The notes beneath the pieces are model-generated. The model had not been told where the DNA came from, ran no database searches, and worked only from the letters and a program-made list of their open reading frames with translations. A stretch of DNA of 38,745 bases from Cyanobacteria bacterium REEB459 (GTDB lineage Bacteria; Cyanobacteriota; Cyanobacteriia; Phormidesmidales; Phormidesmidaceae), in contig JAGWXD010000030.1 in the NCBI GenBank assembly GCA_018970085.1, positions 1 to 38,745 of the forward strand, in the 5' to 3' direction. Below are positions 1-38,745 of the stretch, piece by piece. How positions within the stretch are numbered: position 1 is the stretch's first letter; every line of letters begins with the position of its first letter. The position numbers and the translations under genes are program-made.

Positions 1-278
1 TACTGGTGGAACCTGCCCTGTGGACATTTGTACAGACCCCAGGGGTGGAGCCGACTAACAATGCCGCAGAGCAGGCCTTGCGCCCAGCGGTCATTTGGCG
101 GCGCACCAGTTTTGGCTCTCAGTCTACTGGGGGGAGTCTGTTTGTCTCGCGGATGCTGACGGTAGTGACATCGTTAAAGGCTCAGCACCGAAATGTCTTG
201 GACTTCCTCAGTCAAGCCTGTGGAGCGGCTCGGTTAACCCAGCCCACGCCATCCTTACTTCCCCAATCGGAACCCTAG
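1..278 (+). CDS. IS66-family transposase, C-terminal fragment (cut by window edge)
   Basis: The reading frame is open from the left edge to the TAG at 276-278, so only about the last 90 residues are in the window. The segment TNNAAEQALRPAVIWRRTSF matches the conserved C-terminal block of IS66 (TnpC-type) transposases, which carries a late acidic residue of the DDE catalytic core. The following stretch (SRMLTVVTSLKAQHRNVLDFL) also fits the family. This protein cuts and joins element ends. The GTG at position 6 is not a real start because the conserved block continues upstream. Whether the element is intact cannot be judged. Confidence 0.85.
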   Translation, partial: LVEPALWTFVQTPGVEPTNNAAEQALRPAVIWRRTSFGSQSTGGSLFVSRMLTVVTSLKAQHRNVLDFLSQACGAARLTQPTPSLLPQSEP

Positions 279-348
279 AAGGATGACTCACCATCCTCTC
301 AACACAAGCCTCTATCCTTGGCTTAAAAGTTGGCTGAGGGACGGTTAC
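1..348 (+). mobile_element. Right end of an IS66-family insertion sequence
   Basis: About 70 bases after the transposase stop, the sequence GGCTGAGGGACGGTTAC ends at 348. Read inward from the outer end it starts GTAACCGTCCC, which resembles the GTAA-type terminal repeats of IS66 elements. Family members usually make an 8-bp target duplication, which would be GTTTTTAA (349-356) here. The left end is outside the window, so neither terminal repeat nor duplication can be confirmed. Confidence 0.55.
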
Positions 349-352
349 GTTT

Positions 353-862
353 TTAATTATCTCGATTCTCTAGCTGTTGTTGTAACTGACTCAAGGCTGA
401 CCAACGGTGGTCTACCCCTACTCCATCTTCTGACCCAGATAGGGATATGCCGGTACAGGCAGAACTACACAGCTGGCGTTGGGGTAGGGCCAAACAAATT
501 TGTTCGTAAATCCAGGTGGTTCCGTCAAAATGGCCATTGGGAGGCAACCTTTCTACTAAATCCTCCAACCCCACCTCCTGTTCTAGGGGAACACTGCCTG
601 GTTCGGGATCGGGTTGAAGCCAGATCATCTCCTGGGGAGTAATGCCAACTCGGTAGTTGTAGTTTTGCAGACAGCGATCGCAGGTAAGGGTCAAAATAGT
701 GTCCAGCTTGCCCTCAACCTGCAAATAGGTCTGACAGTGAGTCAGGGTCAGATTTCCCCGCACCGGAGTGAGGGTGTCTAACCAGGGTAGATGCTCATTA
801 ATATCAATGGACCATTGCTTACCGGTTCGGTTCAGCAGATGGGGAATATAGACCGTTTCCAT
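353..862 (-). CDS. yceD: YceD/DUF177 family protein (23S rRNA accumulation)
   Basis: This DUF177 (YceD) family protein is tied in bacteria and chloroplasts to accumulation of large-subunit rRNA. Two cysteine pairs are visible: LTCDRCLQNYNYR in the middle and CSSACTGI near the C terminus, together the probable metal-binding CxxC/CxxxC arrangement. I prefer the ATG at 862 (METVYIPHLL), where family similarity begins; the ATG at 898 adds only 12 unrelated residues. It is the last gene of the rpmH-to-yceD cluster, just downstream of khpB. Its TAA (353-355) lies within the presumed target duplication of the IS66 element, so its last residues may have been altered by the insertion. Confidence 0.85.
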   Translation of the reverse strand: METVYIPHLLNRTGKQWSIDINEHLPWLDTLTPVRGNLTLTHCQTYLQVEGKLDTILTLTCDRCLQNYNYRVGITPQEMIWLQPDPEPGSVPLEQEVGLEDLVERLPPNGHFDGTTWIYEQICLALPQRQLCSSACTGISLSGSEDGVGVDHRWSALSQLQQQLENRDN

Positions 863-899
863 GGCCCTATCATCCAAGTCAGACACTAATCCTAGCAAG

Positions 900-1394
900 C
901 TAATCAGTAGACGTCAGGCAAACCACCAGGCGACGATCGGGTTCCTTGCCACGACTAAAGGTGGATAGGCCAGACTGTTCAGATAAAAACTGATGAATCT
1001 GTCGCCGCTCAGCGGAGGAAAGACCCTTCAGCTCGTATTCCTGGCCCGTGCTCAAGACCTGTTGGGCAGCCTCCTGGGCTAAGGCTTGCAGCTCTTGGAG
1101 ACGTTGGGCCCGATAGCCTGCCAGGTCAATGGTAAACGCTTGCTGCTGGCCATCTCCCTTACCCAGGTTAAGAGTGGTATTGGCCAGGTACTGAATGGCA
1201 TCCAATACCACACCGGACTCACCAATCAGAGACTGAATCTGCTCGGAGGACAAATCTCTATGATTAATAGTTAGCCAGCAGCTATCACCCCCCCCGTCGC
1301 TAATTTGCTCAGCGGTAACCGTCGCTGTTAGCCCCTGCAAGTTCAGTAGAGAGGTGAGCCAGCTAACGCCCTGAATCAGTGCCTCATCGCCCAT
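900..1394 (-). CDS. khpB: KH/R3H-domain RNA-binding protein KhpB (Jag)
   Basis: A 164-residue single-stranded nucleic-acid-binding protein. The KH-like part carries the GxxG-type loop in SLIGESGVVLDAIQYL. The C-terminal R3H domain shows the R-x3-H pattern in SSAERRQIHQFLSE (ERRQIH). The Jag N-terminal domain is short or missing, as is common in cyanobacteria. It begins 5 bases after the yidC stop on the same strand and is followed directly by yceD, the conserved arrangement of this cluster. Family members act in small-RNA and mRNA regulation and in cell-wall elongation; the exact role here is inferred. Confidence 0.85.
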   Translation of the reverse strand: MGDEALIQGVSWLTSLLNLQGLTATVTAEQISDGGGDSCWLTINHRDLSSEQIQSLIGESGVVLDAIQYLANTTLNLGKGDGQQQAFTIDLAGYRAQRLQELQALAQEAAQQVLSTGQEYELKGLSSAERRQIHQFLSEQSGLSTFSRGKEPDRRLVVCLTSTD

Positions 1395-1399
1395 AGATA

Positions 1400-2545
1400 C
1401 TAAGCCTTCTTCTTCTTGGGTTGACCAGGTTCAAAGGGTAAAGCCTTGCGATCATCATCACTATCCTGGGCGTCCACTATTTTCTGCAAGTTCTCAGGTA
1501 AGGGCTCCCGTGAAAGAATAAAGGCCTGAAAAGTTTGGAATATATTGGCCACCACCATGTACATTAGGACCCCCGCCGGCAGAGGAAAGAACAAAAACAT
1601 ACCGGAAAAAATTACCGGAGTAAATTTGTTCACCGCATTTTGTTGAGGGTTATCGGAAGTCGAACCCTGACCTGAGAGAACCTGGTTGAGATAGAGGCTG
1701 GCACCAAAGGCCAGTACCATGGCCAGAATATCCCAGTGAATGGCCCCCCCCTCGCCGGTCACCCCCACCCGTCCCAGGGCTTTAATAAACAGAAAACCCC
1801 GATTAGCCGCTAAACCAGGTACCTGAACCTTAACATTAGCCTCTCCTGGAGCCAGGGCCGTAATGTGACCACTATCGTCAACAGTGACAATATCAGTGCC
1901 CTTGGTTACCTCCCAGCGGGGCTGAAATTCACTGTCAGCCTGACTATACTCCGCCAGTAAGCCATCGATAGAGTTACCCTCAGGGGTTTGCAGTCGCAGA
2001 TCGGTTTTTTCCCCTACTATTAGCCTGTTACCACCGGGTACAACAGCGGCAATGGGGAAATGGGTACCATCAGAAATATAAACGGCCTTAGGGGCAGTGG
2101 TAAAAATCTGGGGTTGAATCTGCTCAACCTTGTCTTCAGGAAAAACCTGAAAGTTAACATCGTAGGCAATGTCAGAAAAGGGTGACCCTCTGAGGGTGGC
2201 AAACAGAGCAAATAAAATGGGCATTTGCAGAAGTACCGGAAAACAACCCGCCAGAGGATTGCCGAACTCCTTGTAAACCTTGCTCATTTCCTCCTGTAGT
2301 TTGCTGGGGTCGTCTTTATAACGGCCTTGAATCTCTTTAACCCGCTTTTGCATTAGGGGTTGGGTCACCTTCATGCGGCGCATATTGCGAATAGACCCGG
2401 CATTGAGAGGGTAAAGGGCAAAGCGGATAACCAGGGTTAGGGCGACGATCGCCAGGCCATAGCTGGGCACGATTCCATAGAAGAAATCGAGAATCGGCAG
2501 CATCAGGTTGTTTGAAATAAAATCAATACCAAGATTCATGGGCAC
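1400..2545 (-). CDS. yidC: Membrane protein insertase YidC (Oxa1/Alb3 family)
   Basis: 381 residues, the usual cyanobacterial length. It inserts proteins into plasma and thylakoid membranes, alone or with Sec. Visible features: an N-terminal hydrophobic segment ([20 protein letters not shown]) with the conserved positive residue, the cytoplasmic hairpin rich in [20 protein letters not shown], and C-terminal membrane segments including [21 protein letters not shown] periplasmic or lumenal insertion at about residues 150-255 contains an Ig-like (BIG2-type) stretch, [19 protein letters not shown]; the same insertion is known in other cyanobacterial YidC proteins. The C terminus ends in a lysine cluster (PKKKKA), which fits ribosome contact. 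Downstream gene khpB follows at 5 bp. Confidence 0.95.
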
Positions 2546-2791
2546 CTAACCCGATTCAGGGAAATAGGACGTTTAGTTACTCAATTACCTAATTTACCCC
2601 AGAAAGGCGGAAGGGAGATCGATAACCTTATCCGCCCCTCTGGAAAAATTGGCATCGGAAAAGCTTAATCCCCTATGGCTGATGAGCCCGATGCATTCAA
2701 GTAAGGGAGATCTAACCTTAACCCCCTTTTATAGAGTGGGATTCAGGGTAAGGACGATTAACTTCAGGGGATCTATACGGGCCCTCAGGTC
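2546..2791. other. Intergenic gap between PH-domain gene and yidC
   Basis: A 246-bp gap with no gene that I can support. It holds an imperfect hairpin around 2605-2635 (GGCGGA pairing with TCCGCC around a loop containing GATCGATA). This could mark a processing site or the leader of yidC. No clear promoter or terminator is visible. Confidence 0.3.
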
Positions 2792-3187
2792 TTAATCGGC
2801 TTGACCGACAGCGCCTACAACCTGGGTCTGGGGAGCAATTTTGTCGTTGATGTAATTGTATAAGTCTCTAAACTTGGGGATAGCTCGCAGTTCTAAACGA
2901 CTCCCATCTTTGAGGGTAATTACCATATCGCCCCACAGCCCCACTCCTCGGGGAACGGTAACAATTTTACGAATCTCAGAATAAATGATGTCGGTGCGAT
3001 CGCGCCCTTGCCAGCCGCCAGTGACTGAAATCCGCCGGTTAGTGATGCGGTAGCGGAGCCACAGGGCTCGGGTAATCGCAGCAACGGTAAGGGGAATACA
3101 AATCACCGTAAATGCTAGCAAGCCGTTGATAATTAAATCCCCAATGTGGGGACCCCCCTCGTAGTACACATCCTCACGAATGCCCAT
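2792..3187 (-). CDS. Small membrane protein with bacterial PH-like domain
   Basis: 131 residues. The N-terminal third has one or two membrane-spanning stretches (LIINGLLAFTVICIPLTVAA). The rest resembles the bacterial PH/YdbT-like domain (RITNRRISVTGG, then IIYSEIRKIVTVPRG and a closing LRAIPKFRDLYNYINDKI). It sits between rnpA and yidC, its typical position in cyanobacteria, and its start overlaps the rnpA stop region by 14 bases, so the two are probably translationally coupled. Its role is unknown; the context suggests a link to membrane protein insertion. Confidence 0.85.
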   Translation of the reverse strand: MGIREDVYYEGGPHIGDLIINGLLAFTVICIPLTVAAITRALWLRYRITNRRISVTGGWQGRDRTDIIYSEIRKIVTVPRGVGLWGDMVITLKDGSRLELRAIPKFRDLYNYINDKIAPQTQVVGAVGQAD

Positions 3188-3542
3188 GGAAAACCTCTAA
3201 CTGCATAAATAACTGTTTTAATTCTCGCAAAAATTCGTCATACCTGCACTGATCCGCCCCTGGTCGAGCGCTAATCACAATCCACAGATTAGGAGATAGG
3301 TCAGCCATCAAGGCGACTATCGCCGATCTCAACCGGCGCTTAATTTGATTACGGGTGACCGCCTGCTTACTGACCTTCTGGCTCACCACAATCCCCACTT
3401 TAGAGGCAGATTTGCCTGGCATGAGGGGATGAGGGTCGATCAGCACCCGTACCATCAGGTGGGGGCAAACCGCCCGTCGGCCGGTTTGATACACCCGGGA
3501 AAACTCCCGAGAAGAGCAGAGACGATGGTGTCTGGGCAGCAC
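3174..3542 (-). CDS. rnpA: Ribonuclease P protein component
   Basis: 122 residues. It binds RNase P RNA and helps mature the 5' ends of tRNAs. The signature RNR region is present as SKQAVTRNQIKRRLRSA, preceded by KVGIVVSQKVSK and by the N-terminal HRLCSSREFSRVYQTGRRA, which carries the conserved aromatic and basic residues for pre-tRNA leader contact. It lies downstream of rpmH on the same strand, separated by 160 bp with a hairpin, and overlaps the PH-domain gene. The short C-terminal tail (MQLEVFHGHS) lies in the overlap. Confidence 0.95.
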   Translation of the reverse strand: MLPRHHRLCSSREFSRVYQTGRRAVCPHLMVRVLIDPHPLMPGKSASKVGIVVSQKVSKQAVTRNQIKRRLRSAIVALMADLSPNLWIVISARPGADQCRYDEFLRELKQLFMQLEVFHGHS

Positions 3543-3632
3543 AAAAAACCTTTAGAGTAGCCAGGCCAAACCCGATGTCAAAGCAGCAGTCTGACTCCGT
3601 AGACCAGCAAGAGCCCAGGGTGACTAAGACGA

Positions 3633-3663
3633 TAAAAAGAGTTGCCAGGGGGCCCTGGCAACC
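3633..3663 (-). terminator. Intrinsic terminator or attenuator between rpmH and rnpA
   Basis: GTTGCCAGG (3642-3650) pairs perfectly with CCTGGCAAC (3655-3663) around a 4-base loop. On the minus strand the stem is followed by CTTTTTATC, a U-rich tail in the transcript. It could end part of the rpmH transcripts, making L34 more abundant than RnpA. Confidence 0.7.
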
Positions 3664-3702
3664 ACCCCTAAGGGCTACCCAAGCCAGACAGCGGCGGTTG
3701 GT

Positions 3703-3840
3703 CTAAACCGCTAGTCGGGCTCGACCGCGGCTGCGCCTAGCCTTAATCACATTTTGACCCGTGTGCGATCGCATCCGTGCTCGAAACCCAGAGGTCCTTT
3801 TTTGCTTACGATTAGTTCCCTCAAGGGTGCGCTTGCTCAT
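3703..3840 (-). CDS. rpmH: Large ribosomal subunit protein L34
   Basis: 45 residues, read on the minus strand from ATG at 3840 to TAG at 3703-3705. It begins [20 protein letters not shown] and continues through [20 protein letters not shown], the near-universal L34 pattern (T-L-x-G-T-x-R ... SGFRARM). It is highly basic and binds rRNA in the large subunit. It is the first gene of the rpmH-rnpA-PH-yidC-khpB-yceD cluster and contains a HIP1 octamer. Confidence 0.97.
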
Positions 3841-3920
3841 GACCCACCTCCGCTACCAATGGATGCGTTAAGAATGCAAAGATTCTAGAGTATAACATGA
3901 CCCCCAGGCCAGGGATACAT

Positions 3921-4862
3921 CTAAATCGCCCTATCCATCACAAAACGGCGTAATCGAGAGAGTTGGCTAGGCTCCTGAGAGGGCGCCTGCCAGACATGAA
4001 TTGTTCCCCGGGCGGGCTGGGCAGCGGCCTTGAGTTGGGCCCGCAAGGCCTCGTTTTCTAGTTTCAGGGCGATCTCCCGCTGCTTACAGTAGTCCCGCTC
4101 AGCCGCTAGTTCCTGACAGCGAGACTTAAGACTGGTCTGGTGATGAAATTGGTCTTCGAGTTGGGCATTAAGTTCAGCGATCTTCTGCTGCTGGGTAGCC
4201 AGAATTGTCCGTAGGGCCACCGTATCTTCCTGATTGTCTGCCGGGCCGGGAGCCAGCCTGGGGTGCTCACTCGGAGTCGGAACGGCTAGATTTTCAGAGG
4301 CTACCCCCCTGAGGTGGGTCTGCAGATGGGCAAAGACAATCTGGTAGCGACTGAGGCTTTGGTCGATCTCATGAATATGCTCCTGAGCGGCCTGCAACTG
4401 GCTACTGAGACTAACGGTTAAGGCCCGAACAATCATCACCTCAGCGTTCAGGTCTAGGGGCTGGAGCGCCACCTGACTGAGGGAGAGGTTTTGGTAGTAG
4501 TTTTTCAGGCGCACCAGGTAATCCTGGACCTCGGTATGGCTCTGGTGAATTCTCACCTTAAGTCGCTCCAGTTCTAGTTGCTGGCTATCGATCAGGTATT
4601 TGAGGTCCACCAGAACTTTTTCCAGCAACTGGCTCTGCCAGTTGTCTTTATCAACTAGCTGTTGCTGAAGGTTGAGAATAATCTTTTGTTGAACGTTGGA
4701 ATAGGCTTCGGTCTGGGACAGGTGAGATTGCAGCATCTGGTGATTAGCCACCTGCTGCTGCATGTCTTCGAGCGACTCGGTAGCCTGGTCCAGGGCCTGC
4801 TGTAGGAGGCAAATACGCTGAACCAGCTTAAAATCCAGTGAACTATCCTGGAGCATGGACAA
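3921..4862 (-). CDS. Coiled-coil hypothetical protein
   Basis: 313 residues with no recognised enzyme domain. Long stretches are rich in L, Q, E and K with heptad character: about 15-135 (LLQQALDQATESLEDMQQQV and following) and about 220-285 (TQQQKIAELNAQLEDQ, then EIALKLENEALRAQLKAA). They are separated by a proline-rich linker (PTPSEHPRLAPGPADN, around residue 205). The C terminus is basic (SRLRRFVMDRAI). No signal peptide or membrane segment is visible, so a cytoplasmic structural or scaffold protein is likely. It lies 80 bp upstream of rpmH on the same strand. The function is unknown. Confidence 0.75.
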   Translation of the reverse strand: MSMLQDSSLDFKLVQRICLLQQALDQATESLEDMQQQVANHQMLQSHLSQTEAYSNVQQKIILNLQQQLVDKDNWQSQLLEKVLVDLKYLIDSQQLELERLKVRIHQSHTEVQDYLVRLKNYYQNLSLSQVALQPLDLNAEVMIVRALTVSLSSQLQAAQEHIHEIDQSLSRYQIVFAHLQTHLRGVASENLAVPTPSEHPRLAPGPADNQEDTVALRTILATQQQKIAELNAQLEDQFHHQTSLKSRCQELAAERDYCKQREIALKLENEALRAQLKAAAQPARGTIHVWQAPSQEPSQLSRLRRFVMDRAI

Positions 4863-5160
4863 AACCTAACGAGGAGGAAGCGAACGTGCGTCGTAAACCC
4901 AGACCACTCAAGCGGCAAAAGACACCGAATCAGCGCTTAGATTTACTAAGAAATCTACACGGTTAGCAAGCAGTTGACTAAGGGGGTGAGAGCCCCATAA
5001 TCATCCATTTTGTAAACATGAAATACCTGGTTACAGGTAGAACACAGTGGTAGATGCCATCAACTTCAAGTCCTAACGGAGCTAAACCCTGGGTTATAGC
5101 AGCGGCTAAACAACTAGCTTACCGCCAGCCTGGCCCTGGCTAGAGTCCCCTCTGTTTTTG
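4863..5160. other. Intergenic gap downstream of nrdJ
   Basis: Roughly 300 bp between the coiled-coil gene and the end of nrdJ. I see no supported gene, RNA or strong terminator. It presumably holds the promoter of the coiled-coil gene. Confidence 0.3.
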
Positions 5161-7344
5161 CTAATCTGGTTTTTGTTCGGGCAACATACATTTGTCGGAG
5201 TCACACCCGGCCGGCCCGGCTTCCAGTAATTCACCGGCATCGTAACTAGCCAGGGCGGTGTGAAAGTCGGGAATTCGCCGTCGGGCTCCCACAGCCTGCC
5301 GCAGGGCTTCATAGGTGGCCTTATCAATGGGTTCAAAGGGCAGACGAGGAAAGGTTTGTAAATCGTCGAAGCGGGCCAACAGAGCAGCAGAAATATAGCC
5401 CTCGTCAGTGTCAATGGCCTGGTAGATGCGCTCCGCTAAAAAGTCAATTTCTGCTTCTCGAAATTCAATGGTGGCGGAGGTGTTATGGGTGGTGTAGTGA
5501 CGCTGTACCTGCATGTAGAAGTCAAACTGGGCGGCAGCAGAAAATTGCTCAATCGCCACCTGGTCAGCCCCCGGCAGGTTAGCCCAGCTCACCTCGACGG
5601 GAATTTCCACCAGCCATTCGGTACAGCGAGGATCGAAGGGGTCCTTGAGCAGATTGCCCTGCTCATCCTTATCGGACTGAGAAGGCACGACGCTGTAGCC
5701 GTAGTCAATACAGGCTAGGGCGACGGGATCGTTTTTGCGGAAGGTAATCCGGCGAATGAAGCGCTGGGACTTGGGGGGGTGCCAACCAGGACTGGCACCG
5801 GTGAGTAGGGACTTGGTCCCCGCTGGTTGGACGGTGGTACAGCGGTTGGGGGCCTTAATGCTTTGGCGATCGCAGTAGTCCGCCACCACTCGCTGCACCG
5901 TGTCACGCCAGCCGCTCAGGTAGGCCTGTTCCCTGGCTTTAAACTCCAGCCCGGCCAGGGTATCTGGCCGACCCGCCTCCCACCAGCGCAGCCACTCCAC
6001 CCCAAAGGCGTTGACAAAGAAGTCGAAGAGGCCAGTGAAGGATACTCCAACAATGGGATCCTCAAGGCGGGACTTTTGGTAGCGGGGTTCAATAAACTGG
6101 TGATTGAGGAGCACCGCCACCGCCAGGGCCGCTGCGGTAAAGGCATCCTCTTGGTCTTGAGGGTCCTTGGGGTCAATCTGATTGAGGTGGACCTCCGCCA
6201 GATTACAGTGGAAGTTGGATCCAATAATTTCACCGCAGGGATTGAGGCCGTAGCGATCGCTGCCTCCAGCCCGGCGTTTGGCCTCCCCCGCCCACTGCAT
6301 AGCTCCCTCACCGGAGTAAAACTGCTTGCGCACCGCGTCAATACAATCCTGCAGGCTGGGCTTTTCGTGGAACACCCGGGTATGGTTAGCCATGCGTAGC
6401 ACATCCCGCTCCGGATCAATCCGCCAGTTCCCCTCAGCATCCTGCTGCCAGAGGTTGTCCTTAGCACTGGCCGCCAGCTCATCCTGGCTATCGAATTGAC
6501 GCATCCCAGCGCTGCGCCGAATGTTGCCGGCCACAACACAGGCGGCGGCCTCATCGATTAGCAGGCAGCACTCAACGGAGTTAAGTTGGCGGCCTAAGGC
6601 CTTATTCAAAATGGTGGCGCAGCGATCGTAGAGGAAGGACAGCCGCACCGGATTGGCGACCCCGCCAAAGCCCTTGAGCCTTTCCCCGGCGGGTCGCACA
6701 TCCCGCAGGTCTACCACCACCTCCACCTCTGCGGTAAAGCGATCGTCGGTGGAGAGTTCTAGCAGGGTTTGGTAGGACTGGACCCAACCCTGGCGACTGT
6801 CGCCCACCCGTATCTCCACCCGGTTACCATCGATCATCACCTCCGTAACCTGCCGCCGTTGCGCCGCTGGGGTAGTTCCAATTTCCCCCTGCAGGGTCAC
6901 CACTAGACGGTTACGAATGGCGGGGATCTGGCTGATGTACTTGGGTTCTAGAATGGCGCCCGTACCGCAGCCCATCATGGCCAGATCCATCATCAAACCA
7001 AAGGCCCGCCAGTCCACCACGTTAGTGCTGGTGCAGTTGTAGGCGCCGGAAAAGTTCTCGGGCTGTTTACTCCAGGCCGTCCCCCCTACCCAGAGCCAGC
7101 GCCCGGAAGGTAGGGCCTTGACCTGCTGCTGCATGCGTCGCAACAGATCGGTTTCCGCTGGGGTGAGGTGACCCAGCTCCACCAAACCAGCCAGGCTGCG
7201 ATCGCAGACCTGCTGCCAGCTTTCCCGCTGTCCTGGCACCACTTCCCCTCGACGACTGTAGGTGCGGTAAAACACGGGGAAGGCGGCGGGGGCTGTAGCT
7301 GGGAAAGGACCCTGCTGTTGGATCCGGGAAAGCTCTTGAACCAT
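5161..7344 (-). CDS. nrdJ: Adenosylcobalamin-dependent ribonucleoside-triphosphate reductase (class II, monomeric)
   Basis: It reduces ribonucleoside triphosphates to deoxynucleotides using a cobalamin-generated thiyl radical. From the ATG at 7344 it has 727 residues, close to the 739 of the Lactobacillus enzyme; the upstream ATG at 7389 adds 15 unrelated residues. Visible features: NCTSTN (Cys104) and Cys380 in FHCNLAEV as the likely redox pair, LNPCGEI with Cys370 (radical site) and Glu372, a glycine-rich MMGCGTGA stretch, TVQPAGTKSLLTGASPG near residue 500, and a C-terminal cysteine pair in GCDSDKCMLPEQ that would re-reduce the active site. I found no recognisable cobalamin riboswitch in the 230 bp upstream. 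Confidence 0.95.
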   Translation of the reverse strand: MVQELSRIQQQGPFPATAPAAFPVFYRTYSRRGEVVPGQRESWQQVCDRSLAGLVELGHLTPAETDLLRRMQQQVKALPSGRWLWVGGTAWSKQPENFSGAYNCTSTNVVDWRAFGLMMDLAMMGCGTGAILEPKYISQIPAIRNRLVVTLQGEIGTTPAAQRRQVTEVMIDGNRVEIRVGDSRQGWVQSYQTLLELSTDDRFTAEVEVVVDLRDVRPAGERLKGFGGVANPVRLSFLYDRCATILNKALGRQLNSVECCLLIDEAAACVVAGNIRRSAGMRQFDSQDELAASAKDNLWQQDAEGNWRIDPERDVLRMANHTRVFHEKPSLQDCIDAVRKQFYSGEGAMQWAGEAKRRAGGSDRYGLNPCGEIIGSNFHCNLAEVHLNQIDPKDPQDQEDAFTAAALAVAVLLNHQFIEPRYQKSRLEDPIVGVSFTGLFDFFVNAFGVEWLRWWEAGRPDTLAGLEFKAREQAYLSGWRDTVQRVVADYCDRQSIKAPNRCTTVQPAGTKSLLTGASPGWHPPKSQRFIRRITFRKNDPVALACIDYGYSVVPSQSDKDEQGNLLKDPFDPRCTEWLVEIPVEVSWANLPGADQVAIEQFSAAAQFDFYMQVQRHYTTHNTSATIEFREAEIDFLAERIYQAIDTDEGYISAALLARFDDLQTFPRLPFEPIDKATYEALRQAVGARRRIPDFHTALASYDAGELLEAGPAGCDSDKCMLPEQKPD

Positions 7345-7560
7345 GGAATCAACCTCAAACTTAGAACGGAAACACAGGGCAGACCTCACCTCTCACCAAC
7401 CCACCGGGGCCCTTGAGGGGAAGGGGAAGTGAATCAAGATGTTGGAAAATTATCATAGCGGATAATCTTAGATGTAGTGTTGAAAAATATTTTTTCTGAA
7501 GAAGTGGCGCTAGATCTAGATTTTTGGATCCTGATAGACAAGGGATTTAACCGGTCTGGG

Positions 7561-7600
7561 CCCTTTAGAAAAGCCCCGACAAGGAGAACCTTGTCGGGGC
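7561..7600 (-). terminator. Strong intrinsic terminator after the 145-residue hypothetical gene
   Basis: GCCCCGACAAGG (7573-7584) pairs perfectly with CCTTGTCGGGGC (7589-7600) around a 4-base loop. Read on the minus strand, the stem is followed by TTTTCTAAA. It lies 25 bp after the stop of the gene at 7626-8063 and separates it from nrdJ. Confidence 0.88.
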
Positions 7601-7625
7601 CAGGGGGTTTCGGTGACCACGCTGC

Positions 7626-8063
7626 CTAGGCAGCGTTTTCGCCTTTGTAGACGTAGCCTTTAGGGTTACGGGTCCCTGCCGCCATTTCATATTCGGGGCT
7701 GTCCTTGCCGTAGCGAGCGGCCACAGCCATTAACAGCCGTTCTGATAGCTTCCGGAGTTGCCGTTCCCCCTGCCTGACAGAGCGGTTAGCCCGGTCTGCC
7801 AGAGCCAGGATCTCTCGATAATCAGCAATTTGCTCTTGCAATCTCTCCATTAATCGGCAGTAGGACCGCAAAGACAGGCCGTTACCCAGATCCAGGCTGG
7901 GGTCAATAGACTTGAGCCCGGCCGCGCGACGCTCGGCTTTTTGGAGGACTTGTGAACTACGTTCTAAACGAACCATGGAAGATGCACCCTGATCATTAAG
8001 TTTAAGCTGAGAACCTAATTCAGGAACTAGATCTAAGATGACACGGCCAACTGGCTGCGTCAT
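7626..8063 (-). CDS. Hypothetical helical protein
   Basis: 145 residues from the ATG at 8063; the ATG at 7976 (MVRLERSSQV) is a plausible alternative with an AGGG sequence upstream, leaving 116 residues. The middle is alpha-helical and charged (SYCRLMERLQEQIADYREIL, then RANRSVRQGERQLRKLSERL). The C-terminal stretch RYGKDSPEYEMAAGTRNP resembles a motif I associate with small bacterial helical proteins of unknown role, though I cannot name the family. It is monocistronic, given the perfect terminator at 7573-7600. No membrane segment or signal peptide is seen. Confidence 0.7.
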   Translation of the reverse strand: MTQPVGRVILDLVPELGSQLKLNDQGASSMVRLERSSQVLQKAERRAAGLKSIDPSLDLGNGLSLRSYCRLMERLQEQIADYREILALADRANRSVRQGERQLRKLSERLLMAVAARYGKDSPEYEMAAGTRNPKGYVYKGENAA

Positions 8064-8256
8064 CGAGGTTTGTCCGGAACCCTAGCGGTGTTCTTTAGTC
8101 AAGACCGCCTCGGTAAATTTGTCATGAAGGTGAGCCCCTGGACAAACTTTTTTCTATCCAGTAAGCCGGTTTATCCAGCTGAGCCATGGGCACCCCCGCC
8201 GCAGAGACCACCTCAGCCAGACTGGAGAAGCTTCAGAGTAGGCACAACGCCCCTGC

Positions 8257-11200
8257 CTAGGCCGAACTGAGAATCTTTTCAGTGGCCGTAGCTTGGGGGT
8301 CAGCCTCTGGGCTATGGGCCTCAGAGGGCGGGACTACCTGCCAGAACTGGCCTAAAAATTCTGCCCAGCGGCTTAAAATCAATTGGGCCTTAGGGCTACC
8401 GGTGTGGTCGGCATGGGCCGTAATCAAGGCCTTCAACTGAGCTTCGCCGGCCCTGGTGAGGACCCGTTGCACCTTAACAATTTCTGGGTTGACCCGGGTG
8501 GGGAAGCTGCCTTCTTCATCCAAAAAGTAGGCTAAGCCACCGGTCATCCCTGCACCCACATTGCGGCCCACAGGGCCAAGGACGACCACCACGCCCCCGG
8601 TCATATACTCGCAGCAATGATCGCCAGCTCCTTCGATCACGGCCTGGGCCTTCGAATTCCGCACGGCAAAGCGTTCTCCGGCCGTACCCAGGGCGTAGAG
8701 GCTACCGCCAGTAGCGCCGTAGAGGCAGGTGTTACCCACAATCACATTCTGGGATGGATCGTAGGTAATGCCCGCCGGGGGTTTTACCACCAGTTCGCCA
8801 CCATGCATACCCTTACCCACATAGTCGTTGGCCTCTCCCACCAGGGTCAGGCCCATGCCAGGCAGGTTGAAGGCACCGAAGCTCTGGCCCACCGTACCCT
8901 GGAAGGTGAGGTTAATCTGACCGGTAAAACCATTGTTGCCATAGTTTTCTGCAATGACCCCAGCCAGGCGGGCACCAACGGTGCGATCGGTGTTGACCAC
9001 CTCAAAGGTTTTGGCAACCGTACCATGGGTTTGAATAGCCCGCTGAATATCCCCATCCGCCAGGATGGCATCATCCAAGACGGGACCATTGCTGTGAACA
9101 GTTTCGTGGACTAACCAGCGGCGATCGCGGCGAACGTCAGGCAAATTCACCAGGGTAGACAGATCGAGGCTACTGGTTTTGCTCAGGCGGGCATCCTGAC
9201 GGGGCATGAGCAGATCGGCCCGACCGACAATGTCGATCAGGTGGGTATAGCCCAGATGAGCCAGCAGCGATCGCACCTCTTCTGCAATGTAATAGAAGAA
9301 GTTAACCACATGCTCTGGCACCCCAGTAAACCGCTGCCGCAGCTCTGGTTTTTGGGTAGCTACCCCCACCGGACAGTTGTTGGTGTGACAAACCCGGGCC
9401 ATAATACAGCCCTCGGCAATCATGGCAATGGAGCCAAAGCCGAATTCTTCGGCCCCCATCAGGGCGCCCATCACCACATCCCAACCGGTTTTAAGACCGC
9501 CATCCACCCGCAGGGTAACCCGATCTCGCAGGTGGTTGTCCATCAGCACCTTATGGACCTCCGTCAGGCCCAATTCCCAGGAGACACCGGCATGCTTAAT
9601 AGAACTGAGGGGAGAAGCGCCGGTACCGCCATCGTGGCCCGATACCTGAATAATGTCGGCGTTGGCCTTGGCTACCCCGGCCGCTACCGTACCAATACCC
9701 ACCTCCGACACCAACTTGACCGAGACTCCAGCCCGGGGGTTAATCTGGTGCAAATCAAAGATTAGCTGGGCCAGGTCTTCGATGGAGTAAATGTCGTGGT
9801 GGGGGGGCGGAGAGATCAGGGTAACTCCTGGTTTCGATCGCCGTAGCATGGCAATGTAGGAACTCACCTTTTTGCCGGGCAACTGGCCTCCTTCGCCAGG
9901 CTTAGCCCCCTGGGCCAACTTGATTTCAATCTGTTGGGCATGAATCAGGTACTCCGGGGTCACCCCAAACCGGCCTGAGGCCACTTGCTTGATGGCAGAA
10001 CTGGCGGTATCACCGTTCTTTAAACCATGGAGGTGGGGAAAGGTGGCAGAGTTACCTGAGTCATCCACATCCGCCAGCACCTGAAAACGAATGGGGTCTT
10101 CTCCCCCTTCGCCGGAGTTGGACTTGCCGCCAATTCGATTCATGGCGATGGCTAAAACCTCATGAGCCTCACGAGACAGGGCCCCCAAAGACATGCCACC
10201 AGTACAGAAACGGCCCATGATTGCCTCTGCTGACTCGACTTGATCGAGGGCAACAGGGGGGCGATCGGAGGTGATATCCAGCAGATCCCGCAGGGCCGTG
10301 AGGGGACGATTCTTTAACTGGGCCCGGTAGAGTTCGTAGTGATCGTACTGCCGGGAGGCCACCGCCTTATGCAGCAACTTGGTCATGGCTGGGTTGTTCA
10401 TGTGGTATTCGCCACTGGGCCGGGACTGAACAAAACCCATATTTTGCAAGCGTTTGGCCGTTAGTTCGGGAAAAGCCCGTTGATGGAAGGTCAGGGTTTC
10501 CTGGGCCAGATCGCCCAGGGAAAGGCCCCCTAGCCGGGAGGTAGTACCACGGAAGGCCAGGTCTAAGAGATCGGGACCAATACCAATCGCCTCAAAAATT
10601 TGCGCCCCCTGATAGCTGGTAATCAGAGAAATACCCATTTTCGAGAGAATTTTAAGCAACCCAGCGGTCACCGCTTGACGGTAGTTATCCTGGGCACCGT
10701 TAAGGGTAGAAACCGGTAATTTATCAGTTTCCATTAACTTTTGGGTACGGCTATCTGACCACCAGTGACGGACGGATTCTAGAGCCAGGTAGGGACATAC
10801 GGCGCTGGCACCATAGCCAATCAGACAAGCGAAGTGGTGAGTACTCCAGCATTGGGCCGTATCGACCACCAGGGAAGTATGCATGCGCAGGCCCTGGCGA
10901 ATCAAGTGGTGATGGACCGCCCCCACCGCCAGCAGGGGGGGAATGTAGGTGATGTCGGCGCTGAGGGGGGTGATTTCGCCGCTGGGGGCGCAGCGATCGC
11001 TGAGAATTAAGATGGTATTGCCCGCCCGTACCCGGGCCGTTGCCTCGGCACAGAGGGCGGCAACGGCGATCGCCAACCCCTCTGGACCGGTGGTTAGGGG
11101 ATAGAGGGTAGACAAGGTGACGGTGGCAAAGCCAGAGTGTTGCAGGCGATCGAGCTCCACCTCATTCAACACAGGGCTGTCCAGCTTCAGCAGACCAGCG

Positions 11201-12939
11201 AACTGGGGCCGTTCCTCCAGCAGGTTACCCCGTGCTCCCAATTGGGTGGCCAGGGACATCACCAGCCGTTCCCGCAGGGGATCGATGGCTGGGTTGGTGA
11301 CCTGGGCAAAACGTTGCTTAAAGTAGTCGTAAATCAGGTGGGGCTTTTCGGAGAGCACCGCCAGGGGGGCGTCATCTCCCATGCAGTAGGTAGGTTCCTT
11401 ACCCTGGGCCGCCATATCCTGAATGATCATGTCGACGTCTTCGAGGGTGTAGCCAAAGGCATTCTGCTGACGTAGCAAATCGGCTTCGGTATAGAAGGTG
11501 GAAGTAGCAAACAGCTCGGGAGGGAGCTCAATCCGATGCTGTTGTAGCCATTCACCGTAGGGGTGGCGGGCCGCTACCCGTTGCTTAATGGTCCAGTTTT
11601 TCAGAATTTCCTGGCCCTCTAGATCCACCAGAATCATCTGACCCGGTCCCAGGCGGCCCTTCTCTAGAATATCTTCGGGGGCTACCGCCAGCACACCGGC
11701 TTCGGAGGACACCATCAGCCGGCCATCGCGGGTAATCACGTAGCGAGCTGGCCGCAACCCGTTGCGATCCAGAGCGGCCCCGACCTGGGTGCCATCGCTA
11801 AAGACGATTAGGGCTGGGCCATCCCAGGGTTCCTGGAGGCCGCTATAGTATTCGTAAAAGTCAGTAATTTCGGGATAGGGGGCCAGATCAGGCTGGTTGT
11901 TATAGGCCTCGGGCACCATCATCATCAAGGCTTCCTGGGGGCTTCGCCCAGAGCGCACCAGCAGTTCCAGGACGTTATCCAGATTAGCGGAATCGCTATT
12001 TTCTAGCTTCACAATGGGGTCCAGCAGGTCGATGCGATCGCCCCACACCGGATGGTAGAGATCGGCCTGCCGAGCCATCATCCAATTGATATTGCCCACC
12101 AGGGTATTGATTTCCCCGTTGTGACCCAGCAATCGCATGGGGTGAGCCAGGGGCCATTTGGGGAGGGTATTGGTGCTAAAGCGGCGATGATAGACTACAA
12201 AGGAACTGACGTAGTCAGGGTGCCGCAGGTCAGCATAGAACCGGGCCAGCACCGCTGATCGCACCATTCCCTTATAGACAATCGTACGGCTGGAGAAGGA
12301 ACATATGTAGAATTCTCCCAGGGCTTGCCTTTCTTGATCAGAGAGGCCAAGCGGGTTGGCCAGTAGATTGGCCAGGGTTTGCAGCACCCGTCGCCGCACC
12401 AGGTAGAGACGACGCTCCAGGATTTCCCCCTGCTCCGTTGGAGAGACCACGACAATTTGCTCGATCCGGGGTTGGTACTGACGAGCCAGGGCCCCTAGAA
12501 CCTCAGGATGCACAGGCACTAGTCGCCAACCCACCAGATTAAGGCCCTCGGCCTCAACCACCTGGGTCAGGATCGCTCGCATTCGATTAGCGGCGGGACC
12601 GTACTGGGGCAAAAACATCATGCCCACGGCACTGCGATCGCCGGGTAGGGGGTCCAGATTTTGATTCTCCGCCCATTCTCTAAACATTTTCCAGGGAATG
12701 GCGGTCATCACTCCGGCCCCATCCCCCGAATCCTGGTCGGCGCAACATCCCCCCCGGTGCTCCATGCCATCTAAGGCCGCTAAGGCCTGTTCCACCAACT
12801 GATGACTGGGGCGATTCTGCTGATCGGCTAGAAAGCCCACACCACAAGCATCACGCTCTTCTACCAGAGAACTGGGGCCCCAATTTGGCCAGGGAGCAGG
12901 TAAATCAGGCAGGGGTTGGCCGCAGGAAATCACTGACAT
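8257..12939 (-). CDS. glsF: Ferredoxin-dependent glutamate synthase (Fd-GOGAT)
   Basis: It makes two glutamates from glutamine and 2-oxoglutarate with electrons from photosynthetic ferredoxin, the second half of the GS-GOGAT ammonium cycle. 1560 residues. A 31-residue propeptide precedes the nucleophile Cys32 (RDACGVGF), which starts the Ntn-type glutaminase domain ([18 protein letters not shown]). The FMN-binding synthase domain follows, with the 3Fe-4S cysteines at Cys1178, Cys1184 and Cys1189 ([15 protein letters not shown]). A C-terminal beta-helix follows ([28 protein letters not shown]). The single-protein length and lack of a neighbouring gltD favour the ferredoxin type over the NADPH type. 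No canonical NtcA box is visible upstream. Confidence 0.95.
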
Positions 12940-12965
12940 AGGTTTCAGAGCCCAGGAACAGAAAA

Positions 12966-12983
12966 GTAAATCAGGTAATTTAC
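12966..12983. promoter_or_regulatory. Inverted repeat upstream of glsF
   Basis: GTAAAT, 6 bases, then ATTTAC, 27 bp upstream of the glsF start. The symmetry is exact, but the spacing (GTA-N12-TAC) is not the NtcA consensus GTA-N8-TAC. It may be an operator for another regulator or a chance palindrome. Confidence 0.3.
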
Positions 12984-13125
12984 AGCCTAGCTCATTCCCA
13001 GGGCGGGTGGTCCCCAGGCATTGTTTCCATTTCGTAATATTTCCCTGCTCCTATCGTTTTGCCGCGGGTTAATCTTTTTCTGCCTACTCTGCTGTGGTCT
13101 TAATTGCTGATGGCGAGGATTGCCC

Positions 13126-14391
13126 TTAACGGGAATGCACTCTGATGTGATAGGGTTGGCCGTTATAGGTCATTAGAACTGAACTGGCGGTGGCCGGGGC
13201 AGACACTGGTGATCGCCCCTGGGCTGGGGCCGTCGCTGGGGTTAGGGTAATCCGGGCAATGGGGGCGGCATGGGGCAGGGTGAGGGTTTGGGCCAGCTGG
13301 CTTTGTACTTCTAACTGTTGCCCCATAGATACCAGGGAGCTCAAACCATTAATGAGTCGGCGCACCTTTTCCCTTAGCTGGGGGTCACCAGTGAGTTCAT
13401 CCACATCTGATAGCACCTTATGGGCGCTCTGGAAAACGTTGCGGGCAGAGTCCAGGGTTTGTTGCAGGGTAACCAAATTTTCTGGGGTATTAGCCCTGGA
13501 GGTCAGGGCTCGAATATCGGCCATGGCAGCACTGGCATTGGCCGATAGGGTGTCTAAATTACGCAGCAATTGACTGTTTTGGATGGCAGGGGAGAGGGTG
13601 GCCATAATGGTGCGCAGATCAGCACTACTCTGGTTGAGATGGTCGAGAATATCAATTAAATTACCGCGGTTCAGACTAATTAACTGGTTGACAGCAGATC
13701 CGGTGAGTTCAAACTGGGTAGCCGCATCGCCAACTTTATTAACCGCCCGACTGGCAGAGGTGAACAGCGGGTCAAGGTTGCCCTCTAGTCGCCGGGAAAT
13801 CACCGTCAACTCTTGGGTTAGCAGTTTGGCGTTAGCGGTTAGCTGGCTGGTATTGCCCAGGGTAGCCTTGAGGGGGGTAATAATCTCTGGGCTGGCAAGG
13901 GTCTTAACTAAGGTTTGGGTGGAGCGCACCAGGGTTTTAAAGTTAGCCCCCACCTCACCCTTGAGTTGATCGCCGTCGCAGATAATCCGTTGACTCTGGC
14001 AGTTGGGTTTAAAGGGAGATAGGGCTAGTTCCTGATCGCTAAGGGAGCGCACCGGGGTAATTTCCAGGGTGGTCTCGCCAATTAAGGCCGCCTGGTTGAC
14101 CTGAATTGCGGAGTCACTGGGAATCTTTAAATCGGGCTGGGTAATTTCTACCACCACCGTTACCTGGTTGGCCCCGGGTTGAATAGCCAGGACCCGGCCT
14201 ACCCGTACTCCTCGAAACCTCACCATGGTGCCTTCCTGCATACCCAGGGTATTGTCGAACAGAAAGTTAACCCGGTAGCTCTGACGGCCTAAGGTCAGTC
14301 CTTTCAGCCATAGTACCAGACCGGCGAAGAGACCGATGCCAAGCAAAATCAGTAGTCCTACCGACCCCTCTCGAATTGCTCGTTCACGCAT
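13126..14391 (-). CDS. MCE-domain (MlaD/TGD2-like) lipid-transport protein
   Basis: 421 residues. One N-terminal membrane anchor (VGLLILLGIGLFAGLVLWL, about 11-29) is followed by the MCE domain (YRVNFLFDNTLGMQEGTMVR to GETTLEITPV, about 39-118). The long C-terminal region is helical, rich in T, N and Q (about 140-360), typical of tunnel-forming MCE proteins. It would be the periplasmic lipid-binding subunit of an ABC system comparable to bacterial Mla or chloroplast TGD. The ATPase gene lies 194 bp upstream on the same strand. No MlaE-type permease gene is in the window; it must be encoded elsewhere. Confidence 0.88.
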   Translation of the reverse strand: MRERAIREGSVGLLILLGIGLFAGLVLWLKGLTLGRQSYRVNFLFDNTLGMQEGTMVRFRGVRVGRVLAIQPGANQVTVVVEITQPDLKIPSDSAIQVNQAALIGETTLEITPVRSLSDQELALSPFKPNCQSQRIICDGDQLKGEVGANFKTLVRSTQTLVKTLASPEIITPLKATLGNTSQLTANAKLLTQELTVISRRLEGNLDPLFTSASRAVNKVGDAATQFELTGSAVNQLISLNRGNLIDILDHLNQSSADLRTIMATLSPAIQNSQLLRNLDTLSANASAAMADIRALTSRANTPENLVTLQQTLDSARNVFQSAHKVLSDVDELTGDPQLREKVRRLINGLSSLVSMGQQLEVQSQLAQTLTLPHAAPIARITLTPATAPAQGRSPVSAPATASSVLMTYNGQPYHIRVHSR

Positions 14392-14448
14392 GTCTGTGCC
14401 TCGGTTAATAGCCTCTGATAGTGGTGTCTGGAGGATTTTAGATCTAGA

Positions 14449-14462
14449 TCGGATCGATCCGA
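14449..14462. promoter_or_regulatory. 14-bp perfect palindrome upstream of the MCE gene
   Basis: TCGGATCGATCCGA reads the same on both strands and lies 58 bp upstream of the MCE-domain gene, next to a second GATC-type palindrome (AGATCTAGATC). It could be a dimeric regulator site, but cyanobacterial genomes are rich in GATC/HIP1-like palindromes, so chance is possible. Confidence 0.25.
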
Positions 14463-14585
14463 GCCTTCACACCTGCACTGAAACACCTACCCTGCCTAAT
14501 TCTGGAGTTTACCACCCTGCCATGGTGATATCCTGATTTCGCTAATTGAGCTCACCAAAGCTATCCACCTAGCCTGGCCGGCTCG

Positions 14586-15452
14586 TTAATTCACCATCTG
14601 GATCGGTCCCTCTATCTGCCCGCTGAAGAATTGCCGCACATAGGGGTTATCGGTGCTATCGATGGCGCTCACTGGACCACTCCATTGAATCCTACCCCGG
14701 TGTAAGAAAATCAGGCGATCGGCGGTGCGGCGAATAGTGCTGTCTTGATGGGTAACAATCAGGTAGGAACTACACCCCTGATTACGCTTAATATCGCAGA
14801 TTAAATCTTCGATTACCGTCGACGCGATTGGGTCCAAGCCTGCGGTTGGTTCATCGTAGAGCAACAGTGCTGGCCGGTCTTCAGGGTTTTCTGGGTTGGC
14901 AATAATGGCCCGGGCAAAGCTGACTCGTTTGCGCATACCCCCAGAAAGTTCTGCCGGGTAGCGATTCCCCGTACCGGGTAGGCCAACCATATCTAGCACC
15001 TCTTCTACCAGGTTGTGAATCTGGCCAGATGATAAATTGGAATGCTGGTATAGCAGAAAGCCCACGTTTTCTTCTACGGTTAAGGAGTCAAAGAGGGCCG
15101 CCTGCTGGAAGACCATACCAATGCCCACCGGATCGGAGGCGTCTTCAATCAGTCCTTGTCGTTTTTGCCCAGCTACGTAAATATCTCCCTGGTCGGCGGC
15201 TAAAAGCCCGGCAATAATTCTCAGCACGGTAGATTTACCCGTCCCCGAGGGACCAATAATGGCCACGGCCTCCCCGGGAAGAACCGTAAAATCGATATTG
15301 TCGAGCACCAGATTACTACCAAACCCCTTGGTAATATGGCGCAGTTCTAGTAAGTAGGGCGATGGGCGATCGGGGCCGGCCCCGCCTGCTGCTGATAGGG
15401 AACTGAAGGGGGTTGGCATCGGTCTGTAATCAAAGGGCCAGGAAGACACCAT
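14586..15452 (-). CDS. ABC transporter ATP-binding protein (MlaF/TGD3-like)
   Basis: 288 residues. Walker A GPSGTGKST lies at about 67-75, the signature is LSGGMRKRVSFARAI, and Walker B is LLLYDEPTAGLD, followed by the switch histidine in LIVTHQD. The LSGGM-R/K-KR signature and AGLDPIAS are typical of Mla/TGD lipid-importer ATPases. It drives the transporter whose MCE subunit follows downstream. The N terminus may start at the ATG of MPTPFSS (residue 12), since the first 30 residues are low in conservation. The C-terminal FFSGQIEGPIQMVN fits this subfamily. Confidence 0.9.
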   Translation of the reverse strand: MVSSWPFDYRPMPTPFSSLSAAGGAGPDRPSPYLLELRHITKGFGSNLVLDNIDFTVLPGEAVAIIGPSGTGKSTVLRIIAGLLAADQGDIYVAGQKRQGLIEDASDPVGIGMVFQQAALFDSLTVEENVGFLLYQHSNLSSGQIHNLVEEVLDMVGLPGTGNRYPAELSGGMRKRVSFARAIIANPENPEDRPALLLYDEPTAGLDPIASTVIEDLICDIKRNQGCSSYLIVTHQDSTIRRTADRLIFLHRGRIQWSGPVSAIDSTDNPYVRQFFSGQIEGPIQMVN

Positions 15453-15648
15453 GGTAAGAGATGGCAGAAAAAAAAGGAATGCCGAGGTTGAAGTTTATCG
15501 TCTAAGCAGACCCACCGGAGTAGACAGCCGTTAAAATCGGAAACATTAGCCTCTGGTGATAACCGACCCTATCCTCTTTGAATCCCTTTATCCTTTGTTT
15601 CCCCTGGTTTTGAATCCATAACCATTCCTGGTTTATCCAATTTTTGCA

Positions 15649-17028
15649 ATGCAGCTAAAACTGTGGCAACGAACTATTGAGAAGTGTCTAATCAAACTGC
15701 AAAACCATGGTGCGTTGACCCCGACGCGGATTAACCGTTGGGTATGGTGGCTAGCTCCAGGCCTACTGCTAAAACGCTGGCTATTTTTAAGCGTAGCTGG
15801 GGTCTTGCTGGTGGGTACGGGAATGATGATTTGGCTCAAGCTTACCCCTGTATTTTACACGGGGCAGGTTCTGGGAACCTTGCTACGCCTGTTTACCACC
15901 TATGTTCCCAATTATGTCAGCGGTCCCCTGGGAATTTTATTGGGGCTGGGTTTCATTCTCTGGGGACAAACCCGGACGGTGGGAGTGATTACCGATGTGT
16001 TGATTCCTGGGCAGGAGGGAGAACTGCTAGAGGCGTTGCTGAATCAGCGCCGCCTCTCTCGAGGTCCTAAAATCGTTGTGATCGGAGGGGGGACGGGGCT
16101 TTCTAACCTGCTACGGGGACTAAAACACTACAGCGCCAATATCACCGCCATTGTCACCGTTGCTGACGACGGCGGCTCTTCTGGACGACTGCGACGGGAA
16201 ATTGGGGTTTTGCCGCCCGGAGATATCCGCAATTGTCTCTCTGCCCTGGCTAATGAGGAAAAACTGCTAACGGAGTTGTTTCAATACCGATTTGAATCGG
16301 GCAGTGGGCTGGTAGGCCATAGCTTTGGTAATTTGTTTCTCACCGCCATGAGTGAAATCACCGGTGATCTAGAACAGGCGATCGCAGCTAGTTCTAAGGT
16401 TTTAGCGGTGCGGGGTCAGGTATTGCCCTCCACCCTCAGTGACGTCCAACTATGGGCTGAGTTGGACAATGGTCGTCGAATTGTGGGGGAGTCTAAAATT
16501 ACCAAAGCTCGCGGCAGGATTGTGCAAATAGGCTGTCTACCTGCCAACCCACCAGCTCTGCCCAGGGCAATTCGGGCCGTTGAGGAAGCGGATTTCATTA
16601 TTATTGGCCCCGGTAGTCTCTATACCAGCATTATTCCTAACCTGCTGGTACCCGATCTAGCCCGGGCGATCGCGGCCCAGCGGGTACCCCGAATTTATGT
16701 TTGCAACATTATGACCGAACCAGGAGAAACCGACGGTTTTGCCGTCTCCGACCACATTCGCGCCCTCGATAGCGCTGCTGGCCGCTATCTTTTTGATGCC
16801 GTTCTGGTTCAGAAAACCCCGCCCTCAGAAGCGGTTATCCAGAACTACGCCCGCCATCAAGCTGAGCCCGTGCGGCTGGATAGAGAAACGGTAATCGCCT
16901 CCGGTCGCCGCATTATCGCTGCCAATATCATGCAGGAAAAGGATAATCTATCCCTCAGTCACCATCCCCATCATCTGGCTAAGGTATTACTGCGCTGGTA
17001 TTCTGGCACCCAGCGGTCCTGGTCTTAA
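15649..17028 (+). CDS. yvcK: YvcK/CofD-like protein with N-terminal membrane segments
   Basis: 459 residues. The first 125 hold two probable membrane helices ([19 protein letters not shown] and [15 protein letters not shown]). The CofD/YvcK domain then starts at [19 protein letters not shown] and continues with [42 protein letters not shown] and [17 protein letters not shown]. In Bacillus and Mycobacterium, YvcK/CuvA binds UDP-sugars and is needed for growth on gluconeogenic carbon and for correct cell-wall synthesis. The membrane extension is usual in cyanobacteria. It is divergent from the ABC ATPase gene, with a 196-bp intergenic region that probably holds both promoters. Confidence 0.92.
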
Positions 17029-17155
17029 AGGTTAATTGAAAAGCCAAAGAGAGGCTCAAACCATACCTACGGAGTAGGATAATCGCCCCAAGGCTCACTA
17101 TTTTAGAGGCTCCCTGCGGCAACTATACCTAGGACAGTCCTTTTCAAACAACCTC

Positions 17156-17404
17156 CTAGGTAGATTCTCCAGGGAAACGACGGCTTAGCCATCCCATTAC
17201 CCCACTGGCGATCGCACCGGCCATTAGCAGACTAATCGCCGGCAAAATCAGAGGGTTCCAGAGGTCGTACCAGAGCTTTAACCCCAAATTAACATTCATG
17301 CTCTGCCCCAAGATGGCCACCATAAACCAGCCGAAGCAAACCAGAACGACTCCCAAATCGACTACCAAGATCCAGCTAATGGCCTGGGAAATTCGTTCTC
17401 TCAT
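17156..17404 (-). CDS. Small two-helix membrane protein, unknown
   Basis: 82 residues with two clear hydrophobic segments: about 10-33 (ISWILVVDLGVVLVCFGWFM) and about 52-71 (LILPAISLLMAGAIASGVM). A basic end (SRRFPGEST) follows. A GGAGG-like sequence just upstream of the ATG at 17404 (AGGAGGTCAATC on the minus strand) is a strong ribosome-binding site and supports a real gene. I do not recognise the family. Confidence 0.7.
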   Translation of the reverse strand: MRERISQAISWILVVDLGVVLVCFGWFMVAILGQSMNVNLGLKLWYDLWNPLILPAISLLMAGAIASGVMGWLSRRFPGEST

Positions 17405-17465
17405 GATTGACCTCCTGAAGATAGGGGTGAGCAGTTACAGAGCATGACAGGGACCTTCAAGGCGT

Positions 17466-17500
17466 AAAAAATGGCTGCCCAGGGATAGGGCAGCCATTTT
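17466..17500 (-). terminator. Intrinsic terminator after the small gene at 17554-17736
   Basis: AAAATGGCTGCCC (17468-17480) and GGGCAGCCATTTT (17488-17500) form a perfect 13-bp stem with a 7-base loop. On the minus strand it ends in TTTTTTACG. The A-rich side also gives a U-run on the plus strand, so it may work both ways. Confidence 0.85.
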
Positions 17501-17553
17501 AGCTAAGTTTTAGCAAAGTATAGCTGGGGCCAGAGGGCCTCTAGGGGCTTGAC

Positions 17554-17736
17554 CTAACCCTGGTTCTCAGGAATTAATAGATTGTCAGGATCAACATAAT
17601 GACAAACAGCGTCATCAACACAAATTAAAGCCCAGCCCGAAGCTTCGATACTCACTAGGTTATAGTCACCATCTTGAACAAAAAATCCCTTGTGATTGCG
17701 AGTCTCAGGCTTAACTCCAACCGACTTATCAGACAT
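17554..17736 (-). CDS. Small hypothetical protein
   Basis: 60 residues from the ATG at 17736 (MSDKSVGVKPETRNHKGFF); TTTTGGAG stands 8-9 bases upstream and supports this start over the one at 17760. The sequence is soluble and acidic toward its end (VDDAVCHYVDPDNLLIPENQ) with two cysteines, and has no recognised domain. It is a single-gene unit with its own terminator. Its AT-rich upstream region (17761-17900) probably carries the promoter. The function is unknown. Confidence 0.65.
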   Translation of the reverse strand: MSDKSVGVKPETRNHKGFFVQDGDYNLVSIEASGWALICVDDAVCHYVDPDNLLIPENQG

Positions 17737-17760
17737 GGCTATACTCTCCAAAAACAACAA

Positions 17761-18169
17761 CTGAAAAAATTGAAGAAAAGCTTATGGCTTAATTAAAGAA
17801 ATCCTATCATTGCTTTCATGAGAATTTCATTAAGTAATTTTAGCAATTGTTACAATTCAAGATGCTAACTATGGTAAGAAGGTCAATTCCAATGAGCTCA
17901 AGCTCTTTTCTTCTCAGGCTTTGTAGCCTTTGAAACAAAAATATTCCTGCCGGATTATAATTAAACTAAGTTTTGTAAATCTCCCGACTCTTTTTCTCTG
18001 TCGTGACGGAATAAGTAATAATGCTCACCTATTTTTGATAATTGATCCCCGGGTTGTTAGGCGCTTTTCTTCTGCTATTAAACTCCGTTTCTCTGCACCT
18101 GGGACGCTGGCTATGGTGTCCTCAGACTTCCGGAATCCGCAGTAAAAACAAATTATTATCAGCTTGAAA
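17761..18169. other. AT-rich intergenic region
   Basis: About 400 bp, clearly richer in A and T than its surroundings. It probably contains the promoter of the small gene to its left. An ORF at 17930-18145 has no ribosome-binding site and no family resemblance, and I do not accept it. Nothing else is recognised before the structured segment at 18170. Confidence 0.4.
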
Positions 18170-18322
18170 TGGGATCGGGCTGTAGAACCTTAAAGGGCCC
18201 CCAGGGCGGGGTGCAGAGAAGGGTTGGCAGGGTGCGCTGACTGCCGACCCTAGGCAAACCGGGACCCTCTGGTCCGCAAGGTCTGAACCATGGCGGCTGG
18301 CTGGGCCTAGAGCCCGCCTTAG
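18170..18322 (-). ncRNA. Candidate structured small RNA, possibly 6S RNA
   Basis: A closed fold can be drawn by eye. CGGGCTGTAG (18176-18185) pairs with CTAGAGCCCG (18307-18316) with one mismatch, closing about 140 bases. Inside is an 11-bp hairpin, AGGGTTGGCAG (18220-18230) with CTGCCGACCCT (18241-18251), plus a 5-bp hairpin GGACC/GGTCC (18262-18275). Read on the minus strand, the order is closing stem, large internal loop with a short 3' hairpin (GCCC/GGGC), then apical stem. This suits 6S RNA, the RNA polymerase mimic, and ...GGTTCTACAGCCCG at the 3' end recalls the GTTACAGCC of E. coli 6S. Identity and strand are uncertain. Confidence 0.4.
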
Positions 18323-18396
18323 TTAGATGGCATAAAACTTGCTGCCAGTGACTGTTAGGCGGGCAGGCACAATTTTTTGGGGAGGCTAGATTGAGC

Positions 18397-19461
18397 CTAC
18401 TGCTCCTGGGCTGTCAGGCTGGACTCCAGCCCAGGCTGGGGCTGAACTGGTTGCCCTTCCTGCTCAAGCACAAAGCCAGCGTTGTAAATCATATCGTAGT
18501 CAGCCTGGACCGCTTGCCCCGGGGTTGTCAGGTAATCGCCAATAAAGATCGAGTTGGCGGCATAGAGCCCCAAGGGTTGCAGTTCTCGCAGTTGCACTTC
18601 CCGTCCACCGGCAATTCGCAGCTCCTGACTGGGTAAAAGTAACCGGAACAGGCATAAAATTCGCAGGCACTGGCGAGGGGTTAAGTACTGATGGTGAGCC
18701 ATGGGGGTACCGGCGATGGGAATCAGGAAGTTGAGGGGGACGCTGGTAACCTCTAACTGTCGCAGACTGAGTGCCATATCGATGATGTCATCGGGGCCTT
18801 CACCCAGGCCCAGGATGCCACCGGAACAGGTGGTTAAGCCCGCTGCCTGAACTGCTTTGATAGTTTCAACTCGATCGCCGTAGGTGTGGGTGGTACAGAT
18901 ATTGCCATGGTAAGCCTCAGAGGTATTGAGATTGTGATTCACCCGATCCACTCCAGCGGCTGCTAACTGAGTCGTTTGTTCGGCAGTCAATAGCCCCAGA
19001 CAGGCGCACAGCTTCATTGGGTAGCGAGCCTTCACCTGGCGCACGGCGGCCAGCACCTGGTCAAACACCGGCGCCGAGGGAGAACGGCCAGAAATCACCA
19101 TGCAGAAGGTACCGGCTTGCAAGGTGTGAGCCCGTTCCGCTGCCGCTAGAATTTGCTCCTGGGCCATCAAGGGATACTTTTCAATCGCAGCGGTGGAAAT
19201 TTTGGATTGGGAACAGTAATGACAATCCTCTGGACACAGCCCACTCTGGGCATTAAGTAAAAAATGCAGACGGACTCGATTACCCCAGTAGTGGCGTCGC
19301 ACCCGGTAAGCGGCGGCCAGCTGATCTAGCAATTCACTGTCGGGGGCGGTTAACACAGCTCGAGCCGCCTCCCGGCTAATTTGCTCCCCAGCCAGGGACT
19401 GATCGGCCAGACTCTGCCAGTTGAAGCAGGGGGTATTAACAGCAGCAGTAGCGCTAATCAT
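18397..19461 (-). CDS. bioB: Biotin synthase (radical SAM)
   Basis: It inserts sulfur into dethiobiotin, the last step of biotin synthesis. The radical-SAM triad [10 protein letters not shown] is at about Cys76, Cys80 and Cys83. Other family blocks follow: [47 protein letters not shown] and the Arg-containing RIAGGRE. I chose the ATG at 19461; the alternative TTG at 19476 adds five residues. The C-terminal 30 residues ([17 protein letters not shown]) are low-complexity and variable. It is preceded on the same strand by a DUF4330 gene with a gap of about 25 bp, so co-transcription is likely. Confidence 0.95.
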
Positions 19462-19486
19462 GGTTAAAAGGGCCAAGGAGGGAGAA

Positions 19487-20023
19487 CTATTTACTGGCTA
19501 AGACGCGCACATCAACAACCGTGGTATTAAAGCGGTAGAGATCGCCCTCTAATTCAATTGGCGTTCCCACCTTTACCTTGTTGTTTCCCAGGACAGGCCC
19601 ACTACTGGTGATCTGGGCATCGCCGGTGAGAGTAATCAGCATATCGATGGTGTAGTTTAACTCTGGGCGAGGATCGGCGACGGCCTTAACCGTACCGTTG
19701 GGCTGGGGAGCGATGGTGGTGCGAGGCAATTTAACGACGTTTTTAACCTTAACCTGGCCGTAGGGCTGGTTGCGGATAATAATGCTGGTATTGCCAGAGG
19801 TTTGAATTGACTGGGCCAGGCCATCTGGATTAGAGCTGGTCAAGCCCCTTACCATCACGTCCACCTCTACGGGTTTGGCGACTGCTCCCATTTGCGCCAC
19901 TGAACCAGAGGTGCCCGGATACAAAAAGATACCAAAGAGAACTGCCAGAATCACCAGACCCGCGCTTAGATCAAGAATACTGACTTTGCCAAATAGTCGT
20001 CCTTTCGAGTCTAGTAATGCCAT
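19487..20023 (-). CDS. DUF4330-domain membrane-anchored protein
   Basis: 178 residues from the ATG at 20023 ([20 protein letters not shown]), which is where the cyanobacterial DUF4330 family begins; a start at 20113 would add 30 unrelated residues. One membrane helix follows ([19 protein letters not shown], about 18-36), then an exported beta-rich region ([53 protein letters not shown]). The function is unknown. It sits directly upstream of bioB and is divergent from the M48 protease gene. Confidence 0.85.
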
Positions 20024-20182
20024 GGTTAGGGGGTGCCTCAGGGGAGTAGGGGTAAACCTTAGGTGGCTTCCACGCATAGGGGAAACCGATACTATTGAAT
20101 CATAATGGGGCACTTCTGAGGTACCTTGTGCGTCTTCAGCTTGTCGGTTTTGACCAGTTGTTCTTTACCTGAGGTAGAACCC

Positions 20183-21031
20183 GTGTTGAGTCAGTTTGCC
20201 CGGATTAGATACCGACGGTTAGCCTATGTCGTCCTGGCTGGGGTAATGGCCCTGGCCCTTGGCCTGGCTACGCCAACCCTGTCTCGAGCAGGCTTGCTGG
20301 ATTTTCTTTTGCAAGGCATTCGCTATGTGGAGCTGAGCAATCTGTCCGATCGCGACGAGATTGCCCTGGGCAAGCAAATTAATCAACAGTTGCAGGCCGA
20401 GGGGGTAACGCTTTACCAGGATAACCCTGCCCTGACCAAGTACGTAGCCGCCCTTGGTCAGCGACTGGCGGCCAGTAGCGATCGCCCCCAACTGCCCTAC
20501 ACCTTTCAAGTGGTGCGGGACGATAGTATTAACGCTTTTGCTACGGTAGGAGGGTTTGTCTATATTCAGACCGGGTTAATTAAAGCGGCCAGTAACGAGG
20601 CTGAACTAGCCGGTGTCATGGCCCATGAAATTGGCCATATTGGTGGCCGCCACGTTATCGAGCGAATGCGCCAGGCCGCCCTGGCCAGTGGCATTGCCGG
20701 GGCCCTGGAGGTAAACCGGGATACCCTGGTGAATCTGGGGGTGCAACTGGCTTTGACCCTACCCAATAGCCGGGAAGCTGAGTACGATGCTGATCGCCGG
20801 GGGTTTGACACCCTGGGAAGATCTGGCTACGATACCCGGGGATTTATTTCCTTTATGAAAAAGTTAGAGCGTCAGGGGGGTGAACCGCCGGAGTTTCTCA
20901 GCTCCCACCCCAGCTCTGGCAACCGGGTCAGCACCCTTGAAACACTCAATGCCAGAGGTATCTACGCCCGCAATGCCGGGGTAGGTACGGATGCTGCTGC
21001 CTATAAAGCCCGCATTCAAGCCCTCAAATAG
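20183..21031 (+). CDS. M48-family zinc metalloprotease, exported or membrane-anchored
   Basis: From the GTG at 20183 it has 282 residues; TGAGGTAGAACCC just upstream gives a fair ribosome-binding site, and this start yields a normal signal or anchor (YRRLAYVVLAGVMALALGLA). The TTG at 20126 is a weaker alternative. The zinc-binding motif is HEIGHIGGRH, with the third ligand Glu in NSREAEYDADRRG. SSHPSSGNRVSTLE near the end is typical of periplasmic M48 proteases (BepA/LoiP-like), which degrade or help assemble envelope proteins. It is convergent with coaX, with 10 bp between stops. Confidence 0.92.
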   Translation: MLSQFARIRYRRLAYVVLAGVMALALGLATPTLSRAGLLDFLLQGIRYVELSNLSDRDEIALGKQINQQLQAEGVTLYQDNPALTKYVAALGQRLAASSDRPQLPYTFQVVRDDSINAFATVGGFVYIQTGLIKAASNEAELAGVMAHEIGHIGGRHVIERMRQAALASGIAGALEVNRDTLVNLGVQLALTLPNSREAEYDADRRGFDTLGRSGYDTRGFISFMKKLERQGGEPPEFLSSHPSSGNRVSTLETLNARGIYARNAGVGTDAAAYKARIQALK

Positions 21032-21041
21032 GGCGGGGCCC

Positions 21042-21872
21042 CTATCCCTGGCTGGCCTGGTGGCGACAATGGCGTAGACCCCAGAACCCCACATCGGGGT
21101 CATAGGTGAGGTGCCGGGCCAGGTCGCGATCGTAGCGGCTGAGGCCCGCCAGCAGGGTAGGGCCATCGCCCCCGGTGATCACCACCTGAGCGCCAGGAAA
21201 CTTTTGCCACCAGCTAATGATAAAATCTGTCACCCCTGCCACCAGACTATGGAGGATACCACTGGCTATGGCCTCAGGGGTGTTGACTGCCCACCGGCGA
21301 GGCCAGACCAGGCTCTGGGCCGCCACTGAAGGCAGCTGGTCGGTAGCCTGATGGAGCGATCGCAGTTGTAGGGCAATGCCGGGCAAAATCGCCCCGCCCA
21401 CCAGAGCGCCGGCAGCACCGGCGGTAAAGGTGAGCGCCGTGCCCCCATCAATTACCAGCACGGGCCAGCCGTAGACCGCCCCAGCCCCCACCAGGGCCAG
21501 GGCTCGATCAACCCCCAGGCTAGGGTAGGTGTGGGCCAGGGGGACCTGGTTTAAGGTGACCAGATGCAATTGCCAGGGTGCCTGGTCACCATTGCCGATC
21601 CCCTCTACCTGGGACTTCACCACCGAAGCTAGCCAGAGTTGGGAAAAGCCCCGCCCATCTGGTAGCGGTGGCGTGGCTATGCCCAGGGCCTGCCACTGCG
21701 ATGGCCTAAAGCTGGTAGCCTTAAGCTGGGCCAGGTGTTCTCGAGCAAGGTGGGGGCTATGCCAGCTGCCGATCCAGCGATCGCCGTCGAAGGCACCCCA
21801 GTGCAGGCGACTATTGCCCACCATCAGGGCTATCCAGGCATCAGCAGCAGGGGACCCTAGGGGTGATGCCAT
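21042..21872 (-). CDS. coaX: Type III pantothenate kinase
   Basis: It phosphorylates pantothenate, the first step of coenzyme A synthesis. 276 residues. The ASKHA-type phosphate motif appears as ALMVGNSRLHWGAF, where the usual aspartate-glycine-asparagine is slightly changed (MVGNS). GVDRALALVGA and VIDGGTALTFTA carry the catalytic Asp region. GGAILPGIALQLRSL and VITGGDGPTLL are family blocks. The ATG overlaps the ggt stop by one base (TAATG), indicating translational coupling. Cyanobacteria generally use CoaX rather than CoaA. Confidence 0.9.
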   Translation of the reverse strand: MASPLGSPAADAWIALMVGNSRLHWGAFDGDRWIGSWHSPHLAREHLAQLKATSFRPSQWQALGIATPPLPDGRGFSQLWLASVVKSQVEGIGNGDQAPWQLHLVTLNQVPLAHTYPSLGVDRALALVGAGAVYGWPVLVIDGGTALTFTAGAAGALVGGAILPGIALQLRSLHQATDQLPSVAAQSLVWPRRWAVNTPEAIASGILHSLVAGVTDFIISWWQKFPGAQVVITGGDGPTLLAGLSRYDRDLARHLTYDPDVGFWGLRHCRHQASQG

Positions 21873-23446
21873 TAGACAATGACGCAGGCGCCGTTACGCC
21901 GGCGATCTCCCACCCCGGTGAAGCTGCCATCAGCCCCCACAGCCACCGCATGAACGCCGCCAAAAAACATATTGCTAGCCTGCCACCAGGTACAGTCCTC
22001 TGCGGTTCCAATGCCCTGGGCCTGCAGGGACGGGCGATCATAGCCCGCCTCCAGGTGCAATGCTCCCCGTTCCCAGTGCAGGCGAGGGGCATGGACAGCC
22101 CGGTCTAAATCAAAACCGAAGTCCAGAACATTGGAGACCACCTGCAAAATAGCCGTGCGAATTCGGTTAGATCCTCCCGACCCTAGCACCAGGGAGGGTT
22201 TACCCTGATGCAGCACAATGGTGGGAGCCATCATGGAAGAAATCCGCTGGTTCGGTTGCCACTGGTGAAAACCCCGGGGATTCAGGTCCTCCTCCCCCAG
22301 CATGTTGTTAACCATAATAGCTGTACCTGGAATCACATAGGAGGACCCCTCCCCATTGGAGGTAGTTAGACTGACCGCATTTCCTTCGGTGTCAATGGCG
22401 CTGATGTGGGTGGTGCTGCCCCACTTGTTCACCCCCTGGAGGGCGGTCTTAAGTTGCTGTTGATAGGGATGGCTGTGGGCCGGGCTGAGAAATTGGTCCG
22501 CAATTCCTGGCTGGTAAAGGTGGGAATCATAGCCATCCTGACGGGCCAGATTGGTTAATCGCATCACCTCCACCAGGGTGGCAACATGGCCAGGGCTGCC
22601 ATGCTCCAGGTTAGGCACCAGAGCATCGGCCAGCAGCTTTAGGGCAAAGGCAATCAGGGTGCCACCCGAACTAGGGGGAGGATTGGTTAGCAGTAGCCCC
22701 CCACGGTAGGGCACGGCCAGGGGCTCTCGGGCAATCATACGGTAAGATTGCAAATCGGCGAGGCGTAGGTAACCGCCCTGGCGTTCACAGTCTGTGGCGA
22801 TACGGTGGGCCAGATCTCCCTGGTAGAAGAGATCGCTGCCCTCCTGCGCCAGGGCCTCCAGAAAATCGGCAAAGGCCCCCAGGTAAAGGCGATCGCCTGG
22901 GCCCAATAGTTTTCCACCAGGGACGTAGATGGCCTGGGCGGCGGCACTGGCGGTGAGAATGGGGGAGAGAATCTCAAAGCAGTAAGCCTGGAATGACCCC
23001 ACGGTAATGCCACGAGTTGCCCAGTGCCGGGCCGGTGCCAGAATGGTTTTCAAGGGCAAACGCCCTAGTTGGCGATGGATATCGATGTACCCAGCAACGC
23101 TGCCGGGTACGGCCATCGACCCCAAGCCAACATGAAATTCCTGGGTGGTATCTCCAAAATTCGCCTGAATGGGAAAAAAATCAAGCTGGGATGGGGGGGG
23201 GTTGCTTTCTGGTGTCTGGCAGAAAAAATCAAACAAAACGTTGTGCCCCGCCGCCGTGTGGGCTAATAAAAACCCACCACCCCCCAGGGAGGTTAAAACC
23301 GATTCAGTGACACAGGCGGTAAAGGCAGCAGCGATGGCGGCGTCAAAGGCATTGCCCCCCTGACGGAGCATGGCTGCTCCTGCCTCAGCCGTTAGGACAT
23401 GGCCAGCCGCCACCGCCCCCCGCGGGGCACAAAGGGAAGAAACCAT
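21872..23446 (-). CDS. ggt: Gamma-glutamyltransferase family protein
   Basis: 524 residues. N-terminal GGT features: APRGAVAAGHVLTAEAGAAM and GGNAFDAAIAAAFTACVTES followed by GGGGFLL. The autoprocessing and nucleophile threonine lies in GSTTHISAID at about residue 344, then AVSLTTSNGEGSS, NNMLGEEDLNP and the oxyanion-type GSGGSNRI. The enzyme cleaves glutathione and transfers gamma-glutamyl groups; it usually works in the periplasm, but no clear signal peptide is visible here, so a cytoplasmic form or misjudged start is possible. It overlaps coaX by one base. Confidence 0.9.
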   Translation of the reverse strand: MVSSLCAPRGAVAAGHVLTAEAGAAMLRQGGNAFDAAIAAAFTACVTESVLTSLGGGGFLLAHTAAGHNVLFDFFCQTPESNPPPSQLDFFPIQANFGDTTQEFHVGLGSMAVPGSVAGYIDIHRQLGRLPLKTILAPARHWATRGITVGSFQAYCFEILSPILTASAAAQAIYVPGGKLLGPGDRLYLGAFADFLEALAQEGSDLFYQGDLAHRIATDCERQGGYLRLADLQSYRMIAREPLAVPYRGGLLLTNPPPSSGGTLIAFALKLLADALVPNLEHGSPGHVATLVEVMRLTNLARQDGYDSHLYQPGIADQFLSPAHSHPYQQQLKTALQGVNKWGSTTHISAIDTEGNAVSLTTSNGEGSSYVIPGTAIMVNNMLGEEDLNPRGFHQWQPNQRISSMMAPTIVLHQGKPSLVLGSGGSNRIRTAILQVVSNVLDFGFDLDRAVHAPRLHWERGALHLEAGYDRPSLQAQGIGTAEDCTWWQASNMFFGGVHAVAVGADGSFTGVGDRRRNGACVIV

Positions 23447-23534
23447 GGCATACAGAGAAATCTATGGAGGTCGCACCCTAGCCCAGGGTAACACCGCCAG
23501 GGATGTTTTCTGCCTATCTGCCCCCTGGGGTGGT

Positions 23535-25121
23535 CTACAGATTAACGGTAGAGGAGGTTGATGGAGAGGAGGGGGCAGGGGCGCTGGGCGGAGGCAGGGG
23601 GGCTGGAGCCGGATTAGGTGCCACCGGTTTGGCAGAGGGATCAGGGGTAGGGGACGGGCGAGCCCCTGCCATCGGCCGGGGCAGGGACGGCCAGGGCTGG
23701 GGAGACGGGGGAGGAGGGTCAATAGCGGCGGGCTCAGGACTAGGCAGAGCGGGCTCGGGGACCGGGGAGGAGGGTAGAACCGGGGGCCTGGGGGTCGCCG
23801 CTGCCGGGAGGGGTTTAGGATTGCTCAGAGTCGGGTGAAGGGCAGGTGCCATAGGAGTACTGCCGTAGTCTGGCCGCTGGGGAACAGATCGGGAGGAATT
23901 AGACCACCCCCTGGAAAAGTCCTTGCCATTCCAATCCGGCAACGGTGGAAAGGACTGGATGGGATTAATGCCTGGCAGCGGCGAGACTGCCAGGGGCAGG
24001 TGGCCGCCCTGGTGTAAACGGGCTTGCAGCCCCAAGCCTAGCCCGCCACCACCAGCTACCATCGCCGTCAATAGCAGACTCCAGGACAGTTTGGGGCGAG
24101 GCAGTCGCCCCTGCGCCCAGGGGGCAGCAGCCGGTTCAGGCGCGGGCAATACTGGCGGGCGAGGCAGCATGACCTGGGTCCGGGGGGCAGCAGCCAGATC
24201 AATCACGGGCGGCACTGGCGGGCGAGGTAGCCTAACCTGGGGCCGGGGGGCAGCAGCGGTGACCACCGCTGCCCTGGGAATTGGTAGGGGGGGAGAGGGC
24301 GCGGCAGCCGGATTCAAGGTCGGCACCTGAGGTAGGCTAGACCCGGACCCACGGGATTTAGGCAGGGGGGCAGGGGGCAGGTCCTTCCACCGGGGTAAGC
24401 TACCTACCCAAGCGGCCAGGGACTGGGCAGGGCCATCCTGGCTAGCCGGGGCTGGCCGTTGCAGAGCCCGATCTAGATTTACCTGTAAATCTGGCCGCCG
24501 ATAGCGTAGATCAACCTCAAGGGGAGCCAGGGTTTGGTCGGCTCGCTGGCCAGTTAGTAAAAAATACAGCAGCCGGCGCATGCCTTCCACCAGGTTGGCT
24601 GTTTGCATCCCAATCGATGGCGACGGACTGGGGGGCAGGTCAAATCCGATAAAGCTGATCTGGTTGGTTTCCGATCGCCACCAGATCTGATCGGGTTCCA
24701 GGCATAGCCCGGGCCAGCCCAAGGGCTCAATAGCCTTTAGGGTATCAGCCAGCTTCAGCACCAGAGTCAGGCTTTGGGGCAAAGGTAGGGGGCGATCGCC
24801 AGATACCAGATGGCTGAGGGCGCTCCCCTCGGGTTGAGCCAAGACCTGATAACACACCCCGTCTTCTTCGAAGCACTGGATGGATGAGGGTAAAGAGGCC
24901 AGGGTCAGAGCCTCCAGGCTTTGCAAATAACTATAGAAAGCCAGGCGCTCAGCCTCAGGAGGAATGGCCCCAGGGTGGCGGCTACCCAAGACCCGTAGCC
25001 ATCGTAACTGGCCCCGGGGAATATAGGTAGCCTCGTACACCGGGCCAATGCTATCGTCTGGCCCCAGAGCATCGATCACATAATTACCGTATTGCAGGGC
25101 AGTACCAATGGCTAGGGTCAT
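23535..25121 (-). CDS. Pseudokinase-like, proline-rich membrane protein
   Basis: 528 residues. The first 230 resemble a very degraded Ser/Thr kinase: a glycine-loop remnant (ALGPDDSIGPVYEATYIP), a lobe equivalent (WLRVLGSRH) without the usual VAIK lysine, a catalytic-loop equivalent CLEPDQIWW lacking HRD, and FIGFDLPP where DFG is expected. There follow about 285-340 with 21-residue repeats (AAAPRPQVRLPRPPVPPVID), one membrane helix (LSWSLLLTAMVAGGGGLGLG) and a C-terminal proline/serine-rich tail of about 110 residues. This looks like a cyanobacterial kinase-derived scaffold. The lack of catalytic residues is what I can see; a signalling or cell-surface role is only inferred. Confidence 0.75.
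   Translation of the reverse strand: MTLAIGTALQYGNYVIDALGPDDSIGPVYEATYIPRGQLRWLRVLGSRHPGAIPPEAERLAFYSYLQSLEALTLASLPSSIQCFEEDGVCYQVLAQPEGSALSHLVSGDRPLPLPQSLTLVLKLADTLKAIEPLGWPGLCLEPDQIWWRSETNQISFIGFDLPPSPSPSIGMQTANLVEGMRRLLYFLLTGQRADQTLAPLEVDLRYRRPDLQVNLDRALQRPAPASQDGPAQSLAAWVGSLPRWKDLPPAPLPKSRGSGSSLPQVPTLNPAAAPSPPLPIPRAAVVTAAAPRPQVRLPRPPVPPVIDLAAAPRTQVMLPRPPVLPAPEPAAAPWAQGRLPRPKLSWSLLLTAMVAGGGGLGLGLQARLHQGGHLPLAVSPLPGINPIQSFPPLPDWNGKDFSRGWSNSSRSVPQRPDYGSTPMAPALHPTLSNPKPLPAAATPRPPVLPSSPVPEPALPSPEPAAIDPPPPSPQPWPSLPRPMAGARPSPTPDPSAKPVAPNPAPAPLPPPSAPAPSSPSTSSTVNL
24121..24270 (-). repeat. 63-bp in-frame tandem repeat within the pseudokinase-like gene
   Basis: GGGGCAGCAG recurs at 24121, 24184 and 24247, a period of exactly 63 bp or 21 residues, giving about 2.6 copies of a unit beginning AAAPRxQVxLPRPPV. 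The copies differ by several substitutions. The period keeps the reading frame, so the repeat number can change without breaking the protein. Confidence 0.85.
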
Positions 25122-25164
25122 GGGGATGAGCAGTAAAGAAGGATGCCGTAATCTTTATATTACT

Positions 25165-27939
25165 TTAATCTTCTCCGTACAAGGGGATAGATTGCCGGGG
25201 ATAGTGGTGGGCCAGAAATTCCAGGGCCTGGTCCTGGCTATGGATGACTCCATCTAGCTGGGCTGCCAGCACCGCCTCTAACATTAACCGAAAGGCCGGA
25301 CCCGGAGAATAACCCAGGGATTTCAGCAGGTCTCCATTCACCAGGGGAGGCAGATCTAGCCACTGAGTCAGATAGCGCCAGATGGGGGGGCCTAGGGAGC
25401 GGGGATGGCGGTTGCTCACCAGTAGCAGGAGCGGCAAACTAACTGGCTGAAACAGGCGATAAAGCTGACTGGGGGCTAGCGAACGGGTAATCTGATCGCC
25501 CCAGGTGGTTTCTAGATCCTGCAACTGATCCAGGCGATCAATCGCCTCATCGGTGAGCTGGAGTCCCACCGCAATCGATCTCCGGGCAGGGGCGGGGACA
25601 GCTGCAATCAAGGTTTCCAGACGCATTTCCCAGGCGCTGCAGGTCTGACCCCAGGGAAATCGCTGTAGCCAGCGGCTGAGGCGGCGCAGTTGATGCCAGA
25701 GGGATGGGGTGAGCACCAGCTCAGCATGAAGACAGCGCAATGCCTGGAGCTGATCTAATAGGACCAGGGCTGGTTCCCAGTAGGGTGCTTGCAAAATAAA
25801 GCGCAGTTCATTTTTCAGTCTTACCTGCAGAGCCGGTAATGGTTTTGCCTGCCGCTGCAGCTGGCTGTAAATGCCACTATCAACCGCACAGCGAATACAG
25901 GCCATGGTTTGACTGTCTAGCTGAAACCCTAGCCGCACGGCAAATTTGACCGCCCGAAAAATTCGTGTCGGGTCCTCAATAAAACTATTAGGATGCAGGA
26001 CTCGAATCTGCCGCTGACGCAAATCCGTCAGGCCACCAAAGTAGTCCAGCAACTCCCCCTCCCCAGGGGAGGTCAAACGCAGGGCCATGGCGTTGATGGT
26101 GAAATCTCGTCGATAAAGGTCTTGCTGGATAGAACTGGCCTCCACCTCGGGATTAGCGGCCGGATAGGGATAGAACTCGGTGCGGGCGGTGGCAATATCA
26201 ATCATTAAACCGGCCAGGGGATGATCTAGGTGGCGACTCCAGACCAGGGAGGCGGTTTGGAACTGACCATGGACCTGGACATCCACCTGTGGGTAGTGGC
26301 AGCGAAACTGCTCGGCCAGTTCGGCTGCTGCCCCTACCTGAACTGGCTGCCGGCAACTATCGACCACCAGGTCTAGATCTGTCCAATCCCCCTGCCTCTC
26401 CCCAGGGGGTAGAAGCAGGTCCCGTACCACCCCTCCCACCAGATACAGGTGCCAGCCTCGAGCTTGGGCGATGGTGGCCATCTGCCCCAGCACCGACTGT
26501 AGTTCTGGGCCTAACTGGGTTGCCATAGCCGACTGCAGAGCTGGGGTCAGCGGCTCTTGGGTAGGTGGCAGGGTGCCTCGGCTCCAGCCATTGGCGATCA
26601 GGTTTTGGTGTAGATGACGCAATAAATCGGTGCGGGTGACAATGCCCACCAGGGTGCCCTGGTGGATAACCGGTAAACGGCCAATGTCATAGGTGACCAT
26701 AAGGGCTTCAATGTCGCTGAGGGGGGTTTGGGGGGTAATGGTTTTCAGGTTAGTGGCCATGTATCCCTTGACTGGGGCGTGGGTAAACCCGTGGTGCACA
26801 GCCAGGTCTAAATCACGGCGAGACACCACCCCGACCAGGTTTCCTGCCCCATCGACCACCGACAGCCCGGAGTGACCGTAGCGCAGAAGCACCCGCTGGG
26901 CTTCCGCCATGGTGGTGTCCGGTCGAATGGTGCGCACCGGGGACGACATCAGGTCCTGGGCCGTCGGGGGATGGGGTAGTTGCGATCGAGCCTGGGCCAG
27001 CACCTGATCTACCACACCGGCAGGATTATCAGTGGTCAGGGTAACGGCGGCGGCGGCGGCGTGGCCGCCGCCGCCCAGGGGCGCAAAAATCGCCCCCCAG
27101 TCAACCCCCGGTCTCTGTAAACGGGCACTGACGCGGCCCTGGGCTCGCCCTACCAGTAATAACTTATGGCAGGGAACCGGGCCTGTCTCCTTACCCGGAT
27201 AGTGGACCCCCAACAGCAGCAAATCCACATCAGCCAGGGAAATCAGGCGTTCGGCCAGGCCCGACAACCCGGCTATATAGTGGTCAACCGCCAGCACTAC
27301 CCAGGCCAGACTGTAGCCCTGCACCGTTTCTAGCTTCAGTCTGGCCATGGCGGTGGTTAAGAGATCCTGGAGGGGGGGAGATAGGCCCGGTTCTACAAAC
27401 TCCGCAATCACCTGCAGGTTAGCCCCTTGTTCCATCAGCCAGGTCAGAGCCCGGGCATCCCGCAGGGTAGTTTGCTCAAAAATCAAGGAGCCGGTATCGA
27501 CATGGATACCCAGAGCCATAACCGTGGCCTCCGCCAGGGTGGGGCGCACGCCCTGTCGTTGCATCGCCTCCACCACCAGAGTGGTGGCTGCGCCTACCGG
27601 TTCAATCACTCCAGCGGTCGGCTGATTCCCTGGGGGGCTAGGGTGGTGGTCGTATACTCGCAGGGGCGGTGGATTGGGCTGGGTAATCCATTGGGCAGCC
27701 GGACCAAAGCGATCGGGTTGCTGGGCATCCACCAGGGTCAGGGAGCGAATGTGCCTCGGGTCAACGGCCCGGCGTTCAATCAAGGGATATTCGTGACGAT
27801 GGAGGGCAACGAATCGTTGCACCGTCGGGTGACACCCTCCCGTCAGGACAATGCGGGATCCGGGTTGCAGGCGGGCTAACCCCACCGCTGCCCCCAGGGT
27901 GTCGAAATCAGCAGTGGTATGGCAAAGAATCAGATCCAT
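25165..27939 (-). CDS. DHH phosphoesterase-CBS-CBS-tRNA nucleotidyltransferase fusion (CCA/A-adding type)
   Basis: 924 residues with three parts. The N-terminal DHH/DHHA1 module (about 1-315) has TTADFDTLGAA, VYDHHPSPPG and GGGGHAAAAA, as in RecJ-like and nanoRNase phosphoesterases. Two CBS domains (about 330-450) include SSPVRTIRPDTTMAEAQRVL and LPVIHQGTLVGIVTRTDLL. A C-terminal class II nucleotidyltransferase starts near residue 495 with YLVGGVVRDLLL, DLDLVVDS, RRDFTINAMALRL and EDPTRIFRAVKFAVRLGF. This fusion is known in cyanobacteria and some other bacteria, where the tRNA-end activity is often split between CC-adding and A-adding enzymes; this architecture is linked to the A-adding role. 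I cannot decide the specificity by eye. Confidence 0.9.
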   Translation of the reverse strand: MDLILCHTTADFDTLGAAVGLARLQPGSRIVLTGGCHPTVQRFVALHRHEYPLIERRAVDPRHIRSLTLVDAQQPDRFGPAAQWITQPNPPPLRVYDHHPSPPGNQPTAGVIEPVGAATTLVVEAMQRQGVRPTLAEATVMALGIHVDTGSLIFEQTTLRDARALTWLMEQGANLQVIAEFVEPGLSPPLQDLLTTAMARLKLETVQGYSLAWVVLAVDHYIAGLSGLAERLISLADVDLLLLGVHYPGKETGPVPCHKLLLVGRAQGRVSARLQRPGVDWGAIFAPLGGGGHAAAAAVTLTTDNPAGVVDQVLAQARSQLPHPPTAQDLMSSPVRTIRPDTTMAEAQRVLLRYGHSGLSVVDGAGNLVGVVSRRDLDLAVHHGFTHAPVKGYMATNLKTITPQTPLSDIEALMVTYDIGRLPVIHQGTLVGIVTRTDLLRHLHQNLIANGWSRGTLPPTQEPLTPALQSAMATQLGPELQSVLGQMATIAQARGWHLYLVGGVVRDLLLPPGERQGDWTDLDLVVDSCRQPVQVGAAAELAEQFRCHYPQVDVQVHGQFQTASLVWSRHLDHPLAGLMIDIATARTEFYPYPAANPEVEASSIQQDLYRRDFTINAMALRLTSPGEGELLDYFGGLTDLRQRQIRVLHPNSFIEDPTRIFRAVKFAVRLGFQLDSQTMACIRCAVDSGIYSQLQRQAKPLPALQVRLKNELRFILQAPYWEPALVLLDQLQALRCLHAELVLTPSLWHQLRRLSRWLQRFPWGQTCSAWEMRLETLIAAVPAPARRSIAVGLQLTDEAIDRLDQLQDLETTWGDQITRSLAPSQLYRLFQPVSLPLLLLVSNRHPRSLGPPIWRYLTQWLDLPPLVNGDLLKSLGYSPGPAFRLMLEAVLAAQLDGVIHSQDQALEFLAHHYPRQSIPLYGED
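27049..27075. other. GC-only hairpin inside the DHHA1 coding region
   Basis: GGCGGCGGCGG (27049-27059) pairs with CCGCCGCCGCC (27065-27075) around a 5-base loop. The codons specify the glycine-histidine-alanine tract GGGGHAAAAA. It may be a codon-use side effect rather than a signal. Confidence 0.4.
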
Positions 27940-28213
27940 GGCTAGACGCTAACACGAGAATGGCAAGCAGGACTCCCTTCTGCCAAACCAGCCCGAAATG
28001 AGCCGAGAATCACTTTCCCAAGGGGCTCCCTTTCTGATAGGTTACTAAGGAGTCACTAAAATAGCTCACCCTGTTTAATCCCAGGCCTGAGGTGCTACAC
28101 CGGGGTCTAGCCCCTGGACCAAGAACGGTGCCCCTAACTGTGCCCCAGCCAGGAGATTGGGTGCCCTGCTCTACTGGTGTGCTGCTGCCCTACTGTGTTT
28201 GAGAGAGAAGTCG

Positions 28214-28402
28214 ATGGTCATTCTGTTTCAGCTTGCTCTGTTTGCTCTGGTTTTAATGTCTTTTGTATTAGTGGTGTATGTACCCGTTGCCTACGCCTCG
28301 CCCCAGAACTGGGACCAGTCTAAGAAGTTAATTTTATTGGGCTCAATTATCTGGGGGGTGCTGGTGATTGTGGTGGGTAGCCTTAATTACTTTGTGGCCT
28401 AA
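28214..28402 (+). CDS. psbZ: Photosystem II protein Z (Ycf9)
   Basis: 62 residues with two membrane helices ([19 protein letters not shown] and [20 protein letters not shown]) joined by [12 protein letters not shown], the full PsbZ pattern. It stabilises photosystem II supercomplexes in the thylakoid membrane. The ATG at 28214, after GAGAGAGAAGTCG, gives the normal length; the open frame starting at 28157 adds 19 unrelated residues. It lies 43 bp before ribH, a conserved cyanobacterial pairing. The 270-bp region upstream contains a small GGGG-TCTAG-CCCC hairpin near 28100. Confidence 0.96.
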
Positions 28403-28445
28403 CTAAAGAGCCTAACTAAAGAACTGTGCGATAGATTTTAAAATT

Positions 28446-29018
28446 ATGACGGTATTTGAGGGCAGCTTTGCATCTATAGAGTCCTTCCATTTTGCGATAG
28501 TCATTGGTCGGTTTAATGATCTGATTACCGGTAAGTTGTTAGAAGGCTGCCAAGATTGTCTCAAACGTCATGGAGTTGATGTCAGGAGCGAGGGAACTCA
28601 GGTGGATTATGTCTGGGTTCCTGGCAGCTTTGAAATTCCTATGGTGACCCGCCAACTGGCCCTAACCGGACGCTACAATGCGATTATTTGCCTGGGGGCG
28701 GTGATTCGTGGTCAAACCCCTCACTTTGACTATGTTGCCGCCGAAGTCGCTAAGGGAGTTGCCGCCGCTAGCTTTCAAACCGGTATCCCCATTGTCTTTG
28801 GGGTCCTCACCACCGATACTTTGCAACAGGCCCTGGAACGAGCTGGTATCAAGGCTAATCATGGCTGGGATTACGCCATGAATGCACTGGAGATGGCCAG
28901 CTTAATGGGGCAAATACCCCGGGGCCATGGTAATTCCTATGGGGCTGAAGCTGGAGGTTTAAATCCAGTCCTATCTGGGCAATCGGTTCGGGTGATTAGC
29001 GCCGAATCTCAATCCTAG
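28446..29018 (+). CDS. ribH: 6,7-dimethyl-8-ribityllumazine synthase
   Basis: It condenses the ribitylamino-uracil intermediate with the four-carbon butanone phosphate in riboflavin synthesis and forms icosahedral or pentameric shells. 190 residues. Family blocks: [39 protein letters not shown] (with the catalytic His) and [16 protein letters not shown]. The last 25 residues ([15 protein letters not shown] and following) are a variable extension. It probably shares a transcript with psbZ. Confidence 0.95.
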
Positions 29019-29052
29019 CTATTTGATTGCCAACAAAGGACTACATAAAGAA

Positions 29053-30081
29053 CTACATGGGCTGCAGCCAAGATGAAAAGAACCAGCCGCCGTCACTTAA
29101 TTCGCTCCAATTGCCAGACACCTTGCCGGTCACTCGAACCGCCGTGCCATCAGCCAGGGTTTTGGTGACATTGTATTCTGGCCCCGGGCCGTCGTAGACC
29201 AGACCTTCCTGGCCGTCGGTAGACACTCTCATTTGGCGGCCGCCGTTGATCGGCGCAGGGGTGGGGCCGACGATCGCTGATCCAGACTGGGTAGCGTTGT
29301 AAAGCAACCGTCGGGTGTTGTCATCTACCTGGCCAGTGACGGCTAGACCATAAACTCGCTGAAATTCCCGAACGGCATTCTGGGTGATCTGATCATAGAC
29401 TCCAGAGATGAGGAAATTGGCTGGCAAGAAACTAATTTTTTGCAAGCGCCTTTGCAAATCGCTAACATCCGGGTCACGATTCATAATCGGGCTGACATTA
29501 GGCTGGGTTAGCCCCACCTTGAGAAAGGTACTATCGACCCAGTAACCAGTGGTCAGCTCTACCCAACCCCCCTTAGCCTGACCGGTCAAGGCAACTCGGG
29601 TATTGTTCAGGTATTGGCCGACTCGATTAAAGCTGACGCCAGGTCCGGTGCGAATGTTGAGGCCATACCCCGCCGGGGTGGTAACGGTGGCAATCTGCCT
29701 GGGGGCCCCAGTGGGGCAGGTTGCCGATGCGATCGCCGATTTACTCACCCAATTAGCCGCTACCCAGGTGCCATTGGTCAGCTCTAACCAACCATTACGG
29801 CGGTTTCCCGATAGTTCCAGCGTACATCCCCGGCCAACTTTAGTGTAAACGCCATAGCTAACACCAGGCCCCCAGCGGCTATTGAGAACATAACCTGGCG
29901 GCGTACTGACGTAGCCCAGTCGATTAACCCCATAGACATCGGCCCGCACTGCCCCTGGCCAGGTCGACCCTAACAGCCAGACCGCTAGCAGTAAACGAGA
30001 CCACCCACCCGGGCAGGCCTTAATCGTGGCCACCAGCCTGTTTAGACCTAATTGCGCCAGTGGAGAGGTGAAGCCAACCAT
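29053..30081 (-). CDS. Exported SH3b/peptidoglycan-binding protein
   Basis: 342 residues. An N-terminal export signal or anchor (RLLLAVWLLGSTWPGAVRA, ending near residue 48) comes first. Two SH3b-like repeats follow, each containing a G-P-G-V-S box and a closing W-V-x-S/N motif (NSRWGPGVSYGVYTKVG; NIRTGPGVSFNRVGQYL). A peptidoglycan-binding PGB_1 domain (DVSDLQRRLQKISFLPANF, then GVYDQITQNAVREFQRVYGL) is followed by a third SH3b repeat (LVYDGPGPEYNVTKTLADG). No catalytic hydrolase domain is visible, so it probably binds the cell wall or regulates a wall enzyme. It is convergent with ribH. Confidence 0.85.
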   Translation of the reverse strand: MVGFTSPLAQLGLNRLVATIKACPGGWSRLLLAVWLLGSTWPGAVRADVYGVNRLGYVSTPPGYVLNSRWGPGVSYGVYTKVGRGCTLELSGNRRNGWLELTNGTWVAANWVSKSAIASATCPTGAPRQIATVTTPAGYGLNIRTGPGVSFNRVGQYLNNTRVALTGQAKGGWVELTTGYWVDSTFLKVGLTQPNVSPIMNRDPDVSDLQRRLQKISFLPANFLISGVYDQITQNAVREFQRVYGLAVTGQVDDNTRRLLYNATQSGSAIVGPTPAPINGGRQMRVSTDGQEGLVYDGPGPEYNVTKTLADGTAVRVTGKVSGNWSELSDGGWFFSSWLQPM

Positions 30082-30196
30082 GACCAGGCTTCCAGTAGAT
30101 GTGATTAACTAAATAACTAATTAATAATAGTGCCTGGGGCGCGTTTAGGTGCGTGCAGTTAATTAAGTTTCCCCTCTTCTCCCGGTTTTTCCATCT

Positions 30197-30781
30197 ATGA
30201 CCTGCATTGCTCTGTTTGGCACCAGTGCCGATCCTCCCCATCGAGGTCATGCTGCGGTGGTCACCTGGCTGGCCAGGCAGTTTGACTACGTGGCGGTGTG
30301 GGCGGCTGAAAATCCCTTTAAAACAGGGCAAACACCTTTAGCACAGAGATTTCGCATGTTAGAGCTGATGCTGGGAGAACTGCCCTTACCCGCTGGAAAG
30401 GTCGGCCTTCATCCCGAGTTCAGCCATCGCCGATCGCTGGTGAGTATCCACCGGGCCCAACAGCGCTGGCCCGGCACCCAGTTGGTGCTGGTGGTAGGGT
30501 CAGACCTGGTAACCCAACTGCCAAGCTGGTATCGAGCCGAGGAGATATTTGCAGCGGTAAATATTTTGGTGTTTCCCCGCCCTGGCTACCCGCTGGCCCC
30601 TGAGGCCCTGGCGACCTTGGAACGGTATACCCAGGTGGAGGTAGCAGAGATTGCTGAGCGGGTAGAGGCGGCCTCCTCCAGCTATCGACTGGCCCATGGA
30701 CATGAGGAACTGACTCCATCGGTACAGGCCTATATTAGCGAACATCAGCTTTACCAGCCCGCCCCCCACCCCCCCCTGTGA
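30197..30781 (+). CDS. nadD: Nicotinate-nucleotide adenylyltransferase
   Basis: 194 residues. It adenylates nicotinate mononucleotide to give deamido-NAD in NAD synthesis. The N-terminal nucleotidyltransferase motif is ALFGTSADPPHRGHAAVV, a variant of GGxFxPxHxGH. LVLVVGSDLVTQLPSWYRAE and the C-terminal ISSTxIR-like block (here AASSSYRLAHG) complete the pattern; Arg is kept, Thr is replaced. The ATG at 30197 follows an AT-poor leader without a clear Shine-Dalgarno sequence. It is divergent from the SH3 gene, with 115 bp between starts. Confidence 0.85.
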   Translation: MTCIALFGTSADPPHRGHAAVVTWLARQFDYVAVWAAENPFKTGQTPLAQRFRMLELMLGELPLPAGKVGLHPEFSHRRSLVSIHRAQQRWPGTQLVLVVGSDLVTQLPSWYRAEEIFAAVNILVFPRPGYPLAPEALATLERYTQVEVAEIAERVEAASSSYRLAHGHEELTPSVQAYISEHQLYQPAPHPPL

Positions 30782-30913
30782 GGGAGGTTTGGCCAGGGGG
30801 ATCCGACTTTTGGAGATTTTCATCCTGCTTGTCGGCAAAAACTGAAAAGCTTTGTTAAGTTAATTAAAGAATGTTCTCAATTCTTTTCATTTATATATTC
30901 ACCCCTTCTTCCT

Positions 30914-31453
30914 ATGGACCTTACCCGCGCTGCCGCCAAACTCTTTCAGCCCAATATCAATGCCAATCTCTGGTCTCAGGTTACCTTGGCGATCGCCCGC
31001 GTGGTGATCGGCGTAATGATGGTGCACAACGGCCAGGATAAACTGGCTGATATTGAAAACTTTGCCCATGCCTATGTGGAATATCTGGGTCTGCCCTTTC
31101 CGATTTTTCTCAGCTACGTTGCGGCCTTTACCGAGTTGATTGGTGCCCCGCTAGTGGCGATTGGCCTATTTACCCGTCCTGCCGCCCTGGGCCTACTGGG
31201 CACCATGACCGTGGCCATGTACCACCATATTTCGGTGGCTGGGCTAAGCCTGCCCTATCTGGAACTGTCAGCGATCTACGCTGCCTGCTTCCTTTACTTC
31301 ACCGTTAATGGAGCTGGGCTGTTTTCCACCGATGCCCTGATTGCTAACCGGTTGGATAGTACTATTCTTTCCCTCAAGGCGAAGCAACTGATGCGGCTGG
31401 AAAAGTCCTTTGTGGCTGATGCCGCCCAGAAGCAAGTGGAGGTGTTGCGTTAG
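30914..31453 (+). CDS. DoxX-family membrane protein
   Basis: 179 residues, four predicted membrane helices: ARVVIGVMMVHNGQDKL, PIFLSYVAAFTELIGAPLVA, AALGLLGTMTVAMYHH and YLELSAIYAACFLYFTVNG. The order and the GQDKL / E(L)IG motifs fit the DoxX family. The family is tied to quinone/thiosulfate redox in archaea and to oxidative-stress membrane complexes in mycobacteria; the role here is unknown. A C-terminal soluble tail of about 45 residues is charged. The upstream 130 bp is AT-rich and probably holds its promoter. Confidence 0.85.
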   Translation: MDLTRAAAKLFQPNINANLWSQVTLAIARVVIGVMMVHNGQDKLADIENFAHAYVEYLGLPFPIFLSYVAAFTELIGAPLVAIGLFTRPAALGLLGTMTVAMYHHISVAGLSLPYLELSAIYAACFLYFTVNGAGLFSTDALIANRLDSTILSLKAKQLMRLEKSFVADAAQKQVEVLR

Positions 31454-31579
31454 TTTGCCTGGTTACCAGGGTAAGGGTGCCTGGCCCCAGCTTCCGGGAA
31501 GATGTCTCGGTTTTAGGGTTGCTTAGCTGGGGCCAGGTCCATAGACTTCTAGCCAGCCATGGGTGAGGAGTTTTTACCG
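31454..31579. terminator. Inverted repeats between convergent doxX-like and cupin genes
   Basis: A 13-bp perfect inverted repeat, CCTGGCCCCAGCT (31480-31492) and AGCTGGGGCCAGG (31525-31537), is separated by 32 bp. A small CCTGG-TTA-CCAGG hairpin sits at 31458-31470. There is no U-run directly after either, so a bidirectional terminator is likely but not certain. Confidence 0.45.
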
Positions 31580-31960
31580 CTACCACTTCCCTGGAACCAG
31601 GTAGGCTTCGTCACCACCGGGCCAGGGCGGCATGGTAATGGCCAAGGCCGTTAGGGGGAGGGATCCAACGCAGCGAAACTGGAAGTGGGTCCCCAGGGGT
31701 ATGGTCAGGCACAAGCCCTCACTTACCCTGACGACCTCCTCGTGATCGCCTTGCTGGCGCCACATTTCTCCCTCTCCCGCGAGAAAAAACCAGATTTCTT
31801 CTACAGTCCGGTGGGCAACAGCGATAGAGGTTTGTCCTGGGGCTAGTTCAAAATGGGCCATGGTGCCGCCGGCCAACCCTAGTAGGATTCTCACCCGGGA
31901 ACCATCCGGTGCAATGACGTCATGATTTCCAGGTAGGGCCTTAGTGCTGAAGTCGCTCAT
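31580..31960 (-). CDS. Cupin-fold protein
   Basis: 126 residues from the ATG at 31960, chosen because AGGAG lies 5 bases upstream; the frame upstream to 31981 adds only 7 residues. Cupin motifs are present as FELAPGQTSIAVAHRTVEEI, with an incomplete histidine/glutamate set (AHRTVEEIWFFLAGEGEM), and a second motif VSEGLCLTIPLGTHFQFRCV with one His. Metal binding may be partial. The small size suggests a sugar- or metabolite-binding single-domain cupin rather than a named enzyme. Confidence 0.8.
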   Translation of the reverse strand: MSDFSTKALPGNHDVIAPDGSRVRILLGLAGGTMAHFELAPGQTSIAVAHRTVEEIWFFLAGEGEMWRQQGDHEEVVRVSEGLCLTIPLGTHFQFRCVGSLPLTALAITMPPWPGGDEAYLVPGKW

Positions 31961-32131
31961 GGTTTCTCCTAATGTTGACAACGACGGGTAAACCTAGACG
32001 GGTTTCCCCATATTACAAATCCCCATATTACAAACTTGTTATAAAAAACCCGTTGCCAGTTCCCAGGCGGCTAGCTAAAGTCTTCTATAGAAATAATCAG
32101 TCTGATCCTACCTTTTTCGGTTTTGGCCCCC

Positions 32132-33580
32132 ATGTCCACCCTGCTGATTCGCGACGCTGATCTGGTGGTCACCCTCGACAACGACCGCAGAGAATTGCCC
32201 CGGGCTAGTGTGTTGGTGCGTGGGGCGGCGATCGCGGCCGTGGGGCCCGCTGTGGAGTTGCCCCAACAGGCCGATGAGGTGATCGACGCCCGCGGACACA
32301 TAGTCATACCCGGGTTGGTCAACACCCATCACCATATGTATCAGAGCCTCACCCGCGCCATTCCTGCGGCCCAAAATGCCGAGCTATTCGGTTGGCTACG
32401 GGTGTTGTATCCTATTTGGGCTGGGCTTACCCCTGAAATGGTGCAGGTTTCCACCCAGCTTGCGATGGCAGAACTGCTGTTGTCGGGTTGCACCACCAGC
32501 AGCGATCACCTCTACCTCTACCCCAACGGGGTGCGCTTAGACCACAGTATCGAGGCCGCCCAGGAGATTGGCATGCGGTTTCACGCCGCCCGGGGCAGCA
32601 TGAGCTTGGGGGAATCCGCCGGTGGCCTCCCCCCTGACTACCTGGTGGAGTCCGAGCCAGCCATTCTAGCGGATACCCAACGTCTGGTGGAAACCTACCA
32701 CGACAGCGATCGCTATGCCATGCTGCGGGTGGTGGTGGCACCCTGCTCCCCCTTTTCCGTCAGTCGCGACCTGATGCGAGAGTCTGCAGCCCTGGCCAGA
32801 GCCCTGGGCACCCAGCTACATACCCATCTAGCAGAAAATGATCACGATCTAGCCTACAGCCAGGCCCGTTTTGGCATGACCCCGGCTGAATACGCCGAGA
32901 GCCTGGGCTGGGTTGGCCCCGATGTCTGGCATGCCCACTGCGTTAAGCTTGACCCCGCAGGCATTGCCCGGTTTGCTGCCACCGGCACCGGCGTGGCTCA
33001 CTGTCCCTGCAGCAATATGCGCCTGGCCTCTGGCATCGCTCCCCTACGTCGCCTCATAGATGCCGGGGTGCCGGTGGGATTGGGCGTAGACGGCAGCGCC
33101 AGTAACGATGGTGCCCACCTGCTGGCGGAGGCCCGCATGGGCCTACTACTTGCCCGGGTGAGGCGAGCCCTAGAGCCACCGGACTGGCAGGTACCGACAG
33201 ATAGGCCTGGGCAGCAGACCGATGGGCAGCCAGCCCGACTCTATGGTTGCGACCTGGGCCCGGCTGAAATGACCGCCCGAGCCATGTTGGAAGTTGCCAC
33301 CCGGGGCGGAGCCCAGGTCCTCGGTCGAGATGACATTGGCCATCTGGCCCCGGGCATGGCTGCCGACCTGGCCCTTTTTGATCTCCGTACCCTACCCATG
33401 GCGGGGGGGGCGGTGCACGATCCGGTGGCGGCTTTGCTACTGTGTGCCCCTGCCCAGGCCACCTGGACGGTGGTCGGCGGTCGGATAGTGGTGCGAGGGG
33501 GCCATCTCACCACGGTGGATCCTGGCCCCCTGGTAGAACGGCACAATCGGTTAGCCCTGCAATTGCTAAGGGACCACTAA
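32132..33580 (+). CDS. Amidohydrolase, probable 8-oxoguanine deaminase (guanine/triazine deaminase-like)
   Basis: 482 residues from the ATG at 32132; the TTG at 32123 would add three. Metal-dependent amidohydrolase motifs: PGLVNTHHHMYQSLTRAIP (HxH pair), THLAENDHD, WHAHCVKLDPAG and GVDGSASNDGAHLL (Asp ligand). The pattern THHHMYQSLTRA with CTTSSDHLYLYP is that of the AtzB/8-oxoguanine deaminase group, which turns 8-oxoguanine into urate-type products or removes chlorine/amino groups. It probably salvages oxidised purine. The gene is GC-rich with HIP1 sites, so it looks native. Confidence 0.85.
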   Translation: MSTLLIRDADLVVTLDNDRRELPRASVLVRGAAIAAVGPAVELPQQADEVIDARGHIVIPGLVNTHHHMYQSLTRAIPAAQNAELFGWLRVLYPIWAGLTPEMVQVSTQLAMAELLLSGCTTSSDHLYLYPNGVRLDHSIEAAQEIGMRFHAARGSMSLGESAGGLPPDYLVESEPAILADTQRLVETYHDSDRYAMLRVVVAPCSPFSVSRDLMRESAALARALGTQLHTHLAENDHDLAYSQARFGMTPAEYAESLGWVGPDVWHAHCVKLDPAGIARFAATGTGVAHCPCSNMRLASGIAPLRRLIDAGVPVGLGVDGSASNDGAHLLAEARMGLLLARVRRALEPPDWQVPTDRPGQQTDGQPARLYGCDLGPAEMTARAMLEVATRGGAQVLGRDDIGHLAPGMAADLALFDLRTLPMAGGAVHDPVAALLLCAPAQATWTVVGGRIVVRGGHLTTVDPGPLVERHNRLALQLLRDH

Positions 33581-33869
33581 CAGCATGTTTGACCTGGGGC
33601 AGCGGGGGAGCCGCAGGGGGGGAGCTAATTACGCCAACCGTCTGAGCCTTTTTAGGCAGCTGCCCATAGCCCTGAAAGTCGCCGTGACCATTGCCGCCAG
33701 CCAGCCCTTTGACAGTAATATAAATCCCTGGCCCTGCTGCGATCGGTCGCCCCCTCCCTACAGGTGACCAGGGCCATAGATCGACTATCTGCGTGTCAAA
33801 CAATTTCCTCGATAGATTACGACGTAGCTGAGGTTTCCATTTAGTTAGGGTCCCCGGCGAGTGGGGAGG
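33581..33869. other. Intergenic gap after the amidohydrolase
   Basis: 289 bp. A minus-strand open frame spans 33507-33803, overlapping the amidohydrolase gene; its middle (GIYITVKGLAGGNGHGDFQG) looks more protein-like than random sequence, but I do not recognise it and see no ribosome-binding site. It may be an old gene remnant. No terminator is clearly visible. Confidence 0.3.
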
Positions 33870-35168
33870 CTATAGCCCACCAATTAAATGGTTGCGGAAA
33901 GCATCCACAAAAATACGGTGGTCTTGGCGCACTTTAGCGGCATACTGCTCCCCGAAATCAGTCATGTAATTCACATATTCGGTTTCTTTGCCATCCAGCA
34001 CGCCGTTGATGGCATCTTCAATAGAATAATTGATGAGTGTTTGATCGCTATCATCATCGGAGCAGCAGTGGATTTTGGCTACGCATCTGCCTAAATAATC
34101 TACAACCTCCATAATGTCATCCATGTCATTGATGTCATCCCATTCGAGGTCAGCGGTATAAGGCGAGATTTCAGTCACAAACATGCTGTTGCCATCAAGG
34201 GTAGTATATCCAAGAAATGGATCCGCGTTAGCCTGAAGTGCACGCTGTGAAACCGAAGTACGATGCCCTGCGCTGATGAAATACTTCTTAGCATCTTCGT
34301 CGTTGATATAGGACTCGGCAGCAGAGGGGCGAGCAATTTTCATGGAAATGACCAGATCGTTTTCTAAAGCCTGGTTTTCGCCTTCAATCAGGATGCTGTA
34401 AATTTTCAATCCCGCACTGCCAATCCCGAGTCCACGTCGCAAAGCTACATCTTTAATTTCGTAAGTTAACTTTGACCTGCGTTTGCGATTGGGGATGGTG
34501 TTGTAATACTCCAGTAGGGCAGCTTCTACTTTTTTGCGCATTGTCTCATCGACAGGCGTGATCATTTTATTGTTCTTGAACCTGCGATCTCCGTCAACAA
34601 TGTCTGTTTCCATTTCCAGAAGGCCAACGCGAGTGAGTTGGCGGGCACTGTACAACACCTGACGTAAAGGGCCTTTGGTGTTGTCGAGGGTGAGGGCAAA
34701 GTTGTGATCGCCGCCCTTGGCAAACCGCGCGATTTGCTGGGCATAGCTTCGCGCTCCTTGGGCAACCACTTCGCGAATCTCGGCATCACTGAGTGCTTTC
34801 TGGTAACCAATCAAGGCTAGGCTAGCGCAAAAGCGCTTTACATCCCAGTTAAAGGGGGCCACATAGGCTTCGTCAAAATCGTTAACATCAAACACCAAAA
34901 TGCCTTTGCTGTTCATGTAGGTGCCAAAGTTTTCAGCGTGCAGGTCTCCTTGAATCCAAACCCTGCTGGTTTTTTCATTTAGGAAAGGGTCTTGATCCTG
35001 TGAAATGTCTGCATAAAACAAGGCCGCGCTACCACGGTAAAAGGCGAATGGCGTCTCGGCCATTTTACGGAATTTACCTCTCCAGGCATTGGGATCAGCA
35101 GCGATAAGATCGGAGTAGTTGTCCGTAAAAGATTTAACAATAAAATCCTGTCTCTCTTGTGTTGACAT
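33870..35168 (-). CDS. DUF2252-family protein (kinase-like fold, permuted motif order)
   Basis: 432 residues. GDLHAEN (74-80) and FDVNDFDEA (93-101) look like the catalytic and metal-binding motifs of APH/protein-kinase-like phosphotransferases (HGDLHxxN ... IDFDxA). A glycine-loop-like GLGIGSAG (247-254) and a lysine strand DLVISMKIARPS (271-282) come after them, the reverse of the kinase order. This matches the DUF2252 family, whose substrate is unknown. The gene lacks HIP1 sites and reads AT-richer than its neighbours, suggesting recent transfer. It has no clear ribosome-binding site upstream. Confidence 0.85.
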   Translation of the reverse strand: MSTQERQDFIVKSFTDNYSDLIAADPNAWRGKFRKMAETPFAFYRGSAALFYADISQDQDPFLNEKTSRVWIQGDLHAENFGTYMNSKGILVFDVNDFDEAYVAPFNWDVKRFCASLALIGYQKALSDAEIREVVAQGARSYAQQIARFAKGGDHNFALTLDNTKGPLRQVLYSARQLTRVGLLEMETDIVDGDRRFKNNKMITPVDETMRKKVEAALLEYYNTIPNRKRRSKLTYEIKDVALRRGLGIGSAGLKIYSILIEGENQALENDLVISMKIARPSAAESYINDEDAKKYFISAGHRTSVSQRALQANADPFLGYTTLDGNSMFVTEISPYTADLEWDDINDMDDIMEVVDYLGRCVAKIHCCSDDDSDQTLINYSIEDAINGVLDGKETEYVNYMTDFGEQYAAKVRQDHRIFVDAFRNHLIGGL

Positions 35169-35646
35169 GCTAGGGATTGGGGCTAATTAATTCTGTTCAG
35201 AATAATAGACACAGTAATAGGGCAAATATGGAAAATACATATAAAGCTTTAAGCTTTTGGTTGTTTTTTTGGCAAGGGCAATAAAAATGTCAAGTTTTCA
35301 GGGGGCCATGGGAGAATGAGGGTTTTTTAGTCCTTAAAATAGCTCGTCTGAGTCTATAGCAGATCCTGATCCTATAGAATAAAATTGAAGTGGGAAGAGT
35401 CTTTCGCCTAATAATTTGTAACAATTCACCCATACTCGATCAGAGCAAAAATCGCTATAGCTCTCTTCTGTCAAACCAGGGTAAAATACTGATTTTCTTT
35501 CTTATGATGAGAATCTAACTACCTTTGCAAACTCGATGGGACAATCCCTAATGGGGCTCAGCTTCTAAGTTATGGCCTCCACCACCGGCAAGGGAGTAGA
35601 GGTCATGACCCGGGAGCTTTAGGTTTCAGCGTCAGGGATAGACGGA
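35169..35646. other. AT-rich 478-bp intergenic region with short palindromes
   Basis: Between the C1-peptidase and DUF2252 genes. ATTCTG-TT-CAGAAT (35190-35203), 22 bp upstream of the DUF2252 start, overlaps a TATTAT that could be its -10 element, so it could be an operator. AAAGCTT-T-AAGCTTT lies at 35243-35257. No gene or RNA is recognised. Confidence 0.35.
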
Positions 35647-37005
35647 TTACTCTTCCTCTTCGCTGTACTCCTCCTCGGACTCCTCTTCCTCTTCGCTATA
35701 GTCCTCGTCGGACCCGTCTTCCGCCGATGCCTCGCTGGTGACATCGGCGGCGTCGATCTGCCAGGCCTCAACCAGCAAGGCGAGGAACTCTTCCTCCTCA
35801 GTACTGATGTCGTCGGTGCCGACGATCTCCCCTAAACTGCGGAGGATGCTGGCGAGCATGGTCTGGGGCATGTGCTGGGCGAACAGCTCAATCGATTCGT
35901 CGAGCAAGTCTTCGCGGTGCTCGGCCTTACGCTGGGCGACGTGGAGCACTTTGTTGGCGTCGTAGGATGAACCCAGCTCCTCCAGCATCTGCTGGACGTA
36001 CTCGGCAATACCCGTCAGTTCGTCGTCGGAGATCTCGCCATCGGCGGCGGCGCAGGCCAGAAAGATGAGGGCCAGGCGGGTTTCCAGGTGGGTCTCGCCC
36101 ATGGCCTCGATCATCGCCTGGAAGTCGGCGTCGCTCATCTTGGCGAGTTCGGTGTCCAGCTCGCCAATCATGGACTCGTCGTCACCCCAGGTGCCTTCGT
36201 CCTGCCCGACGGGCTCCACCTGCCGGATCATCCAGCAGTCGCCGCTGTTGAACTTGGGGTTGACCAGGTAACTGTAGGGGATGTAGCAGTAGCCCTTGTC
36301 CCCCCAGTCCGTACCCCAGGAGTTACGAACAATGAACATCTGATCGGGGTCAGAGTAACCAACGCAGAGCATGGAGTGGCCCCCGTGGGCGGCGCGGGCA
36401 GCCTCGGCGGGGGAGGGTAAGGGCACCACACCGGCTTTCTTCTGCTTGTCGAAGGATTCGTACAGAGAGATGCCGAAGACGATCGGGTATCCCTCCGCCA
36501 GGGTGTGTCGCCAGTCGTCGAGGGTGAGGGGCACAAGCACGACGTCTTCGACCAGGAACTCCTCCGCCTCGCTATAGGCATCGGCAGAGGGCTCGGTATT
36601 GACCTGCTGGGGGTCGTAGCTCCAGGTGGCTTCGGAGCAAGCGCCGAACTCCCCCAGGGAGGCGATCGCATCGGCGATGTAGGAGCCTCCGTCTTCGTTG
36701 ACAGGCCCCTCCTTAGCGCGGGCGTTGTAGTAGACAAAGAGGCGACTCACATCGTAGGCCCCTTCCCCCTGGTGGCGCTTCACCAGGTACTCGTAGGCCC
36801 CGGCCACGGCGTTGGCGACGCAGCTCATCAGTTCCCCCTGGTTTTCCACCGCGGTCATGTGGGGGCGCAGATCGACTTTGGGGGGTAGTTTCTGGACCTG
36901 ACTGGCCTGGGCAGAATACTTCTTGGCAGTCTCGGCGGGGGGGCGGTAGCGGTAGCCGCTGAGGGAAACGGAGGTGCCATCGGGACGGTGGAAAATACCA
37001 GACAT
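35647..37005 (-). CDS. C1 (papain-like) peptidase fused to TerB-like domain and acidic tail
   Basis: 452 residues. The N-terminal C1 peptidase (about 40-265) has Gln56 and Cys62 in ENQGELMSCVANA, His210 in AHGGHSMLCVGY and Asn228 in FIVRNSWGTDWGD, a complete Gln-Cys-His-Asn set. No signal peptide or long propeptide is seen. A TerB-like helical domain (about 310-416, LALIFLACAAADGEISDDEL) follows, then a glutamate/serine/tyrosine-rich tail (about 420-452, DEDYSEEEEESEEEYSEEEE). AAGGAG lies upstream of the ATG. C1 peptidases are uncommon in bacteria; target and role are unknown, and a calcium- or metal-sensing tail is only a guess. Confidence 0.88.
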   Translation of the reverse strand: MSGIFHRPDGTSVSLSGYRYRPPAETAKKYSAQASQVQKLPPKVDLRPHMTAVENQGELMSCVANAVAGAYEYLVKRHQGEGAYDVSRLFVYYNARAKEGPVNEDGGSYIADAIASLGEFGACSEATWSYDPQQVNTEPSADAYSEAEEFLVEDVVLVPLTLDDWRHTLAEGYPIVFGISLYESFDKQKKAGVVPLPSPAEAARAAHGGHSMLCVGYSDPDQMFIVRNSWGTDWGDKGYCYIPYSYLVNPKFNSGDCWMIRQVEPVGQDEGTWGDDESMIGELDTELAKMSDADFQAMIEAMGETHLETRLALIFLACAAADGEISDDELTGIAEYVQQMLEELGSSYDANKVLHVAQRKAEHREDLLDESIELFAQHMPQTMLASILRSLGEIVGTDDISTEEEEFLALLVEAWQIDAADVTSEASAEDGSDEDYSEEEEESEEEYSEEEE

Positions 37006-37259
37006 GGGGGGTAGCTCCTTAGGACTGCGAGGCGGACCGATCGCAGTGCAGAAGCTGGGGGAAACCGCCTGAGGACGGCCGCCGTCAACGAAAAGTCCTG
37101 CGCGGTTTCGGTGGAAAGGGGTTGCCCTCGATGGGATGGCCCAGGCAATGGCTAACCTCTTTCATTACACCCTATGGGGGGAGAGAAGTCCATGGCGACC
37201 AACTGGGTCTTTTGAGATGATCTGGCCTGGTTGCCCGATCGTTTTCATGCCTCCTGGAG
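37006..37259. other. Upstream region of the C1-peptidase gene
   Basis: About 250 bp without a supported gene. It should hold the promoter and leader of the peptidase gene, including the AAGGAG ribosome-binding sequence near 37015-37020. No terminator or structured RNA is recognised. Confidence 0.3.
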
Positions 37260-37428
37260 TTTAGCCCTGGTCAGGGTTACTACTACAGCGATTACTGCGA
37301 TACAAACTGGCGGTTACCGACCATTGCCCTTACCCGGGGGGAGTTATTTGCCCTTACCCTTGGGGGCGAGAATGCTGGAGGCGTACTCGGGGTCGGCCTA
37401 CGAGGCAGAGCTGCGATCGCAGGTGTAA
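37260..37428 (+). pseudogene. Remnant of a WYL-domain transcriptional regulator (frameshifted)
   Basis: From 37272, one frame reads GQGYYYSDYCDTNWRLPTI then ALTRGELFALTLG. The next frame then reads GARMLEAYSGSAYEAELRSQ to a TAA at 37426-37428. Joined at a run of G near 37363, the two pieces match the middle of cyanobacterial HTH-WYL regulators (pattern RQGYYYTDPxWxLPxLxLTEGELFALLLGARMLEAYxGSAYExELRSAI). The helix-turn-helix upstream and the WYL core downstream are missing. Such regulators often sit by CRISPR-Cas or defence loci; none is visible here. Confidence 0.6.
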
Positions 37429-37493
37429 TCTGGTGGTGTGGCTGGGCCTGGAGAATCTATTGGTAGGTTTGCCAGGTTGGCCCGTGGAGGGCC

Positions 37494-37590
37494 GATCGCG
37501 CTTCGCTTTGCTCTCAGCTTGTAGACCTGGGTGGGGTGGGGAGATATTTTCGGTGGGTGAGGGCGTGGATAGAGAGAATTTCTGGCTCCT
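37494..37590. repeat. Partial third copy of the dispersed hairpin-bearing repeat
   Basis: Starts GATCGCGCTTCGCTTTGCTC and continues through AGCTTGTAGACCTGGGTGGG to GAGATATTTTCGGTGGGTGA. It matches the 3' half of the copies at 37591-37830 and 38383-38600 and leads straight into the next copy. Confidence 0.75.
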
Positions 37591-37830
37591 GATCGCTGAG
37601 TACTGACTGCTGGATTACTATTTTTTCACCGGGGGAATGGCGATTTCCCCCGGACCCCCTCGCCCAGGGCGTGCCGCCGCCCTGGACCTCGCGGAAGGTG
37701 TTAAAGGGTGGGGGGACGATCGCGCTTCGCATTGGTCTCAGCTTGTAGGCCTGGGTGGGGTGGGGGGAACTTTCGGTGGGTGGGGGAGTGGGTGGCGAGG
37801 GCTTCTGAATTACTGACCCCTGACTTCTCA
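37591..37830. repeat. Dispersed repeat, copy 1 (with GC hairpin)
   Basis: Begins GATCGCTGAGTACTGACTGC, shared with 38383. It contains the hairpin CCGGGGGAA / TTCCCCCGG (37629-37637 and 37645-37653, 7-base loop), then GGCGTGCCGCCG, CGATCGCGCTTCGCATTGGT, and ends in a CTTCTGAATTACTGACCCCT stretch. Base differences from copy 2 are scattered; copy 1 has about 20 extra bases around the GGACCCCCTCGCCCAGGGC segment. Confidence 0.8.
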
Positions 37831-37880
37831 GTCTGTAGTCTTTTTGGGGGTGAGTTGGGCCAAGAATCCTAAGGTTTTAT

Positions 37881-38262
37881 CTATGCACACGTCAATCACC
37901 ATTAAGCACATTCTAAACACACGCGTGCAATTATTGTTGTAGTCTATGTGCATAAAGATCACCATTGAGTGCATCCTAAACACACCCCTGTGATCGTTAA
38001 AATTTCGCGAAAAACCATTGTTGTGGTCTATGCACATATCGATCACCATTGAGTGCATGCTAAACACAGGCCTGTGATCGTCATACACACGCGTGTGATC
38101 GTTATGCACAGGGGTGTGATCGGTATGTACAGGGGTGTGATCGGTATGTACAGGGGTGTGATCGGTATGTACAGGGGTGAGATCGGTATGTACAGGGGTG
38201 AGATCGGTATGTACAGGGGTGTGATCGGTATGTACAGGGGTGAGATCGGTATGCACAGCGGT
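37881..38262. repeat. 21-bp-periodic tandem array (about 18 units)
   Basis: Nine clear units of the form GTGATCGGTATGTACAGGGGT run from 38074 to 38262, starting every 21 bp (38074, 38095, 38116, 38137, 38158, 38179, 38200, 38221, 38242), with G/T variation at the second base. To the left, three more diverged stretches containing CTATGCACA, ATCACCATTGAGTGCAT and CTAAACACA start at 37881, 37944 and 38028; their spacings, 63 and 84, are multiples of 21. No indel breaks the register. Both strands are open across it, encoding seven-residue units (VHTDHTP on minus, MYRGVIG on plus). Confidence 0.9.
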
Positions 38263-38382
38263 GCGGTAGGTATGGCGGATGCTCTGGGGTGAAGTGCGGT
38301 GTGATCACCCCTCCTACCCCACCTTGACAAGAGGGGGTAGGAGGGTGAAACTCCGACAGCGAGGGGCTGGGGGGGTAGGACT

Positions 38383-38600
38383 GATCGCTGAGTACTGACT
38401 GCTGGATTATTGTTTCTTTTGCCGGGGGAATGGCGATTTCCCCCGGACGGGGCGTGCCGCCGCGGCGTCAGGGGTTAAAGGATGGGGAGCCGATCGCGCT
38501 TCGCATTGGTCTCAGCCTGTAGACCTGGGTGGGGAGATATTTTCGGTGGGTGAGGGCGGGGTGGAGAGGGCTTCTGACCCCTGATTACTGACTCCTGCCC
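38383..38600. repeat. Dispersed repeat, copy 2 (with GC hairpin)
   Basis: Second near-full copy of the repeat at 37591-37830, with the same start, the same hairpin (38422-38430 with 38438-38446), the CGATCGCGCTTCGCATTGGT core and a CTTCTGACCCCTGATTACTG end. It stands on the opposite side of the 21-bp array from copy 1, in the same orientation. Confidence 0.8.
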
Positions 38601-38652
38601 CTGCCGCTGAAGTTATCCTAAAATAAACTCTAGTACTGGTGGTTATTTACCC

Positions 38653-38745
38653 ATGTCCGTTGCCCTGGCCGCTCCCCTCAGTCAGATTTTGTTGGCGCCT
38701 GGCAGTGCCATGACGGTGACGGGGTTGAGCTGGCCCCACTATCAA
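38653..38745 (+). CDS. Uma2-family (DUF820) putative nuclease, N-terminal fragment (cut by window edge)
   Basis: 31 residues from the ATG at 38653: MSVALAAPLSQILLAPGSAM then TVTGLSWPHYQ. The start matches the common cyanobacterial Uma2/DUF820 N terminus (LxPGSxxTVxxLSWxxYE). These small PD-(D/E)XK-like proteins occur in many copies per cyanobacterial genome. Function is uncertain; the catalytic region is outside the window. Confidence 0.75.
   Translation, partial: MSVALAAPLSQILLAPGSAMTVTGLSWPHYQ

Follow-up and report, generated by a model that had tools for sequence, protein, structure and literature searches.

Organization of the array and its surroundings

The window, by which we mean the whole 38,745-bp stretch of DNA analysed (contig C28 of a genome of 3.24 Mb in 102 contigs), contains an element composed of a leader, an array of 21-bp units and a tail (Table 1). 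On the left of the array lies a gene assigned by Pfam to the C1 peptidases (35647-37005, minus strand). To the right, the window ends inside the start of a gene (38574-38745) sharing 96.5% identity with the Uma2 gene that adjoins the array on contig C37, and a duplication of this Uma2-like gene start may have caused the contig to end there. The dispersed repeat modules D2, D3, D6 and D7 flank the element (37484-37828 and 38381-38600) and recur around the copies on contigs C29 and C19, and a 63-bp tandem repeat of 2.2 copies is present within a long reading frame at 24120-24257. The region 37006-38745 has one promoter-like site, located near the start of the leader (37866-37895; shuffle mean 1.1), and three terminator-like sites, none of which lies within the array. 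We rejected a role of the array as promoter or terminator for a fixed neighbour, considering the lack of a terminator-like site in the array and the orientation of the next ORF after 29 arrays of relatives, which is plus in 15 cases and minus in 14.

Table 1. Features of the window associated with the 21-bp array
Feature	Position	Strand	Basis
Whole dispersed element (leader, 21-bp array and tail)	37847..38398	.	BLAST and four-copy alignment; outer limits approximate
Leader, 206 bp, with diverged older units on the 21-bp grid of the array	37875..38080	.	63/84-bp offsets
Homogeneous array of nine 21-bp units, 188 bp, with the last unit 1 base short	38081..38268	.	
Conserved tail with inverted repeat 38309-38345; indels of 1-2 bp between copies	38269..38373	.	
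142-aa open frame spanning the array, judged not to be a gene	37828..38256	-	No Pfam match

The register of leader and array taken together (37875-38268) is nearly perfect, the older units of the leader included. A first-pass annotation had described nine clear 21-bp units in register, with older, diverged units fitting that grid at offsets of 63 and 84 bp, and both descriptions hold. TRF reports 38065-38274 as a repeat of period 21 with 10.0 copies, 91% matches and 0% indels; a repeat search of the window finds a 104-nt repeat nine times, shifted by exactly 21 bp each time, and puts the diverged units, of 48 nt, at positions 37880, 37943 and 38027, giving spacings of 63 and 84. Among repeated 7-mer pairs in the region 37841-38300, 399 out of 421 are separated by a multiple of 21. 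In the leader alone, the identity at lags of 21, 63 and 84 is 0.36, 0.46 and 0.63, respectively, versus 0.16-0.23 one base to either side, and lag 42 is weaker (0.24).

Four copies of the element in one genome

Three further copies of the element are present in this genome, on contigs C37, C29 and C19, and each of them has the order leader, array and tail. According to BLAST and alignment, the match with C37 spans 37847-38399, and C29 and C19 match inside the element and beyond it. The arrays between the fixed leader and tail measure 188, 230, 230 and 83 bp, all of which are 20 modulo 21, and the sole leader gap among the copies is one 84-bp block, corresponding to four units, that C19 lacks. 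The gaps between copies are 42, 84, 105 or 147 bp in leader and array together and 1 or 2 bp in the tail, where homopolymers may have promoted the indels. Identity between copies is 92.6-97.6% for the leader, 74.7-88.3% for the array and 82.5-93.3% for the tail; the array has hence diverged faster than the leader. Each locus possesses its own unit variants, which means that units were replaced once the copies had become separate. Searching the genome with a unit pattern and allowing at most two mismatches gave 39 matches, of which 33 fall within the four arrays and six elsewhere (one of these at window position 34042), against two for the reversed control. No further 21-bp array was found in the 250 kb of this genome that were scanned, a set in which four contigs consist entirely of N.

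The neighbours of the four copies belong to the Pfam families C1 peptidase, Uma2, DUF3782, amino-acid kinase, S8 peptidase, TM2, DUF1611 and S15 peptidase, to further families, or to no family, and the ORF lists place the copies in divergent, divergent, convergent and tandem gene contexts. Neither a replication protein nor a transposase was detected among the neighbouring ORFs scanned with Pfam, which are a subset of the ORFs. Four dispersed copies sharing a leader and a tail would be expected if an element of ~550 bp had transposed, with the array serving as the transposase-binding end. We judge this to be improbable by a wide margin, because the scanned neighbours contain no transposase, because, unlike in a transposon or MITE, there are no terminal inverted repeats joining the two ends of the element (taking these ends as approximate), and because the C37 copy adjoins a homologue of the gene that flanks the arrays of relatives, as expected of descent. 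This gene, which encodes 132 residues and follows the C37 array, shows 48% identity over 119 residues (E 8e-33) to the post-array gene of the relatives at the syntenic locus. By eye, the distance between array and gene is similar in C37 and the relatives, and the letters of the units, which are on the same strand, agree in places. On the basis of the gene, the distance and the unit letters, the C37 array is therefore likely the inherited one. Judged from these sequence comparisons, the copy in the window is probably a later duplicate.

Arrays in relatives and their association with a multicopy gene

Similar arrays were found in relatives belonging to the Nodosilinea clade. Among 63 genomes of the family, five, the own genome included, have a match to a 431-bp query at E <=0.001, which in two of them is only 25 bp long. 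When arrays of relatives were used as queries, matches were obtained in 19/63 and 16/63 genomes; some of these comprise only 25-46 bp, and part of them were read as arrays. Units differ widely among the loci that were read in relatives, and the period stays at 21.

Many of the arrays in the relatives lie 3' of a multicopy gene of ~95 residues, here named MFEYLEP. At E <=1, neither Pfam nor NCBIfam yields a match for this gene, which also has no relative in the PDB and no match on plasmids; in a search of viral contigs one stretch matched and no locus was returned. A search of 57 genomes revealed MFEYLEP in 33; 22 of 25 genus-mates carry it, in 1-28 copies each, and it was not found at E 0.001 in the genome of the window or in G002, G006 and G015. 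The AlphaFold model of the protein is poor (mean pLDDT 63, pTM 0.45). By eye, the protein perhaps has a short strand-helix-strand core, a view to which the poor model gives no backing.

The MFEYLEP loci that we analysed (L098-L177) are the best 80 of 89 and come from few genomes, so that they are not independent; L176 was excluded from the protein alignment. In the 3' flank, the strongest lag within the range 12-35 is 21 in 43 of 79 loci, with an identity of at least 0.50 in 33; in the 5' flank it is 21 in 5 of 75 loci, none of which exceeds 0.46. Repeated 8-mers 3' of the gene form 4979 pairs at multiples of 21, the next classes being 283 (+1) and 137 (-1). With permissive TRF settings (at least 3.5 copies of a period >=9), the 79 loci yielded 32 arrays 3' of MFEYLEP; the period is 21 in 21 of them, 42 in nine, and 13 and 24 in one each. 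The similarity between the two halves of a period-42 array varies, the lag-21 identity ranging from 0.41 (L135) to 0.71 (L144). As a control we used 1.6 Mb of four relatives, in 80 stretches of 20 kb (40 from G009, 20 from G012, 12 from G018 and eight from G011), all of which lack the MFEYLEP core motif. None of their 38 intergenic arrays has a period of 21 or 42, and 96 arrays lie within long reading frames, five of them with period 21; the reading-frame filter was used on these random control stretches only. The only 21-bp array of intergenic appearance within the first 400 kb of G009 seems, by eye, to be coding. In G007, the stretch with the array (L013:1420-1680 and 2421-3119) has no MFEYLEP frame among its listed ORFs, and a gene encoding a ParA-type ATPase domain begins ~750 bp from the array.

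Thirty relatives of MFEYLEP from other genera were fetched and 29 measured, one of these (L202) at a misplaced frame. The best lag is 21 in eight, a set in which L183 is a 7-bp repeat and several cases are weak. The tandem array of 7 bp follows the relative of the gene in L183, which belongs to another family (G036); three heptamers equal 21 bp. At L204 (genus g5), a 21-bp array with an identity of 0.65 is located ~170 bases after the MFEYLEP relative, and its letters look unrelated.

The orientation of the units relative to MFEYLEP is identical in 25 of 26 arrays. This constancy, together with the location of the arrays 3' of the gene, would suit an element acting at the RNA level, in which the array is transcribed (in the relatives by extension of the MFEYLEP transcript at its 3' end) and provides repeated RNA sites. 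The mean folding z-scores of 30 arrays (-2.2 and -2.3 on the two strands) point in the same direction. However, co-duplication of gene and array also yields a fixed orientation, the folding scores are similar on both strands and erratic among arrays (-1.8/-2.8 for the window, +0.95/-1.2 for C37), the window array folded as single-stranded DNA gives a z-score of -0.59, the region 35000-38745 has no Rfam match, and a hairpin separates gene and array in the relatives read by eye. We therefore consider such an RNA-level element rather unlikely, and RNA structure as the role of the array was rejected as inconsistent across the folding scores, the single-stranded DNA score and Rfam.

Finally, unit profiles place 32 of 36 compared arrays, that of the window included, in one cluster, it being noted that the 36 had been selected by their lag-21 identity. 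L144/L151, L169 and L129 fall outside this main cluster. For L129 the best reading is a repeat of 12 bp; for L144/L151 and L169 TRF gives a period of 21 or 42, and their position outside the cluster is hard to reconcile with a single sequence-specific protein. The arrays constitute a non-coding family that changes its letters while largely keeping its 21-base spacing, and that is apparently undescribed: within open-licence PMC text, no paper on 21-bp cyanobacterial arrays was found by title or abstract.

Tests for constraint on spacing and on codons

The first-pass annotation had proposed that the conserved register reflects selection on the spacing or on a peptide. For the spacing this is supported in part: the lengths of the arrays shift only by multiples of 21, both among the four copies and at the one syntenic locus of relatives. 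These counts cover six species, a seventh (G017) having been aligned and excluded for poor alignment. In 15 species pairs, the array shows 417 substitutions in 2511 columns and gaps of 21 (nine), 105 (four) and 84 bp (one), and the adjoining 280-bp flank shows 699 substitutions in 4061 columns and gaps of 1 (22), 2 (nine) and 4 bp (two). Hence, at similar divergence, all array gaps are multiples of 21 and all flank gaps are of 1, 2 or 4 bp. Counted as events, there are three gaps in the array, all multiples of 21, with a minimum of 74 substitutions, and five gaps in the flank, none a multiple of 21, with 116 substitutions. The direction is clear, but the single event-level test of the constraint, that is, the deficit of small indels in the array (0 versus 5 events), is weak (Poisson 0.04, Fisher 0.16). 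Moreover, register slips of one base exist elsewhere (L136/L141/L172, L167 and L112), and detection by lag 21 favours well-kept registers.

These results bear on the main rival to the reading that we favour below, namely that the array is a neutral minisatellite, in which an old 21-bp tandem duplication spread together with its surroundings, recombination in whole units keeps the register and mispaired variants are purged. Length changes by whole units and homogenization within a locus are products of unequal crossing-over, the marginal deficit of small indels fits a neutral process, and the one-base slips are evidently tolerated. On the other hand, L144/L151 and L169 retain 21 bp outside the main cluster (though they were picked for lag 21), and periods of 21 and 42 are absent among the 38 other intergenic arrays of relatives. 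In addition, 25 arrays together give sharp peaks of identity at lags of 21, 42, 63 and 84, without decay and without a 7-bp sub-period, so that units four apart are as similar as adjacent ones.

The second possibility, a repetitive heptapeptide protein of the VHTDHTP type encoded by the array, has in its favour that 21 bp equal seven codons and that, in each of the four copies, one minus-strand frame runs through leader and array without a stop. Of the claim that both strands are open, only this frame stood; the plus-strand frames of leader and array have 8, 3 and 8 stops. The C37 array alone leans to one codon class (10, 9, 23; p 0.058), and L168, L154 and L174 have codon-position p values of 0.011-0.046. 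Nevertheless, unlike in coding heptad repeats, a constraint by codon position is absent overall: these three are the only ones of 36 arrays with p<0.05, the combined Fisher value is 0.72, and the changes between species are distributed as 18, 23 and 22 over the three positions. Three pairwise comparisons of minus-strand frames in the leader give 12-14 non-synonymous to 4-6 synonymous changes and thus no sign of purifying selection. Inspection by eye shows stops in the most likely frame of relatives, one-base slips occur, and no Pfam match was obtained. Given the lack of an overall codon-position bias and of an excess of synonymous changes, we rejected the peptide reading, whose probability we regard as very small.

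Conservation within the unit

In 32 arrays (L129, L144, L151 and L169 were left out of this and of the rhythm, orientation and dyad analyses), mismatches between adjacent units are unevenly distributed along the unit (chi2 234, 20 df), being lowest at positions 16, 18, 14 and 15 and highest at 21, 12, 9 and 10. This unevenness is a further argument against a neutral array. A rhythm of 10.5 bp accounts for 43% of the positional variance (permutation p 0.006; p 0.0056 with one array for each of 12 clusters), under a null that ignores smoothness along the unit and thereby inflates low harmonics; a register-free Fisher test gives 0.0001 for 10.5 bp, compared with 0.011 at a period of 21 bp and 0.35 at one of 3 bp. 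The rhythm is not seen in the three larger arrays of the own genome, where its share (0.23) equals that of 3 bp, and it was not replicated between the six species at one locus (share 0.15, p 0.23), which suits a neutral origin. Positions 15-18, which were chosen after viewing the within-array profile, are conserved between species (3 changes in 32 columns versus 60 in 145), and position 14 is not conserved at the six-species locus; the within-array and between-species profiles are weakly correlated (0.38, p 0.09). In the AT content, power is in excess at 21 bp, whereas at 10.5 bp it shows a deficit. Dyads are not a general property of the arrays: z exceeds 2 in 7 of 32 and is about 0 for the window, C37 and C29.

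Proposed role of the array

Based on these data, we tentatively propose, with a probability of roughly 0.4, a protein-binding or architectural array that is phased at two helical turns and recombines in whole 21-bp steps. The array would be non-coding chromosomal DNA showing one face of the DNA every two turns, along which a DNA-binding or architectural protein would bind or polymerise. Selection would act mainly on the spacing and a short core, allowing the other letters to drift, and unequal recombination would add, remove and homogenise units in steps of 21 bp. The analysis shows that the array has a strict 21-bp register in common with the array family of the relatives, gains and loses whole units, diverges faster than its leader, lacks an overall codon constraint and possesses a partly conserved core within the unit; we infer that a protein is involved, how it would bind and what advantage it might bring. 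Helical phasing is favoured because of the register together with the unevenly conserved core of the unit. Against it stand the unreplicated rhythm, the AT deficit at 10.5 bp, the lack of a general dyad, the one-base slips, the failure to find MFEYLEP in the own genome, the varied gene context and the weak indel deficit. The neutral minisatellite is a serious contender, close behind the phased array.

A bolder extension of the phased array, which we consider doubtful, is that arrays across the clade inherit the two-turn spacing rather than the sequence, and that a putative protein organises DNA in 21-bp steps at many loci, many of them attached to one multicopy small gene; such a coating protein would tolerate almost any letters outside a short core. 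If the spacing is selected while the letters drift, the arrays will record a DNA-organising or DNA-binding activity that is invisible to sequence searches, and will tie it to a nameless multicopy gene family.

Comparison with known systems

The iterons of plasmids are strictly phased direct repeats, each about two helical turns long, which adjoin the gene of the replication initiator and are bound by Rep. The likeness to iterons pointed out in the first-pass annotation holds for the spacing, the window array consisting of two-turn direct repeats in strict phase, and binding of a protein is putative. Unlike iterons, arrays of the window type are found at several loci on chromosome-like contigs, their units drift far more, and the scanned neighbours of the four copies include no Rep gene.

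Filamentous cyanobacteria also contain the STRR heptamer arrays, which are tandem arrays of 7-bp units. The arrays described here are likewise tandem arrays in filamentous cyanobacteria, and the 7-bp array at L183 follows an MFEYLEP relative, but their period is 21, the excess identity averaged over 25 arrays being -0.026 for a lag of 7 and 0.369 for one of 21. Direct repeats of the heptamer TAACTGA are intergenic, have been reported in cyanobacteria too, and have been suggested to play a role; they consist of one fixed heptamer located mostly just upstream of start codons in the studied genome (PMC4679880). In this they differ from the 21-bp arrays, whose letters vary and which in relatives lie 3' of one gene family.

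Unlike the units of a CRISPR array, those of the window are contiguous, head to tail, and have no unique spacers between them. The small dispersed repeats (SDR) of cyanobacteria reportedly have units of 21-27 nt in solitary, dispersed copies (Elhai et al. 2008). The window array shares with them its unit size and cyanobacterial host, but its unit is rarely solitary, as is evident from the distribution of the pattern matches given above. An SDR origin was considered for a 21-bp block inserted in the array of G010, which resembled an SDR, and rejected: the block is another array unit, because its five pattern matches, in four genomes, all lie within array-match stretches. As in bacterial minisatellites, finally, the units (which in minisatellites are of ~10-100 bp) are non-coding, are arranged head to tail and vary in number.
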